Shown here piece by piece: positions 1 to 64,000 of a DNA stretch of 64,000 nucleotides; position 1 is the stretch's first letter, and each line of letters begins with the position of its first letter. The stretch spans positions 1,969,001 through 2,033,000 of the forward strand of contig NZ_CP134696.1 in the NCBI RefSeq assembly GCF_031851795.1, given 5' to 3'. Below the pieces are notes generated by a model. The model worked only from the letters and a program-made list of their open reading frames with translations, had not been told where the DNA came from and made no database searches. This DNA is from Pontibacter sp. G13. GTDB lineage: Bacteria > Bacteroidota > Bacteroidia > J057. The position numbers and the translations under genes are program-made.

Positions 1-297
1 CTCCCAAGAGCTAGAGAAACCTCATTTTTTGGCCCATAAATCCCAAGAGAACATATCCATCAAATCACAGCCTTAGAATAAAAGCGAAGCTTTGGTCCCT
101 CCCAAGATCTAGAGAAACCTCATTTTTTGGCCCATAAATCCCAAGAGAACAAATCCATCAAATCACAGCCCTAGTATAAAAGCGAAGCTTTGATCCCCTC
201 CCTAGATCTAGAGAAACCTCATTTTTTGGCCCATAAATCCCAAGAGAACAAATCCATCAAATCACAGCCCTAGTATAAAAGCGAAGCTTTGGTCCCC
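1..297. repeat. ~99-bp direct tandem repeat, three copies, cut by window edge
   Basis: Three head-to-tail copies start at about 1, 99 and 198 and are nearly identical. Each holds the segment ACCTCATTTTTTGGCCCATA and ends with a small AAAGC-GAA-GCTTT hairpin. The first copy starts at the window edge, so the array probably extends further left. No reading frame runs convincingly through it. The rest of the stretch up to 660 holds only a terminator hairpin, and I see no gene in it. Confidence 0.85.
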
Positions 298-432
298 CCA
301 GAGCAACAACCCCCGAGAGGAACCCCCTTTTTTGCGCAGAGATCGTGGGTGGAGACAAGGAAGAAAAATCGAGCTTGGTGGGGCCAAGTGAGACTTTTTC
401 AGACGCAGTATCCGCCCACGAGATCAAGCAAA

Positions 433-461
433 AAAAACTCCAAAGCAACGCTTTGGAGTTT
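433..461 (-). terminator. Intrinsic terminator hairpin for leftward transcription
   Basis: A perfect 12-bp stem (AAACTCCAAAGC at 435-446 pairs with 450-461) encloses a 3-nt loop. The A-run at 431-437 becomes a T-run on the minus strand, so the hairpin should end leftward transcripts, perhaps those of the small exported peptide at 662-853. Confidence 0.6.
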
Positions 462-661
462 ATCGAACCTAGCACTATGGACTACTTTACACGCTTTCTA
501 CTGTGTTGTTTTCGGCTGGAACCGAAACGAAGGTTTGGTCTTCCTTCGCTGTTGAATCACTATACGGAGAGGATGGGTGGCAGTTACCCAGATAATGTGG
601 ATTCTTTCCGAGCGGATCGTTAAACAGAATCAAATTCACTGAATTCCAGCAAATTAAATAC

Positions 662-853
662 CTACTCCATCATCGCGATTTCAACGGAGCGCGTTTCATC
701 CGATTGACGATCGGCGCAGAATTCCTCAGAGGACTCTACCACGGCAACCTGTGGAGATTGAAGCGAAGGGGAAGCAGAGCGAAAGCTACCTGCGAGACAG
801 GAGATGCTCATGACCAAAGCAGCGTAAAGCCACCATTTAGGCGTATGTTTCAT
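662..853 (-). CDS. Small exported hypothetical peptide
   Basis: The frame encodes 63 residues from the ATG at 853. An in-frame extension upstream exists but does not look like a natural N-terminus. The product starts MKHTPKWW and is followed by a hydrophobic stretch that ends SISCLAG, which resembles a signal peptide or a weak lipobox. The remainder is polar and acidic and has no recognisable domain. It lies downstream of dnaE on the same strand, and a terminator hairpin lies about 200 bp beyond its stop. I cannot name a function. The gene may be real because of the signal-like N-terminus, but a chance ORF is possible. Confidence 0.4.
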   Translation of the reverse strand: MKHTPKWWLYAALVMSISCLAGSFRSASPSLQSPQVAVVESSEEFCADRQSDETRSVEIAMME

Positions 854-999
854 TGTATGAGATAGGCAGTGGTAATCGGGAAAGGCAATCATTGATGGGA
901 AGCCTAGACTTTCTCAGTCAGTGATTTACCCAAACATACGATCCCTTTCTCCAAACTTTATTCCACTTTGTATCAATTGACCAGATTTCTGTTCAAACG

Positions 1000-1034
1000 A
1001 AACGCCTGCCTTCGTGAGTCGAAAGCAGGCGTTT
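1000..1034 (-). terminator. dnaE intrinsic terminator
   Basis: AAACGCCTGC at 1000-1009 pairs exactly with 1025-1034, and an inner TTCG/CGAA pairing extends the stem. It lies 33 bp past the dnaE stop, and T-rich sequence follows it on the minus strand. Confidence 0.75.
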
Positions 1035-1066
1035 GCAAGGCGGGAAGAGGTTCCTACAGGAAATTC

Positions 1067-4000
1067 CTAGTGGAATCGCCATTTGATGTCCATTTCTCCA
1101 AGTGCATCGATCAACCCTTGTGCAGGAGCAATCTGGAACTCGGAGCTCAGGAGTTTGATATCCGCATGCAGTTTGGGGTCTTTGATACGGAAAATGAGCG
1201 ATTTGTCTCCGGCATATTCTGCAAAGAGCGTTTCCAGCTTTTCCACCTTTTCAGGGGTAAGTTCTGAATTGTAAAATTCCAAGGTCAGATTTTTGATCAT
1301 CCCTTCGAATAGCTCTTCGGACATGATACGCATCTCGTGAATTCGAAATTCAAATTCATTCGGGTCAAATCTTCTCGGCTGATACGCCCCGGTCACATAC
1401 AGCATTTCATCTGCGCGGACGACACTCCGCAGCCTTTCGTATTGCTCCCCGAACAAGGACAACTCCAATGAACCAGAGAAATCTTCCAATGTGAACGTCA
1501 TGAAGTGCGTCCCCCGTCGTGAAATCCGCTCTCGGGCATTGGTGACGATTCCCGCAACACGTACATCCCTGTTCTTCTGATTTTCGAGATCACTCAAGCT
1601 ACAGGTGGTAAAAGAGCCCATCTGCCATTTGTACTTGTCGAGCGGGTGTCCGGAGAGGAAGAATCCGATCATTTCCTTCTCGTAGTTCAGCTTTTCCAAT
1701 TCGGTCCAGGCCTCCAGAATCAGTCCATCATTCATGGTACCGGCCGGAATCTTGGGTTCTTGCAGACCAGCGCCCATACCATCACCTCCACCAAACAAGC
1801 TGACCTGTGCAGATGCTTTTTCCTCCTGCACCTTGGCACCGTACTGGATCGCCTTGTCGAGGATGGTTGCGGAATCCTTGTTGGATACCGGCAGGAAATA
1901 CCGGAATCGATCCACATTGAAGCAGTCCAAAGCTCCGGCATAAACCAGCGATTCCATCGTCTTCCGGTTCAGGGTCCGCTTTGGAATCCGCGTGGTCAGG
2001 TCAAACAGGGATTCAAATTTGCCATTTTCAGTGCGGTCCTTGATCAAGGCCGCGACGACATTTGACCCTACCCCTTTGATCGCAGCCAGTCCAAACCGAA
2101 TTTGACCATCGCTGTCTACCGAGAAGAGTTGCTGTGATTCATTGATATTCGGAGGCAAAACCTCAATGCCCATCCGCCGGCATTCTTCGATGAAGAAGGT
2201 GATCTTCTTGATATCGCTCACGTTGTGCGTGAGGACGGCTGCCATGTACTCGGACGGATAATGCGCCTTCATGAAGGCAGTCCGGAACGCGAGGATGGAA
2301 TATGCTGCTGCGTGGCTGTTGTGAACGATCAAATCATTGGCGGAGAAATTGTGTGTGTCGGGCACCTCTAGGTCATAGGTACGACGCTCACCGATATACT
2401 CGATGGACACGACTGGGTCCCAACAAATATCCCCTTCCCAGACAGGAGGCATCATTTCATCTGTATCTGGCGCCACCACAGCGGTAGCGGCTGGCGTAGC
2501 ATGTCCCCCCTGAGGAGTCCCGGCTACCTGAGCCGCCTGAGGTGCTCTGTGCGGCACAGATGGTGCGATGAAGTGATGTTCCAGATAGGCCCCCAATGAA
2601 GATTCAAAACGCTGGAGGTTCCGGGTTCCAGAGATCCAGATCTCCCAGTTGCGCATGCGGGGCATTTTGCGGAGTCCAGCCACGATTCCAAGGCGCAGGA
2701 AGAAATGTACCCATTGACGCGCCATGGATTCGCTGACGGTATGCATCCTCCAGCTTCCACTAGGATGCGCGGGCATTCCTTGGATTTGGATGATCTTGGC
2801 GAGCATCCAAGCGAGAGATTCCGTGTGCCAAGTTTCGATGAATTCAGGCAGTTCTGCATCAGAGAGGATGCTGGCGGTTCGGGCCGCATATTGCGCCATA
2901 TCCTCGATTTCCTCCACCGAAGCTTTGTAATCCCCGACAATCGGCAATCTACCGGGTGTGGCGATAGGCTGGTCGATTTCAAGTTCGTCGAGGCGCTTCC
3001 AACCATCTTCTGTGAAGAATGGGTGATTGGCGGTAGCGCGAATTTTCTTGCCAAGGGCAGTGGTGAGCTCATAGACAGGCTTGATGCCATTGTCCATGAT
3101 ATCAGAGACGAAGCCTTTTCGAATTTTGCCAGCTTCAGTTTCCAGAGTGGCAACCGCTTGAATCTTGGCAGTCCTTGCATACAGATCCTCGATGCGATGA
3201 CGCTGACCCGTTTCTGCGTCGAAAATGAGCGTTTCCCCCGTCAGGCATTTGTTGAAACCATACGAGGCAAACTTCTCCATCAAGGCAAAGACATCTTCGG
3301 CCGTCTTTTTGTCCACGCCGTTTTTCTCGGCACCTGCGACAAAATTGACCTTCTCCTTGGCCATGATGTCCATCTTCTTCTTACCCATCGCACGGCGAAG
3401 CAAATCCGCACCTCCTAGCGAGTAACCACCCATCGTCCGGGCAACCTGCATAATTTGCTCCTGATAAACCATGATCCCGTAGGTATTCTTCAGGATCGGC
3501 TCCAACATGTCGTGTGGGTAAATGAGCGGCTCGCGACCATGCTTCCGATTGACGAAGGACGGGATATTGTCCATCGGTCCCGGACGGTACAAGGCGTTCA
3601 TCGCAATCAGGTCCTCAATGTTGGTGGGCAGCAGCTGGCGGAGATATTTGCGCATCCCATCGGACTCAAATTGGAAGGTCGCTACCGTGTCCCCTCGCTG
3701 ATAGAGTGCATAGGTTTCTTCGTCGGTGATATCGATCTGCTCGGGGTCGATATCCACCCCGTGGTTCTGCTTGGCGAGTTTGATGGCAGTCTTCAGGATG
3801 GAGAGGGTCTTGAGTCCCAAAAAGTCCATCTTCAAGAGGCCACACATTTCCGCCATCGGGCCATCGTATTGGGTGACCATCGTGTCATCCTTGGCCATCG
3901 AGACCGGGGCGTAGTTTGTCAAGTCACTTGGAGCGATGATCACTGCACAAGCGTGGACCCCAGTGTGCCTCGCTGTACCTTCCAAGGTTTTGGCGAATCG

Positions 4001-5512
4001 CATCATCTTGTTGACCAACGGATCTTGGCTTTTGAACATCTGGGCCAGTTCCTCCGCGTGATCGGGGTTTTTCTCACCGTCCAATGCCTTCTTAAAGGTC
4101 ATGCCGGGCTTGTCCGGAATCATCTTGGCAATTCGATTTACCTCTGCCAATGGAATGCCCAATGTACGCCCTACATCACGCAAAGCGGTTTTGGCACCCA
4201 TCGTACCGTAAGTGATCACCTGACTCACGGATTTCCGGCCATACTCAGAGACCACATAGTCAATGACCTCCTGGCGACCTTCATCATCAAAGTCAATATC
4301 AATATCTGGAGGGGAAACCCGCTCTGGATTGAGGAATCGTTCGAAGAGCAAATCATAGGTCAGCGGGTCAATATCGATAATCCCCAAAATGTAGGCAATC
4401 ACACTGCCCGCCGCTGATCCACGACCGGGACCCACATAAACCCCTCTTTCACGCGCCACCGTGGTAAACGACTGGACAATGAGGAAGTAACCTGCATATC
4501 CCATTCGTTTGATAATCATCAATTCCGTATCGATCCGCTCCTGAATCTCGGCAGTAACTTCCGTATATCGCCTCGGCACCCGTTCCCAGACCATGGCCTT
4601 GAGGTAGTCGTCCATATCTTGGTATTGGGACGGTACCTGATACTGCGGGAGAATCATATCGCCGGACAGATTCATTTCGAAGGAACACCGCTCCGCCAAT
4701 TCCACGGTATTGTCCAAAGCCCACGGGATGTCCTGAAATGTCTCCAGCATCTCATCCTGTGATTTGAAGTAGAAGCGGGGATTCAGGCGTCCTTTGTCAT
4801 CGGTAAATCTGAATCGTTTGGGGTTGGCATAATCGGATTGGGTCTGAAGTGCCAACAGGAGGTCATGTGCTTCACTATCTTCTTGATTGACGTAATGGAC
4901 ATCATTGGTGGCGATGACCTTCAGATCGTGTTTCTTGGCCATTCGCAGCAACCACTCGTTACATTTGTCCATGTCTCCGAGGGTGTGTCGCTGCACTTCC
5001 ACATAATAATTCTCATGCCCAAAGATCTCGAGATATTCCTTGAGTTTCTCCTCGCCAGCGGCTTCTCCTTGCTCGATGAATGCCCGGTTGACCTCACCGG
5101 CCAGGCAGCAAGTGGAAGCGATCAATCCCTCTGTATGTTGTTTCAGAATCTCCTTGTCGATCCGAGGCTTGTAGTAATATCCATCAGTAAACCCGTATGA
5201 GCAGAGCTTGACCAAGTTCTGGTACCCTTGCTGGTTTTTGGCCCACATGATCTGGTGGTAGCGCTTGTCTCCCTTGATTTTCTTGGTGGCATCTCCAGCG
5301 GTAATGTAGAATTCGCAGCCTACGATGGGTTTGATCCCTTGCTTTCGAGCTGCCAACACGAATTTGGGAACGCCAAACATATTGCCGTGGTCAGTGATGG
5401 CAATATGGGACATTCCGAGCGTGGCAGCCTTCTTGGTCATATCGGAGATTTTCGCGGCTCCATCTAGCAGCGAGAATTCCGTGTGGTTGTGGAGATGGAC
5501 AAATTGTGGCAT
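1067..5512 (-). CDS. dnaE: DNA polymerase III alpha subunit with in-frame intein
   Basis: This is the replicative DNA polymerase, translated as a 1481-residue precursor. Excising the 310-residue intein (residues 756-1065) leaves an extein of 1171 residues, normal for Bacteroidota DnaE. The N-terminal PHP domain starts with HLHNHTEFSLLDG and has AITDHGN near residue 38. The family C palm carries the acidic cluster PDIDIDFDD at 402-410 and the third aspartate in KMDFLGLKTL near 563. After the intein come SHAAAYS, the finger and helix-hairpin-helix regions, and an OB fold around VRVAGIVTNARERISRRGTHF. There is no proofreading exonuclease domain, as expected for DnaE1. The ATG at 5512 gives the canonical PHP start. 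The gene stands alone and ends in its own terminator. Activity depends on protein splicing. Confidence 0.97.
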   Translation of the reverse strand: MPQFVHLHNHTEFSLLDGAAKISDMTKKAATLGMSHIAITDHGNMFGVPKFVLAARKQGIKPIVGCEFYITAGDATKKIKGDKRYHQIMWAKNQQGYQNLVKLCSYGFTDGYYYKPRIDKEILKQHTEGLIASTCCLAGEVNRAFIEQGEAAGEEKLKEYLEIFGHENYYVEVQRHTLGDMDKCNEWLLRMAKKHDLKVIATNDVHYVNQEDSEAHDLLLALQTQSDYANPKRFRFTDDKGRLNPRFYFKSQDEMLETFQDIPWALDNTVELAERCSFEMNLSGDMILPQYQVPSQYQDMDDYLKAMVWERVPRRYTEVTAEIQERIDTELMIIKRMGYAGYFLIVQSFTTVARERGVYVGPGRGSAAGSVIAYILGIIDIDPLTYDLLFERFLNPERVSPPDIDIDFDDEGRQEVIDYVVSEYGRKSVSQVITYGTMGAKTALRDVGRTLGIPLAEVNRIAKMIPDKPGMTFKKALDGEKNPDHAEELAQMFKSQDPLVNKMMRFAKTLEGTARHTGVHACAVIIAPSDLTNYAPVSMAKDDTMVTQYDGPMAEMCGLLKMDFLGLKTLSILKTAIKLAKQNHGVDIDPEQIDITDEETYALYQRGDTVATFQFESDGMRKYLRQLLPTNIEDLIAMNALYRPGPMDNIPSFVNRKHGREPLIYPHDMLEPILKNTYGIMVYQEQIMQVARTMGGYSLGGADLLRRAMGKKKMDIMAKEKVNFVAGAEKNGVDKKTAEDVFALMEKFASYGFNKCLTGETLIFDAETGQRHRIEDLYARTAKIQAVATLETEAGKIRKGFVSDIMDNGIKPVYELTTALGKKIRATANHPFFTEDGWKRLDELEIDQPIATPGRLPIVGDYKASVEEIEDMAQYAARTASILSDAELPEFIETWHTESLAWMLAKIIQIQGMPAHPSGSWRMHTVSESMARQWVHFFLRLGIVAGLRKMPRMRNWEIWISGTRNLQRFESSLGAYLEHHFIAPSVPHRAPQAAQVAGTPQGGHATPAATAVVAPDTDEMMPPVWEGDICWDPVVSIEYIGERRTYDLEVPDTHNFSANDLIVHNSHAAAYSILAFRTAFMKAHYPSEYMAAVLTHNVSDIKKITFFIEECRRMGIEVLPPNINESQQLFSVDSDGQIRFGLAAIKGVGSNVVAALIKDRTENGKFESLFDLTTRIPKRTLNRKTMESLVYAGALDCFNVDRFRYFLPVSNKDSATILDKAIQYGAKVQEEKASAQVSLFGGGDGMGAGLQEPKIPAGTMNDGLILEAWTELEKLNYEKEMIGFFLSGHPLDKYKWQMGSFTTCSLSDLENQKNRDVRVAGIVTNARERISRRGTHFMTFTLEDFSGSLELSLFGEQYERLRSVVRADEMLYVTGAYQPRRFDPNEFEFRIHEMRIMSEELFEGMIKNLTLEFYNSELTPEKVEKLETLFAEYAGDKSLIFRIKDPKLHADIKLLSSEFQIAPAQGLIDALGEMDIKWRFH
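2318..3247 (-). other. DnaE intein (310 aa) with degenerate homing endonuclease
   Basis: The element begins with Cys (CLTGETLIFDAETG, block A) directly after the extein SYGFNK. It has a block B (ATANHPFFTEDGW, with the T-x-x-H signature) and ends with block F/G residues DTHNFSANDLIVHN before Ser+1 of SHAAAYS. All residues needed for class 1 splicing are present: Cys1, the block B His, the penultimate His, the terminal Asn and Ser+1. The middle carries one LAGLIDADG-like helix (SLAWMLAKIIQIQG) without the expected acidic residue, then a low-complexity Ala/Pro/Thr/His linker, so the homing nuclease is probably dead. Removing the element rejoins GFNK to SHAAAYS, the conserved DnaE motif. Confidence 0.95.
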
Positions 5513-5739
5513 CGAGATGGTTTCGTGGGGTCGTGAGAATTCCTTGTACGACGGATTGAACCGGGCGAGTTTTGAGGGTTATGAACATCCGGTACGGGAA
5601 TCTACAAAAATACACAGATGTACCGGAATAATACACGGGGAACTGAGAGTTACATTCAGATGTGCAATCATTCAGCACATTCATCCGCCCTATGGCCACG
5701 TTTAACCATTGGATGCGCACACTCAGAGAGTCGCACTGG

Positions 5740-5771
5740 TTTGACAAGAAATCAGCTCCTACCTTTATATT
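5740..5771 (+). promoter_or_regulatory. Possible promoter of the small membrane-peptide gene
   Basis: TTTG at 5740-5743 and TACCTTTA at 5760-5767 (7 of 8 matches to the Bacteroidota TAnnTTTG box) are 16 nt apart, which is shorter than ideal. The overlapping TTGACA and TATATT also resemble housekeeping boxes. The start codon follows 32 nt later. Confidence 0.35.
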
Positions 5772-5802
5772 GTCAAAAGGCTCTCACACAGAGCTTATCG
5801 CT

Positions 5803-6000
5803 ATGAAAAAGCAACTGCGCTACATATTGACCATCATCATGTCCTTGCTTGTATTGGGTGCCACCTACTACATGCTGACCTTGGATATGCCTGCCAATGC
5901 GGTGCAAACGCTTCCCACAGCCGACACCACCACCCTCCTCCAAGATGCGATCGGGATGATCCAAGATTCCTTGGAACGCATTCGCCCGGTACTTCCCTAA
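5803..6000 (+). CDS. Small single-pass membrane or exported peptide
   Basis: The frame encodes 65 residues starting MKKQLRYIL at the ATG at 5803. Longer in-frame starts run back into the dnaE upstream region and are unlikely. A hydrophobic helix (ILTIIMSLLVLGATYYML) is followed by a short polar tail rich in Thr and Asp. It may be a signal anchor or an uncleaved signal. No known domain is visible. It sits alone, divergent from dnaE, with a promoter-like sequence upstream and an intrinsic terminator 27 bp past the stop, which together argue for a real transcription unit. Confidence 0.6.
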   Translation: MKKQLRYILTIIMSLLVLGATYYMLTLDMPANAVQTLPTADTTTLLQDAIGMIQDSLERIRPVLP

Positions 6001-6027
6001 TTCCTGCTTCCTGTCAATCAATTTTTC

Positions 6028-6062
6028 GGCCTGCACGCAACTGCTGGCCTTTTTCTTTTTTT
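6028..6062 (+). terminator. Terminator of the small membrane-peptide gene
   Basis: GGCCTGCA at 6028-6035 pairs with TGCTGGCC at 6042-6049 with one mismatch, and a T-rich run continues to 6062. The palindromic repeat starts at the next base. Confidence 0.7.
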
Positions 6063-6225
6063 GAAGCTGTATCGGGGCCTCTCTTTTGGCTGCAAATGCT
6101 CTTTTTCCCAATCCCTCAATTGGCCATTTTTTCGCACATAGCCCCACTATGCGCTGCAAAAATGGCGGCTTTAGAACCTGAATCTGAGCCTTTTCGCTTC
6201 AAAAGATTTACCCCGATACAGCTTC
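6063..6225. repeat. Palindromic MITE-like element, copy A
   Basis: The element is 163 bp with a 15-bp perfect terminal inverted repeat (GAAGCTGTATCGGGG at 6063-6077, complement at 6211-6225). A second hairpin lies in the middle: GCCATTTTT pairs with AAAAATGGC, and CATAG pairs with CTATG around a short loop. No ORF is present. A homologue lies at 21891-22051. A partial left end follows at 6244-6291. The whole gap 6001-6414 holds only these elements and the preceding terminator. Confidence 0.8.
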
Positions 6226-6243
6226 GTCGATAATTAGACTCCC

Positions 6244-6291
6244 GCTCTTTTGGCTGCAATCGCTCATATCCAGAACCTCAATTGGCCATTT
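6244..6291 (+). repeat. Partial left end of the palindromic element
   Basis: About 48 bp repeat the left part of the element (CTCTTTTGGCTGCAA, then CCTCAATTGGCCATTT). It matches the left end of copy B (TATCCAGAACCTC) better than its neighbour copy A, so it looks like a separate, truncated insertion. Confidence 0.65.
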
Positions 6292-6414
6292 GGAACGGTA
6301 TATCCGCCAAGATTTGCTGGAGGTCGTTCGCTATTTATCCGAATTGGTAGAAAATCAATTCTGCCAATCCCAAGATCGCCACGACCATCGCAGAATTCCA
6401 GCAGATGCTAGGGA

Positions 6415-7752
6415 TCAATCCTGATAATTAAACGGCTGATACCCAATCAACCGATCGGTCCGGTCCGTGGGGCGACGATGGTAGACAAGGACCGTGTAGA
6501 AGTTTTCGGAGAATTCATGACGGCCTTGAAAGGTCGCTTCATCCGGCAGGGGATCGCCAGATCGTTTGACCACATATTCGTAGTCGTAAATGCCTTGTTT
6601 GAGCCAGATATCTCGCTCATAGACTCCCAAGGCTTCATTCCATTCCAACTGATACTGAGGCAACATCTGCCAGTCGGAGAACTTCCCAAACACATACACA
6701 TTGCCATCCACAGGTGCATTGGAACGAACCCGAAATTGGTTGAGCACATAGTCCGCTTGGACGCGCGGATCATCCCATTCCTCCACCTGAACCGAAAATG
6801 TCCCATTGCGGTCGCCGTATGAGCGGAATACATTTCGGGTCAGCGGGTCATCTTTGAACAGGAAAAAGTGCCAAGCATCTTGACGATCCTCGATATCCTC
6901 GACTGATTCGAAGAGCAATTGGGTGGAAGCATTGGCATGATACCGGAATTCGTTCCCTCCCTGAAAAGCATCCATGAAATCTATGTAGTACTCAAATCGA
7001 GGCGGTGTATAAAATCTAGGGGCCCCCATGACGACCTCCGAATCCCACCGGAAATTCTGCATGACCTTGACCGTCAGATCTTGTGCAGGATTGAAAACCT
7101 GTACGCCGGGTACGACCACTTCGAATGCCAAATCCGCCATTTTTTCGCGTACGAGTCTGCTGCTCAATTCGTATTTGGTCTCGATAGTCGCCTCGCGTTC
7201 CACCACAATAAATCTCCTCGTCAAGACCACATCGGACGGATTGGCATTGCGATACACCTTCAGGATGTAGTTGCCGCTCATCTTGAATCCCTCATTTTCG
7301 CGAGGAAAAGCGTGGACATAATGCATGTACGGGACCTTCGTGAATCGCGAGCGCTCATAGTTTTCGATCCGTACTTGGGTGAATCCATCATAGAATTCAA
7401 TCGGCAACAGGGTTGTCGGGCGCCAGAATCGGTCGCAGTTCACGATGTCCACATAGTAATCATCGAAAGGCTTGTCTTCCGGCAGCCATTGGTCGAATTC
7501 CAATACGAGGGGCTCCACTGCTCCCTTGAACAACACTGGATAGGAAGCCTGATAGGGAGGGCGGTACAGTTGCGGGGTATGGATGGTCGGATCATAGATC
7601 TTATCCTCCGGCAGCCATCGCTGGGAGCGGGTGGGATTGGTCCCATTGGCCACATTGAGGGAGGAAGAAACAGGGCATCCGGTGATGAGGAGTGCCAATA
7701 AAAAAGCGGCTCCAAGGCATACGGGGAGCATCAAGCGGGAAAAGGTATTCAT
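6415..7752 (-). CDS. T9SS plug-type DUF5103 lipoprotein
   Basis: The product has 445 residues from the ATG at 7752; an upstream TTG would add 13 residues in front of the signal peptide. The signal ends LLALLITGCPVSS, a lipobox, so the mature protein is a lipoprotein. The body matches what I know of DUF5103 proteins: an N-terminal beta domain (PVLFKGAVEPLVLEFD, then DDYYVDIVNCDRFW), a central beta region with DAFQGGNEFRYH, and a C-terminal Ig/CBM48-like segment (DGNVYVFGKFSDWQ, then YDYEYVV). In Flavobacterium such a protein plugs the type IX translocon SprA. The fold assignment is by motif memory; the T9SS role is inferred from the family. It lies 72 bp downstream of the M1-like gene on the same strand, so the two may be cotranscribed. 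Confidence 0.75.
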   Translation of the reverse strand: MNTFSRLMLPVCLGAAFLLALLITGCPVSSSLNVANGTNPTRSQRWLPEDKIYDPTIHTPQLYRPPYQASYPVLFKGAVEPLVLEFDQWLPEDKPFDDYYVDIVNCDRFWRPTTLLPIEFYDGFTQVRIENYERSRFTKVPYMHYVHAFPRENEGFKMSGNYILKVYRNANPSDVVLTRRFIVVEREATIETKYELSSRLVREKMADLAFEVVVPGVQVFNPAQDLTVKVMQNFRWDSEVVMGAPRFYTPPRFEYYIDFMDAFQGGNEFRYHANASTQLLFESVEDIEDRQDAWHFFLFKDDPLTRNVFRSYGDRNGTFSVQVEEWDDPRVQADYVLNQFRVRSNAPVDGNVYVFGKFSDWQMLPQYQLEWNEALGVYERDIWLKQGIYDYEYVVKRSGDPLPDEATFQGRHEFSENFYTVLVYHRRPTDRTDRLIGYQPFNYQD

Positions 7753-7824
7753 CAAGCCCATCCAATTCGGAAGATTTCCGGAAGGTCGCAACTTTCACGC
7801 GCTTTTCCCAACAGTGCTCATTTT

Positions 7825-9381
7825 TCACCCATTGCGCCGCTTGCCGTTCTTTTTCTTCTTGACCTCAGTCACTTCATGGACCTCAAACCAGCCGGTATGC
7901 ATGTCGATTGACAGGGTTTTGGGGTTGAGGCTCTTTTCATGGAGTGCCTGCCATTCTTTGGTCGGACTCAGACGATAGGTTTCCGCTTCCACTGCGATGG
8001 TGATCGGCAGATTGAATCCCGGTTCAATAGCACGCCAGCGATATTCGAAATCCGTTTTCTTGCCGTGCTTGACAAATCGATATTCGAAGATCGGAAGCTC
8101 CTCGTAATGGAGGTATTGGTTGAAAACGGGCTCGTAATCCTCTGCCATTCGACTAGCGAAAAACTCCTTGAAGGCCTTTCCAGTCAATGGTTCTTCCGAG
8201 AAGGTATCAGACATTTCGCGGAGCATGTCTTGCCAGATTTCCCAATCCGGAGTCAAGCTCGAAAGCGTGAAAAGCATCCATGCGCCTCGATTGTCCTGCG
8301 CCTGTGCATCGAGATATTCGCGGGCAGCTTTTTGATCGTAGAGGTGCTGGACGTACATCGCCTCGATATATACCCGAATGGCATTGATGACCCAAAGGTC
8401 GGTTTCAGAGGCAGCTTGGATGTTTCGCCCAAACCATGCTCTACTCAGATCGTGGAGTAGTCCGGCATCAAACCCCCATTTGTTATTGGAAAACACCTCG
8501 GAAGCAGATCGTTGGTGTCCTTGTTGATCGTAAAAAGGCGAAGACTCCACCCATGTGTAGCCTTGGTGCCAATAGGGATATGGCCCAAACGCCTGCTCCA
8601 GAAAAGCGAGCATACGACGTTGCTGAACCAAGTATTCCGCCGAAAAGGAATGGTGATATGCCAAGATGTAATAGGTCAACACACGGGGGCGGCCTCCTTG
8701 GGTATATGGCTCGCGCATTCGCACATAATCCCCCACATACACCTCAATGTCTCGCGGATGAAGCGGTCCTTCCAACAAATAGGTCCATCGCTGAAACCCA
8801 CCTGGGCGGTTTTCCAACTGCTGGAGAGTACCCGGAGCTACTGCCATCGCATCTCTTGGGAAAATCACATGGATATGGGCACTGTCCGCCGATTCCTGCT
8901 GATACCGGAAGGCAGGCCACCAACCAGATTCCATGACCCATTCGTCATTGAGGACGACCCAATCTTTGTCGAAATGATCCTTTCTCCACACTTTTTCTTC
9001 CCCCGGATACCGCTCGGCTGGCTGGCCATAGAATACGACCGACAGCTCATAGGCTTCTCCTGTCTTCAGGGATTGCGGAAATTTCAGTCTCAAAGCTCCC
9101 GCCTCATGCCGATGGGGAATCGGTTTTCCCTCCCAAACAGCGCGAGCCACCTTCAAGCTATCATGGAGATCCAAGGACAGCTCTTGGACATTCGCCAGTG
9201 CTTGGAAAGCAACTGTGACGGTACCTGCCAATCGCTGTTTCGCTGCATCGAGTTGCAATTCAAGATCATAATGAACCACATCGACGGGTTGCGCACTCCC
9301 TGACTGGGCAAGCACATGGATGGGCGCAAATACGATAGTCAGCCAAAGGCCCCATTGGCGAAGGGAAAAATGTTGAAGCAT
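7825..9381 (-). CDS. M1 peptidase-like protein lacking the zinc site (pseudoenzyme)
   Basis: The product has 518 residues with a signal peptide ending VLAQ. The N-terminal beta domain (VVHYDLELQLDAAKQRLAGTV) and the following thermolysin-like domain have the layout of M1 aminopeptidases. Where M1 enzymes have HExxH-X18-E, this protein has HDLSR at 310-314 and Asn at 333, so one zinc His, the zinc Glu and the catalytic Glu are all replaced. The GxMEN substrate loop is also absent (ESSPFYDQQ instead). It ends in a Lys-rich tail. It should be periplasmic or surface-exposed and non-catalytic, perhaps a binding or assembly protein. The gene just downstream encodes the T9SS plug-type lipoprotein. 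Confidence 0.75.
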   Translation of the reverse strand: MLQHFSLRQWGLWLTIVFAPIHVLAQSGSAQPVDVVHYDLELQLDAAKQRLAGTVTVAFQALANVQELSLDLHDSLKVARAVWEGKPIPHRHEAGALRLKFPQSLKTGEAYELSVVFYGQPAERYPGEEKVWRKDHFDKDWVVLNDEWVMESGWWPAFRYQQESADSAHIHVIFPRDAMAVAPGTLQQLENRPGGFQRWTYLLEGPLHPRDIEVYVGDYVRMREPYTQGGRPRVLTYYILAYHHSFSAEYLVQQRRMLAFLEQAFGPYPYWHQGYTWVESSPFYDQQGHQRSASEVFSNNKWGFDAGLLHDLSRAWFGRNIQAASETDLWVINAIRVYIEAMYVQHLYDQKAAREYLDAQAQDNRGAWMLFTLSSLTPDWEIWQDMLREMSDTFSEEPLTGKAFKEFFASRMAEDYEPVFNQYLHYEELPIFEYRFVKHGKKTDFEYRWRAIEPGFNLPITIAVEAETYRLSPTKEWQALHEKSLNPKTLSIDMHTGWFEVHEVTEVKKKKNGKRRNG

Positions 9382-9657
9382 ACCCTAAAAGAGATTCTTT
9401 CCTGCTGGAGATTTTGCAAAGCTAATCAATCATCGCGAATAGAAGGCCGCCTTTTTGCAAGGAAGCTACCGCGCCCTTACATGCTTAGATACCAAGGAAT
9501 TCTTCGGTGCCTGCAATAGCTCCACCGCATTTGGATTTGAAAAACTCCACGAAAGGCAGCAATTTGTATGGTAGCGATGAATGGTTTGCTGGAAAGGATC
9601 AAGTCTCCAGAGCCTTATTCGCACGCAGGTAAAATGGCTACCACTAACGGCTTTCCC

Positions 9658-10659
9658 ATGAACATCCCTTCCACCATGCGCGCGGTGCTTTTCGACCGCC
9701 CTTGCGATGCCGACGGTCTTTACATCGGCGAATTTCCCACTCCCCAACCCACTTCCCAGGAAATTTTGGTCAAGGTCACCGCCAGCGCGCTCAATCGAGC
9801 TGACATCCTCCAACGAAAGGGTCAATATCCGCCACCTCCGGGGGCCAGCAAGATTTTGGGATTGGAAATGGCCGGGGAGGTCGTTCAGGTTGGGCCAGAA
9901 GTGACCAAGTGGAAAGTAGGCGATCAAGTCTGCGGCCTGCTGGCGGGAGGTGGTCAGGCGGAATACGCCGTGATCCAAGAAGATATCGCCATGCCGATCC
10001 CTCCGGGATTGAGCGTTGAAGCTGCTGCCGCGATTCCGGAGGTATTCATGACGGCATTTCATGCGTTGGATTGGAAAGCCGAACTACAGAAGGGAGAAGA
10101 CATTCTGATCCATGCTGGAGCCAGCGGGGTCGGGACTGCCGCCATTCAAATTGCCCGGGCAATGGGTGCCCGGGTGCTGGTAACCGCTTCTGCCGGAAAG
10201 CATGATTACTGCCGAAGCTTAGGCGCAACCTTGGCCATTGACTACAAGACCGAGCAATTCGAACAGGTAGTCCGCAAATTCACCCACGGTCAGGGCGTGC
10301 ATGTCATCCTCGATTTTATTGCGGCGGCCTATTTTCAGCAAAACATCAATACCCTCTCCATGGACGGCCGGATGGTCATGCTGGCACTCATGGGAGGCAT
10401 CAAGATGGAAAAGTTGAGCCTCATCAACATCGTATCCCGCCGCCTGTCCATCATGGGATCGACCCTCCGGAATCAATCCCGCACCTACAAGGCGCAATTG
10501 AGCCAGAGCTTCCAGAATTTTGCCTGGCCGCTATTCGAAGCGGACAAACTCAAGCCGGTTATCGACCAGATACTTCCGCTGGATGCCGTGTCAGATGCAC
10601 ATCGACTCATCGAATCCAATCAGACCATCGGGAAGATCGTCTTGAGGATTTCCGACTGA
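9658..10659 (+). CDS. Zinc-independent NAD(P)H quinone oxidoreductase (MDR family)
   Basis: The protein belongs to the medium-chain dehydrogenase/reductase superfamily, in the subgroup related to TP53I3/PIG3 and Qor. The GroES-like N-half has ALNRADILQRKGQYPPPPG, a signature of this subgroup, and GLEMAGEVVQVGP. The Rossmann half has LIHAGASGVGTAAIQIARAMGA. No zinc-binding Cys cluster is present. The ATG at 9658 gives 333 residues; the frame stays open up to 90 nt upstream, but the domain starts at MRAVLF. Reduction of quinones or enones with NADPH is the family activity; the substrate here is unknown. batA follows 85 bp downstream on the same strand. Confidence 0.85.
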   Translation: MNIPSTMRAVLFDRPCDADGLYIGEFPTPQPTSQEILVKVTASALNRADILQRKGQYPPPPGASKILGLEMAGEVVQVGPEVTKWKVGDQVCGLLAGGGQAEYAVIQEDIAMPIPPGLSVEAAAAIPEVFMTAFHALDWKAELQKGEDILIHAGASGVGTAAIQIARAMGARVLVTASAGKHDYCRSLGATLAIDYKTEQFEQVVRKFTHGQGVHVILDFIAAAYFQQNINTLSMDGRMVMLALMGGIKMEKLSLINIVSRRLSIMGSTLRNQSRTYKAQLSQSFQNFAWPLFEADKLKPVIDQILPLDAVSDAHRLIESNQTIGKIVLRISD

Positions 10660-10744
10660 CGAAGATGAAAGTCGTGCCTGAATCGGCAGAATCCCCTCTT
10701 GGGCAACTTGATTGGGGACGCAGGGAATCCCATCTTTGTAGGCG

Positions 10745-11737
10745 ATGAAACAATTGTTGGGGATCGACCTATTTGCCAATCCAGAGGCGCTTTTGCTGTT
10801 GTTGCTGATCCCGTTCTACGTATTTTGGTATGGACGATACTTCCGCAAACAGCGGCTCGTCATCCGATTGAGCTACGATCCGGGCAGACTGACCCAACCC
10901 AAGATGGATCTGTCTCCTCTGCGTCTCGTTCCCCGATTGCTGCAATTGTTGGGGCTGGCGCTCCTCATCCTCGCCATTGCCCGACCCCAGACAGAGAGCA
11001 TTGTCCACCAGCGGCAGACCAAAGGCATCGAAATCATGATGCTGATGGACATTTCTGCCAGTATGGAAGCCACCGATTTCCGACCCAATCGCCTGGAAGT
11101 CGCCAAGGAGAATGCCGCCAACTTCATCAAGCTCCGAAAACACGACAAGATGGGCATGGTACTGTTTGCCCATAGCGCCCTCAACTATGCGCCGCTGACC
11201 ATGGATCACGACTATTTGATGCGAATGACCGAACGCATTCGCCCCGGCCTGATCCACAAGGAAGGGACTGCCCTCGGTGATGCCGTTGCCATGGGGATCA
11301 ACCGCCTCCGCCAAGGCAATCGGTCCCAACAAGTCATGGTCATCCTGACTGATGGTGCCAATAACCGGGGCAATATGGACCCAGTATCCGCAGCCAAGCT
11401 CGCCGCGGCATTTGGGGTGAAACTCTACACCATCGGGATTGGCAGCAAATCCTACAAAAATCTCAGCACCCTCAGACAGACACGGTCCGAACTGGACGAA
11501 GAGGTCCTCCAGCGCATGGCGACCCTCTCGGGCGGAAAATTCTACCGGGTCAAGGAGGATCAAATGCTCAAACGGGTCTATGAAGAAATCTCCCAATTGG
11601 AACAGACAGATCTCCAAGACGTCTCCCACCGATTGGTCGAAGATGAATACCCTTTCTTCATCAAATTGGCGATCCTGTGCTTTTCCCTGAGCTTCACGCT
11701 CATGCTGTCCTTCATGTACAATCCACTTGAGCAATAG
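10745..11737 (+). CDS. batA: BatA-type VWA-domain inner membrane protein
   Basis: The product has 330 residues. Two hydrophobic segments near the N-terminus (ALLLLLLIPFYVFWY and LLQLLGLALLILAIARP) are followed by a von Willebrand A domain facing the periplasm. The MIDAS motif is intact: DISASM near residue 100, GTALGD, and LTDGANN. A final transmembrane helix lies at the C-terminus (KLAILCFSLSFTLMLSFMY). The architecture is that of BatA (Bacteroides aerotolerance) proteins. The usual partners (MoxR ATPase, BatB-E) are not adjacent, so the gene is detached from the classical operon. It converges on comF with 22 bp between the stops. Confidence 0.85.
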   Translation: MKQLLGIDLFANPEALLLLLLIPFYVFWYGRYFRKQRLVIRLSYDPGRLTQPKMDLSPLRLVPRLLQLLGLALLILAIARPQTESIVHQRQTKGIEIMMLMDISASMEATDFRPNRLEVAKENAANFIKLRKHDKMGMVLFAHSALNYAPLTMDHDYLMRMTERIRPGLIHKEGTALGDAVAMGINRLRQGNRSQQVMVILTDGANNRGNMDPVSAAKLAAAFGVKLYTIGIGSKSYKNLSTLRQTRSELDEEVLQRMATLSGGKFYRVKEDQMLKRVYEEISQLEQTDLQDVSHRLVEDEYPFFIKLAILCFSLSFTLMLSFMYNPLEQ

Positions 11738-11759
11738 GCAGGATTCCAATTCTTCCCAC

Positions 11760-12446
11760 TCAATCCGTCCGAGCCATTCCTAGACTGAACACCGAAATTC
11801 TCGTTGGAGGGAGACTGGCGTTCATCAGACATTCCACACATCCCAAAATCGTCGATCCCGTCGTGATGACATCATCCACGAGCAGTACTTCCTTGGGCGG
11901 GTGGCCTTTCAAGGTGAATGCATTGCGCATATTGTCCCAGCGATTCAGGGCACCTTGCTGCGCTTGAACGGAGGTTTTGCGCAGTCGCCGGATCAGATTG
12001 GGTTCTACACGCATGCCCATTTTCAAGGCCATTCCGCCCGCAATACACGCCGCCTGATTGTAGCCGCGGTTACGCATTTTGGCGGGATGAAGCGGGACCG
12101 GGACAATGACCGTGGATCTCGAAAACCACCGCGATTCCAAGAGGATGTCCCCTGCGACTTGCCCCAAGTGGGTCCCCAATTGCGGCGCTTCGTGATATTT
12201 GAGTTGCTTCATCAAGGCTTGAAATCTCCCCCCTTTGTCGAAATGATACAGACTGGCGGCTCCATGTAGATGAAAACGACCCCCGATTCGGTGATACAAT
12301 TCATTGTCGGTCGGACGCAGCCAGTCCTGCGTTTCCTGCAACTGGGAGAGGCATCGGAGGCAAATGTAGCGCTCTTGAGAAGTGAGCATTCGGTCGCATC
12401 CGTGGCAGGTATCGGCATAGAAAAGCTGAAAGAATGATTTCCACAT
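11760..12446 (-). CDS. comF: ComF family phosphoribosyltransferase-like protein
   Basis: The product has 228 residues. An N-terminal zinc ribbon has CHGC and CLRC pairs within the first 35 residues, followed by a linker and a type I phosphoribosyltransferase fold. The PRPP-binding loop is VLLVDDVITTGSTI, and VPVPLHPAKMRNRGYNQA is the ComF signature. ComF proteins act in the cytosol in natural transformation, helping DNA uptake. It is convergent with batA and divergent from the dehydrogenase gene at 12616. No other competence gene is in the window. Confidence 0.92.
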   Translation of the reverse strand: MWKSFFQLFYADTCHGCDRMLTSQERYICLRCLSQLQETQDWLRPTDNELYHRIGGRFHLHGAASLYHFDKGGRFQALMKQLKYHEAPQLGTHLGQVAGDILLESRWFSRSTVIVPVPLHPAKMRNRGYNQAACIAGGMALKMGMRVEPNLIRRLRKTSVQAQQGALNRWDNMRNAFTLKGHPPKEVLLVDDVITTGSTILGCVECLMNASLPPTRISVFSLGMARTD

Positions 12447-12554
12447 AATCGAGCAACTGTTGAGGTGAACAGGAATGGTTGCTCATGCTGCTATGGCTTG
12501 CGACAATATCCGAAACGACGAAGGAATTTCCCAACCCTAGTACCGTTTGATTTA

Positions 12555-12586
12555 CTTGCTTTATCAACTAATCAGACGTTTATTTG
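12555..12586 (+). promoter_or_regulatory. Candidate Bacteroidota promoter of the dehydrogenase gene
   Basis: CTTG at 12555-12558 and TTTATTTG at 12579-12586 are separated by 20 nt. They match the TTTG / TAnnTTTG consensus with one mismatch each. The start codon is 30 nt downstream. Confidence 0.4.
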
Positions 12587-12615
12587 AGGTTTGAATCATA
12601 CGAGACCCTCGAGAT

Positions 12616-13878
12616 ATGCTCACACGTTTAAAGGAATTTGAGAACCGATCCCCCCAGATCGTCTTCCACTGGCAGGATGAACTGACCGAGGCCGAAGGCT
12701 GGGTGGTGATCAACTCCTTGCGCAATGGAGCCGCTGGCGGTGGAACCCGGATGCGGAAAGGATGCACCATGCAAGAAGTCCTCTCCCTCGCCAAGACGAT
12801 GGAGGTGAAGTTTGCTGTCTGTGGCCCTCCCATCGGTGGCGCCAAGTCCGGCATCAATTTCGATCCAGAAGATCCGCGCAAGCACGATGTACTCAATCGC
12901 TGGTATCAGGCAGTCATGCCCCTCCTCAAGACCTACTACGGCACAGGTGGAGACCTCAATGTGGACGAAGTGGCCGAGGTGATGCCCATCACCGAACAGT
13001 ACGGATTGCTCCATCCACAAGAAGGAGTAGTCAATGGACATCTTCACGCTTCTCCCGAAGATCGTGATTTGATCCTTCAGCAACTCATGGATGGTGTCAA
13101 GAAGCATGTCACCCACTTTGACTATGCCCCGACTACCGACGAAAAAGATATTACCGTGTCCGATATGGTCACGGGGTACGGGGTGGCCATGGCAGTGGTC
13201 CATGCTGACCGACTCTGGGATCGCGCTGCCGCTGGAAAGCGTGTGATCATCCAAGGCTTTGGCAATGTGGGAGGAGCAGCTGCTTTGACCCTCGCCAAGG
13301 AAGGCTACAAAGTCGTCGGGATCATCGACCGCCGTGGTGGGTTGATGGAGCCTGAAGGATTGGATCTCGAATCCATCAAGCGTTTGTACCTCAATCGCGA
13401 TGGCAATCAACTCGTGGCGGATCACATCCTCCCATTCGAGCAGGTCAATGAGCAGATCTGGTCCATGGGTGCGGAAGTATTCATCCCAGCTGCAGGTTCT
13501 CGCCTCGTCACCAAGGCACAGACCGATGCCATGATCGCCCATGGACTGGAAACCATTTCCTGTGGTGCCAACGTCCCATTTGCCGATCCGGACATCTTCC
13601 TCGGAGAGACGGCCCTGCATGCGGATGCGCAGATCTCCGTGATCCCCGACTTCATCGCCAACTGCGGCATGGCGCGTACTTTCGCCTATTTCATGCAGCC
13701 CGGCGTCTCTATGGAGGACGAGGACATCTTCCAGGACATCAGCCAGACGATCCTCGATGCGCTAGCCAAGACTCATGGACTTGCCCCCGATGGCAAGAAT
13801 CTCTGGTCTAAATCCCTCGAATGGGTCCTCAAGGATCTGCTCCCTGAGACAGATACCGCTTCGACCCTGCAGGCATAG
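12616..13878 (+). CDS. Glu/Leu/Phe/Val-type amino acid dehydrogenase
   Basis: The product has 420 residues. The N-terminal dimerisation and substrate domain contains GGGTRMRKG, the substrate/catalytic lysine segment PPIGGAKSGINFDP, and GTGGDLNVDEV. The Rossmann domain has VIIQGFGNVGGAAALTLAKEG, then IPAAGSRLVT and VPFADPD. The family oxidatively deaminates an amino acid with NAD(P)+, most often glutamate. The motifs fit a glutamate dehydrogenase-like enzyme, but I would not fix substrate or cofactor from sequence alone. It stands alone with a promoter candidate upstream and a terminator 23 bp past the stop. Confidence 0.88.
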   Translation: MLTRLKEFENRSPQIVFHWQDELTEAEGWVVINSLRNGAAGGGTRMRKGCTMQEVLSLAKTMEVKFAVCGPPIGGAKSGINFDPEDPRKHDVLNRWYQAVMPLLKTYYGTGGDLNVDEVAEVMPITEQYGLLHPQEGVVNGHLHASPEDRDLILQQLMDGVKKHVTHFDYAPTTDEKDITVSDMVTGYGVAMAVVHADRLWDRAAAGKRVIIQGFGNVGGAAALTLAKEGYKVVGIIDRRGGLMEPEGLDLESIKRLYLNRDGNQLVADHILPFEQVNEQIWSMGAEVFIPAAGSRLVTKAQTDAMIAHGLETISCGANVPFADPDIFLGETALHADAQISVIPDFIANCGMARTFAYFMQPGVSMEDEDIFQDISQTILDALAKTHGLAPDGKNLWSKSLEWVLKDLLPETDTASTLQA

Positions 13879-13901
13879 ACCTTACCCAGACACAACATTA
13901 G

Positions 13902-13935
13902 GGGCTGACTCCATCTCGAGTTCAGCCCTTTTTTT
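13902..13935 (+). terminator. Terminator of the dehydrogenase gene
   Basis: GGGCTGACTC pairs with GAGTTCAGCCC (one bulge) and is followed by seven T residues. Confidence 0.85.
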
Positions 13936-13950
13936 GTTTGCAGATCATTT

Positions 13951-14124
13951 GGATTTGGGCGTGCCTCGGCGTGCTGGGGATCAGGTTCCTCGATGATCAA
14001 GCAGTTCGCCGAGTCAGGCTGTCCACGGGTACGCTGGCGCTTCCGTCCTCCGCTGAAGGCTCCGGACTGCTCGAACCTCGCACCGTTCCCATCCTTCACG
14101 CCGCCACAGGCCATCCGCACATGT
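13951..14124 (+). repeat. G+C-rich dispersed intergenic repeat, copy 1
   Basis: The copy opens with TTTGGGCGTGCCTCGGCG, contains GTCAGGCTGTCC and TTCCGTCCTC, and closes with TTCACGCCGCCACAGGCCAT then CCGCACAT. Five relatives occur in this window (16129, 22116, 24401, 26059, 53029). Short frames through it (for example DLGVPRR) are not conserved between copies. It occupies much of the gap 13879-14550; in the rest of that gap I see only AT-rich sequence that may hold the antiporter promoter. Confidence 0.85.
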
Positions 14125-14550
14125 CTGTAGGTTTAGGTTTCCATTCAGCGCCGTTGAGGGTGTCCCGCCTACACTTGTCGGGCCGAGTCTTTTGAAATGC
14201 CTCCCATCGGGGGATCTCCTGAGCGCGAGACAGTCCGCCAACCGCCGAGGACAACCAGGAAATTTTCAGAGATGCGGGATGAAAGATAAAATTTGACAGG
14301 GATTCACCCCCTATCTGTGGCCAAGTGCAAACCCACTACTTCCCCCTCCCGTAAGTTGGCTCGATTGAGCTAAGTCATTCATTCCTCGCACTAACAACCT
14401 TTCAACAAACCCGCCTCTGTAATTACGAAAAAACATATTATTCCTCGGATTGTTAGGCAGATCATCAATCTGTGGCGCGCTTGGATAGGTAAGATCCTTG
14501 CAAGTTGTTCCCTAAATCCGTTATTTCGGCACGAATTCCCCTTGATCCAT

Positions 14551-16056
14551 ATGAAACCTTCAACATACGGCTTCCTTTGCTTTCTGATCTTCACGGTCTT
14601 GTTTTCGTGGACACCGCAAACTGCCTTCGCGCAGCACGAGCCCGATTCGCAAGAACAAACCACCGAAGAGCACCATTCTGCCGACCAGCATGACGGCGAA
14701 CATGATGACGCTCACGCCCACGCCGGCGAAGAACATCACGAACAACCCGCGCTTTGGTCCATCATCCCCTTTATCACCCTCCTGATCTTGATTGCCACTG
14801 GGCCCGTCTTTTTCGAGCACTTCTGGCACAAGAACTATAAATTCATCGCCCCGCTGCTGGGCATGATCACGCTGATATACTATCTGGTCGCCTTGCCGCA
14901 TGCGCATGAGCCTGTCCACGCACTGGCGGAGTACATCTCCTTCATTGCGCTGCTGGCACCGCTCTACATCGCCTCTGGTGGGATTTTGATCCAGATCGAC
15001 CGCGAAGGAAAGCCTTGGGTCAACGTCCTGTTGCTGCTAATCGGAGCGGCGATCTCCAACATCATCGGTACCACAGGTGCTTCGATGTTGCTGATTCGCC
15101 CATTCATCCGATTGAATCGCGACCGCCTCAAGCCCTACCACATCATCTTCTTCATCTTCATGGTGAGTAATGTGGGCGGTTCCTTGACGCCAATCGGTGA
15201 CCCACCCCTCTTCCTTGGATTCCTGAAAGGGGTACCGTTTGAGTGGACCCTCGTGAATGTCCTCCCTGAGTGGGGATTTGCGCTGGCCTGCTTGGCCTTG
15301 ATCTTCTTCATCGTGGACTCCCGCAACAAGTCGGACCTCGACCAAGTGGAGACGGTATACTCCAACAAAGTCGTACTGCGAGGAACGCGGAACTTCTTCT
15401 GGCTGGCGATCATCGTCGCTGCGGTATTCCTCGATCCGAACGTATTTGACTGGGTGCCTGCCATCGAATATCACGGTGCCAAATACTCCTTCCTGCGTGA
15501 GATAATCCAATTGAGTGCTGGAGCGGCGTCCTACTTCATGGCCGACAAATCCGCGCTCCGCGGGAATGAGTTCACCTTCGAGCCAATCAATGAGGTTGTA
15601 TTCCTCTTCTTGGGGATCTTCTTCTCCATGATGCCTGCGCTCCAACTGATCGGAGAATTTGCCGCGTCCGACGCCGGCAAGGAATTCTTCACCGTGGATA
15701 GCATCTACTGGATCACTGGATCGCTCTCAGGATTCTTGGACAATGCGCCTACCTATCTGAACTTCCTATCGGCAGCCTTGGCCAAATTTGATATGAGCGT
15801 GAGCAACATTGCCGATGTGAAAGCATTTGCCGCAGGTTCAACAGATATCGTCACCAAAGAGTATCTCCGCGCCATTTCGATCGCCGCTGTATTCTTCGGC
15901 GCATTCACCTACATCGGCAACGGACCTAACTTCATGGTGAAGTCCATCGCCGAGGAGCGCGGGGTACAGATGCCAAGCTTCTTTGGATACATCATCCGAT
16001 ACAGTTTGATCGTATTGGCTCCGATCCTCTTCCTGACTTGGTTGATCTTCATCTAG
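14551..16056 (+). CDS. nhaD: NhaD-like sodium:proton antiporter
   Basis: The product has 501 residues from the ATG at 14551; an in-frame TTG three codons upstream is less likely. A cleavable signal (ending TAFAQ) precedes a His/Asp/Glu-rich stretch of about 45 residues that could bind metal, then about a dozen transmembrane helices. GTTGASMLLIRPFI, NVGGSLTPIGDPPLFLGFLK and SGFLDNAPTYLNF are characteristic of the NhaD / ion transporter superfamily. The family exchanges Na+ or Li+ for H+ at the inner membrane. It sits between two G+C-rich repeat copies and has its own terminator. Confidence 0.88.
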   Translation: MKPSTYGFLCFLIFTVLFSWTPQTAFAQHEPDSQEQTTEEHHSADQHDGEHDDAHAHAGEEHHEQPALWSIIPFITLLILIATGPVFFEHFWHKNYKFIAPLLGMITLIYYLVALPHAHEPVHALAEYISFIALLAPLYIASGGILIQIDREGKPWVNVLLLLIGAAISNIIGTTGASMLLIRPFIRLNRDRLKPYHIIFFIFMVSNVGGSLTPIGDPPLFLGFLKGVPFEWTLVNVLPEWGFALACLALIFFIVDSRNKSDLDQVETVYSNKVVLRGTRNFFWLAIIVAAVFLDPNVFDWVPAIEYHGAKYSFLREIIQLSAGAASYFMADKSALRGNEFTFEPINEVVFLFLGIFFSMMPALQLIGEFAASDAGKEFFTVDSIYWITGSLSGFLDNAPTYLNFLSAALAKFDMSVSNIADVKAFAAGSTDIVTKEYLRAISIAAVFFGAFTYIGNGPNFMVKSIAEERGVQMPSFFGYIIRYSLIVLAPILFLTWLIFI

Positions 16057-16076
16057 GTCCATCAAATAAGACAAAG

Positions 16077-16113
16077 CGCGAGGCTGCCCAATGGGCAGCC
16101 TCGCGTCGTTTTG
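16077..16113 (+). terminator. nhaD terminator
   Basis: CGCGAGGCTGCCC at 16077-16089 pairs perfectly over 13 bp with 16093-16105 around AAT, followed by a T-rich tail. Confidence 0.85.
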
Positions 16114-16128
16114 GGGAAACAGAAATGA

Positions 16129-16320
16129 ACATGTGCGGTGGGTTCGTGCGAGCGTGAGGGGTCTGGAGGATTCAGTCGGTGGGTCCATCGCCCAATATGC
16201 CTGATCTCACCATCTGTCCCCACCGACCGAGCGACCAGCGAGTCCGGAAGGGCCCGGCCGAGCGACCGTCTTGACTGACGAGGAACAGATACCCGGCACG
16301 CTCGGACACGCCCAAATGCC
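16129..16320 (-). repeat. G+C-rich dispersed intergenic repeat, copy 2 (inverted)
   Basis: Read on the minus strand it runs from TTTGGGCGTGTCCGAGCG through GTTCCTCG to CCCTCACGCTCGCACG then CCGCACATG, matching both ends of the family. The middle is diverged. It fills most of the gap between nhaD and the AsmA-like gene (16057-16475). Confidence 0.75.
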
Positions 16321-16475
16321 CGGAAATCATCCCCTGAATCGTCCCATCCCCATGTTTGGGAAGTTCCACCTGCCATTTACTGCAAGTCCCAGAAAATCCC
16401 CCATCCGTAGGAACCATTTTGCACACATTGTCCGGCGCTTTTTTCCTAAATTCCCTGCACTAATCAGGAACCTTC

Positions 16476-19400
16476 ATGAAAAAAGCCCTTCGAGTAATCG
16501 GCATCGTTCTGATCCTCTTCGTGGGAATATTGGCAGTCGCCCCCTTCCTCTTTCAGGATCAAATCAAACAATGGGTCAATGCCCAAATCGACGAGCAGCT
16601 GGTCGCAGATGTGTACTATGGCGATCTGAGCCTCTCGTTTTTGCGAAACTTCCCCAAAGCCCGCGTACAGATCGACGATTTCGGCATCGTGGGACAGGAA
16701 GCATTTGCGGGAGATACCCTTGCTTCCGGACAATCCTTCACCTTGTTGCTCAACCTCCCAGAACTGATTTCGGGAGGTGGTATCAATATCGAGCGCATCA
16801 TTTTGAATCGGCCACGCATTCAGGCCATTGTGCTGGAAGACGGCACCGCCAACTGGGACATCATGAAACCCACCGAGGAGGAAGTCCCTACCGAAGAGAC
16901 CGATGACAGCGACATGACCATCTCGCTCAAAGGATATGAGCTCAATGACGCCTACATCCGGTATGCCGACGCCAGCCTGCCGATGGAGCTGACGCTGGAT
17001 GGCATGGACCACGCTGGAACGGGAGATTTCACGTTGACCACCTTTGTGCTGAAGACCGTTTCGGAGATCGAGCGGCTGATGGTCTCGTATGACGGCATCA
17101 CCTATTTCCGCAATGCCAAGGGTCACGCCATTGCCGATATCGAGTTGGATCTCTCCCAAGGCGTGAAGATGACCTTTCTAGAGAATGAATTCGAGGTCAA
17201 TGCATTTCCGCTCAAGCTCGACGGATGGATGGACCTGCCGGATGGGTCGGATGATATTCTGATGGACCTCACCTACGAGACTCCACAGGCTGATTTCAAG
17301 AGCTTGCTTTCCCTTGTGCCGGGGATCTACACCGCAGATTTTGCCGACATCCAAACCGATGGAACGCTGCGTTTCGATGGATTTGCCAAGGGGACCTACA
17401 ACGAGACCCAACTACCGGCATTTGGGCTGAACGCGCAGGTAGACAATGCGTGGTTCCAATATCCCGATCTGCCAGATCGCGTCTCCAACATCAACCTAGA
17501 TGTAGATGTCCACAATGTCGATGGCGATCTCGAACATACCGAAGTGTTGCTGAAGCGATTCCATGCAGAGTTTGGCGACAATCCCCTAGATGCCAAGCTG
17601 TCCATGAAGGGGCTGGAAGTGATCGATCTGGACGGTGCTGTCGAGGCGGATCTCGATCTTCACAGCCTGACCACGCTATTCCCGATGGAAGGACAGGAGA
17701 TCAAAGGGCAATTTGGGATTCATGCGACCTTCGCCGGGGTATACGACGAAGCCGCCAATCGCTTTCCCAAGGTCAATGCCAAGATGAATCTCGACAATGG
17801 CTATGTGAAGAGCGACACCTTCAACACCGAGCTCAAGGACTTGCATTTCCATGCCTCGCTCATCGACGAGGACGGAAATCTAGAGACAGCGACCTTTGAC
17901 ATGCCTGATTTCCATATCGAATTGGGTGGAGAATCGCTCGATGGATCTGTCCATGTCGATAATCTCAGCGACCCGCACTATCGCTTGACGGCCCAAGGCG
18001 CGCTCGATCTGGAAAAGCTCATGCAGATCTATCCAATCGAGGGCATGGATATCACCGGACGTCTGGTGGTCAAGGACTTTGAGACAGCAGGCACCTATGC
18101 GGCTATCGAGGCCGAAAACTATCTGGCCCTGCCTACCCACGGCCAAGTCGTCGTGGACAACCTGACCTACTCCGATGTGGAGCTTCCCGAGACCGTAACC
18201 GTCAAACATGGAGAAGCCACCTTCACGCCTGAGGCACTGACCCTCAAGGATGTTTCGGGGACCTTGGGCAGTAGCGACTATGCCGTGGATGGCGAATTGC
18301 AGAATTACCTCGCCTATGCGCTGATGGATGACCAGGAGCTACGAGGTCGCATGAGCCTGAATTCCAACAGACTGGATCTCAACGAGTGGATGGTGGAGAC
18401 CGAAACAGAAGGCGCAGAAAGTGAAACTCCGGAGGAAGTGCCGATGGAGACCATTCCCGTGCCAGCCAATCTGGACCTCGACTTTCAGGCCAATCTCCAA
18501 GAGGTGATCTTTGAAGACCTGACTCTCAACAATGTGCAGGGCAATATGGAGGTCGCCAATCAGGCCCTCAACATGGAAGAAGTCTCCTTTGGGATGCTCG
18601 GAAGCCGCGTTTCCATGAATGGTGTCTACGCCACCGAGGAACCCCGGACTCCGCGCTATTCCTTCTATCTCAACGTAGCGGACTTGGGGATCAGCGATGC
18701 CTTCCAGCATTTCTCGACGATCCAATCCTTTGCGCCTGCCTTGGAATTCGTAGAGGGAATCGTCAATACCGAATTGGGCATTTCCGGTCGGCTTCAGCAT
18801 GACATGAGCCCGATCATGGAAGAAGTGAACAGTGCCGGAAAATTTGAATTGCTCAATGGATCGCTCAAGGAGACCAAGCTCATCACAGCCATCAGCGAGA
18901 AAACCAAGCTCAAGAATATTGCCCCGATGGCGCTCAAGGACTTGATAGGCGCATTCACGATTCAGGATGGATGGTTGAATCTCGCACCGCTGAAGATCCA
19001 GTCAGGCGCCCGCAAATTCACCCTGAGCGGCAAGCAATCCCTCACAGGCACCCTCGACTATCAGATGAACATCGAAGTACCGAGCGGAGCAGCCGATCAA
19101 ACTGCGATTTCTGCCTTGTCCCAATTGTCAGGGGTAGCCCTAAAAACCAGCGATCAGGTGGAAGTCAATCTCAACATCGGCGGAACGGTGAAAAAGCCCA
19201 AAGTCACAGGAGCAGGCGGCGGAACTGCCGGAGAGGTCGGTTCTCAGCTTCAGGATGCTGCGGAGGACAAACTGAGTGGCGCATTGGGGACAGATGTCGA
19301 ATTGGATCGCGATTCCATCCGAGATCAAGTGAATAATGCTTCCGAGCAGCTCAAGGACTCTGCCCGTCAAGCTGCCGAGCAAATCAAGCAACAAGCACAG

Positions 19401-19556
19401 GATTCAGCCCGTGCTGCCGCTGAAGATCTCAAGGATCAGGCGCAGGAGCAGGCACAGGATGCTGTCGAGGAAGTATTGGGAGAAGAAGCCACCGAGCAGC
19501 TGGAAAACTTGAAGTCACTTTTCGGGAAAAAGAAGAAGAAAAAGGAGGGAAATTAG
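16476..19556 (+). CDS. Large AsmA-like envelope protein
   Basis: The product has 1026 residues. A single N-terminal transmembrane helix (VIGIVLILFVGILAVAPFLF) is followed by a long repetitive beta region typical of AsmA/TamB-like proteins, with LKLDGWMDLPDGS near 245 and the AsmA_2-type segment LVIKDF-like LVVKDFETAGTYAAI near 535. The C-terminal ~110 residues form an Ala/Gln/Lys/Asp-rich amphipathic helix with an 11-residue-like rhythm (KDSARQAAEQIKQQAQDSAR) and end in a Lys-rich tail KKKKKKEGN. The family bridges inner and outer membranes and is linked to phospholipid transport; that role is inferred here. It is monocistronic, with a terminator-like hairpin after the stop. Confidence 0.85.
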   Translation: MKKALRVIGIVLILFVGILAVAPFLFQDQIKQWVNAQIDEQLVADVYYGDLSLSFLRNFPKARVQIDDFGIVGQEAFAGDTLASGQSFTLLLNLPELISGGGINIERIILNRPRIQAIVLEDGTANWDIMKPTEEEVPTEETDDSDMTISLKGYELNDAYIRYADASLPMELTLDGMDHAGTGDFTLTTFVLKTVSEIERLMVSYDGITYFRNAKGHAIADIELDLSQGVKMTFLENEFEVNAFPLKLDGWMDLPDGSDDILMDLTYETPQADFKSLLSLVPGIYTADFADIQTDGTLRFDGFAKGTYNETQLPAFGLNAQVDNAWFQYPDLPDRVSNINLDVDVHNVDGDLEHTEVLLKRFHAEFGDNPLDAKLSMKGLEVIDLDGAVEADLDLHSLTTLFPMEGQEIKGQFGIHATFAGVYDEAANRFPKVNAKMNLDNGYVKSDTFNTELKDLHFHASLIDEDGNLETATFDMPDFHIELGGESLDGSVHVDNLSDPHYRLTAQGALDLEKLMQIYPIEGMDITGRLVVKDFETAGTYAAIEAENYLALPTHGQVVVDNLTYSDVELPETVTVKHGEATFTPEALTLKDVSGTLGSSDYAVDGELQNYLAYALMDDQELRGRMSLNSNRLDLNEWMVETETEGAESETPEEVPMETIPVPANLDLDFQANLQEVIFEDLTLNNVQGNMEVANQALNMEEVSFGMLGSRVSMNGVYATEEPRTPRYSFYLNVADLGISDAFQHFSTIQSFAPALEFVEGIVNTELGISGRLQHDMSPIMEEVNSAGKFELLNGSLKETKLITAISEKTKLKNIAPMALKDLIGAFTIQDGWLNLAPLKIQSGARKFTLSGKQSLTGTLDYQMNIEVPSGAADQTAISALSQLSGVALKTSDQVEVNLNIGGTVKKPKVTGAGGGTAGEVGSQLQDAAEDKLSGALGTDVELDRDSIRDQVNNASEQLKDSARQAAEQIKQQAQDSARAAAEDLKDQAQEQAQDAVEEVLGEEATEQLENLKSLFGKKKKKKEGN

Positions 19557-19616
19557 GCGCAAAATGACCTAATCCAATTCCCAAATAGTTCATATTAACA
19601 AATCAATTCACTCAAA

Positions 19617-19657
19617 TCGGGCAATCTCGCAGCGAGTCTATCGCGGGGGTTGCCCGA
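19617..19657 (+). terminator. Probable terminator of the AsmA-like gene
   Basis: TCGGGCAA at 19617-19624 pairs with TTGCCCGA at 19650-19657. The T-tract that follows is weak. It lies between the AsmA-like gene and gyrB. Confidence 0.5.
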
Positions 19658-19845
19658 ATCTATTTGACCATTGACGAAAAAACCTTTTCAAATGCTCGTA
19701 AGGCCCAGAATGCGGGATTCGAACAGTGTAAAATAATCCTCAGAATCCGCCTGATATTGGGTGAAATCTCTGTGAATTCTGGGTAAAATTTCGTAATTTT
19801 AGGGGTTAGACAATTGAAAATTCTGAGCAAGTTAATCCACGGAGA

Positions 19846-21828
19846 ATGAGCGAAATCGAAAAGCCAGCAGGCGAATATTCCGCAAGTAATATCCAAGTGT
19901 TGGAGGGAATCGAGCACGTCCGCAAACGTCCGGCGATGTATATCGGCGATGTAGGCGAACGTGGATTGCATCACTTGGTGTATGAGGTCGTCGACAACTC
20001 GATCGACGAGGCGATGGCAGGATTCGCCAAAAATATCTGGGTCACCATTTTCGAGGACAATTCTATCGGCGTACGCGACGATGGGCGCGGCATTCCGGTG
20101 GGCATTCACGAGAAGGAAGGCCTCTCAGCATTGGAGCTGGTCATGACCCGTCTCGGAGCAGGGGGTAAATTCGACAAAAACACCTACAAAGTTTCTGGTG
20201 GTCTACACGGTGTCGGGGTATCCTGTGTGAACGCACTGTCCACCAAATGCGACGTCAAAGTCTATCGCGAGGGCAAAATCCACGCCCAAGGGTATGAAAA
20301 GGGCAAATCCCTCGGTCCAGTGGAAGTCATCGGCACCACCGATGAACGCGGTACCGAAACCCACTTCTGGCCTGACCAGACCATCTTTACCGCTAGCGAA
20401 TATAAATTCGAGACCCTCGCATCTCGTCTCCGTGAATTGGCTTACCTCAACCGTGGGGTGCGGATCACCCTCGTGGACCGTCGCGAACCTCTCACTGAGG
20501 AAGAGCTCAACAAACCAGAAAACAAGGACCTCACCTATCTCACCAAGACCTTCTACTCCGAAGGAGGATTGGCGGAATTTGTGCAGTTCCTCGATGGTGG
20601 ACGCAATCCTCTCCACGAAGAGCCTATCTACTTCCAAGGGATCGACAAGGAGAATACCACGCCCGTGGAGATCGCCATCCAATACAATTCTTCTTACTAC
20701 GAAAACATCCACTCCTACGTCAACAACATCAACACGCACGAAGGAGGAACCCACGTTTCTGGATTCAAAAAGGCCCTCACTCGGACCTTGAAATCCTATG
20801 CGGAGAATGAAGGATTGCTCAAGAAAGTCAAGTTCAACATTACGGGAGATGACTTCCGCGAAGGGTTGACTTGCGTCATTTCCGTCAAAGTCGCCGAACC
20901 TCAATTCGAAGGCCAGACCAAGACCAAACTCGGAAACAACGAAGTATCCGGTATCGTGGAATCCATCGTGGGCGCTTCCCTCAAGGAATACCTCGAAGAG
21001 AATCCTCAGACCGCCAAAAATATCATTTCCAAGGTACTCATCGCCGCCGAAGCGCGTCACGCAGCCAAGAAAGCGAGGGATGCCGTCCAAAAACGTACTG
21101 CCTCCATCGGTGGCGGACTCCCCGGAAAACTCGCCAACTGCTCCAGCCGCAAAGCTGAAGAATGCGAAATCTTCCTGGTGGAGGGTGACTCCGCCGGCGG
21201 TAGTGCCAAGCAGGCACGAGACCGGAAGTTTCAGGCGATCCTCCCATTGCGGGGTAAGATCCTGAATGTCGAGAAGGCACACCCTTCCCGCATCTACGAG
21301 AATGAGGAGATCAAAAACATCGTCCTGGCACTCGGTATCTCCGGCATCGGACCCAATGAGGAACTCAACCTCGAAAAACTCCGGTACCACAAGGTGATCA
21401 TCATGACGGATGCCGATATCGATGGGAGCCACATCCGCACATTGCTCCTGACGCTGTTCTACCGCAATATGCAGACGCTCATCGAGGCTGGCCACGTCTA
21501 TATCGCTCAGCCGCCGCTCTACCAAGTCAAGGTGGGCAAGCAACGCCGCTATTGCTGGACCGAGGCCGATCGCCTGAATGCCATCGAAGAAATGGCCAAA
21601 GGAGATGAATCCAAAGTCACCATCCAGCGATACAAGGGTCTGGGTGAGATGAACCCCGAGCAGCTGTGGGAAACGACCATGGACCTCGATCGCCGGACTT
21701 TGCAGAAGGTGAGCATCGAGAGCGCCGCGGATGCAGACCATCTCTTCTCCACACTCATGGGAGATGAAGTTGCTCCTCGCCGTGAGTTCATCGAACGAAA
21801 CGCCAAATACGCGAATATCGACGCCTAA
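19846..21828 (+). CDS. gyrB: DNA gyrase subunit B
   Basis: The ATPase subunit of DNA gyrase, 660 residues. The GHKL ATPase carries EVVDNSIDEA, DDGRGIPVG and GGLHGVGVSCVNALS. The transducer domain follows. The TOPRIM domain has EGDSAGGSAKQARDRKFQAI, PLRGKILNVEKA and DADIDGSHIRTLLL, and the C-terminal tail has RYKGLGEMNPEQLWETTMD. The sequence reads as GyrB rather than ParE because of the length and the QAILPLRGKILNVEKA motif. The ATG at 19846 gives the expected N-terminus. gyrA is not in the window. The gene is monocistronic with a strong terminator. Confidence 0.96.
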   Translation: MSEIEKPAGEYSASNIQVLEGIEHVRKRPAMYIGDVGERGLHHLVYEVVDNSIDEAMAGFAKNIWVTIFEDNSIGVRDDGRGIPVGIHEKEGLSALELVMTRLGAGGKFDKNTYKVSGGLHGVGVSCVNALSTKCDVKVYREGKIHAQGYEKGKSLGPVEVIGTTDERGTETHFWPDQTIFTASEYKFETLASRLRELAYLNRGVRITLVDRREPLTEEELNKPENKDLTYLTKTFYSEGGLAEFVQFLDGGRNPLHEEPIYFQGIDKENTTPVEIAIQYNSSYYENIHSYVNNINTHEGGTHVSGFKKALTRTLKSYAENEGLLKKVKFNITGDDFREGLTCVISVKVAEPQFEGQTKTKLGNNEVSGIVESIVGASLKEYLEENPQTAKNIISKVLIAAEARHAAKKARDAVQKRTASIGGGLPGKLANCSSRKAEECEIFLVEGDSAGGSAKQARDRKFQAILPLRGKILNVEKAHPSRIYENEEIKNIVLALGISGIGPNEELNLEKLRYHKVIIMTDADIDGSHIRTLLLTLFYRNMQTLIEAGHVYIAQPPLYQVKVGKQRRYCWTEADRLNAIEEMAKGDESKVTIQRYKGLGEMNPEQLWETTMDLDRRTLQKVSIESAADADHLFSTLMGDEVAPRREFIERNAKYANIDA

Positions 21829-21849
21829 TCGCCGATTGAACCGATACTC

Positions 21850-21888
21850 AAAGGGAGATTGTCTACCGTGGACAGTCTCCCTTTTTTT
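21850..21888 (+). terminator. gyrB terminator
   Basis: AAAGGGAGATTGTC at 21850-21863 pairs with 21871-21884 (14 bp with one G-T pair) around a 7-nt loop, followed by a T-run to 21888. Confidence 0.92.
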
Positions 21889-21890
21889 AT

Positions 21891-22051
21891 GAAACTGTTT
21901 AAGGATTTCTCTTTTGGCTGCAAACGCCCATATCCAGAACCTCAATTGGCCATTTTTTCGGACATAGCCCCACTATGCCCTGCAAAAATGGCGGCTTGAG
22001 AACCTGAATCTGATCGTTTTCGCTTCAAAATTTCAACCATTAAACAGTTTC
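21891..22051. repeat. Palindromic MITE-like element, copy B
   Basis: The element is 161 bp, starts 2 nt after the gyrB terminator T-run, and has 12-bp terminal inverted repeats (GAAACTGTTTAA at 21891-21902, complement at 22040-22051). Its interior is highly similar to copy A (6063-6225). The arms differ from copy A but remain complementary. A short left-end fragment (CGCTTTTGGCTGCAAA) follows at 22070-22086. The gap 21829-22472 holds only the terminator, this element and the G+C-rich repeat copy 3. Confidence 0.8.
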
Positions 22052-22115
22052 GAAGAAGCTATGGGACGCCCGCTTTTGGCTGCAAACACCCATGCTCAAG
22101 ATCTGCATCAGCATC

Positions 22116-22348
22116 ATCTGGGCGTATCCGGCGTGCTTGGATGCAGGTTCCTCGCTTGGCCTATGAGTCGCCGGTCAGGCTGTCCAGCGGTTCGCGTTGC
22201 TCCGTCCTTCGCCATTCATTTCTTGTTGTCCCTTCAAAAAAAGAGAGCAATTGGCAGGCGTCTCTTTCTGGGCAGTGAATTGGGCTTCGGACTGCTCGTG
22301 ACCTCGCACCCTTCCCATCCTTTACGCCACACTTGCCAGCCGCACCTC
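22116..22348 (+). repeat. G+C-rich dispersed intergenic repeat, copy 3
   Basis: It begins TCTGGGCGTATCCGGCGTGC and ends TTTACGCCACACTTGCCAGC then CGCAC. It shares a special insert (CGTCCTTCGCCATTCATTTC, then TTGTTGTCCCT) with copy 4, on the other side of the serine hydrolase gene. Confidence 0.85.
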
Positions 22349-22472
22349 TACGACACCTTTCCCTCATTCCGAAAAAGCGTATTTCTGCCCTTGTTTCTCG
22401 ATGACTAGTCGCCCATCTTGAACCCACCTCCATCAGACACGACTTCCTTCCCCACATCTCAACTTACCCATT

Positions 22473-24398
22473 ATGTCCGTGAAGCTCAAAGCCAAGCATC
22501 TCTGGATGGTGCTGCTGCTGTTACCCATTTCCCTCGCCTGCAAAGGCATCGACTGGAACAAACTGCAAGAAGATCTCGAGCGCGAAAATCGCACGCTCGC
22601 CCCCGTCTACATGAACCGGAATATTCCAAATGAGGCCCACAACAAAATGGGCGAATTCATCCCTGACGGCATCTCGACCTTTGCCATGCATCCCGATGGG
22701 GGCTGGGTGATCGTCTCCAAGAAGGGCCGCAAATTTGCCCGAAATATCCCAGAAGAATGCAACAAGGAGATCGACAACTACCTCGCTCAAGGGCATGAAA
22801 TTCGTTGTGTGGCTTTTCCTCCCGAGGGCGGAAACTGTTGGGTGATCGTGACCGATCGCAATATTTTCGCGCGCAATATCCCACAGGAGGCATTCGACAC
22901 CTTGATTGACTGGCAGAAGCAAGGCGAGGAGATCAGATGCATTGCATTTCCATTCAAGCGCAGCACCACCAATAGCTGGGTGATCGTCGCTGACGGCCGT
23001 GTTTCCGCCCGAAATATAGATGACGAGTGCTTCCAGCTCATGCGCAACCTGCTCCAATCCCCCACACCCAATCAGGGCCCAAGTCGCCCAATCCATCACG
23101 TGGCATTTGAGCCGGGCGGAGGATGGGCCATTTTGGCCGAGGATTATTACTTCGCCCGAAACATCGACAATGACGCATTTGCGCAACTCGGGACCTTCTT
23201 CAATGAAAAGCGGGAAAACTCCTTGCTGGTCTTCGATCCAGATGGAACAGGCTGGTCGGTTGTCGCCAATGAACAGTTCACCACACGCCTCCTAGACGAT
23301 GAAATCGAGCAATTCGAAGCCAATGTAGGCGGTCAAAGCATCTGGAATCGCATGGCCGCAGCCAATGTCCCGGGCGTCAGTGTAGCGGTAGTTGTCAACA
23401 ATCAGCTCGCTTGGTCTACTGGCTACGGGCATCTGGCCGCTGACAAAGAAGACGCCACGCATCCGGAAAGCCTGTTCCAAGCAGCCTCGATCTCCAAAGT
23501 GGTCACCGCAATCGGCATTTACCGCCTCATCGACGACCAATCTATCTCACTAGGCGCCAACATCCTGAACAACCTTTCGGTCCAGATTCCCGCCCGAAAC
23601 TGCATCAATCCTTCCACACCCCTGATCCTCCAAAATGTCCTCCAGCACCAGAGCACACTCATGGGACGTGGCAGCACCTTTCCTCTAAGCAGATGTGCCA
23701 ATTTCCGAAGCGGAGGAGGGGGATATGCCGGCTATGATGCCAGCGCGTCGGTACCTTCACTCGACCAAATCATCCAAGGCACTGGTCCGACCAATTCTCC
23801 GCCGATCACACGATCCATGGCCACGCCCGGCAATTTTCGATACTCGGGAGATGGCTACACACTCTTGCAGAAGTTGGTGGAAGACCTCACCAGCAAGCCA
23901 TTCGCAGGATGGATGAAACAAGAGATTCTCACCCCGACCGGAATGGCCGACAGCTATTTTCGGATGAATCTGCCGAGCGATTATCTCACGCAGGGACAAT
24001 TGGCCACGGGTCACGATTCCCAAGGCAACATCATCTCAGGACGGCGTCGCAAGTATCCGGAATTTGCCGCTGCGGGCCTGTACACCAATTCGGAAGATCT
24101 CGCACAGATGATGATCATGCTCAACCAAAATGGTCTCGCGGGCAGCAAGCGCATCCTGACCCAAACGAGCCGCGACAACATGGTTTTGAATGGCATCGGC
24201 GTCTTTACTGGAAATTCCAGCCTGACCACCCAGAACGGATTCTACACACACGGCGGGGTCAACAATGGCTTCAAGGCCATATTCGTGGGATTCCCGACCC
24301 TCGGCGCGGGCGTAGCCGTCATGACCAATGGAGATTCCCAAATAGCAGGATTGGACACCGAAATCGCGCAGGCAGTCATACAGGCTTATGGTTGGTAG
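22473..24398 (+). CDS. Serine hydrolase lipoprotein (class C beta-lactamase-like) with N-terminal repeats
   Basis: The product has 641 residues. The lipobox PISLAC puts the mature N-terminus at Cys 23. Residues ~50-290 contain five or six ~45-residue repeats, each with a core like WVIV..G+.FARNIP, not a domain I can name. The C-terminal ~350 residues form a beta-lactamase/DD-peptidase fold: the SxxK motif is SISK (AASISKVVTAIGIY), YSGDGY stands where YxN is expected, and HGG (THGGVNNGF) replaces KTG. It is probably an envelope esterase or peptidase of this family; substrate unknown. The gene is bracketed by direct copies of the G+C-rich repeat, the downstream one starting 3 nt after the stop codon. 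Confidence 0.8.
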   Translation: MSVKLKAKHLWMVLLLLPISLACKGIDWNKLQEDLERENRTLAPVYMNRNIPNEAHNKMGEFIPDGISTFAMHPDGGWVIVSKKGRKFARNIPEECNKEIDNYLAQGHEIRCVAFPPEGGNCWVIVTDRNIFARNIPQEAFDTLIDWQKQGEEIRCIAFPFKRSTTNSWVIVADGRVSARNIDDECFQLMRNLLQSPTPNQGPSRPIHHVAFEPGGGWAILAEDYYFARNIDNDAFAQLGTFFNEKRENSLLVFDPDGTGWSVVANEQFTTRLLDDEIEQFEANVGGQSIWNRMAAANVPGVSVAVVVNNQLAWSTGYGHLAADKEDATHPESLFQAASISKVVTAIGIYRLIDDQSISLGANILNNLSVQIPARNCINPSTPLILQNVLQHQSTLMGRGSTFPLSRCANFRSGGGGYAGYDASASVPSLDQIIQGTGPTNSPPITRSMATPGNFRYSGDGYTLLQKLVEDLTSKPFAGWMKQEILTPTGMADSYFRMNLPSDYLTQGQLATGHDSQGNIISGRRRKYPEFAAAGLYTNSEDLAQMMIMLNQNGLAGSKRILTQTSRDNMVLNGIGVFTGNSSLTTQNGFYTHGGVNNGFKAIFVGFPTLGAGVAVMTNGDSQIAGLDTEIAQAVIQAYGW

Positions 24399-24400
24399 AT

Positions 24401-24630
24401 GATTTGGGCGTATCCGGCGAGCTTGGCAGCAGGTTCCTCGCTCGGGCTTTGAGTCGCCGGTCAGGCTGTCCAGCGGTTCGCGTTGCTCCGTCCTTCGCCA
24501 TTCATTTCTTGTTGTCCCTGACAAAAGGGATCACATGGATGGCGGTTTCCTCTGAGGAGTAGATTGGGCTTCGGACTGCTCGTGACCTCGCACCCTTCCC
24601 ATCCTTTACGCCGCACCTACCAGCCGCACT
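24401..24630 (+). repeat. G+C-rich dispersed intergenic repeat, copy 4
   Basis: It begins TTTGGGCGTATCCGGCGAGC and ends TTTACGCCGCACCTACCAGC then CGCAC. It is the closest relative of copy 3, in the same orientation. From here to the SRP RNA promoter (24631-24771) I see no gene. Confidence 0.85.
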
Positions 24631-24771
24631 TTTTCAACATGTCCCCTATTTATTCCTGAGGCTTTGTTTTTGGTTTCATCCCCAAAAAACGGAGCCTCAT
24701 TTTTTTTTGAAAAATTAATCTACTGGTTACAAATGGATTAGCTCTTTCAACGGGATATTTTTGAATATTAG

Positions 24772-24802
24772 TTTGGAATAAACGGTTTTGGTTGTACATT
24801 TG
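24772..24802 (+). promoter_or_regulatory. SRP RNA promoter, perfect Bacteroidota consensus
   Basis: TTTG at 24772-24775, then 19 nt, then TACATTTG at 24795-24802. This is an exact match to the sigma-ABfr consensus TTTG-N19-TAnnTTTG. The RNA 5' end inferred from stem pairing (24808) lies 6 nt after the -7 box. Confidence 0.85.
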
Positions 24803-24807
24803 CATCC

Positions 24808-24903
24808 GCAAGGACGAACGACTAGATCCTGCTGAACTCCGCCAGGTCAGAAATGAAGCAACGGTAGGTGGTTGATCAGTGCGATTCGTTCCTTGCTTTT
24901 TTT
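24808..24903 (+). ncRNA. ffs: Signal recognition particle RNA (small bacterial type)
   Basis: The domain IV core is clear: CCAGGTCAGAAATGAAGCAA, that is, the GGTCAG / GAAGCA internal loop capped by a GAAA tetraloop. The ends pair: GCAAGGACGAA at 24808 with TTCGTTCCTTGC ending at 24896 (one bulge), and seven T residues then act as terminator. The ~89-nt hairpin has no Alu domain, as in other gram-negative SRP RNAs. It binds Ffh and targets membrane proteins. A consensus promoter lies just upstream. Confidence 0.92.
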
Positions 24904-24959
24904 GTATCCATAGGTCAGATTTCACCTCGCCGCCCGGCGAAAAAGAACCCACTCCTCCC

Positions 24960-26051
24960 GTGAATCCCGAAGACCACCGGTACCTTCAGCGCTGTATCAC
25001 CCTCGCCCGAATGGGCACTTCCGCGGTATTTCCCAATCCTCAAGTCGGAGCCGTCATCGTTCACAATGGCCAGATCATCGGAGAAGGCTATCATCAGCGC
25101 CACGGCGAACCCCATGCCGAGGTATTTGCCATCCGATCTGTTGTTGATCATTCTCTATTGCCGGAATCGACAATGTATGTGAGCTTGGAGCCTTGCAGTC
25201 ACTATGGCAAGACCCCTCCCTGCTCAGAACTCATCTGCAAGCACAAGCTCAAGCGCGTAGTCGTAGGGTGCCTAGATCCCAATCCCAAGGTTTCAGGGCG
25301 CGGCATCAAGATGATGCGAGAAGGAGGTGTTCAAGTGGAGCTCGCAGATGACCCCGCTCCCTTCCAGCAGGTCAACCGGGCATTTATCACCAATCAGGTA
25401 CATCGTCGACCGTATATCACCCTGAAGTGGGCAGAAACCCAAGATGGCTTCATCGCGCAGGTGGACGACATGGGACAGCCGAGACAGGCGGCCATCACCG
25501 GCAGAGAATCCCGTGAATTTGTGCATCAGCTGCGTGCCTCTCACCATGCGATCCTTGTCGGCACCGAAACGGCCCTCGTAGATGACCCCAGATTGGACAA
25601 TCGACATTTTCCGGGTCAGAGTCCCACCCGAATCCTGCTGGACCGAAATGGACGCCTTCCCAAAAGCCTGAAGGCATTCACAGATGGCAATCCCACCATC
25701 TTGCTCACCGAAAGGACCGAGCGCCATTTCCCAACAAATGTGCAGCTAGCGACTCCCCCAAACTGGGAAGACTGGATGAGTACCTGGACATATCTGTACC
25801 AATCGTTCAGCCTCAGTTCGATTCTGATTGAGGGAGGCGCACAGATCCTCCAGCAGATTCTTAGGCAAGGGGCGTATGACCAAACCTATCAATTGGTCGC
25901 AGAAAAAGGCTTTGGAGCGGGAATTGCCGCCCCTACCCTACCGACTGATCTGGCCATGCAGCCTATCGGCCAATTGGGGCCTGACACCTGTTTTCATGGA
26001 GAGCTTCGTCCATTGAGCCAATTGCTTCATCCAGAAAGCCCGTCGGAATAA
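24960..26051 (+). CDS. ribD: Bifunctional riboflavin biosynthesis deaminase/reductase
   Basis: RibD carries out the second and third steps of riboflavin synthesis (pyrimidine deamination, then ribose reduction). The deaminase half has FPNPQVGAVIV, the zinc ligand HAE (GEPHAEVFAI) and PCSHYGKTPPC. The reductase half has PYITLKWAETQDGFIA, LVGTETALVDDPRL and LIEGGAQILQQIL. The frame is open back to 24879, but that ATG lies inside the SRP RNA. The GTG at 24960 gives 363 residues, the normal family length, and is preferred; the next Met lies within the deaminase fold. It may depend partly on transcription passing the SRP RNA terminator. Confidence 0.93.
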   Translation: MNPEDHRYLQRCITLARMGTSAVFPNPQVGAVIVHNGQIIGEGYHQRHGEPHAEVFAIRSVVDHSLLPESTMYVSLEPCSHYGKTPPCSELICKHKLKRVVVGCLDPNPKVSGRGIKMMREGGVQVELADDPAPFQQVNRAFITNQVHRRPYITLKWAETQDGFIAQVDDMGQPRQAAITGRESREFVHQLRASHHAILVGTETALVDDPRLDNRHFPGQSPTRILLDRNGRLPKSLKAFTDGNPTILLTERTERHFPTNVQLATPPNWEDWMSTWTYLYQSFSLSSILIEGGAQILQQILRQGAYDQTYQLVAEKGFGAGIAAPTLPTDLAMQPIGQLGPDTCFHGELRPLSQLLHPESPSE

Positions 26052-26058
26052 TCAGCGC

Positions 26059-26275
26059 CATGTGCGGCTGGGCTGTGCGGCGTGAGGGGTGGTAAGGACG
26101 AGCCGTGAGGCGAGGTCCGAGGCATTTTGGAGCGAGAAGCCACCAATCCCAGCTGACCAAATGCCTGGGAAGATATTCCGAGGACGGAAGCGACAGCGGA
26201 CTCCTGAACGACCCGACCGGCGTCTTCCCTGCCAAGGAGCACTCAATTTTGCCAGAACGCCGGGCACGCCCTAAT
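26059..26275 (-). repeat. G+C-rich dispersed intergenic repeat, copy 5 (inverted)
   Basis: Read on the minus strand it runs from TAGGGCGTGCCCGGCG to CCCTCACGCCGCACAGCCCA then GCCGCACATG. It lies between the converging ribD and beta-barrel genes and fills most of the gap 26052-26362. Confidence 0.85.
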
Positions 26276-26362
26276 TCTCCGCCTGCTCCATACATCCCCC
26301 ATCAAAAAATCCGATGCCAGACATACCGACATCGGATCAAAGGAAATATGCATCAAGTTAGG

Positions 26363-26902
26363 CTACCACCATCTGCCTGGCTTTTTGCGTGTACCGGTTT
26401 TGGCTTCGTTGGTGCCGCTTTTCTTTTTCTTCTTTTTGCGCTTGAACGCGTTGGATTTCACGATCACGTATCGGAGGGAAAGAGCGGTATTCCCTACAAA
26501 AGAGGTTCCGTTGGCTCCCCAATCCACCTGTGGCTTGAAGTCCCAGGAGCAATTGAGTCGTCCAAATGTGGCTTCGATTCCCAATATTCCATCGATCCCT
26601 GCCAACCCGCGGCTGGTCTCGAGGGTGCGATTGAGGCCAAAATGCGCCCCACCGCCATAGTAGATATTGAATTTTCGGGAGATGACCTTGTTGTGCCCCT
26701 TGGCGAGGACATGGAGATAAGTCCGATCATCGAATGTGCTTTGCAACAATCCTTCTACACTGACCTGTGGCAACACCCGCTGTACCACAGACAATCCATA
26801 CGAATTACCCAGACGGACTCCCACAGCCGTGGTATATCCTTGGGCGTACATGGCCCCGAATCCGAGGCAGAAAAACAGGAAAAAGAGACTCAGTCTTCTC
26901 AT
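26363..26902 (-). CDS. Small secreted/outer-membrane beta-barrel-like protein
   Basis: The product has 179 residues with a signal peptide ending GAMYAQ. The mature part alternates aromatic and small residues in strand-like segments (TTAVGVRLGNSYGLSVVQ, FNIYYGGGAHFGL, NTALSLRYVIV), typical of small 8-stranded barrels common in Bacteroidota. A conspicuous basic tail (KRKKKKKKSGTNE) follows the last strand. No enzymatic motif is seen. It is transcribed toward ribD; the ftsZ terminator lies about 170 bp upstream of it. Function unknown; the barrel fold is an inference. Confidence 0.7.
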   Translation of the reverse strand: MRRLSLFFLFFCLGFGAMYAQGYTTAVGVRLGNSYGLSVVQRVLPQVSVEGLLQSTFDDRTYLHVLAKGHNKVISRKFNIYYGGGAHFGLNRTLETSRGLAGIDGILGIEATFGRLNCSWDFKPQVDWGANGTSFVGNTALSLRYVIVKSNAFKRKKKKKKSGTNEAKTGTRKKPGRWW

Positions 26903-27061
26903 GGAAAAGGCGTTTTCGAAATACAGAGAATTCCGTGGCTGATCATAGGCCGGACGAATCCCATGTGGGCATCCGGTTTCGACCCTGTAAATACCCCCGA
27001 ACTAAGCGAGAGTTGCATGATCGGAAATCTCGGAGTACCGGACAAATCTCATGCCTGATAT

Positions 27062-27099
27062 GAAAACTCCCCCGTACCTCTGCTCAAAAGGTACGGGGG
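27062..27099 (-). terminator. Terminator at the end of the dcw cluster
   Basis: CCCCCGTACCT at 27069-27079 pairs perfectly over 11 bp with 27089-27099. On the minus strand the stem is followed by a short T-run (GAGTTTTC). It lies about 50 bp past ftsZ. Confidence 0.8.
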
Positions 27100-27151
27100 A
27101 AGCCCCGATATGCCACGAAATGGCAGTTTATGCTAAGCTATAGGAATGCGA

Positions 27152-28510
27152 TCAATCTACATTGTCATGCAGGAAAGAGTTGTTGTCGCGCAATTTGTAC
27201 TTCTCATCCTCATCTTCGTCGATGGACAGGCGAGATAGGCGGGACATGCTGGCAGGCTTGTCCTCGATATTGCGTCGCTTTCTCAAATAGGCAGGAGTTG
27301 TCTCCAATCCCTGCAAGCTCTCGGGGTCATGGATATCATAGACCTTGGAGTTGAGCTTTTGGATACGCTCTTCGCGCTCTTTGCGATCCAATCGGCGGAG
27401 ATATGCCTCCCGTGGAGATTGGCTATCGGTCAGGTCCAAAGATTGGTAGCGCACAGGTGGCTTTGCTGGCGCTTCAGGTTTTTCCTGAACCTGAGGAGCT
27501 TCGACCTCCTTGATTTCGGAAATAGGTTCTTGAAGCGCTTCCTTGGCTTGGACATCTTCAAATCGCGTGGCAATGACGGTCACACGCAAATCATCTCCCA
27601 TGGACTCATCATAGACGATACCATAGATGATGTTGGCTTGGTTTCCAGCGTTGCGCTGCACGTATTCGACGATTTCGGTGGTTTCATCCATTCCCAAGGA
27701 ATCCTCGGAAGCGGTGATATTGAGCACAATCGCACGAGCTCCTTCGATGTCGATATTGTCGAGCAACGGAGAATTGACGGCAGCTTCAACGGCGGAGATC
27801 GCGCGATCTTCTCCAGCAGCCACCGAAGTCCCCATGAGTGCCTTTCCTCCATCTTTCATGATGGTGCAGACATCCGCAAAGTCGACGTTGATATAGCCTT
27901 CAGAAGTGATGATCTCAGCGATACCACGAGCGGCATTGCCCAGTACTTGGTCAGCTTCCTCGAAAGCACGCTTCATTTTCACCTTGGGTCCAAGGATCTT
28001 CTGGAGATTGTTGTTGTCGATTACGATCATCGTATCCACAACGCCTTCAAGTTCTTCAATTCCGGATCGTGCCTGCTGAGAGCGGCGCGGCCCTTCGAAG
28101 AGGAAAGGGGTGGTCACGATGCCGACGGTCAGGATGCCTAGTTCCTTGCACATCTTGGCGATGACAGGCGCTGCCCCTGTACCCGTTCCGCCTCCCATGC
28201 CGGCCGTGATAAAGACCATTTTGGTATTGGCTTGCAGCACAGAAGAGACATCTTCTAGGCTTTCCTGAGCGGATTGCTTACCCACTTCAGGGTTGGCACC
28301 CGCTCCGAGGCCTTCAGTTTGGCTAGCGCCAAGGCGGATTTTGGTAGGAACCGGGCTGATTTTGAGGGCTTGCATATCGGTGTTGCAAACCACGAAATCC
28401 ACTCCGTCGATTCCTTTTTCGAACATGTTGTTGACGGCGTTTCCACCACCTCCGCCAACACCGATGACCTTTATGATCGAGTTTTGATTATTCGGAAATT
28501 CAAACTGCAT
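27152..28510 (-). CDS. ftsZ: Cell division GTPase FtsZ
   Basis: Tubulin-like GTPase that forms the Z ring, 452 residues. The nucleotide site shows [12 protein letters not shown] near residue 18 and the tubulin signature [13 protein letters not shown] near 105. The T7-loop region with NVDFADV follows. After the globular core (~residue 320) there is a long charged linker and the Bacteroidota-style segment [10 protein letters not shown], ending in an acidic tail ([13 protein letters not shown]). It is the last gene of the dcw cluster, 70 bp after ftsA. Confidence 0.97.
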
Positions 28511-28580
28511 GACTCAGATTTCTTTGATTCTTCCAGATGGCATCCCGGCAGCTCAACACTAGCCGGAAACAGGCTGGAGA

Positions 28581-29912
28581 CTATTCGATAAAGTCCCCCG
28601 TGTTGGTCAATGTGCTCTCAAACCAAGTCTTCACCTTGTCGATGAAGCTGATACGAGGTCCAGTTCTGCTGGCCCCTTTGGGGGTCTGCATCATAAGCTG
28701 CCGTTCGCCAGACTCAGTGGTAGTTCTTACCGGAGTCAGTTCAGTAGCTTCCAATCCCATCACGACCAGTCCAGCACCTGTAGCAAACATTGGGAAGTTC
28801 ACCTCATCCACGAGGCCACTTGCGAGATGCTCACCGGGCAATCCGATCCGGGTGTCAATGCCAGTTACGTATTCAACGCACTGTTTCATATGCTGCAGCT
28901 GCGATCCACCGCCTGTGACGACGATTCCAGCTACCAGCTTATCTTCATATCCAGAGTTCTTGATTTCTGCGAGCACAAACTCCATGATCTCCTCCATACG
29001 GGATTGGATGATCTGGGCGAGCATCACCTTGTGGATCTCCTTGGCGGGCCGATCACGAGGACCGGGGATGCTGATGATGACATCTTCCATCACAGCATCT
29101 GCCAAAGCTGAACCATATTGGATCTTGAGCAACTCTGCATGCTTCTTCATGACCTTGCAGCCATGCTTGATATCTTCGGTAACGATATTCCCTCCGAAAG
29201 GAATCACCGCTGTGTGTCGGATGATGTTGTTTTCGAAGATGGCAATATCCGTTGTCCCTCCGCCGATATCGACAAGACATACCCCAGCCTCCTTTTCCTC
29301 TTCGGTCAACACAGCTGCACTAGATGCCAATGGCTCCAAAATCAGCTCTGCCACCTCTAAGCCTGCACGCACAACGCAACGATAGATGTTGTTGGCGGCA
29401 GTGGTTTGGCCAGTTACGATATGAAAGTTCCCCTCCAGACGTACGCCAGACATACCGACCGGATCAATGATGCCGGACTGATTGTCCACGGTATATTCTT
29501 GAGGGAGGACATGGATAATTTCATGCCCGGGTTTGGTGGCGATCTTGAACATATCTTCATGGAGACGATTGACATCCTCCTGAGAGATTTCAAAATCGGC
29601 CGAATTCAGGGTGATGATCCCCTTGTGCTGCATGCTGCGGACGTGCTCGCCCGCAATGCCGACATGCACGACTTCAATCTTGATACCTGAGTGCTTTTCA
29701 GCTTCTGAGATAGCTTCGCGGATCGCCTGGACAGTCTTTTCGATATTGACGACGACGCCTCGGCTCACCCCATCCGAGCCCGCTTTACCAAGTCCGAGAA
29801 TATTGATTTTCCCGTACTCGTTGCGCTTGCCCACGATGGCGCAGATCTTGGTAGTCCCGATATCGAGGCCTACGACGATCTCTTCTGAAGAAATGGGTTT
29901 AGTTGTAGACAT
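28581..29912 (-). CDS. ftsA: Cell division actin-like protein FtsA
   Basis: Membrane anchor of the Z ring, 443 residues. The actin-fold phosphate loop is VVGLDIGTTKICAIVG; VCLVDIGGGTTDIAIF is the second phosphate motif and VVTGGGSQL the adenosine motif. Residues ~80-165 correspond to the SHS2 (1C) domain that contacts late divisome proteins. The C-terminal SFIDKVKTWFESTL is an amphipathic membrane-targeting helix. It lies 162 bp after ftsQ; I see no strong promoter in that gap. Confidence 0.96.
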   Translation of the reverse strand: MSTTKPISSEEIVVGLDIGTTKICAIVGKRNEYGKINILGLGKAGSDGVSRGVVVNIEKTVQAIREAISEAEKHSGIKIEVVHVGIAGEHVRSMQHKGIITLNSADFEISQEDVNRLHEDMFKIATKPGHEIIHVLPQEYTVDNQSGIIDPVGMSGVRLEGNFHIVTGQTTAANNIYRCVVRAGLEVAELILEPLASSAAVLTEEEKEAGVCLVDIGGGTTDIAIFENNIIRHTAVIPFGGNIVTEDIKHGCKVMKKHAELLKIQYGSALADAVMEDVIISIPGPRDRPAKEIHKVMLAQIIQSRMEEIMEFVLAEIKNSGYEDKLVAGIVVTGGGSQLQHMKQCVEYVTGIDTRIGLPGEHLASGLVDEVNFPMFATGAGLVVMGLEATELTPVRTTTESGERQLMMQTPKGASRTGPRISFIDKVKTWFESTLTNTGDFIE

Positions 29913-30074
29913 AGCTTAGCATTAGGTTTGGGTACATACATTGTGTGGTTGTGCAAAAAACAGTCAAAAAGATCTTTCAGCGGCTGCGAGCAATCAGCAT
30001 GAAAGTGTCATAGGGAAATCACATTCAGGTTCTTCTTCTTTATAGATCACGAGCTCCTAGAAGCCCGGTCAAAT

Positions 30075-30971
30075 TCAACGTTTTCGAGCGACTACTTGAC
30101 CACGATACCGGACACTGACCTCCCGGTACGTACGCCAGCCACTTTCGGGTAATACCTGTCGGTAAAAATCCAACAAGTTTGAAAATTTCTCCTCGATCCT
30201 CACCGGATAGCCAAAATCCACCTTGATATCTCCGATTTCCGGATAAAGGGTGGCTGTTCCATCCTGATGAATCTGCAACTCCGAGATCTGTGCCGACCAG
30301 AAAGTATCCTGCTGAATAAAATTCAGGACGGGCAAAATCGAGGGAATCGTAGAGCAAGCAAACGTATCCGCTATGGCTTCCTCAAAATCTCCGGAAACCA
30401 ACACCGAATAAGCAGTATGCGCATTGGACTTGGGCATCTTGACTCCGGTCTGGTCCAGATAGATATAATTCCCACTCTGATTCAAAAGCCTCGCGACGGG
30501 AACTCGCATCTCCACCTCCATCTTCATGAGTCCGGATAGACTCGTGTAGACTTCGGCGGATTGAATGAATGGACTTGCTACCAATTCTCGTTCCATTCCT
30601 TGCAGATTGAATGAAGACATCGGTACGCCCTCCCAATCTGCTCGATCTCCCAGCCCCAAAAGATCCAGCACTCCAGCATCAGTCAAAAAGGCATTATCCG
30701 AAGTGGCATGAATATCCACTTGGATCTCCTTGACCGGCATTCGGTCTGCAAATCTCAACGCCAAAAAGACCAGCAAAATCACCCCCACAGCGGACAAGAC
30801 ATACACCCAGACATTCGAAAGTTTGGGCCCCTTGAACTTCGAGGGCTTCTTCCGTTTTTCGGCTGGCTCTTCCGTTTCTTCCAATGGACGATTCCGTCCT
30901 TTGGGTGAAGTCGGGATAGAGGTGCGATATGTTCGTGTCAGCAACAACATGGGATCGACTTTCTCTTCCAT
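30075..30971 (-). CDS. ftsQ: Cell division protein FtsQ
   Basis: Bitopic divisome protein, 298 residues. A basic cytoplasmic N-terminus of about 55 residues precedes one transmembrane helix (VWVYVLSAVGVILLVFLAL). The periplasmic part has a divergent POTRA region (VKEIQVDIHATSDNAFLT) and the FtsQ beta domain (VRIEEKFSNLLDFYRQVLP, then VSVRYRGQVVARKR). It is assigned by position between murC and ftsA together with topology, since FtsQ sequences diverge strongly in this phylum. Confidence 0.9.
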   Translation of the reverse strand: MEEKVDPMLLLTRTYRTSIPTSPKGRNRPLEETEEPAEKRKKPSKFKGPKLSNVWVYVLSAVGVILLVFLALRFADRMPVKEIQVDIHATSDNAFLTDAGVLDLLGLGDRADWEGVPMSSFNLQGMERELVASPFIQSAEVYTSLSGLMKMEVEMRVPVARLLNQSGNYIYLDQTGVKMPKSNAHTAYSVLVSGDFEEAIADTFACSTIPSILPVLNFIQQDTFWSAQISELQIHQDGTATLYPEIGDIKVDFGYPVRIEEKFSNLLDFYRQVLPESGWRTYREVSVRYRGQVVARKR

Positions 30972-31002
30972 TCAGAACGCACAAGACGCTCTGCTATTTC
31001 AT

Positions 31003-32349
31003 TCAACTTGACTTTCTATCCTTTAAAAAATCCCCAATTCGGGCTACTTCTCGATCAATGTTCCCTGCGCCCAAGGTCATGACCACTGCGGGACCATCCA
31101 ATCTCGAATCCAATGCATCAATCAATTCCGTTTTGGAAACCAATTGCGCCTTGGCATGCTTGATTCCATCGAGGATCAATTGGCTGGTCACGCCGGGAAT
31201 AGGCTCCTCTCTGGCTGGATAGATATCCATCAACAGCACCTCATCGGCTTCGCTCAAGGCAGCAGAAAATCCCTCGTGGAAATCCTGGGTCCTCGAATAC
31301 AGATGAGGTTGAAAAACCACCACCAATTTCCGTTCGGGAAACATCGAGCGAGCGGTTCGGAGAGCAGCTTCCAATTCCGTAGGATGATGTGCATAATCAT
31401 CGATATAGCACACATCCGGCCCATCCACCTGCACTTCGAATCGGCGGTAGATTCCTGAAAAGGATTCCACTGCTGATGCGAAAAGGGAAGGTTCCATCCC
31501 GATTTCCACGGCGATAGCCAAAGCAGCTGTCATATTCGAGACATTGTGATGTCCGGGCATGTGCAAGGTCAATCCTTCCAGCTTGCCGGCTGGATACACA
31601 AAATCGAATCGAGTGGTCAGCGCTTCAAAAACCAAATTTTCCGCACGATAATCGCCGCGTTCAATTCCGTAGGTTTTGGAAGGCTTGCCCCAATTGATCT
31701 CAGCGAGAGATTCATGCAGCATGACCTGATCGCATTGCCCAACATAAGCCTTGAAATTGGCCAGCATCTCCTCATGGGAGCCATAGATATCCAGATGGTC
31801 TGGATCAACCGAAGTCAATACCGACCAGCTCGGATGCAAAGTCATGAAAGAACGGTCGAACTCATCTGCTTCGACCACCATCCAATCAGATTTCCCAAAG
31901 GTGAAATTCGATTGAAGGTTGCTGGAAATCCCGCCGAGAAAAGCCGTCGGGTCAGCGCCTATCTGTTTCAACACATGCGCGAGCATGGTTGAGGTTGTAG
32001 TTTTTCCGTGCGTTCCGGCCACAGCCAATGTCTGATAGCCTTCACTGATTTTTCCTAGAACTTGAGATCGTTTCATGATGGGAATCCCACGGCTTTTCGC
32101 AGCCTGAAACTCCACATGCTCTGTCCCAATTGCAGGGGTGTACACCATCCAATCTGCCGATGCCACATGGTCGGCGTCTGGCTGGTAAAACACTTCCACT
32201 CCCTCTGAAACCAATGCCTCCGTCACCACGCTTTCCACACGATCGTATCCTGCGACCTGCTTGCCCAGTAGATTCATATACCGAGCGATGGCACTCATTC
32301 CTATCCCGCCAATTCCGAGAAAATAAATATGCTCGGGAATCTTCATCAT
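31003..32349 (-). CDS. murC: UDP-N-acetylmuramate--L-alanine ligase
   Basis: Adds L-Ala to UDP-MurNAc, the first peptide step of peptidoglycan synthesis; 448 residues, cytosolic. The N-terminal Rossmann fold has YFLGIGGIGMSAIARYM, the ATP site VAGTHGKTTTSTMLA, and the C-terminal domain has IDDYAHHPTE and VFQPHLYSRT. All match MurC rather than the other Mur ligases. The start overlaps the murG stop by 4 nt (32346-32349), indicating translational coupling. Confidence 0.97.
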   Translation of the reverse strand: MMKIPEHIYFLGIGGIGMSAIARYMNLLGKQVAGYDRVESVVTEALVSEGVEVFYQPDADHVASADWMVYTPAIGTEHVEFQAAKSRGIPIMKRSQVLGKISEGYQTLAVAGTHGKTTTSTMLAHVLKQIGADPTAFLGGISSNLQSNFTFGKSDWMVVEADEFDRSFMTLHPSWSVLTSVDPDHLDIYGSHEEMLANFKAYVGQCDQVMLHESLAEINWGKPSKTYGIERGDYRAENLVFEALTTRFDFVYPAGKLEGLTLHMPGHHNVSNMTAALAIAVEIGMEPSLFASAVESFSGIYRRFEVQVDGPDVCYIDDYAHHPTELEAALRTARSMFPERKLVVVFQPHLYSRTQDFHEGFSAALSEADEVLLMDIYPAREEPIPGVTSQLILDGIKHAKAQLVSKTELIDALDSRLDGPAVVMTLGAGNIDREVARIGDFLKDRKSS

Positions 32350-33443
32350 CCTAGAAAATCAAAGATCTGATCGACGATTTCCTTCGCCGCATCATGTTTT
32401 TCCATATCCCGAATTCCACGGGTCAATTCTGCCAAACGGTCCTGATCGCCCAACACATTCAGGGCTTCTGGAACCAATTGTGTGCGCGCGTCCACATCCT
32501 TGACCAGCAATGCCGCCCCTTTCGTAGTGAGGGAAAGTGCATTCTTGGTTTGATGGTCTTCGGCCACGTTGGGAGAAGGCACCAAAATAGAAGGCTTCGA
32601 CAAGGCGATCAGCTCGGAAATGGTGCTTCCACCTGCCCTGCTGACGATGAGATCAGCAGAAGCATACGCGGCAGCCATATCCTCGATGAACGGCATGAGC
32701 TTGACACGTGGATGCTCCGGAATTTCCGGCTTCAACGCATCGTAATATCTTTTTCCGCACTGCCAGACGAGTTGCACATCCTCGGCATTGAGGATCTGGT
32801 CAAGAGAACCTTTCAGTGCCTCATTGAGGGTCAAAGCGCCCAAACTTCCGCCCAAGCTCAGCAAGGTCGGTTTATCAGGATCAATGCCCATTTTTGCGGC
32901 AGCTGATTCACGATCTGGCAACTCAAAGCTCCGGATGGGATTTCCGGTCACCACGATCTTGTCTTTGTCAAAGTACTTGGCGGCATCTTCGTTCCCCAAA
33001 AGGATCTTGGATGCCTGAGAGGCCAACCATCGATTGACCAATCCCGGATATGCATTCTGCTCACACAAGAACAGCGGAATGTCCTTGCTAGTGGCAACTT
33101 TCCCAACAGGACCACTGGCAAATCCGCCTACTCCCACCACGGCCTCTGGCTTGAACTCATTGACGATTTTGGTCGCCTGATAGAGGCTCGTCCCCAATTT
33201 CAGGGGAAAAAGCAGGTTGCGTGAAATATTCTTCAAAGTCAATTGGCGCTGAATACCACTAATCCACACCGATCGGATCGGATAGTTGTATCTAGGCACC
33301 ACAGTCAGCTCCATTCCTCCTTCAGCCCCAACGAACAAGATATCGGCATCCGGTTCACGCCGTTTGATTTCATTGGCGATGGATACGGCTGGGAAAATAT
33401 GCCCGCCTGTACCTCCTCCGGATATGATGATTTTTCTGGCCAT
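32346..33443 (-). CDS. murG: Lipid II-forming GlcNAc transferase MurG
   Basis: Transfers GlcNAc to lipid I to make lipid II at the inner face of the membrane; 365 residues. The N-terminal glycine-rich loop is ISGGGTGGHIFPAVSIA and a second is GVGGFASGP. The C-terminal UDP-GlcNAc site includes LGGSLGALTLNEAL and SRAGGSTISELIAL. It lies 36 bp after ftsW and overlaps murC. Confidence 0.97.
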   Translation of the reverse strand: MARKIIISGGGTGGHIFPAVSIANEIKRREPDADILFVGAEGGMELTVVPRYNYPIRSVWISGIQRQLTLKNISRNLLFPLKLGTSLYQATKIVNEFKPEAVVGVGGFASGPVGKVATSKDIPLFLCEQNAYPGLVNRWLASQASKILLGNEDAAKYFDKDKIVVTGNPIRSFELPDRESAAAKMGIDPDKPTLLSLGGSLGALTLNEALKGSLDQILNAEDVQLVWQCGKRYYDALKPEIPEHPRVKLMPFIEDMAAAYASADLIVSRAGGSTISELIALSKPSILVPSPNVAEDHQTKNALSLTTKGAALLVKDVDARTQLVPEALNVLGDQDRLAELTRGIRDMEKHDAAKEIVDQIFDFLG

Positions 33444-33479
33444 AATTGCGTCCCCGCAGGGAAAACTCTGAGTGTATGA

Positions 33480-34643
33480 TCAACGAGTTGGGCGAAGGCG
33501 AGAGCTTGACGACTTGCCCTTGGTTTTCTTTTGACTGTTAACAACATCTCGACTCACGCTGAGAATGATTCCCATCATGACCGAGCTCACCAAGATGGAG
33601 GTTCCCCCCCAACTGATGAATGGTAGGGTCAATCCCGTAACGGGGAGCAACCCAACCGTGACGCCCATATTCATCATCGCCTGCAACACCAGCAAAAACG
33701 CCAATCCTGCAGCCAATAGAGCGCCGAAGGTCTTACTCATGGTGGCCACACTGACCGCCCGCAAGAGCAAGAGTAGATAGAGGATGATGACGAATGTGCC
33801 ACCTACCCAGCCGTATTCTTCCACGATGATGGCGAATACGTAGTCCGCATTGGCCGATGGAAGGAAGTTACGCTGCGTACTATTCCCAGATCCCTTGCCC
33901 AACAGTCCCCCTGTACGAATCGCCAAGTGAGCCTGTAGGGTTTGATGATCTCCATTGAATTCGTTGTCGAAAATCCGTTCCACATAGGCATCGATCCTCG
34001 ATTTCCAAGTCTGGGCACGCTTGGCAGTACTGAACATGATGCTCAGGCCCATCAATGCGACCAAGACCAGTAACCCCATGTACTTGAGGTCTACGCCAGC
34101 AATGAACATCACCATCAGACTAGCCAAGAACATCAACGCCGCCGTACTCAAGTCGGAAGGTGCGATCAATCCGCAGATAACCGTTACCCAGAAAAGGGCC
34201 GGCAAAAATCCTTCCGTAAAATCCCGAATCACTTCCTGCCTCATTGTCAGCAACTTGGCCAAATAGACGATCAGGGTGATTTTGGCGAGATCCGAAGTCT
34301 GAAATGTCTGTCCGAAAACCTCAATCCAACGCGCAGCCTCATTCACTTCGCTTCCTTGTGCGATGGTAAATACCAACAAAGGAATGGTGATGAACAGCAA
34401 AGCATTGGTGAACCGGGCGAAAATCCGGTAATCCAGCAAATGAATCACAAATGCCACAATGAACCCAATCAGCAAATGCCCGCCATGCTTGAGCAACAAG
34501 TATTCGGCAGCTCCCCCATGTGCCCGAAAGGCCAAGGAGCTGGAGGCGCTATATACCGCCAACATGCCGATGAGGGAGATCAGGAAGAATAATACCCAGA
34601 TCACCTTGTCACCTTGTAGTCGAAACAGTAGCCAACGAATCAT
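33480..34643 (-). CDS. ftsW: SEDS peptidoglycan polymerase FtsW
   Basis: Septal peptidoglycan glycosyltransferase of the SEDS family, 387 residues with about ten transmembrane helices. Recognisable segments are FFLISLIGMLAVYSASS, LIAPSDLSTAALMFL, FLPSANADYVFAIIVEEYG and LPFISWGGTSILVSSVMMG, the last being the FtsW/RodA signature. A basic Ser/Arg-rich cytoplasmic tail ends the protein. Its partner transpeptidase FtsI is encoded upstream in the same cluster. Confidence 0.96.
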   Translation of the reverse strand: MIRWLLFRLQGDKVIWVLFFLISLIGMLAVYSASSSLAFRAHGGAAEYLLLKHGGHLLIGFIVAFVIHLLDYRIFARFTNALLFITIPLLVFTIAQGSEVNEAARWIEVFGQTFQTSDLAKITLIVYLAKLLTMRQEVIRDFTEGFLPALFWVTVICGLIAPSDLSTAALMFLASLMVMFIAGVDLKYMGLLVLVALMGLSIMFSTAKRAQTWKSRIDAYVERIFDNEFNGDHQTLQAHLAIRTGGLLGKGSGNSTQRNFLPSANADYVFAIIVEEYGWVGGTFVIILYLLLLLRAVSVATMSKTFGALLAAGLAFLLVLQAMMNMGVTVGLLPVTGLTLPFISWGGTSILVSSVMMGIILSVSRDVVNSQKKTKGKSSSSRLRPTR

Positions 34644-34670
34644 GTCGTGGTCGTTTTCTGTAATTCAGTT

Positions 34671-35990
34671 TTACTGGAGGCTCAATACCGCATCACGGAA
34701 TTGATTGCCTCGATCCATATAGTTTCGGAACAGGTCAAAGCTGGCACAAGCAGGAGAAAGCAATACTGCATCTCCTGGTTCGGACCGCTCTTGAGCGACT
34801 CGAACCGCTTCCTGCATACTTTTGACATGTATCCATTCCTTGGAGAAAGTGTGGCTGATCTTTTCGGAGCCTTCGCCCACGACGATGATCAACTTCACAT
34901 GTTCTTCCACCAAGTCCAATATCTCTGTGTAGTCATTGCCTTTATCCACGCCACCGACCATCCAGACGGTCGGCCGATCCATGCTTGCCAGGGCATGCTT
35001 GGCGGCATCGACATTGGTGGCCTTGGAGTCGTTGATGTACAGGACACCATTCACTTCCGAGACGGGCTCCAATCGATGCTCAATCGGCTGAAATCCATAG
35101 AATCCAGCTTCCATTTCCTGCTGTGAAAGTCCCACAGCTTCCAAGGCTAGCATCGCAGCCAAAGCATTGAGCTGATTGTGTGGTCCGAGCACCTTCATTT
35201 TGGAGAAATCCAGCTCGGTTCCCTTTCGAGATTTGAGCCAATGGCCTTCTGTCCAAGCATCTTCTCCGTGGGTCTGCTCAAATCCAAACCGCTTCACGAG
35301 GCTATCGCCCTTGCGTTGCTGCATTTGGTCAGCGATTTCGGCGTCGTCTCCATACACGATCAAAGTCTGATCGGCAGTCTGATTTTCCGAAATCCGCATT
35401 TTGGCGGCTCCGTAGCGCTTGATGCTTCCTCCATACCGATCCAGATGGTCCGGCGTGATGTTCAGCAGCAGCGCCACATCCGGCTGGAATTGCTCAATAT
35501 CATCGAGTTGGAAGCTACTTACCTCCAACACATAATATGCTGCGGGCTGATCGGCGATTTGCCAGGCAAAACTCCGACCAATATTCCCCACCAACGCGGC
35601 ATCCTTCCCCGCTGTCACCATGACATGATGAATCAGCGAAGTAGTGGTCGTTTTCCCATTGCTACCTGTAATGGCGACAACAGTACCTTGGGCATGGCGA
35701 AAGGCGAATTCGATCTCAGAGATGACCGATTTGCCAGCATGCTTAAGGCGTTGGACCAGCGGAGCCGTGTCAGGAATCCCAGGACTCTTGACAATGACAT
35801 CTGCGTCAAAGAACTGTGCATCAGTATGCACGCCCGTTTCAAACGGGATTTGATATTCTGTCAATACTGAACGGAAACGATCGGAGATTTCCCCCCGATC
35901 GGATACCCATACCTGATGGCCGAGCTGTTTGGCAAGGATAGCAGCTCCCACCCCGCTCTCTCCTGCTCCGAGAATGGCGGTTTTTCGCAT
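34671..35990 (-). CDS. murD: UDP-MurNAc-L-alanine--D-glutamate ligase
   Basis: Adds D-Glu to UDP-MurNAc-Ala; 439 residues, cytosolic. Motifs: ILGAGESGVGAAILAKQLG at the N-terminus, ATP site VAITGSNGKTTTTSLIHH, central LNITPDHLDRYG, and C-terminal NDSKATNVDAAKHAL then LLSPACASFDLF, the MurD signature. It lies 27 bp upstream of ftsW. Confidence 0.96.
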   Translation of the reverse strand: MRKTAILGAGESGVGAAILAKQLGHQVWVSDRGEISDRFRSVLTEYQIPFETGVHTDAQFFDADVIVKSPGIPDTAPLVQRLKHAGKSVISEIEFAFRHAQGTVVAITGSNGKTTTTSLIHHVMVTAGKDAALVGNIGRSFAWQIADQPAAYYVLEVSSFQLDDIEQFQPDVALLLNITPDHLDRYGGSIKRYGAAKMRISENQTADQTLIVYGDDAEIADQMQQRKGDSLVKRFGFEQTHGEDAWTEGHWLKSRKGTELDFSKMKVLGPHNQLNALAAMLALEAVGLSQQEMEAGFYGFQPIEHRLEPVSEVNGVLYINDSKATNVDAAKHALASMDRPTVWMVGGVDKGNDYTEILDLVEEHVKLIIVVGEGSEKISHTFSKEWIHVKSMQEAVRVAQERSEPGDAVLLSPACASFDLFRNYMDRGNQFRDAVLSLQ

Positions 35991-36026
35991 GATCTGTATG
36001 TTATTGGGTAGTTCCTTGTCTCGCTT

Positions 36027-37442
36027 CTATCGGAGTTTCAAGGTTGCAAAGGCCAATACGACCAACATGATGGCTACCAGGAAGAATCTCATGGAGATTT
36101 TCGCTTCATGGATCCCAGATTTTTCGTAGTGATGGTGCAATGGCGCCATACGGAAAATCCGTCTTCCTTCACCATATTTTTTCTTGGTGTATTTGAAGTA
36201 GGTGACCTGAAGAATCACAGAGAGGGACTCTGCGAAGAAGATTCCACAGAAGATCGGCAGCAGCAATTCTTTCTTGACCATCAGGGCCAAGATTCCGACT
36301 GCACCTCCCAATGCGAGGCTACCAGTATCTCCCATGAACACCTGCGCGGGGAAGCTGTTGTACCACAAGAATCCGAGGCACCCTCCCACCAAAGCGGCAG
36401 TGTAGATCAGCAATTCAGCAGAAAGCGGAATGTAGCTAATATGCAGGTAATTGGAGAAGACATAGTTGCCAGATACATAGGCAAACACTCCAAGCGCAGC
36501 TCCTACAATCGCGGTCGTTCCCGCTGCCAATCCATCAATCCCATCCGTCAGATTCACGCCATTGGACACGGCGGTGATGATGAAGATGACGACCAGCAAG
36601 TAGATGATGCGACCGAGGAGATCTGGAGAGATCCATTCACGAAGCACAGGGATATTTCCATAATCGAAGACATAATCCTTGAAAAATGGAAAGTCTGTGG
36701 TGTAAATAAAGGTCTTGTCCTTGGGTCCGAAGAGTTCCTTGGCAATTGCTTCTCGCTGCCCCTTTTGGATTGGAATGATCTTCTCTGCAGTCTGTCCATT
36801 GGGCATGGTACGATTGACTGCGTACATCGCGATATCCGGATAGGTGTCTCCACTTGGTGCAGCGGTATATTCATTTCCATTCACCCGCGTCAACTCATCC
36901 CCTTGCTGGAATCCTACACGCTCCAACAGTGGACTGGTTTTCAGGCGATTCAACTGTGTCAAATGCGCTCTACTTCCCATGAAGTCAGGATGAAATAGCA
37001 TGGTCAATCCCACGATCAGTCCCAAACCAACTTGGCCTACGACTTTGAATTTCCCTTGCAATCCTCGCTTGTCCTTCCGGAATACCTTGATGTAGTCATC
37101 CACAAAGCCAATAAAGCCCATCCAGGCGGTTCCCAGCAAAATCAACCATACGTAGCCATTTTTGAGGTCTCCCCAAAATAAGGTGGGGATGAGGGTGGCT
37201 GCGATGATGATCAATCCCCCCATGGTTGGGGTTCCTGCTTTGGAAGCGTGATCAGGTCCTTCGGCGGAATCTCGGACGACTTCCCCAATTTGGTTCCGTC
37301 TCAGTACGTCAATGATCTTTTTGCCGATCAACAGGGAAATGACCAACGAGGTAATGATGGACAACATGGCCCGAAAGGTGATGTATTGGAATACACCAAA
37401 GCCGGGAAGATCTTTCAAGCCATCTAGGAAATAATAAAGCAT
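36027..37442 (-). CDS. mraY: Phospho-MurNAc-pentapeptide transferase with an enlarged extracytoplasmic loop
   Basis: Transfers phospho-MurNAc-pentapeptide to undecaprenyl phosphate, giving lipid I. At 471 residues it is about 110 longer than typical MraY (~360). Ten membrane helices are readable. Catalytic motifs are IGFVDDYIKV near 115, NLTDGIDGLAAG near 298, FMGDTGSLALGG near 370 and APLHHHYEKSG near 435. The extra ~105 residues (about 155-262) lie between the early and middle helices and contain a PDZ-like stretch, GFQQGDELTRVNGNEYT. The reading frame is continuous, so this is a real insertion. Confidence 0.95.
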   Translation of the reverse strand: MLYYFLDGLKDLPGFGVFQYITFRAMLSIITSLVISLLIGKKIIDVLRRNQIGEVVRDSAEGPDHASKAGTPTMGGLIIIAATLIPTLFWGDLKNGYVWLILLGTAWMGFIGFVDDYIKVFRKDKRGLQGKFKVVGQVGLGLIVGLTMLFHPDFMGSRAHLTQLNRLKTSPLLERVGFQQGDELTRVNGNEYTAAPSGDTYPDIAMYAVNRTMPNGQTAEKIIPIQKGQREAIAKELFGPKDKTFIYTTDFPFFKDYVFDYGNIPVLREWISPDLLGRIIYLLVVIFIITAVSNGVNLTDGIDGLAAGTTAIVGAALGVFAYVSGNYVFSNYLHISYIPLSAELLIYTAALVGGCLGFLWYNSFPAQVFMGDTGSLALGGAVGILALMVKKELLLPIFCGIFFAESLSVILQVTYFKYTKKKYGEGRRIFRMAPLHHHYEKSGIHEAKISMRFFLVAIMLVVLAFATLKLR

Positions 37443-37534
37443 GGTACAGGTTGAATGGATTTACGGTGCCTAACTGGATTTACAAGAATGCCCAAAGTTC
37501 CGAAATTTCAGACAATTCATCATGGCGCTTCAGG

Positions 37535-38986
37535 TCAAAGGTTTAACTGTTCAAGAAGGATTTTCCGATCATCAAATGGAATCTTCTTCCCTTGAATCTC
37601 CTGATAATCCTCATGCCCTTTCCCCGCCACCAAAATAATGTCCCCGGGATTGGCCAGCAAACAAGCGGTCCGAATGCCCTCGGTCCGATCCTCAATTCTC
37701 AAGACTTTGCGCTTTGACCCTTCGGGCACGCCCGCCATCATATCATCCAAGATCTGGGCGGGAGGCTCATTTCGAGGATTGTCAGAGGTCAAAACCACCT
37801 TATCGGAGAGATTCGTCGCGATTTGGGCCATCTTTGGCCGCTTTGCCTTGTCGCGATTTCCACCACATCCCACGACGGTGATCACCTGTTGGCTTCCCTT
37901 GTTGATATCTTGGATGGTTCCCAAGACATTTTGCAAGGCGTCAGGGGTGTGTGCATAGTCGACAATTCCCAGCTTGTTTCCAGAAGATCTCAATACCTGA
38001 AATCTTCCATCCACACCTTCGAGATTGCTCAACGTACGCAATACTTCATCTCGCTCCAATCCCAATTCGCGGGCAATCGCATAAACCATCACCAAGTTGT
38101 AGGCATTGAAGCTTCCCAACAACTTGAACCAGGTTTCCATGCCATCAATTTCCAGCAAGAGTCCTTCGAAGGAATTCTCCAACATGCGGACTCGATAGTC
38201 AGCCATTCGCTTCTGGGCAAATGTCTTGACAGTAGCCTGCGTGTTCTGGACCATCACCTGACCATGCTTGTCATCCACATTGATTATGGCGACACTATCT
38301 GGTCCCAATCCATCGAACAACAGTTTTTTCGCAGCGATATAAGCCTTGAAAGTACCGTGGTAATCGAGGTGATCGTGAGTGATGTTGGTGAATGCGCCCA
38401 CCTTAAAGGGGATGCCTTCGACCCGGTCCTGAATGAGCGAGTGGCTACTTACTTCCATGAAGCAGTATTCGCAGCCAGCTTCCTTCATCTCTGCAAACAA
38501 TCGATGCAGTTGCTTGGGGTCCGGCGTGGTATGGGAAGAGGGAAATTCCTCATTGCCAACCATGTATCGGATTGTGGAAATCAATCCAGACCGAAGTCCC
38601 AGCATATTGAATAGTTGGTGCAGGAGCGTAACGGTAGTGCTTTTGCCATTGGTGCCGGTAATCCCTACCAAAACCAAGTCTTGGACGGGGTTTCCATAGA
38701 AGTTGGCACATAGCTGCCCAAGGGCGGCCTGGCTTTTTTCTACCACTACATACACAACCTGATCCGACAATTGCTCAGGCAATTGTTCACAGACCACGGC
38801 CGCGGCTCCCTGTTCGATCGACTTGTCAATGAACGTGTGCCCATCCACTTGCGTCCCGCTCACGGCGACAAACAAGCTCCCGGATTGCACCCGTCTGGAA
38901 TCGAACTCGATTTCCTGAATTTCTGGATCGGAATCCCCCACGATTTGGCGGGTCTGGACTCCCTTCAACAAGCTGCTGAGTTTCAC
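37535..38986 (-). CDS. murE: UDP-MurNAc-tripeptide synthetase (probably meso-DAP adding)
   Basis: Adds the third amino acid to the stem peptide; 483 residues. ATP site ITGTNGKSTTVTLLHQL, middle-domain ITHDHLDYHGTF, and the specificity motif TSDNPRNEPP. DNPR in this position is the mark of meso-diaminopimelate ligases. The lysine that becomes carbamylated is expected near KAYIAAKKLLFDG. The start codon is GTG at 38986; no better upstream start is visible. It lies 44 bp downstream of ftsI. Confidence 0.95.
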   Translation of the reverse strand: MKLSSLLKGVQTRQIVGDSDPEIQEIEFDSRRVQSGSLFVAVSGTQVDGHTFIDKSIEQGAAAVVCEQLPEQLSDQVVYVVVEKSQAALGQLCANFYGNPVQDLVLVGITGTNGKSTTVTLLHQLFNMLGLRSGLISTIRYMVGNEEFPSSHTTPDPKQLHRLFAEMKEAGCEYCFMEVSSHSLIQDRVEGIPFKVGAFTNITHDHLDYHGTFKAYIAAKKLLFDGLGPDSVAIINVDDKHGQVMVQNTQATVKTFAQKRMADYRVRMLENSFEGLLLEIDGMETWFKLLGSFNAYNLVMVYAIARELGLERDEVLRTLSNLEGVDGRFQVLRSSGNKLGIVDYAHTPDALQNVLGTIQDINKGSQQVITVVGCGGNRDKAKRPKMAQIATNLSDKVVLTSDNPRNEPPAQILDDMMAGVPEGSKRKVLRIEDRTEGIRTACLLANPGDIILVAGKGHEDYQEIQGKKIPFDDRKILLEQLNL

Positions 38987-39030
38987 TGGACTGATTCAAA
39001 GGTTTGCCAATACAGCGAAGTTAACAGCTT

Positions 39031-41145
39031 TTATCCGAGAAACAGGGTGATCGACGTCCCTTTTCCAATTTTATACCCAGGGAGTAGACTTTGGCGTTTG
39101 ACCCGTCCATTTCCCTTGATGGTTACCTTTATCCCCAATTGCTCCAGCATCAACAAAGCATCTTTCCCGCTCATCCCTCTAGTATCCGGAATGCGTCCTT
39201 CTGTGGACTTGCGCTCCGAAAAGTTGATCTGGTGGGTGTTGGATCGAGTAGCCTCAAAGGTCTCGACCCCGCCTCCGTCATTGGTGGACACATTGAGTGT
39301 CTGGTAGACCATGCGAGCAGAATTGCTATGCACGATCTTGTGAACAGGAGGTGACGTTCTTTTTCGCTGAATCGGTGGTTTGGCAAAATCCTGATCCATC
39401 CGATATACTTGCTCGGCAATCTGCCGGAAGATCGGAGCCGCCACTGCCCCACCGGAGGTTGCGCCTCCTTGGCTGGGCTCATCCACCATCACATACAGCG
39501 TGAATCGAGGTTCATCCGCAGGAAAATATCCCCCGAATGAAGCTCTATATCTTTTCACATATCGGCCGTTGACGACCTTACGTGCAGTTCCCGTTTTTCC
39601 AGCGACCTCAAATGGCATATTCCGGAATGCCTTTCGGGCTGTTCCGTACCGCACAACTGCCTTCAGGAGCTCATTGAGTTTCTCAACTGTTGAAGGCTTG
39701 CACATTTTTTCCTGTAGGACCTTAGGCTCCCACGTATTGATGACTCGCGAGTTTTCCCTGAGTTCATTGACTACGTAGGGTCTCAACAGGACACCGTCAT
39801 TGGCGATTCCATTGAAGAAAGCTGCCATCTGGATGGGGGCCACCTCAATCGAGTAGCCATAGGAAAGGGAAGGAAGCGTGGCAATATTCCAAGCACTATC
39901 CTCTGGCGAAATGAATCTCGGAACAGGCTCTCCCTTGATCTGCTCGTTCACACGACCATAGAATCCCAATCGGTACAGGTGATTCATGAACACATTGGGC
40001 GTCTCCCCATAGGCTTCGGCTACGGTCTTCGAAATACCCACATTGCTGGAATGGGCAAAAACCTGCTCAAAATCAATCCTTCCCCAAGCGACTCCATTAT
40101 CGGTTACTTCCTTGTCATCATACATGATCCGACCATTGCCGGTATCAATCGTATCGCACAGCTCGACATATCCATCCTCCATCAACGCCAAGGCGGAAAC
40201 GGTCTTGAAAGTCGAACCCGGTTCAATTCGCGTACCAATGGCATGGTTTGGCGACTCTGGATAATTCGCTATGGCGCGAATCTTCCCCGTGGAAGTCTCC
40301 ATGAGAATCGCGGTTCCAAACTTCGCTCCGTGTCTCACTACCCCATTTTTGAGTGCCCGTTCGACGACATCCTGCATATCTACATCGAGCGTGGTCACGA
40401 CATCCATTCCATCTTGGGCGGAGGTATTGTCGTAATTGTCCACCGGAATGAAGGAACCGCCCACGACTTTCTGGGCAAGCATATAGCCATCCTTTCCTCG
40501 AAGTTCCTGATTGAAGGAAAATTCGATTCCACGAGTGGCGATAGTATCATCCACCAGTTTCCCCAAGGTGATCCGCGCAAGATCCTCCATGGGGTAGAAG
40601 CGTTCATTGTTGAATTTTTCGATGGCAAATCCCCCAGAAAGCCTTCCCCGATTAAGGATAGGCCATTTCTTCACCTCTTCCAGCTCACGGAAATTGAGCT
40701 TATTGCGGGTGAGGTAGATGTGTCGATCGTTCTTCACGATCGCCTCCATCACTCGATTGAAGTACTTGAGGGTATCTCGGGATTCCTCCTCATCAAACTT
40801 CTGCGTCAAGAGGATGGACAGATTCCAGAGGGTATCGGAAAAGGATTCGTAATTGCCAGTTTCAGCGGTCGTATCTATGACCGTGACATCCAGTCCAATG
40901 CGGTAGAATGGAAGGCTGGTGGCGAGGATGGTCCCATCTTCCGCCAAGATGCTTCCCCGATCGGCAACCATCTTGCGGAAATAGATTTGATCCTCCAATT
41001 CACGACGCGCCCACTCCCCCTGATCAAGTTGCAGGACGAGCATGCGTAGCAAAATGGCGGTGCCGGCCAGTAGGAACAAGCCGAACAGGACGTACACTCT
41101 GCGCAATATGTGATTGGATACCTGCTTCATCTCACTATGAGGCAT
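39031..41145 (-). CDS. ftsI: Septal transpeptidase FtsI (PBP with PASTA domain)
   Basis: Class B penicillin-binding protein that cross-links septal peptidoglycan. The ATG at 41145 gives 704 residues; a TTG two codons earlier and an ATG at 41130 are alternatives. One N-terminal transmembrane helix (VYVLFGLFLLAGTAILLRMLV) is followed by the pedestal domain (MVADRGSILAEDGTILA). The transpeptidase has STFK near 311 (SxxK), SSN near 367 (SxN) and KTG near 517. The last ~65 residues form a PASTA domain (IPDTRGMSGKDALLMLEQLG), a feature shared with SpoVD-like and Bacteroidota FtsI. It lies between ftsL and murE. Confidence 0.95.
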   Translation of the reverse strand: MPHSEMKQVSNHILRRVYVLFGLFLLAGTAILLRMLVLQLDQGEWARRELEDQIYFRKMVADRGSILAEDGTILATSLPFYRIGLDVTVIDTTAETGNYESFSDTLWNLSILLTQKFDEEESRDTLKYFNRVMEAIVKNDRHIYLTRNKLNFRELEEVKKWPILNRGRLSGGFAIEKFNNERFYPMEDLARITLGKLVDDTIATRGIEFSFNQELRGKDGYMLAQKVVGGSFIPVDNYDNTSAQDGMDVVTTLDVDMQDVVERALKNGVVRHGAKFGTAILMETSTGKIRAIANYPESPNHAIGTRIEPGSTFKTVSALALMEDGYVELCDTIDTGNGRIMYDDKEVTDNGVAWGRIDFEQVFAHSSNVGISKTVAEAYGETPNVFMNHLYRLGFYGRVNEQIKGEPVPRFISPEDSAWNIATLPSLSYGYSIEVAPIQMAAFFNGIANDGVLLRPYVVNELRENSRVINTWEPKVLQEKMCKPSTVEKLNELLKAVVRYGTARKAFRNMPFEVAGKTGTARKVVNGRYVKRYRASFGGYFPADEPRFTLYVMVDEPSQGGATSGGAVAAPIFRQIAEQVYRMDQDFAKPPIQRKRTSPPVHKIVHSNSARMVYQTLNVSTNDGGGVETFEATRSNTHQINFSERKSTEGRIPDTRGMSGKDALLMLEQLGIKVTIKGNGRVKRQSLLPGYKIGKGTSITLFLG

Positions 41146-41271
41146 GTACAATGCCCGGAAACCAAAACAGGACTGGAAGGAAGAGCAAAAGGCCAGGATA
41201 TGACCAGAAAATCAGATAGATCAAATAAAAAGGCGATAAGGCTTGGTTTCTGGGCTATTGTGGATGGTCTG

Positions 41272-41721
41272 TTATGGGATCTCTGTTGTGTCGTTAGTGG
41301 TGGTTTCTATTCGTTCCGATTCAAACCGTTGTCCGGGGTTCCGTTCCGGCGTTTCCTGCCAACTGGCGGGCCGATCCAATCCTTGCACAATCTGGTAAGG
41401 AGGGGATACATGTGGTTTCAATCCCAACGTGTCCAAATGATCGCGAATTTCCGAGAATCGGGTACCCGCGCTCAGGGTCGCCTGCTTGAGCAAATAACTG
41501 GATTTCAACTCCTTGACTTCCCGTTTGTATTGCTCCAATTCCTTGATCTGTTGTTCTGCCTGATAGGAGTTCCAGACATAAAACAGTCCGATGCCTACGA
41601 GGAACAGCGAAAATCGCAGAAAGTCATCCACCTTCCGAGCCGAGAGGCCCTTTTTGGACGGCTCGGGACCACCTTGCAATTGGCGATTCAGGGCCTGTCT
41701 ATTCTTGGTGATGATGCGCAT
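41272..41721 (-). CDS. ftsL: FtsL-like divisome protein
   Basis: The product has 149 residues with a short basic cytoplasmic N-terminus, one transmembrane helix (FLRFSLFLVGIGLFYVWNSY) and a periplasmic coiled coil (AEQQIKELEQYKREVKELKS). A Pro/Glu/Thr-rich tail follows. Size, topology and position between rsmH and ftsI identify it as FtsL; sequence conservation alone would not. FtsL forms a complex with FtsB/DivIC and FtsQ that activates FtsWI. The gap to ftsI (about 125 bp) is the longest in this half of the cluster. Confidence 0.88.
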   Translation of the reverse strand: MRIITKNRQALNRQLQGGPEPSKKGLSARKVDDFLRFSLFLVGIGLFYVWNSYQAEQQIKELEQYKREVKELKSSYLLKQATLSAGTRFSEIRDHLDTLGLKPHVSPPYQIVQGLDRPASWQETPERNPGQRFESERIETTTNDTTEIP

Positions 41722-41747
41722 TCGCTAATCCTATTGTCGGCTAACGG

Positions 41748-42650
41748 TTATTTTTTTTCTGCCACCCGTAAACGGGCGCTTCTTGCTCTTGCATTTTCCT
41801 CGATCTCCTCCTCAGAAGCCTGAATGGCTCTGCGAGTGATCAGCTTCCACGGACTCAGTGAATGACCATAAGCGTCCTTCTCTTCCTTGCCTGCGAAATT
41901 GCCAGCCCGGAAAAACCGCTTCACCATCCGATCCTCTAGAGAGTGGTAGGAAATGATCGACATTCTACCACCAGAAGCCAGCATCTCCAATCCAGACATC
42001 AACAGGGATTCGAGCGATTTCATCTCTCCATTGACCTCGATCCTCAAGGCTTGATACACTTGAGCGAGGTACTTGGCTCTTCGCTTGGGGGGAATGCAAC
42101 TGGCGATGACTGATTCGAATTGCAGGGTATCCGAAAGCGGCTCCCCTACTCTTCGTTGTACAATCGTCCTTGCCAGCTTTCGCGCATTGGTCACCTCTCC
42201 ATACCGAGAGAACAGGTGCACCAACTCCATCTCCTCCCACTCATTGAGCAAATGTGCCGCTGTCAGATCCTGACGTTGATCCATCCGCATATCGAGTGGT
42301 CCCTCAAACCGGAAGCTAAACCCGCGTTCTCCGGTATCGAATTGGTGGCTGGAAACGCCCAAATCGGCCAAGATTCCATCTACCGCCTCGATCCCACGCT
42401 CTAACAGCGCCGCCTCTAAATATTGAAAATCACGACTGACAAAGATCAGTCGTGGATCATCCATGATGTTTTGCTTGGCATCCATGTCCCGGTCGAATGC
42501 CACCAGTCTTCCTGATGGTCCCAATCGAGATAGAATCTCCCTGCTATGCCCACCTCCACCAAAAGTGACATCCACGTAGGTGCCATCTGGCTTAATATTC
42601 AAGCCATCGACCGTGGGCATCAGCAATACAGGTACATGATATTTACTCAT
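41748..42650 (-). CDS. rsmH: 16S rRNA (cytosine-1402-N4) methyltransferase
   Basis: S-adenosylmethionine-dependent methyltransferase of the MraW/RsmH family, 300 residues. The N-terminus HVPVLLMPTVDGLN is characteristic, VDVTFGGGGHSREIL is the SAM site, and DGILADLGVSSHQFD and GFSFRFEGPLDMRMD are family signatures; SYHSLEDRMVKRFF lies near the C-terminus. It methylates N4 of C1402 in the ribosomal P site. It overlaps mraZ by 8 nt and lies 26 bp before ftsL. Confidence 0.97.
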   Translation of the reverse strand: MSKYHVPVLLMPTVDGLNIKPDGTYVDVTFGGGGHSREILSRLGPSGRLVAFDRDMDAKQNIMDDPRLIFVSRDFQYLEAALLERGIEAVDGILADLGVSSHQFDTGERGFSFRFEGPLDMRMDQRQDLTAAHLLNEWEEMELVHLFSRYGEVTNARKLARTIVQRRVGEPLSDTLQFESVIASCIPPKRRAKYLAQVYQALRIEVNGEMKSLESLLMSGLEMLASGGRMSIISYHSLEDRMVKRFFRAGNFAGKEEKDAYGHSLSPWKLITRRAIQASEEEIEENARARSARLRVAEKK

Positions 42651-43095
42651 GATCTTCTCCCATTACCTCCTCGGCCAAACTTTCAAAGTCGAATTCCGGA
42701 TTGTCCATCCACTCCTCATAAGCCGCTTTGTCCCAAATCTCCACCTTGTCAATCTGGGCCACCAAAATGACCTCCTTGTCAAGTCCGGCAAACTCCATGA
42801 GTCGCTTGGGGACCAACGCGCGGCCATTTCCATCAAGCGCAACTTTGGTCGCACCGTTCAAAAACATCCGCAAAAATGCCCGGTTCTTCTTCACATACTG
42901 GTTTCGGGCTTGTAGCCGCTCCAGCTCTTGCTCCCAAACGGGAACAGGATAAAGTACCAGACATTTGTCCAATCCTCGGTTCACCACAAACTCACTCTGC
43001 TGATCTTCAGGCAACTGCTTTTTCAGACCCGCTGGAACGAGAAATCGCCCCTTCGCGTCTAGCTTGCAGTCGTATTCTCCGATAAGCGAGATCAT
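42643..43095 (-). CDS. mraZ: Transcriptional regulator MraZ
   Basis: The product has 150 residues from the ATG at 43095; an upstream in-frame start at 43185 would run through the operator region and is rejected. Two SpoVT/AbrB-like halves are visible: IGEYDCKLDAKGRFLVPAGL and ATKVALDGNGRALVPKRLMEFAG. MraZ forms a ring-shaped oligomer that binds TGGG repeats upstream of its own gene and represses the dcw cluster. Three such boxes lie 44-68 bp upstream of the start. It overlaps rsmH by 8 nt. Confidence 0.95.
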   Translation of the reverse strand: MISLIGEYDCKLDAKGRFLVPAGLKKQLPEDQQSEFVVNRGLDKCLVLYPVPVWEQELERLQARNQYVKKNRAFLRMFLNGATKVALDGNGRALVPKRLMEFAGLDKEVILVAQIDKVEIWDKAAYEEWMDNPEFDFESLAEEVMGEDHE

Positions 43096-43138
43096 GTTCA
43101 GAATGATAGATGAACTGGTATGTAAACATAGAAAAAGT

Positions 43139-43163
43139 TCCCACAAATTCCCACATAATCCCA
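43139..43163 (-). promoter_or_regulatory. MraZ operator: three TGGGA boxes at 10-bp spacing
   Basis: On the minus strand TGGGA occurs at 43163-43159, 43153-43149 and 43143-43139, each separated by exactly 5 nt. This is the TGGGN-N5-TGGGN-N5-TGGGN arrangement known for MraZ operators. It lies between the likely promoter and the mraZ start and should mediate autoregulation. Confidence 0.88.
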
Positions 43164-43338
43164 CCAAATATTCACAAAAATCCATCCTTTTGTCAGGACG
43201 ATTTATTTACGTGCCTACATCGTTGGCAATACTAATTATTGTAGCACAATTTTACAATCCACCCCCCAAAACAATCCATACTTGTTAGCATTTCATAAAA
43301 AATGGCGGTGGGAGATTGTGGTGAAAAAGTGGGAAGAA

Positions 43339-43366
43339 GGGGGAATTGTGGGGGGAAGGGGGTGGG
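43339..43366 (+). other. G-quadruplex-capable tract upstream of mraZ
   Basis: Four G-runs of 5, 6, 5 and 3 on the plus strand are separated by loops of 6, 2 and 1 nt. The surrounding stretch 43300-43375 is strongly purine-rich. It lies about 245-270 bp upstream of the mraZ start in the gap 43096-43617, which otherwise holds the MraZ operator and no gene I can recognise. Confidence 0.6.
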
Positions 43367-43617
43367 AAGAAATTTCTACCGAACGCTATTTGACAGCTGA
43401 ATCCTCCGGGAAATTTTGAGATCAGCGAAGATCGTCTGCGTAGCGAAAGATGCCTGTAGGATTGAGCCCGTGGGAGGAATGAGTGAAACGGCCTTGGGCA
43501 TGTTGTTTTGGGATAGCTATCATGGATTCTTCTCCCCATCTAATATCAACTGAGGTACCAACATAGCCAAAGCGCTTCCTAGTGGAATTATTTGTATATT
43601 CAATTCAAAAGAAGTTC

Positions 43618-43821
43618 ATGGTCATCACCATCCAAATACAGCAAAAATCCGACTGGGAATTGTTGGAACCCTTTCTAATTAGGATGAAAGCGGCTGGAAT
43701 CAAAGTGCGTATCGAATCCAAAGAAAGCTCTCTTTCCAATCTACTCTGGAGAAGAAATAGCCTCTCCATACCCACCGTCAAATCCATTTCCATTCCCTCA
43801 AGAGATCAAAAAAATGCTTAG
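43618..43821 (+). CDS. Small hypothetical protein
   Basis: The frame encodes 67 residues from the ATG at 43618, starting MVITIQIQQKSDWELLEPFL. An opening beta strand, a helix (DWELLEPFLIRMKAAGI) and a second strand (KVRIESKES) resemble the small helper or antitoxin-like proteins common in Bacteroidota, but I cannot assign a family. No toxin-like partner is adjacent; the next gene converges on it. The sequence around it is more AT-rich than its neighbours. Confidence 0.5.
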   Translation: MVITIQIQQKSDWELLEPFLIRMKAAGIKVRIESKESSLSNLLWRRNSLSIPTVKSISIPSRDQKNA

Positions 43822-43852
43822 CCAATGCTCCTGCTTTGGTTAATTCATCTAT

Positions 43853-45859
43853 CTACTGCCCGATCGATTCTTCAGGCTGCTCCTTTCGCTTCAACTGCTT
43901 GGCCTGAAATTGAAGCGCGCCTTTCACGGTATTGGGGGTAATGTGTGCTGACTCCCCAAATCCAGAACCGGAAATCCGACTCATCTCATCGAGCTTCCAT
44001 TGCGGCTGCTTACCAAAGTAAAAGACCGAAAGCGGCAGTCCGGGCTGTGCCTGCTTTTCCAACACCTTGTCCAATTTGTGGAAATCAAATCCCCCATCCG
44101 TCGCCATGATAATCCGATTATTGCCATTGGGGATAAAGTGATTGAGCGCAACCTGATAGGCCATCTTCAGCCCACGGTCAGGCTTGGTATCTCCTTGGGA
44201 TTTGAGTTCGGACAACACCTCCTTGATTTGCTCCTGTTCCAAAGCAGGAATTCCGTCCAAAACGGTCTGGGCATCTCCTGAATAGGTCACGACGGAAATC
44301 TTGTCCGTCGGGGGCAAGTATTTCAGCAGGTCAATAAACGCATCGCGAAGCAACGGCAATTTGCTGGGATGACGCATGGACGCGGATACATCAAGAAGCA
44401 GGACGAGGTTGTTTGGAGCGAATGAAGTCAGATCGTACAAGCTATCAATCAATGCGGAATCGGCGGCGGTATGAGCATCGACAAAAATGCGGGCAGAATC
44501 CTCAGCCGTAATCAATCCCACCTGAGTCACCCAATCTCCTTTTTTGAGCATGTGTGCTGGAAAACCCGTGGGGTACAACAGCCACGCACCGCCTGTTTCT
44601 TGGCCATTGGTTTTCTGCTTGAAGCCACTTACCATCAAATCAGGTCTCCCATCCTCATTCCAATCTCCAAGCGGACTGAGCGAATATCCCCATTGGTACT
44701 TGTAGTCCAATTCTCCGAGGAAATTCTTGGAAGTATGGCTAATGCGGTGGTGCCCTTTGACGGTCCCGTCTCGATCCAGGTAGCAAATATGAATAGCTCC
44801 AAAATCCTTGCCTCCATTGTCGCTGAGAAAACTGCCTATGGCGAGATCAGGAATATCGTCATCATTGAGATCACCGAGGCATGCGAGCGCATTTCCGAGA
44901 CGATCATCATTTTCGATGAAGCCAGCGAAGCCAGATTGCCGCTGCGCAATTTGGGTGACGGATTTTGGAGTTCCATCGGAATTCAAGAAAAAGATGTAGA
45001 CCGTCCCACGATTCAATCCAGAAACATCATCTCCCATCGCGCCAATGGCAACATCTCCTATTCCATCTTGATTAAGGTCGCCGAGCAATTCTACTGCGCA
45101 TCCAAACTGATCGCCTTTTTTCAAGGTCGGCATGAGCTCGAAAGCATCCCTTATATAAGGCGTGGTTTTTTTCACTGAGCCATCACGATTCATCCAAAGC
45201 AACAAAACCATCCCTGCTGATTTGGTCTGTATGCCGGGAGCACCAACCAATATTTCTGGAACACCATCTCCATCGAGGTCTTCCAACTGGGCGATATCAC
45301 TTCCGAATAACTGATCCCGAGGGAGGGATTTCATCAATATTGGGGTTCTGCCACTTAACTTGGTCGCTTGCTTGGCAGAACCATCGGCATTCATCAATAC
45401 GAGCCAAACAGCACCGTAAGAAAGCGGCCCTAGTTTGGCTTTAGCCTCCCCGACCCAGAGATCCGGGATACCATCCCCATTCCAATCGCCAGCGGATTCG
45501 AGTCTCGCCCCAAATTGACCACCAGGCGTCAGTTGCCCGGACCATGCTGGATGAGATTCGTCCAATCGTACCACCTGCTTGACGGTAGAGTCGGATTCCA
45601 TCATGAGTACCAGCAGGCCTCCCGCAGTTCCCCCTGGAGTTCCCAAGACCAGATCTTCCTGACCATCACCGTTCAAGTCGCCAATGTTGAGGACTCCTTT
45701 GCCAGACTGTTGTTCCAGCATGAGCGAGTCCACCAATCCGGGCGTCAAGTTGTCCAGCATGTCATGGTCATAGAAATACCGCCCATCTGGCTGCATTTGA
45801 GCGAAAAGGGCTACAGGAACCAAATAGGCAATCAGCAGGCTGAGGAGACGGGCATTCAT
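43853..45859 (-). CDS. Secreted FG-GAP repeat and VWA-domain protein
   Basis: The product has 668 residues from the ATG at 45859, with a signal peptide ending ALFAQ; a longer start at 45925 would bury the signal. Six or seven FG-GAP/integrin-like repeats follow, each with a calcium-binding D-x-D/N-x-D-G loop: GDLNGDGQEDLVLG, GDWNGDGIPDLWVG, EDLDGDGVPEILVG, GDLNQDGIGDVAIG, GDLNDDDIPDLAIG, GDWNEDGRPDLMVS. A von Willebrand A domain is at the C-terminal third, with MIDAS DVSASM and ATDGGFD. This suggests a seven-bladed propeller with an adhesion domain at the cell surface. No T9SS sorting domain is visible. The amylase gene lies upstream on the same strand, separated by a terminator. Confidence 0.82.
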   Translation of the reverse strand: MNARLLSLLIAYLVPVALFAQMQPDGRYFYDHDMLDNLTPGLVDSLMLEQQSGKGVLNIGDLNGDGQEDLVLGTPGGTAGGLLVLMMESDSTVKQVVRLDESHPAWSGQLTPGGQFGARLESAGDWNGDGIPDLWVGEAKAKLGPLSYGAVWLVLMNADGSAKQATKLSGRTPILMKSLPRDQLFGSDIAQLEDLDGDGVPEILVGAPGIQTKSAGMVLLLWMNRDGSVKKTTPYIRDAFELMPTLKKGDQFGCAVELLGDLNQDGIGDVAIGAMGDDVSGLNRGTVYIFFLNSDGTPKSVTQIAQRQSGFAGFIENDDRLGNALACLGDLNDDDIPDLAIGSFLSDNGGKDFGAIHICYLDRDGTVKGHHRISHTSKNFLGELDYKYQWGYSLSPLGDWNEDGRPDLMVSGFKQKTNGQETGGAWLLYPTGFPAHMLKKGDWVTQVGLITAEDSARIFVDAHTAADSALIDSLYDLTSFAPNNLVLLLDVSASMRHPSKLPLLRDAFIDLLKYLPPTDKISVVTYSGDAQTVLDGIPALEQEQIKEVLSELKSQGDTKPDRGLKMAYQVALNHFIPNGNNRIIMATDGGFDFHKLDKVLEKQAQPGLPLSVFYFGKQPQWKLDEMSRISGSGFGESAHITPNTVKGALQFQAKQLKRKEQPEESIGQ

Positions 45860-45956
45860 AAGCGGAAATTTCTGGTATTGGGACAAAAGTAGTCCATTGA
45901 CTGCTAGGGACCAATCACATTTCAAAGGACTCCTAGCCCCTTTCCCAAATAAAACA

Positions 45957-45981
45957 CGGCCACCACGTTTCGTGATGGCCG
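45957..45981 (-). terminator. Terminator of the alpha-amylase gene
   Basis: CGGCCACCACG at 45957-45967 pairs with 45971-45981. The single mismatch on the plus strand becomes a G-U pair in the minus-strand transcript, and a T-rich run follows in that direction, so it works for leftward transcription. Confidence 0.8.
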
Positions 45982-46038
45982 TTCAGACAAGCGTTCATCA
46001 AATATCTAATCGAGGGCAATCCCCCGGGCTGAAGTCAA

Positions 46039-48855
46039 TCAGCGCTTCACGACCTTACCCGTGAACCGCTGTTGGCCGTCATGCATCTGATAGAGATAAA
46101 CACCGGCAGGCAGATTGGCTGTAGAGATTTTGAATGTGTGGGAGCCTTCGACGAGTTCCCCTTGGTGGATGATCGCTACTTGTTGTCCCATGAGATTGTA
46201 CAAGGCCCATTGGGCATCTGTATCGCGATACGTGGTGATTTCGAAGGTCAAGGTCTCCGAGAATGGGTTGGGGAATGCCTGAATCTCAGGAGCACTGAAT
46301 GTCTCGATCACCTGCGCTTTTCGATTGCTAGTCAGGTTGAATGCATAGAACTCTGCGGATTCGATATCCCCATCGGAATCCCCGGCTGGAATTTGATTGT
46401 CAAGAGACCCGGCATTATTGGTCCCGTATCGCCCTACTGCAACGTAAACCGTAGTCGCTCCTGGGAACGCAGCGCCCACATCCAAGGTACCTTCCAAGAC
46501 ATTTCCTGCGTTGACTCCAGAACCTGTGGGCGCACCAGTCCATCCTGCCCAGTTGTTGGACTGCTCATTGTTGAGGCGGATGGAGGTAGATGCAACAGAT
46601 CCAGTTTTGGCCCAAGGCGCAGCAGTCAAACTTCCCGGATTGTCGGAAACGAAGATGAATACATCACCGCCTTCACTGTTGGCTGATTGAGTGGCCATAT
46701 ACAGATCTGTCCCATTGTATCCCAAGTAAAGGTTGGCACCTCCAGCAGTTGCCACGGAGGCCGCGGTTGCATCGAGATTCCCATCCATGGTGTAGGTGAC
46801 GGGGGTAACTGGCTCGGAATTGTACCAAACGCCACCATCATACCAGCCCTCTCCGCAGCGATAGAGATCATTGGTTTGGGAGCCTCCATTATTGCTGAAG
46901 ATCAAATCGGCACAGGTGGAATTCGGGATATCGAAATAGTACCACCCATTTCCCTCGGCTGTCATAGCATCGCCAGGCCAAGCTGCACTGGCATCTCCAT
47001 TTGGCACGGTTCCCCAATAGTAGATATATGGATTCGGGTTGCTGGAATTGCGATAGTGGATGCGAAGGTCTCCAGAAGTCCCTGTACTCAATGTATAAGT
47101 ATAGGCCTCTACACTGGAAGCATTTCCTGAACCGTCTTCTGCGAATACCTGCAAAGTGGCGGTAGCAGAAAAGACCAACTGTGCAGAAGAGGTCGCCGAA
47201 GCAGAGGAGGTCGTGGGCGTGGAACCATCCGTCGTGTAGTAAATAGTCGGACTGCTATCCTGATTGTCCGTGGCGGAAATGTCCACTGTGATGCTTCCCG
47301 TGAAGGTGCTGGAACCCGGAGTGACGGAAACTACCGGGGCGGTATTGTCTCCCGTCGGAGCAGGAACCCATCCATTGTCGTACCAGCCATCTCCGCATAG
47401 GTTCAGATCGGCTGTTTGGGAAGCCCCATTGTTAGAGAAGATCAAATTGGCGCAGTCTGCATCGGAAATGTAGAAATCGTACCATCCATCGCCATCATTA
47501 TCGACCATGGGTTCGCCCGGCCAAGTGGTAGTTGGTCCAGTTGGTGTTGTCTGCCAGAAGTAAACAGTAGGATTGGCCCAAGTGGTTTTGAGGTGCACAT
47601 TCATGCCATCGCCTGGCTGAACGACCACTGTTCCTTTGGTCCACACCGCATAATCTGTCCCAGAAGCGGCGAGCGTCCAGTCATTTCCAGTCGGGGACCA
47701 AGATCCGGGGCCAATCTTCATGGCGACCTTGTTGTCGATAGTAGCCGCGTAAACGTCCCAGTTGGAAGCTTCGATATTCACTGAACTCGTAGCGGTCAAG
47801 CCTTGATTCTTGCGGATCTGGATCAATTCCTTGATCGGATCATGCAACCCCCAGTCGTAGAAATGATCCCAGAATACCATCGGGATCCCAGGGTGTGTGA
47901 GGATATAGGCATAGCCCAACATCACCTTGTCGCCGGGAAATGGCCAGTAGCCTTGCGTGGAACCAGTGTCGTGGTTGTCGAGGAAAGTTACAGACTTGGT
48001 CGGAGACCATGCGATCAATCCGGGGACGTTGCCATTGTCGTTGAGGATGGAGAAGTTGTTTTGAACGGCGGACTGGAGGGTTCCCTTTAGAGAAAAGTCA
48101 AAGGCCGTAGAGCTTTGGTTGGTGGCGTCAATCCAGTTCTGGATGACTTGGCGATCGGGATTCCAGTTTTCCCCAACAGAAATGTACGGGGAAGTTGCGT
48201 TGTTATACTCTTCGAGATACTGAGCGCCAAATCCATGCACGAAGTCGTAGCGCCATCCATCGTAGCCAATGGTGTTTTTCAACCAATTCATCCAAGCCTT
48301 GAGGTCCGCACGAACTGTGGCATTGGTGTGGTCGATGTCGCGGGCTGCACAGTACTGAGTTCCGGTATCCCAGTTTCCACACGGGTTACCATTGACTCCC
48401 CCGCCACAGTCACCTTGACCGGGGGCATCTCCCCATTCATCATTGGCAACCACCGCCCAGCATCCCCAAGTAGGATTCTGGAAATCGGCCCAGTTGGTCG
48501 AACCTACCCGGTGGTTGATGACGATATCGGCCAAGACCTTGATCCCTTGTCCGTGGAGCGCATTGATGGCTCCTTGGAGTTCGGCCTGGGTACCGTATTC
48601 GCTATCGAGGTTGTACAATTCGCGTGGGAGATATCCTTGTGGAGCAGCGGCATCCGAAGAAGGCGGAAACCACACCACATCGATTCCCGAGGCGGAGAGG
48701 TCGGTGGCTTTGGAATTGATTACATTCCACCAGCCAGCGGTGTTGGAGTGAGATTCCCAGTTGAATCCCTGGATCATCACGTCGGAATTCTGGGCGAAGA
48801 GGCAACTGCTCACGCAAGCGAGGAGCGTCACCAGAAGGAGTTTAGGTAGCGTCAT
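46039..48855 (-). CDS. Secreted plant-type alpha-amylase with starch-binding modules and T9SS sorting domain
   Basis: The product has 938 residues from the ATG at 48855 (a longer frame to 48921 would precede the signal peptide, which ends CLFAQ). The GH13 domain has VWFPPSSDAAAPQGYLPREL, VLADIVINHR, nucleophile region GWRYDFVHGF, acid/base region SVGENW and TFLDNHDTGS, in the style of plant and GH13_6 amylases. Then come a first starch-binding-like module (VYFWQTTPTGPTTTWPGE), a chitobiase-like C-terminal domain (TIYYTTDGSTPTT), a second module (YIYYWGTVPNGDASAAWPG), a beta domain of uncertain type, and a type A sorting domain (AFPNPFSETLTFEI, then LPAGVYLYQM) ending in KVVKR. It degrades starch outside the cell. 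Confidence 0.92.
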   Translation of the reverse strand: MTLPKLLLVTLLACVSSCLFAQNSDVMIQGFNWESHSNTAGWWNVINSKATDLSASGIDVVWFPPSSDAAAPQGYLPRELYNLDSEYGTQAELQGAINALHGQGIKVLADIVINHRVGSTNWADFQNPTWGCWAVVANDEWGDAPGQGDCGGGVNGNPCGNWDTGTQYCAARDIDHTNATVRADLKAWMNWLKNTIGYDGWRYDFVHGFGAQYLEEYNNATSPYISVGENWNPDRQVIQNWIDATNQSSTAFDFSLKGTLQSAVQNNFSILNDNGNVPGLIAWSPTKSVTFLDNHDTGSTQGYWPFPGDKVMLGYAYILTHPGIPMVFWDHFYDWGLHDPIKELIQIRKNQGLTATSSVNIEASNWDVYAATIDNKVAMKIGPGSWSPTGNDWTLAASGTDYAVWTKGTVVVQPGDGMNVHLKTTWANPTVYFWQTTPTGPTTTWPGEPMVDNDGDGWYDFYISDADCANLIFSNNGASQTADLNLCGDGWYDNGWVPAPTGDNTAPVVSVTPGSSTFTGSITVDISATDNQDSSPTIYYTTDGSTPTTSSASATSSAQLVFSATATLQVFAEDGSGNASSVEAYTYTLSTGTSGDLRIHYRNSSNPNPYIYYWGTVPNGDASAAWPGDAMTAEGNGWYYFDIPNSTCADLIFSNNGGSQTNDLYRCGEGWYDGGVWYNSEPVTPVTYTMDGNLDATAASVATAGGANLYLGYNGTDLYMATQSANSEGGDVFIFVSDNPGSLTAAPWAKTGSVASTSIRLNNEQSNNWAGWTGAPTGSGVNAGNVLEGTLDVGAAFPGATTVYVAVGRYGTNNAGSLDNQIPAGDSDGDIESAEFYAFNLTSNRKAQVIETFSAPEIQAFPNPFSETLTFEITTYRDTDAQWALYNLMGQQVAIIHQGELVEGSHTFKISTANLPAGVYLYQMHDGQQRFTGKVVKR

Positions 48856-49347
48856 CGAGAAATAAAATGACCTGTACGTACCTATTTCAGAAGGCTTAGC
48901 CCCCCAAGATTTGGGAACCAACTGCGATAGGCAGGACAGAAAACGAGTATTGAAAATAGTAGTTGATGAACGCTCGATGTCTCATGATGCGAGCTCATGG
49001 CAGGTAGATCAAGTTTAGCCCAAAACGCCTCCCTTGTTCGCTTCAATGGATCAGACGGAACGTTTTTGACACAGGGTCAATGGGTCGAGACATGAAGTGA
49101 ACCCCGACGGTATTCTCGATAATCGCATGGAAAGTGAAGTTTTGAACCCCATACTGCGTAAGATTTACCCGACCGAAAAATTTCGCGACAGATACACGCA
49201 AATTCCAACAACTGGTAAATCAATGCTGAATAGGAATATGAATACTGGCAAAAAAAGCATGGAATTTCCACCTGGGAAATTTTCGTCTATCCTCCAAACC
49301 CAATAGTTCCACCCTCCGTAATAGTGTGGAAATTAATTTAAGCCATC
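48856..49347. other. Divergent intergenic region, no gene seen
   Basis: This stretch separates the amylase start from the plus-strand gene at 49348. It should hold promoters for both, but I found no convincing TTTG / TAnnTTTG pair. Short frames in it have no protein-like features. Confidence 0.5.
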
Positions 49348-49698
49348 ATGACAACCACTCTTTTTCGCCCTGTCAACGCTGTGGAGCTGAGACTCATTCA
49401 GGACTCCAACTGGAAAGCCTTCCCCCCGCGGCTCCCTGAGCAACCCATTTTCTATCCGGTGATGAATATCGAGTACGCCCGCCAAATCACCGTGGAATGG
49501 AACGTTCCTGCATACGGAAATGGCCATGTCGTCGCATTTGATGTGGACAGTTCCTATTTGGAGCGATTCGAAGTACAACAAGTGGGAGGACCTATCCATG
49601 TGGAGCTTTGGGTACCCGCAGAAGATTTGGACGAATTCAATGCCCACATACAAGGGGAGATCCGGTTGGTAGAGTCCTATCCGGAAACATCGATCTAG
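49348..49698 (+). CDS. Small conserved protein of the 'ADP-ribosylation/crystallin J1' annotation group
   Basis: The product has 116 residues, no signal, cytosolic. The conserved pattern TLFRPVNAVELRLI...WKAFPPRLPEQPIFYPV and GPIHVELWVPAEDLDEFN matches a family often labelled ADP-ribosylation/crystallin J1 in Bacteroidota genomes. That label is historical and no activity has been shown that I know of. It is monocistronic with a strong hairpin downstream. Confidence 0.65.
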   Translation: MTTTLFRPVNAVELRLIQDSNWKAFPPRLPEQPIFYPVMNIEYARQITVEWNVPAYGNGHVVAFDVDSSYLERFEVQQVGGPIHVELWVPAEDLDEFNAHIQGEIRLVESYPETSI

Positions 49699-49733
49699 AC
49701 TTCGATGGATGAAAGATCGTCCCTAAATCGAAT

Positions 49734-49771
49734 CAGGCGAATGCTCCCGACCCGATGGGAGCATTCGCCTG
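49734..49771. terminator. 15-bp perfect hairpin, probable bidirectional terminator
   Basis: CAGGCGAATGCTCCC at 49734-49748 pairs perfectly with 49757-49771. It lies between two convergent genes and may serve both. Neither side has a long T-run. Confidence 0.65.
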
Positions 49772-49796
49772 AAATATGTGATGTGAACGGGTATGC

Positions 49797-50003
49797 TTAT
49801 CCGCGCTTGCCGCCAACCCACCATGCAATGGCGCCGATCAATGGCAAAAACCAGATGACTAGACACCAAATGATCTTTTCCTCAATGACCTTTTCACTGA
49901 AAAGCGCCTGAAAAAAAGCGATGATCGGAATGACCATCAAGAAGATGGTAAACAAGAAGATCAGGAAAAAACCTGCGATACCTAGTCCCAATATGGCTTC
50001 CAT
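49797..50003 (-). CDS. Small membrane protein with PLDc_N-like domain
   Basis: The product has 68 residues from the ATG at 50003; the longer frame to 50087 adds a non-hydrophobic segment and is less likely. Two transmembrane helices, the second within EEKIIWCLVIWFLPLIGAIAWWVGGKRG, fit the phospholipase D N-terminal-type (PLDc_N) membrane domain found alone in many small proteins. Function unknown. Confidence 0.7.
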   Translation of the reverse strand: MEAILGLGIAGFFLIFLFTIFLMVIPIIAFFQALFSEKVIEEKIIWCLVIWFLPLIGAIAWWVGGKRG

Positions 50004-50196
50004 GAAAGTTATTTGGTAAATGTTATGTACGCTAATAATAGAACCTCCGGCGCGAGGTTGGAATTTCGGGACAGCATTTTCCGACAACTCAAAATGTCCG
50101 AATACGGCCTACTCCCCAATCCCAAAATTCCCGCAACGCACAATCGCGCCACGGGAATCCCCTAGGTAGAAAATATGCAATTCACAGGCTGAATGA

Positions 50197-51171
50197 TCAG
50201 CCCATTTCGATGACGATTTTGCCTCGGGCGTGCCCCGTTTCCAAATACTCCAGTCCCTCCTGAATGTCTACCAACGCATAGGTCCGATCGATGACAGGCA
50301 CAATCTGTCCGGATTCAGCCAGGTCCTTGAGCGATTGTAGATCGGTGACATTGGCCTTGGCATTGCAGATCTCCATCGTTTTTCCGCTTCCCATAAACAC
50401 AAATGGCCCCAACAGCATGCCCTGAAAAAGCTGTGCATTCGTTCCGCCGACCAACACATAGCGTCCCCCCGGATTCAAAGAACGCTTGTACGCCCCGATC
50501 GGATGATAGCCATTCACCGCGACGATTAGGTCGTAGCTTTTGTCAAGTTCCGTGAAGTTTTCCTTGCGATAATCGATCACATGGTCCGCCCCCAATTCGA
50601 TGGCTTGTGCATGATTTCGTTCGCTACAGACCGCGGTCACTTCAGCTCCGATTGATTTGGCGATTTGGATCAAAAAGGTCCCCACCCCTCCTGCAGCACC
50701 GTTGATCAGCACGCTTTGTCCGGGAGCCAATTGCCCGTGGTTGCGCAAGGTCTGAATCGCCGTGATTCCCGCCAGGGGCATGGCTGCCGCCTCCCCAAAG
50801 GTGAGATTAGCTGGCTTGAGCAATACCGAATCCGCAGGAGTGGTGATGTATTCTGCATAGCTGCCCCCGTGATTGAATTCAATTTCACCAAACACCTCAT
50901 CTCCTACTTCGAATCCCTCGACTCCTGAACCGATCGCCTCGATCACTCCAGCTACATCGCGCCCCAAAACTTGAGGGCGAGGCTTGGAAAGCCCTCCCAT
51001 GAATAGGCGAAAAAAATAGGGATCACCTCGCATCTGGTGCCAATCTGCGGCATTGAGGGAGGCTGCCTTGACCCGGATCAGGATTTCACCCGCTTTGGGG
51101 CTGGGCCGATCCACTTCTTCCAAGGCGAGCAATTCAGGCCCTCCATATTTGCGTTGCATGAGAACTTTCAT
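50197..51171 (-). CDS. Zinc-free NAD(P)-dependent MDR oxidoreductase
   Basis: The product has 324 residues. The GroES-like half contains ASLNAADWHQMRGDPYFFRL and LGRDVAGVIEAIGSGVEGF; the Rossmann half has VLINGAAGGVGTFLIQIAKSIGAEV and GADHVIDYRKENFTELD. Catalytic zinc cysteines are missing. The NAADWH signature places it with the RTN4IP1-like/quinone oxidoreductase subgroup, different from the subgroup of the enzyme at 9658. Substrate not determinable. Confidence 0.87.
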   Translation of the reverse strand: MKVLMQRKYGGPELLALEEVDRPSPKAGEILIRVKAASLNAADWHQMRGDPYFFRLFMGGLSKPRPQVLGRDVAGVIEAIGSGVEGFEVGDEVFGEIEFNHGGSYAEYITTPADSVLLKPANLTFGEAAAMPLAGITAIQTLRNHGQLAPGQSVLINGAAGGVGTFLIQIAKSIGAEVTAVCSERNHAQAIELGADHVIDYRKENFTELDKSYDLIVAVNGYHPIGAYKRSLNPGGRYVLVGGTNAQLFQGMLLGPFVFMGSGKTMEICNAKANVTDLQSLKDLAESGQIVPVIDRTYALVDIQEGLEYLETGHARGKIVIEMG

Positions 51172-51372
51172 CTAAGAGAGTATGAGTGGTTTGAATACAG
51201 CTTTTGCAGTTTGTTTGCCAGAATGATGGCGAAAGCCGTCGCATGGTGGCAGGCTTTCCCTGACTCGTGGAATTCCCTCGACCAATGCCGAACAACCGTA
51301 TGCAAAATCCATGATCGCGAGCCATAGAGTCGATTTCATTCGACAAAAGGTCCCATTTGTTCGGCAAAAAAG

Positions 51373-51405
51373 AAAGCGCAGAAGTCTCTTGAACTTCTGC
51401 GCTTT
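51373..51405 (-). terminator. Terminator of the cupin gene
   Basis: AAAGCGCAGAAGT at 51373-51385 pairs over 13 bp with 51393-51405. On the minus strand it is followed by TTTCTTTTTTG. It lies 39 bp past the cupin stop. Confidence 0.88.
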
Positions 51406-51444
51406 GGGGGCGACCGAACCGCCAAAAACCCATCATCTACCTCA

Positions 51445-51909
51445 TCACTCCGGAGGCAGGAAACGCACCCCAAACTTGCCGCAAATATCCATCACCTTGT
51501 TGAAATCAGGCCTCCCTGCCGGTAGCTGACTCAATAGTTCAAACATATCCTCTATTCCCGCCGGAAAAACCATTAGGCTTGTCCGCGCGGGTTGATCTCC
51601 CACCACCTGAAAGCCATGCGGTACCCTTCTCGGTGCAAAAACCGTATCTCCGGGCCCCAGCATAAACAATTGGTCGCCGATCGAGCACGAAAGCTCGCCC
51701 TCAAGAATCTGGAAAACCTCGTCTTCGAAGTCGTGCACATGCATTGGAATGGCAGTTCCCGGCTCCATAAATTGTTCGATCAAGGTGAATCGGCCTTGGG
51801 TGTCGGCACCTGTCAGCTTGATGGTCTGATGATCTCCGAGGACTGTCCATTGATGTCCTTGGCCCTCACCGATGATTTTGAAGGGTTGGGATCGAGCTGC
51901 TTGACTCAT
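51445..51909 (-). CDS. Single-domain cupin protein
   Basis: The product has 154 residues, cytosolic. The first cupin motif includes PMHVHDFEDEVFQILEGELS (metal ligands expected at the two His and the Glu) and the second includes GPGDTVFAPRRVPHGFQVVG. Such proteins bind a metal and are dioxygenases, isomerases or ligand sensors; nothing in the context narrows this. It is monocistronic with its own terminator and lies about 125 bp from the divergent TspO gene. Confidence 0.82.
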   Translation of the reverse strand: MSQAARSQPFKIIGEGQGHQWTVLGDHQTIKLTGADTQGRFTLIEQFMEPGTAIPMHVHDFEDEVFQILEGELSCSIGDQLFMLGPGDTVFAPRRVPHGFQVVGDQPARTSLMVFPAGIEDMFELLSQLPAGRPDFNKVMDICGKFGVRFLPPE

Positions 51910-52034
51910 GCGGATTTCTCGTTTGGATGGAATGATTAGGAATTCAGCAGCAATTCAGGCATGTTGTCGCTTAACGAATAGCCATGATTGTCACAGGCAA
52001 CCGCTGCCGAAGTTCCATTGTTTAGCCATTTCCC

Positions 52035-52493
52035 ATGCTCGTCAGATTTCTCTTATTCTTGGTACTCAACTTTGCCGCATTGGGCATCGGAGGATTTTTC
52101 ACCGGACAGGGAGTCCCTTCTGATTGGTACCAATCCCTCGACAAAGCGCCTTGGACACCCCCAGGCTGGGTGTTTGGAGCAGCCTGGACCACAGTCATGC
52201 TCACCTTCTCCGCCTACATGGCAGTAGCGTGGGATCGCTTCGAATCGCGCAACCTCATCTTGGGTTTGTACCTCCTCCAGTGGGTCCTCAATGTGGCTTG
52301 GAACCCCGTGTTTTTCCAGATGCACTGGGTGGGAATTGGATTGGTCGTGATCACGGCATTGGCACTGCTGGTCTGGTACCTCCTGCTTGCACATGCGGAG
52401 GAGATGGGACTTCACCGATTCTGGGTGCTGCCCTATGTGATGTGGCTCACGATTGCCACGTCATTGAACGCCTATATCTGGATGAATAATTGA
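52035..52493 (+). CDS. tspO: TspO/MBR family membrane protein
   Basis: The product has 152 residues and five transmembrane helices. W/P-rich signature segments are present: WYQSLDKAPWTPPGWVFGAAWTT, LQWVLNVAWNPVFF and YVMWLTIATSLNAYIW. TspO proteins bind tetrapyrroles and cholesterol-like ligands and modulate stress responses. It converges on the next gene with 7 bp between the stop codons. Confidence 0.93.
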   Translation: MLVRFLLFLVLNFAALGIGGFFTGQGVPSDWYQSLDKAPWTPPGWVFGAAWTTVMLTFSAYMAVAWDRFESRNLILGLYLLQWVLNVAWNPVFFQMHWVGIGLVVITALALLVWYLLLAHAEEMGLHRFWVLPYVMWLTIATSLNAYIWMNN

Positions 52494-52500
52494 CCGAAGC

Positions 52501-52947
52501 TCAAGATCCCTCCGAGATGGGTTCGGGATAGTCCTCCGGTCGGTACGTCTTGATGACGTCTATCAGCATGCGTAGGATTCCCGCATAGCCGATTCCGAAC
52601 ATCAGGAGCCCAAATCCCAATTCCTTGATCTTGGGATCTGCTGAGATATAGTATGAATGGATCCCCACTACAATGAAGGTGATCGTACTCGCCAATCCCA
52701 AAATCAACATGAATTTCACCCGCCCCTTGCTGCCGTAGAGCCATATCCCAAACTTGTTCTTGCGAGCCGTATCGATAAACGACAAGAAATTCATGGCAAG
52801 TCCAAGGTTCAACAGGGACATATTCACATCGGCAATGGGATCCGTGCCTTCCATAAAAAAGGGGCGATATCCATAGTACAATCCCAGCAACAAAAATGGA
52901 TAGGCCAGAAAACTGAGATAATGGAATATCTGTATGGTCTTGTGCAT
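52501..52947 (-). CDS. Hypothetical four-helix membrane protein
   Basis: The product has 148 residues with about four transmembrane helices: residues ~8-27, ~45-60 (weaker), ~75-97 and ~110-133. It begins MHKTIQIFHYLSFLAYPFLL and ends in an acidic tail (YRPEDYPEPISEGS). I do not recognise a family. It converges with tspO. Confidence 0.7.
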   Translation of the reverse strand: MHKTIQIFHYLSFLAYPFLLLGLYYGYRPFFMEGTDPIADVNMSLLNLGLAMNFLSFIDTARKNKFGIWLYGSKGRVKFMLILGLASTITFIVVGIHSYYISADPKIKELGFGLLMFGIGYAGILRMLIDVIKTYRPEDYPEPISEGS

Positions 52948-53028
52948 GATTCAGCAGGTCGGAATATGAATGACTGGAAAGATAACCTTTTTCACGGAGC
53001 CTTGCTGGGGTTTGAGAGAGATGATTTG

Positions 53029-53246
53029 GATTTGGGCGTGCCCCGGCGCATTTGAAAAGCGAGTCCCTGCTTGGCCCTCGTGTCGCCGGGTCAGCGTCTT
53101 CCGGGCTCCGCTTTCGCTTCGGTCGGAGGAGGAATCTGTCTCTGGACATTTGACCAACCGATCTATCTCTACGCTTCTGAATCACCATCGAAATTCCTCC
53201 GACTACCCCTACAGACACTTCACGCCGCCGCAGGCCATCCGCACAG
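53029..53246 (+). repeat. G+C-rich dispersed intergenic repeat, copy 6
   Basis: It begins TTTGGGCGTGCCCCGGCG, contains TCGCCGGGTCAGCGTCTTCC and CGCTTCGGTC, and ends TTCACGCCGCCGCAGGCCAT then CCGCACAG. It occupies the gap in front of the HipA-like gene. Confidence 0.82.
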
Positions 53247-53360
53247 TTCATTTGCAGCTTTTGCGTGCGGAAATACCAGAATTTCGCACCAGTGAATCCC
53301 ACCCGAAAAATTCGCGTAGGCTTTGCCAAACAAATTCGGAAGGCTAACTTCCGCCTGCTT

Positions 53361-54152
53361 ATGGCTATACCAGAAATTCGCACAGTCGAGGTGACTCGAT
53401 ACGTAACCCCACTCCGGGAAGGCGGTTCGCTCCCGGCGATCGTGGATGCCGACGACGACCTTCCCTACGTCCTAAAATTTCGCGGCGCCGGACAGGGTAA
53501 GAAGGCCCTGATCGCCGAGTTGATCGGTGGGGAATTGGCCCGGGCCATCGGGATGAAAGTACCCGAACTAGTCTTCATGAATCTCGATGATTCATTTGCC
53601 AAGACCGAGCCGGACGAGGAGATTCAGGATCTGCTCAAATTCAGTGTCGGCCTCAATCTGGGGCTTCACTATTTGTCCGGGGCGATCACCTATGATCCGA
53701 TCGTGTCTGTCGCAGACGAGATGGAGGCTTCCAAAACCGTCTTGTTGGATACGTGGATCACCAATGTGGACCGGACCTTCCGCAACACCAATATGCTCAA
53801 TTGGAATCGGGAGCTATGGCTCATCGACCACGGGGCCAGCCTGTATTTCCACCATGCATGGACCAATTGGCAAGCCAATGCGGAGAAGCTTTTCCCCCGC
53901 ATCAAGGATCATGTCCTGCTCAACCGCGCCACCCAACTGGATGCCGCACTGGAAGAGATTCAGTCCAAGATCACCAGACAGACGTTGGAAGACATTGTCG
54001 CAGCGATCCCCGAAGATTGGCTTTGGGAAGATTTCGACCCCGTCACCCCAGAAGAGCGCAGAAATGTATATGTCGAATTTTTAGATATTCGGCGGAGGAA
54101 ACTAGATTTACTGGCCAAAGAAGCGGAAGATGCAAGACAAGCAAGTATATGA
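53361..54152 (+). CDS. HipA-like kinase (HipA_2 type)
   Basis: The product has 263 residues from the ATG at 53361. An upstream in-frame start at 53265 would extend the frame toward the repeat and is not preferred. A HipA-fold kinase is readable: LPYVLKFRGAG (nucleotide Lys at 39), a helical region, then the catalytic loop WITNVDRTFRNTNML with Asp near 137, and IDHGASLYFHH (metal-binding Asp near 156). It lacks the N-terminal HipA domain and any HipB-like regulator. It overlaps the next gene by 23 nt, a pairing (HipA_2 with DUF3037) I know from other bacteria. Role unknown; protein or RNA kinase activity is inferred. Confidence 0.78.
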   Translation: MAIPEIRTVEVTRYVTPLREGGSLPAIVDADDDLPYVLKFRGAGQGKKALIAELIGGELARAIGMKVPELVFMNLDDSFAKTEPDEEIQDLLKFSVGLNLGLHYLSGAITYDPIVSVADEMEASKTVLLDTWITNVDRTFRNTNMLNWNRELWLIDHGASLYFHHAWTNWQANAEKLFPRIKDHVLLNRATQLDAALEEIQSKITRQTLEDIVAAIPEDWLWEDFDPVTPEERRNVYVEFLDIRRRKLDLLAKEAEDARQASI

Positions 54153-54513
54153 ATATTCGGTCGTGCGGGTAGTCCCCAAGGTCGAGCGCGAGGAATTCGT
54201 GAATGTGGGGGTGTTGCTGTATTGCAAGCGTCACAAGTTTCTACAGATGAAATACCAGATCGACCAGGAGCGCCTACGAGCGTTCTCTCCCGATCTCGAT
54301 CTCGACGAACTTGCTCAGTATCTCCATGCCTGGGACCTCATCTGTCAAGGAGATCCACAGGGCGGCCATATCGCCATGCTGACACCTCCCGAGCGATTCC
54401 GCTGGCTGAGTGCCACAAAAAGTACCATCCTGCAAAGCTCCAAAGTGCATCCGGGCATCTGCGACGCCCCCGAAATGACTATCGGGAAGCTGTTTGAGGA
54501 GTATGTGTTGTAG
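54130..54513 (+). CDS. DUF3037 protein, partner of the HipA-like kinase
   Basis: The product has 127 residues, starting YEYSVVRVVPKVEREEFVNV then GVLLYCKRHKFL, the DUF3037 signature. It is all cytosolic, alpha/beta in character, with conserved R/E residues and no catalytic motif I can name. It starts 23 nt before the kinase stop, so the two are translationally coupled. It ends 17 nt before the 216-bp tandem array. Confidence 0.85.
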   Translation: MQDKQVYEYSVVRVVPKVEREEFVNVGVLLYCKRHKFLQMKYQIDQERLRAFSPDLDLDELAQYLHAWDLICQGDPQGGHIAMLTPPERFRWLSATKSTILQSSKVHPGICDAPEMTIGKLFEEYVL

Positions 54514-54529
54514 TTGAGTCTCTAGCCTG

Positions 54530-56694
54530 CCGCGCGCTCTGTTTGGCGTCATACCGGACGAGCACTACCGTCCAGACCCAGCAATGAATCAATCCCAGAC
54601 CTACCAAACACCCTAAGGAGATTTCCGCGAAGATCCGGTATCTGAAAACCCCACTTTCAAGCCCTTGGATAGATGGCTGAGCTGATACCTCAGATACCGG
54701 ATAAATTCCACTACCCACACCCAGCCTCGAGAATTTTCCGGCAGGACGCGCGCTCCGTTTGGCGTCATACCGGACGAGCACTAACGTCCAGACCCAGCGA
54801 AGAATCAATCCATGACCTACCATACACCCTAAGGAGATTTCCGCGAAGATCCGGTATCTGAAAACCCCACTTTCAAGCCCTTGGATAGATGGCTGAGCTG
54901 ATACCTCAGATACCGGATAAATTCCCCTACCCACACCCAGCCTCGAGAATTTTCCGGCAGGACGCGCGCTCCGTTTGGCGTCATACCGGACGAGCACTAC
55001 CGTCCAGACCCAGCGAAGAATCAATCCCAGACCTACCATACACCCTAAAGAGATTTCCGCGAAGATCCGGTATCTGAAAACCCCACTTTCAAGCCCTTGG
55101 ATAGATGGCTGAGCTGATACCTCAGATACCGGATAAATTCCCCTACCCACACCCAGCCTCGAGAATTTTCCGGCAGGACGCGCGCTCCGTTTGGCGTCAT
55201 ACCGGACGAGCACTACCGTCCAGACCCAGCGAAGAATCAATCCCAGACCTACCATACACCCTAAAGAGATTTCCGCGAAGATCCGGTATCTGAAAACCCC
55301 ACTTTCAAGCCCTTGGATAGATGGCTGAGCAGGCACCTCAGATACCGGATAAATTCCCCAACCCACACCCAGCCTCGAGAATTTTCCGGCAGGACGCGCG
55401 CTCCGTTTGGCGTCATACCGGACGAGCACTACCGTCCAGACCCAGCGAAGAATCAATCCATGACCTACCATACACCCTAAGGAGATTTCCGCGAAGATCC
55501 GGTATCTGAAAACCCCACTTTCAAGCCCTTGGATAGATGGCTGAGCTGATACCTCAGATACCGGATAAATTCCCCTACCCACACCCAGCCTCGAGAATTT
55601 TCCGGCAGGACGCGCGCTCCGTTTGGCGTCATACCGGACGAGCACTACCGTCCAGACCCAGCGAAGAATCAATCCCAGACCTACCATACACCCTAAAGAG
55701 ATTTCCGCGAAGATCCGGTATCTGAAAACCCCACTTTCAAGCCCTTGGATAGATGGTTGAGCAGGCACCTTAGATACCGGATAAATTCCCCTACCCACAC
55801 CCAGCCTCAAGAATTTTCCGGCAGGACGCGCGCTCCGTTTGGCGTCATACCGGACGAGCACTACCGTCCAGACCCAGCGAAGAATCAATCCCAGACCTAC
55901 CATACACCCTAAAGAGATTTCCGCGAAGATCCGGTATCTGAAAACCCCACTTTCAAGCCCTTGGATAGATGGCTGAGCAGGCACCTTAGATACCGGATAA
56001 ATTCCCCTACCCACACCCAGCCTCGAGAATTTTCCGGCAGGACGCGCGCTCCGTTTGGCGTCATACCGGACGAGCACTACCGTCCAGACCCAGCGAAGAA
56101 TCAATCCCAGACCTACCATACACCCTAAAGAGATTTCCGCGAAGATCCGGTATCTGAAAACCCCACTTTCAAGCCCTTGGATAGATGGCTGAGCAGGCAC
56201 CTTAGATACCGGATAAATTCCACTACCCACACCCAGCCTCGAGAATTTTCCGGCAGGACGCGCGCTCTGTTTGGCGTCATACCGGACGAGCACTACCGTC
56301 CAGACCCAGCAATGAATCAATCCCAGACCTACAAAACACCCTAAGGAGATTTCCGCGAAGATCCGGTATCTGAAAACCCCACTTTCAAGACCTTGGATAG
56401 ATGGCTGAGCAGGCACCTTAGATACCGGATAAATTCCCCTACCCACACCCAGCCTCGAGAATTTTCCGGCAGGACGCGCGCTCTGTTTGGCGTCATACCG
56501 GACGAGCACTAACGTCCAGACCCAGCGAAGAATCAATCCATGACCTACCATACACCCTAAGGAGATTTCCGCGAAGATCCGGTATCTGAAAACCCCACTT
56601 TCAAGCCCTTGGATAGATGGCTGAGCAGGCACCTTAGATACCGGATAAATTCCCCTACCCACACCCAGCCTCGAGAATTTTCCGGCAGGACGCA
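54530..56694. repeat. Ten-copy 216-bp tandem repeat array
   Basis: The segment TTTGGCGTCATACCGGACGA recurs every 216 bp from 54542 to 56486, ten times, with only scattered substitutions between copies. Each unit carries a 13-bp inverted repeat (ATCCGGTATCTGA and TCAGATACCGGAT) and a smaller GGACG/CGTCC hairpin. Because 216 is divisible by 3, a long frame stays open on the minus strand, but it begins with TTG and differences between copies are mostly non-synonymous in it. There are no unique spacers, so it is not a CRISPR array. Confidence 0.95.
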
Positions 56695-56752
56695 AATATA
56701 TTAGATTGAATACTATTATATTAAGCTATGTATCAACCCAATACCCCAACAA

Positions 56753-57049
56753 TTGGAACACAACGCATACGTCTATATAATGACGAACGGTAATCATACC
56801 ACCTTTTACATTGGAGTTACAACTGACCTTCCTCAAAGAATCCGCCAACACCGTGAAGGCACAGGCTCCATATTTGTTCAAAAATATAAGCTTGTGAAGT
56901 TGGTTTACTTCGAGGGATTTGACCGAATAATTGATGCCATTGCCCATGAAAAAAGGATGAAGCGATGGAGGAGGGCCTGGAAGGAAAGTTTAATTGATAA
57001 GAAGAACCCAAACTGGGAAGATCTTTTTGAGGGTCTATGGTATATATAA
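56753..57049 (+). CDS. Stand-alone GIY-YIG endonuclease domain protein
   Basis: The product has 98 residues. The catalytic signature is YVYIMTNGNHTTFYIGVT (GIY-YIG motifs as VYI and YIG), followed by the conserved Arg in DLPQRIRQHR and the metal-binding Glu in HEKRMKRWRRAW. It belongs to the UPF0213/YhbQ-like group. The start appears to be TTG at 56753, because the nearby ATG at 56728 is out of frame. Base composition is clearly more AT-rich than upstream genes. It abuts the 216-bp tandem array. Confidence 0.82.
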   Translation: MEHNAYVYIMTNGNHTTFYIGVTTDLPQRIRQHREGTGSIFVQKYKLVKLVYFEGFDRIIDAIAHEKRMKRWRRAWKESLIDKKNPNWEDLFEGLWYI

Positions 57050-57202
57050 TTCCCCTAAATTACACGAGCTACAGTTCCATACATGATTATAAGCCATGCG
57101 GGAGCTTCAGGTTCATTTGCTTACTATGTTCCCGCCAAGCAAGTCTATATCAAACGATATCGAGCAGCTAAAAAGCTAGCCTTCGACACAAAAAATCATC
57201 GA

Positions 57203-57228
57203 GGGGGACCGTTTGGGTTCCCCTTTTT
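57203..57228 (+). terminator. Intrinsic terminator downstream of the GIY-YIG gene
   Basis: GGGGGACC at 57203-57210 pairs with GGTTCCCC at 57216-57223 and is followed by five T residues. It is functional for rightward transcripts. The rest of 57050-57308 has no gene I trust. Confidence 0.75.
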
Positions 57229-57308
57229 GGAGTTTCTGGCTTTTCCGCCTATCCCCTCCGAAAAGATTATTTTTGACAATCATCTTAAACCACATATTTC
57301 TCAGTAGC

Positions 57309-58940
57309 CTACTCTCCCAAGAAGTCCTGAATAATCATCGGAATTGCCGGAAGCATATTTGGCTGGATTCGAGTTTCAGCGCTAAAGCTCCCATCATCGA
57401 ACATAAGCAACCTTCCCTGTTGAAAATCTTCACCTACATACTGATAAAAGGACGCATGCTCATCTACGATCAAATTCGGAAAACCCCTATTAACTTGGTG
57501 ATTATCAAGCTTATGATCAATAACTGAAGGATTAGAACCTGAAACCACGCAAAATAATGGGTAGGAGAAATTTGTTTGATCCAATTGAATAAAATAATCC
57601 AACATTTCATCTAAACAACTTGGACACCCTAAGCCAGCAGGGATAAAGAGGACTCCAAACTTGTCTCCGGATATGCCTAAATCTTCAGAAATATAGGCAT
57701 TCCACCCACCCGGTTTTCGTTTCTGAGCATCTGTAATCGCTTTATCCCTGAAAGCTTCAGGAGAACTCTCAGAAAACTGATACTCAAACACAGAATAACT
57801 AATCTCTAGAGCGTTTTGATTGCTAGCTGATTCATTCCACATGGCAATACCTTCCGGTGTAAAGAAAACATTATGCAAATGGCCTTTAGGAATCAACCCT
57901 TCTCCCAATAAATTCATTTCTCGATCAAAAACCATGACACCAAATCTTCCTTGGGTTTTCTGGGAGGTCGAGTTGTCGGTTTTTATCGGATATTTCAAAA
58001 ACCTTACTAAATAATCTCTATAAGGATCATAATGCCATCCCAAATATTTGGGTGTGCCAGAAGGCAAAGTCCTTCTGTAAAATAATATCTGTTTACCTTC
58101 CTTGATAGCTGGAATGGTATCAAAAACTACCGATGGGGCAAAAGTTCCACGACTTATTTGGCCATTCTGATCCTTTTTCATCCAGATTGGGTGCGTATTG
58201 ATTCCATACAGAATCTCATGGTTAGGAAGCAATACGCCTGGCATACAAGCAAAGTCAAAAGGATAATATTGTCCTTTTGCTTGGGGAAGCATAACCTTAT
58301 CTAACTTCAAGCCAGAGGTAGGCTCCGATAAATCCCAAATTCCGAACCCTGACACATTCGGAGTCCCGTAGTCAGGGTCGCCCATACCTGTTCCGTATCT
58401 TTGAATGCGGAACATGACCTTACTTCTGTCTACAAAAAAGCTGTAAAATCCTTGCGAAACATACGCCTCTTCTTTTGAAGGATTCGGATTACTGGATGAA
58501 GGGAACGGAGATTTTCCCCAATCTAGGACTTGCTGGATGCTCCCAGATGAATTAATCATGATCAAGGTACTATCATGCCAATAGTCTGGATGCTTGGCAG
58601 CATTAAACAGGCAAAAAATAGAATCTTCGTTGATATACTGGAACTTCCTTAATTCATCCCGATCGTTTTGGAAAGGTCTTACAGGTATTTGCCGAAGAAT
58701 GGCTCCCGAATTCGCATCATATTCGATAATAGCATGCTGATCAGGATCATTCAGAAAAAGTCGAGGGTTTGGACCGGGGAGATACTGAACTCCAATGGGT
58801 GCCCAATATTGTTTAGGAGAAAGGTTCAACTTGATCTCTCCTGTAGCCTTAAAGGTTACCTCATTCCAATTGCCAAAATTACTGTATGATACAATAACTA
58901 AAGAAAGCAATAATCCAACAATATATAGTGTGTATCTCAT
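57309..58940 (-). CDS. Beta-propeller (DUF4221-like) protein fused to a thioredoxin-like domain
   Basis: The product has 543 residues. An N-terminal signal anchor (YTLYIVGLLLSLVIVSYS) has no lipobox Cys. Residues ~40-400 consist of repeated beta segments like the six-bladed propeller lipoproteins of Bacteroidota (LFLNDPDQHAIIEYDANSG, FTPEGIAMWNESA). The C-terminal ~120 residues look thioredoxin/TlpA-like, with FGVLFIPAGLGCPSCLDEML (CPSC at 439-442). The AT-rich codon use contrasts with nearby housekeeping genes. It follows the Cys-rich lipoprotein gene on the same strand, with a strong hairpin between them. A redox role on the partner's cysteines is an inference. Confidence 0.7.
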   Translation of the reverse strand: MRYTLYIVGLLLSLVIVSYSNFGNWNEVTFKATGEIKLNLSPKQYWAPIGVQYLPGPNPRLFLNDPDQHAIIEYDANSGAILRQIPVRPFQNDRDELRKFQYINEDSIFCLFNAAKHPDYWHDSTLIMINSSGSIQQVLDWGKSPFPSSSNPNPSKEEAYVSQGFYSFFVDRSKVMFRIQRYGTGMGDPDYGTPNVSGFGIWDLSEPTSGLKLDKVMLPQAKGQYYPFDFACMPGVLLPNHEILYGINTHPIWMKKDQNGQISRGTFAPSVVFDTIPAIKEGKQILFYRRTLPSGTPKYLGWHYDPYRDYLVRFLKYPIKTDNSTSQKTQGRFGVMVFDREMNLLGEGLIPKGHLHNVFFTPEGIAMWNESASNQNALEISYSVFEYQFSESSPEAFRDKAITDAQKRKPGGWNAYISEDLGISGDKFGVLFIPAGLGCPSCLDEMLDYFIQLDQTNFSYPLFCVVSGSNPSVIDHKLDNHQVNRGFPNLIVDEHASFYQYVGEDFQQGRLLMFDDGSFSAETRIQPNMLPAIPMIIQDFLGE

Positions 58941-58952
58941 AAAATAAATGCA

Positions 58953-58980
58953 CTCTCCAAAACCAGAAGGTTTTGGAGAG
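58953..58980 (-). terminator. Intercistronic hairpin between the Cys-rich lipoprotein and propeller genes
   Basis: CTCTCCAAAACC at 58953-58964 pairs perfectly over 12 bp with 58969-58980 around AGAA. On the minus strand a T-rich stretch follows, just before the propeller gene start at 58940. It probably acts as a leaky terminator that sets a high ratio of small lipoprotein to propeller protein. Confidence 0.7.
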
Positions 58981-58996
58981 CATAGATTAAGGGTTA

Positions 58997-59458
58997 TTAT
59001 TCACATGTAACATGTACGATAATAGTGGAGTACGAATTCGAAAAAACATAGCACTCTTCCCCAGACTGATTACATGAGACATAGCATTCACCATCCGAGG
59101 TCGTACCTTCACTATATTGCCTATCGGCTTCTTGCTTCAAAGAATGAGAAACAGGAAGTGGATTGGAGGGGTAGGTAGCGTATATCTCAGAAACTTTTCC
59201 ATTGAGATTGAAAAGATATGCTTCCCCGTATCCTTCCGAAACCACATCTGGATGCTTCAATTGGTAATCAGAAGGAACTTCGGTCAATACACCTTCTGGA
59301 TGATTTTTGAAGTGAGATAGCTTCAGAGATTCAGAGAATTCGATAGGAGTGCTCATTGACGATGCTTGAGACCCTACGACAGAATCCAGTGTGTCTTTTT
59401 CACAGCCGAAAAATGACAGAGCAGTTACAAAAACAACAATAATTCCAATTTTTCTCAT
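58997..59458 (-). CDS. Cys-rich small lipoprotein of unknown family
   Basis: The product has 153 residues. The signal ends ALSFFGC, giving a lipid-modified Cys 19. The mature part is polar, and the last 30 residues hold four cysteines (125, 129, 136, 152) in a GECYVSCNQSGEECYV pattern, suggesting disulfides. No known domain is recognised. It is the first gene of a probable two-gene unit with the propeller/thioredoxin gene. The 179 bp upstream are strongly AT-rich and probably contain the promoter. Confidence 0.7.
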   Translation of the reverse strand: MRKIGIIVVFVTALSFFGCEKDTLDSVVGSQASSMSTPIEFSESLKLSHFKNHPEGVLTEVPSDYQLKHPDVVSEGYGEAYLFNLNGKVSEIYATYPSNPLPVSHSLKQEADRQYSEGTTSDGECYVSCNQSGEECYVFSNSYSTIIVHVTCE

Positions 59459-59637
59459 GATTGAGATGTTTTAAATATTAAAATGAGCTTTAATTAATAT
59501 TTTTTCTATTAAAAAAACAAACGAATAAAAAAACTAAACTCATTACCATAGCATACCTCAATTCAAATAAAAAATTACCACAGATAACACTCATCCAAAA
59601 TGCTGGACAGCGATACGCTTTTTCATACAGTCCCCCC

Positions 59638-62076
59638 TCACCGGACCGCTCCTCTCGGTGCCATCCTACCACCAGTAGGCGGCTTGAGATCCAATGCGTG
59701 CTGCAACACATCGTGGAAGGTATCCACAAAATGGACCTGTAGGCCTTCCTTGAGATGATCGGGCAATTCGTCGAAATCACGTTGATTATCCTTGGGCAAT
59801 AGCAGCTTGGTCAGGCCGACTCGCCGCGCGGCCAGTGTCTTCTCTCGGACTCCTCCAATCGGAAGGACTTTTCCCGTCAACGTCAATTCTCCGGTCATGC
59901 CCAAATGGGGCTTTACAGGCGTGTGGGAAGCCAAGGAGTACAATGCTGTGGCAATCGTGATTCCCGCAGAAGGACCGTCTTTGGGCGTAGCGCCTGCGGG
60001 TACATGGACATGCACAAAGTGATGTTCAAAATAGTCATTGATCTCGGGGGTCTCTCCCTGCATCAAAATGGTCTGCACATAGGTATAGGCGATCTGGGCA
60101 GATTCCTGCATGACCTCACCAAGCTTTCCGGTGAGTTTGAAGCCTTGCTTGGCACGGATGCCATTGGCCTCGATGTAAAGCGTAGCTCCTCCCAAGGCGG
60201 TGTAGGCCAATCCCAACGCCACCCCCGGTATCCCCTCATCGTAAAGGGTTTCGGCCACAAATACGGGGTTCCCCAGAAACTTCACCACGGCGTCCTCATC
60301 CACCGTATTCACCGTCTCCCCTCCCCTCGCGGCTTGCAGGGTGATTTTACGGATCACCTTGCGGATTTGCTTCTCGAGATTTCGGACACCTGCCTCCCGG
60401 GCATATTGATCCACAATCTTGGAAAGTGCCCCTTCCGTGAAGACGATCTCATCGGGCTGGTATCCCGCCTCTTCGAGTTGCTTGGGTACGAGGAATTGGC
60501 GGGCGATTTCGACCTTTTCCTGCACGAGATAGCCCGGCAGGGAAATAATCTCCATACGATCCAGCAACGGCCGTGGGATAGTGTCCAGCTGATTCGCAGT
60601 GGCGACAAACAATACCTTGGACAGATCATAGGCTACATCGAGGTAATGATCCCTAAATGCGTGGTTCTGCTCCGGATCAAGCACTTCGAGCAGCGCAGAA
60701 GCGGGATCGCCTTGATAGCTAGCGCCCAATTTGTCCAGCTCATCCAACATGATGACCGGATTGGAAGTACCTGCCCGACGGATAGCAGTGATGAATTTCC
60801 CCGGCAAAGCCCCCACATAGGTACGGCGGTGCCCTTTGATTTCGGCCTCATCCTTCATTCCCCCTAGGGAGAATCGGTAGAATTTCCGCCCGAGCGCATC
60901 GGCAATGGATTTCCCGATAGACGTTTTTCCCACGCCGGGAGGCCCGACTAGGCAGATGATCGACCCAGCCAAATGCCCCCGCTTGATCAAGGTGCTCAGA
61001 AACTCCAAGATCAAATCCTTCACCTCATCGAGCCCATAGTGGCTTTCCTCCAAGATTTGGGCCGCGCGCTGAATATCGTGCTGATCCTCCGAAAAGATTC
61101 CCCAAGGAAGCTCCGACATGATGTCCAGCCAATTCCGAATGGTGTTGTACTCCGGCGATCGCGGGTCCATCGAGTTGAGTTGTTCGAGGTTGTCATCCCA
61201 TTCTTTCTGAGCCTCTTCTGTAAGCGTCTTATTTTCGATCTGGGCGGTCAGCTTTTCAGATTCGACTTGTTGCGGCTCTTTTTCCATGCCCAATTCCTTG
61301 CGAATGGCCTTGAGTTGCTCCCGGAGGAAAAACTCCTTTTCGCGCTTGGACATCTCTTGCTCGATCTGTTGCTTGATATCCTGTTGGAGCTGGGCCACTT
61401 GAATCTCCTGATTGAGCAATTTGATCAGCTTATTGGCACGGAGTTTCAGATTGAATGTCTCCAGCAGCTCTTGCGTTTCATCCGAAGAAGCCGGAAGAAT
61501 TCCTGCCACGATATCCATCATGAGCCCCGGTTTTTCATAGGTCAATTGGGGGGACATCATCCTCACCTGCTCTTGCAGAACGGGATTGAGTGCGATGAGC
61601 TCTTTGACCTGATTACCGATCGCCATGGTCAGGGCTTTGAGTTCTTGATCGATGGCTTTTTCCCCGAGACCGGATGGCGGATATTGGACACTCCAGATCA
61701 AGTTTGGCTCATGCATCAGTTCCTTTTCGAATTGGAAGCGATGAAGCCCCTGCACAAGCACCTGCATCATATCGTCTGCCAGCACATCATGCCGGAAGAT
61801 TCTCACCAACGTTCCGATGTGAGCAGGCGGCTTCGGAATCAGGTTCTGATCGTCCAGAAAGCCTTCAGGTTGGTAGACGACACCGAGATAGCCGTCAAAT
61901 TCCTCCACAGATCTTTGCACGAGATGGATCAATGGAGCATCGGTCAGCACCAATGGAAATGGCACCCCCGGGAATACCGGACGGTCGGTCGTACGGTGAA
62001 TCAACAATTGAGGTGGAAAGGCTGCTTCCTGAAGTTGGAGGCCATTTTCGGGCGTAGTGGATGGGATGTCTGGCAT
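59638..62076 (-). CDS. lon: ATP-dependent protease Lon
   Basis: The product has 812 residues from the ATG at 62076; a TTG 8 codons upstream is less likely. It has the N-terminal substrate-binding domain, coiled-coil region (IEQEMSKREKEFFLREQLKA), AAA+ module with Walker A LVGPPGVGKTSIGKSIA, Walker B VIMLDELDKLG and sensor segment PRPLLDRMEII, then the protease domain with catalytic Ser in KDGPSAGITIA and Lys in GGVREKTLAARR. It degrades misfolded and regulatory proteins in the cytosol. It is divergent from metY. Confidence 0.97.
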   Translation of the reverse strand: MPDIPSTTPENGLQLQEAAFPPQLLIHRTTDRPVFPGVPFPLVLTDAPLIHLVQRSVEEFDGYLGVVYQPEGFLDDQNLIPKPPAHIGTLVRIFRHDVLADDMMQVLVQGLHRFQFEKELMHEPNLIWSVQYPPSGLGEKAIDQELKALTMAIGNQVKELIALNPVLQEQVRMMSPQLTYEKPGLMMDIVAGILPASSDETQELLETFNLKLRANKLIKLLNQEIQVAQLQQDIKQQIEQEMSKREKEFFLREQLKAIRKELGMEKEPQQVESEKLTAQIENKTLTEEAQKEWDDNLEQLNSMDPRSPEYNTIRNWLDIMSELPWGIFSEDQHDIQRAAQILEESHYGLDEVKDLILEFLSTLIKRGHLAGSIICLVGPPGVGKTSIGKSIADALGRKFYRFSLGGMKDEAEIKGHRRTYVGALPGKFITAIRRAGTSNPVIMLDELDKLGASYQGDPASALLEVLDPEQNHAFRDHYLDVAYDLSKVLFVATANQLDTIPRPLLDRMEIISLPGYLVQEKVEIARQFLVPKQLEEAGYQPDEIVFTEGALSKIVDQYAREAGVRNLEKQIRKVIRKITLQAARGGETVNTVDEDAVVKFLGNPVFVAETLYDEGIPGVALGLAYTALGGATLYIEANGIRAKQGFKLTGKLGEVMQESAQIAYTYVQTILMQGETPEINDYFEHHFVHVHVPAGATPKDGPSAGITIATALYSLASHTPVKPHLGMTGELTLTGKVLPIGGVREKTLAARRVGLTKLLLPKDNQRDFDELPDHLKEGLQVHFVDTFHDVLQHALDLKPPTGGRMAPRGAVR

Positions 62077-62269
62077 GGATTTCAGATTGAGAATCTGCAA
62101 TGCTCAACCCGAGGCTCAATCGGAATGTTGGAGGATGTTACGAATCTGAGGTTTTCGCAGAATAGCTGCTTGAGACCGTCGAGTGGCCGATTTGCCCGAT
62201 TGGATCAAAATCTCGGATACGGAACAACATTTTCATGGAAACTTCCGATCTTATTCCATGGATTTATGA

Positions 62270-63655
<1,386 letters not shown>

Positions 63656-63675
63656 CCCATCCGCGGACATTCAGG

Positions 63676-63713
63676 AAAAACGGACACTTCCAGCGATGGG
63701 AGTGTCCGTTTTT
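63676..63713 (+). terminator. metY terminator
   Basis: AAAAACGGACACT at 63676-63688 pairs perfectly over 13 bp with 63701-63713, ending in a T-run; it could act in both directions. Confidence 0.9.
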
Positions 63714-63814
63714 CATACGATCAAATAATGAACGGACGCTCTCAAATTCCTATCTTGAAGCATCCCGCATCCCCCCCAATAGATTCGCAGCAATCACACC
63801 AACCCATCTGCTAC

Positions 63815-64000
63815 ATGAAACCACTTATCCTTTCTATCCTGTCCTTGCTCTTCACCTGCTCGACTCCCCAATCAGGGGACAAGAAGCGCATCGACACCGG
63901 GGCATTTTCTATCGAAGTTCCTGCGAATTGGCACTACAAAAAGCAAAGCGGGATAGACAGCTTTGTCGGAATCATCGAGACGGAACACAGCGAACTTCAT
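63815..64000 (+). CDS. Lipoprotein gene, truncated by window end
   Basis: The first 62 codons from the ATG at 63815 are visible. The signal MKPLILSILSLLFTCSTPQS carries a lipobox ending at Cys 15. The mature segment TGAFSIEVPANWHYKKQSG resembles the start of small Bacteroidota lipoproteins that hold a DUF1795-like or PsbP-like fold, but too little is present to assign a family. The frame continues past 64000. Confidence 0.7.
   Translation, partial: MKPLILSILSLLFTCSTPQSGDKKRIDTGAFSIEVPANWHYKKQSGIDSFVGIIETEHSELH

Follow-up and report, generated by a model that had tools for sequence, protein, structure and literature searches.

CGTC-tagged REPs form a superfamily that, in the sections of Di Nocera et al (2013; PMC3733652) devoted to these elements, includes dRS3 of Neisseria and RPE-4 and RPE-6 of Rickettsia. 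They are defined there by the tag, an AT-led stem (8-9 bp beginning AT, section 6), a short loop and an arrangement in head-to-head dimers, and they are described as elements that "apparently lack a dedicated transposase", the spreading enzyme being left open. A second comparable system is the REPtron, in which REP, BIME or REPIN sequences are accompanied by a RAYT gene. Here, we analyzed a stretch of 64,000 nucleotides of the genome of Pontibacter sp. G13 (the window), which contains a tandem array of palindromes beside the gene of a stand-alone GIY-YIG nuclease. We consider it probable that the GIY-YIG nuclease and the CGTC palindromes constitute a small mobile module like a REPtron and that the array arose by tandem amplification of the palindrome pair of this module.

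Each array unit consists of two CGTC-tagged palindromes, elements 1 and 2, placed head to head (Table 1), and the tag of element 2 faces that of element 1 in the next unit with 14 bp between them. The elements resemble the CGTC-tagged REPs in the unpaired end tag (CGTC, TGTC or CCTC in the REPs; CGTC in the array, at element 1 in the ten units and, on the minus strand, at element 2), in the head-to-head dimers and in the presence of many dispersed intergenic copies. The stem of element 1 also fits, being AT-led and 8 bp long, whereas that of element 2 is 7 bp without the leading AT. The array differs in its loops, which are long in both elements and of 4-5 bases in the REPs, in its tail, which is CTGA and in the REPs mostly CCA, in its long tandem arrangement and in the nuclease proposed as its partner. 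Because the tag, the stem start (in element 1) and the dimers are shared, but not the loop and the tail, we term the array elements a REP-like variant. Several palindromes flanking relatives of the nuclease have short loops and are closer to the CGTC REPs, such as CGTCATGCTGAACTTGTTTCAGCATC. With the REPtron, the locus has in common small palindromes flanking the gene of a DNA-cutting enzyme, their alternating orientation and their tandem clusters, but the enzyme is a GIY-YIG nuclease and not a Y1 tyrosine transposase, and the tag is CGTC and not GTAG.

Table 1. Features of the array locus, with positions in the window
Feature	Position	Strand	Description
HipA_2 kinase-like gene	53265..54152	+	PF20613, E 5.8e-21; neighbour outside the module
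DUF3037 protein gene	54130..54513	+	PF11236, E 7.9e-46; stops 17 bp short of the array; neighbour outside the module
Tandem array, 10.0 x 216 bp	54531..56693	.	TRF and column variants
Element 1, unit 1	54547..54645	+	CGTC-ATACCGGA...TCCGGTAT-CTGA; CGTC tag, 8-bp arms ATACCGGA/TCCGGTAT, 75-nt loop; every 216 bp, all ten units
Element 2, unit 1	54690..54748	-	CGTC-C-TGCCGGA-AAATTC...GAATTTA-TCCGGTA; CGTC tag followed by C; arms TGCCGGA/TCCGGTA with one G-T pair; inner arms AAATTC/GAATTT; present in every unit; fold z -2.0
13-bp hairpin, unit 1	54633..54702	+	arms 54633-54645 and 54690-54702; z -3.1
Stand-alone GIY-YIG nuclease gene	56753..57049	+	98 aa, probable TTG start; PF01541, E 1.5e-11 (residues from 56780 on); pLDDT 92.4

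TRF analysis indicated a period of 216 with 10.0 copies as assembled, 97% matches, 0% indels and a score of 4004, confirming the ten-unit array that a first-pass annotation had reported from the letters alone, and 18 columns varied in the alignment of the ten units. The perfect 13-bp stem that it had assigned to each unit was present in units 1-5, whereas units 6-10 have T at column 161 and hence a G-T pair. Among the variants described as private to units 1 and 9, those at columns 53 and 55 (CAATGAATC) and 77 proved to be so, whereas CTCTG (column 10) was common to units 1, 9 and 10. The named gene neighbours (HipA-like kinase, DUF3037 and GIY-YIG) were all correct by Pfam. The statement that such arrays are rare was untrue in the array's own genome, in which 16 of the 20 sampled stretches gave a TRF row, 15 of the 20 having been picked for palindrome, GIY-YIG or transposase matches. 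A search for single units elsewhere in the 7.67-Mb genome, as the annotation had suggested, located the full 216-bp unit in the array only, with 3 more weak matches spanning approximately 50 bp; this is the part of the unit that is similar to dispersed elements elsewhere in the genome. In ssDNA folding, the 13-bp hairpin, in which the 3' arms of elements 1 and 2 are opposed, was equalled by 1 of 200 shuffles and was the best of the three folds tested. The second hairpin (element 2) was moderate (9/200), and element 1 alone was no better than shuffles (z -0.5), so that the standing of element 1 rests on its tag and arms.

A 738-aa frame runs along the minus strand of the array and stays open because the unit length, 216, is divisible by three. 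Of the 18 changes in this frame, 6 were synonymous and 12 nonsynonymous at an expected synonymous fraction of 0.29, indicating no visible selection, and the frame was rejected as a protein; the translated product under purifying selection that the first-pass annotation had allowed for was thus not found. No stretch of the frame's Pfam match to Dehydratase_MU passed by itself. At another locus (L135 9642-10663), clusters of CGTC palindromes were likewise open in several frames and gave spurious proteins (e.g. '..RHCEARSNL..'). The Rfam search returned a single chance-level match, located outside the array, and no family for the array, which left the suggestion of a tandem small-RNA array unsupported.

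Related palindromes were dispersed in the host genome. A scan of 80 kb not chosen for elements (the two neighbours of the window and two arbitrary stretches) detected 24 related elements vs 3 with control tags, and the first inner-block pattern gave 40 matches in the genome and 6 in the control. By an inner-block search that ignored pairing, 86 elements were collected from 20 stretches and the window, 84 of which had fully paired 6-bp arms with G-T allowed, in nine arm combinations, five of them main ones. The paired fraction of distinct arm pairs was 0.963 compared with a mean of 0.779 and a maximum of 0.926 in 1000 shuffles, for a set whose stretches were mostly chosen for elements and in which arrays repeat copies. 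The change on both palindrome arms holds despite the chosen stretches. The host genome contained five GIY-YIG matches, three of which were short stand-alone frames, namely, the gene in the window and a tandem pair of copies, one of them shorter, lying amid palindrome arrays at C1:4.465-4.467 Mb.

The AlphaFold2 model of the window protein was of high confidence (pTM 0.85; pLDDT in Table 1), and its best full-length structural matches were At-HIGLE and Slx1 nucleases (Z 6.7-7.9), followed by UPF0213 (6.9 and 5.7), I-TevI (5.8) and UvrC (5.2-5.5). According to the titles of the structure entries, Slx1 acts with Slx4 in the processing of branched DNA. The likeness to the Slx1 nucleases, modest at a Z of up to 7.8 in a range for which the tool warns of common arrangements, lends support to, but does not prove, the nuclease reading of the predicted fold. 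Y8, Y19, G21, R29, E66 and N85, some of which we take to be catalytic, belonged to the positions that were identical in all 70 aligned proteins (69 of the 71 eligible loci were kept, L160 and L172 being dropped). The C-terminal Asn (N85) distinguishes the window protein from Slx1, which lacks it according to the available text of the GIY-YIG survey PMC1564403. The protein also matched UPF0213 in sequence (1zg2, E 2.9e-6), but UPF0213-like genes adjoin tRNA genes, whereas nucleases of the window type adjoin palindromes. With the GIY-YIG homing endonuclease I-TevI, it shares the catalytic core (1ln0, Z 5.8 over 70 residues) and the presence or absence of the gene at a site, but it consists of 98 aa without a separate binding domain, and the ends of its cassettes carry palindromes. 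The string 'palindrom' is absent from the available text of PMC1564403, and a literature search, with preprints and most subscription journals outside its reach, found no earlier description of a link between a GIY-YIG nuclease and REPs.

To examine the linkage in bacteria at large, contigs were scanned with four GIY-YIG proteins, and the best 80 of 520 confirmed relatives were kept. By record title, these 80 were mostly from Bacteroidota, including some metagenome bins, and there were also loci from Pseudomonadota, Bacillota, Elusimicrobiota, Chloroflexota, Ignavibacteriota, Fibrobacterota and two candidate phyla. With the main detector (CGTC palindrome, 5-bp stem, tail C), 277 palindromes were found in the 77.9 kb within 500 bp of the GIY-YIG genes vs 93 in the 924 kb further out at these best 80 of 520, resulting in a density near the gene 35 times that further out in the same loci. 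At least one palindrome was present within 500 bp at 69 of the 80 loci, and on both sides at 36; at the window locus itself, palindromes are upstream of the GIY-YIG gene only. The enrichment depended on the tag: among eight control tag sets, the four without a real tag gave 1-4 near elements, and the four that include CCTC, itself a real tag, gave 18-22. A 6-bp stem gave 111 near vs 64 far elements and 33 of the 80 loci, compared with a mean of 4.0 and a maximum of 11 loci in 200 same-locus draws, and five control tags with this stem gave 2-11 near elements. Repeats common to both flanks were found at 51 of these 80 GIY-YIG genes vs 4.4% of 2102 control positions. The first motif was weaker (67 near, 69 far, 28/80 loci), and a loose detector was noisy (3.9 vs 2.1 per kb noncoding; control tags 20-50 near and 147-319 far).

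In a second sample of 20 Bacteroidia loci, 13 had an element, with 72 elements in 19.9 kb near the genes vs 13 in 77 kb; one locus without an element, L192, is the same gene as L232 in the control clade described below. The linkage was not universal, as 11 of the best 80 of 520 relatives had no palindrome by the main detector, two of the loci scored as misses (L176 and L177, Bradyrhizobium) having inverted repeats that are built differently. Within the family to which the window belongs, 5 of 19 stand-alone loci, one of them chance-like, and 1 of 12 long-frame loci matched the strict motif, and inspection of 12 flanks by eye revealed palindromes of other kinds in several. Among 149 Bacteroidia genomes, one palindrome class and GIY-YIG matches occurred together in 47, the palindrome class only in 7, the GIY-YIG match only in 53 and neither in 42 (p 1.1e-4), for genomes that are not independent and a pattern that spans some stem types only; thus, 7 of the 54 genomes with this class had no GIY-YIG match, and 53 of the 100 genomes with a GIY-YIG match did not have this class.

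As a control clade, we analyzed 30 loci of stand-alone GIY-YIG genes related to L079, which are UPF0213-like. An element was present at 2 of the 30 loci, corresponding to 0.10 per kb, which equals the background rate, and the linkage is therefore a property of one clade rather than of the fold or of small genes in general. In this clade, 26 of 30 genes were within 500 bp of a tRNA gene, compared with none in the set of the best 80 of 520. The tRNA-adjoining clade (L213-L242, Bacteroidia loci) may be a tRNA-targeted homing family; at L079, partial copies of the tRNA-Asn end were observed on both sides of the gene. In one genome (L244 742-5383 and L243), a tRNA-linked GIY-YIG gene is itself repeated in tandem, with 10.2 copies of a 457-bp unit at 99% matches that end at a tRNA-Met gene, and a shorter series of four matches lies downstream of a tRNA-Asn gene.

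Comparison of the sequences also indicated a correspondence between the nucleases and their palindromes. The nuclease tree (87 nucleases, 98 columns) was poorly resolved, with 45 of its 84 inner branches open, and 72 of the 87 rows entered the shuffles, those of L124, L132 and L083 and of all untyped loci being left out and the types of the window and L061 being assigned by hand. The 8-nt palindrome type required 38 changes on the tree, compared with a mean of 43.5 and a minimum of 40 in shuffles (0/500 as few; 72 rows). The 5-nt type also exceeded chance (1/500 overall, 4/500 within Bacteroidota), and did so when shuffled within host class (7/500) or host family (2/500). In a group with a support of 91, a bin of Elusimicrobiota and three Bacteroidota loci all had the palindrome core TGCGGGCTTGACCCGCA. 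As judged by this comparison, the palindrome type follows the nuclease tree.

The palindromes and the gene were also present or absent as a block. In genus g13, a block of palindromes, GIY-YIG gene and palindromes was located downstream of a shared upstream stretch in two species and was missing from two others: G097 has approximately 860 bp where G158 has 57 bp, with both flanks aligned, and for G014 vs G061 the downstream side was judged by eye. In genus g81, the cassette of G136 is approximately 0.9 kb. From the rows listed of 59 genomes, 38 congeners in which a single contig holds both flanks were tabulated, and 36 of them had no room for the cassette, with gaps of 24-181 bp; the two exceptions, G198 and G201, had other, larger inserts. 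Since G136 is the single carrier in a large set of congeners, insertion is the simpler reading for the g81 cassette. A search for empty sites in the genus to which G056 belongs gave no clear case. The G097 and G136 cassettes, the two whose ends were read, start with CGTC and end with GACG. At the best 80 of 520 loci, 77 of 100 outermost tags pointed outward (p 5.5e-8), and the innermost elements of the same loci had no clear orientation bias (56/100 outward). At the same intergenic spot without the cassette, another repeat (AACCGCAGAGGTCGCAGAG-like) was observed in two species (L200 near 4270 and the L201 junction).

Four findings established by comparison, namely, the linkage, the need for the CGTC tag, the match with the nuclease tree and the presence or absence as a block, would best be explained if the GIY-YIG nuclease acts on the CGTC palindromes in place of the tyrosine transposase of a REPtron. 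The nuclease would cut a palindrome extruded as a hairpin, cruciform or other branched DNA, and repair or recombination at the cut would spread the palindromes, carry the gene along and expand arrays such as that in the window. The earlier suggestion that the array is a substrate of the nuclease thereby gained comparative support in a more general form, in which relatives of the nuclease gene are associated with CGTC palindromes and, in two genera, are present or absent together with them as a block. It is, on the other hand, conceivable, but in our view unlikely, that the GIY-YIG gene acts as a selfish homing gene, landing on existing palindromes without moving or amplifying them, and that another enzyme spreads the palindromes. 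The seven Bacteroidia genomes with one palindrome class and no GIY-YIG match fit such a gene, and GIY-YIG domains are found in homing endonucleases, as stated in the available text of PMC1564403, but the block present or absent in two genera includes the palindromes of both sides, and the palindrome type tracks the nuclease tree even within host family. That a RAYT-like (Y1) transposase moves the CGTC palindromes, with the GIY-YIG gene as a passenger, is very improbable: the host genome has two Y1_Tnp genes that could serve, but no CGTC element was within 1.5 kb of either, which led us to reject RAYT as the palindrome partner, and Di Nocera et al (2013; PMC3733652), in the sections concerned, report likewise for other species.

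With regard to the array itself, 24 of the best 80 of 520 GIY-YIG genes had a tandem array no more than 700 bp away, compared with an expectation of approximately 5.6 from these loci; CGTC-type palindromes were recognized by eye in the majority of the array units listed, and the window array (2.16 kb) was longer than any other GIY-adjoining array among those listed. This excess suggests a link with the nuclease and counts against growth by ordinary tandem duplication (slippage or unequal crossing-over) without its involvement, though any palindrome cluster might do likewise. Palindromes are prone to slippage and unequal crossing-over, and the variants common to units 1 and 9 are as expected from block duplication. 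Ordinary duplication, although somewhat unlikely, is the alternative to which we give the most weight for the growth of the array. A role of the array as an RNA or a binding site (small RNA, terminator or nucleoid protein) would account for the strong 13-bp hairpin, but it is an improbable reading, having no Rfam family behind it and leaving the link to one nuclease clade and the block insertions unexplained. We attach hardly any probability to an assembly artefact in the copy number, as the units differ at 18 columns and the array is on a 7.54-Mb contig, and the comparative result is independent of copy number in any case.

Many bacteria have CGTC-tagged REPs, and which enzyme spreads them was left open in the 2013 survey, in the sections cited above (PMC3733652). 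A nuclease that has such palindromes beside it in loci from several phyla, corresponds to them in sequence type and shares their presence or absence as a block reduces this question to one small protein and short oligonucleotides. In the broadest form of our proposal, to which we would give an even chance, CGTC-tagged REPs throughout the bacteria, perhaps also classic ones such as Neisseria dRS3, owe their mobility to dedicated small GIY-YIG nucleases with the invariant C-terminal Asn, and together with these nucleases they form minimal mobile elements that move by structure-specific palindrome cutting and leave satellite-like arrays as amplification products. If the proposed module is real, the RAYT transposases would have a GIY-YIG counterpart, and the satellite-like arrays of bacterial chromosomes would gain an explanation.

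Other repeats were noted in the course of the analysis. The start of the window (1-297) falls within another tandem repeat (99 bp, 3.0 copies), which extends upstream (L066 19440-20000) with periods of 42, 87 and 131 bp. At L062 6890-8387, a Y1 transposase gene (7527-7868) has, in a RAYT-like placement, an array on either side, both made up of another type of palindrome with two hairpins, which consists of AGGGTTTCCAACCCT plus GTCGGGCC..AGCCC.
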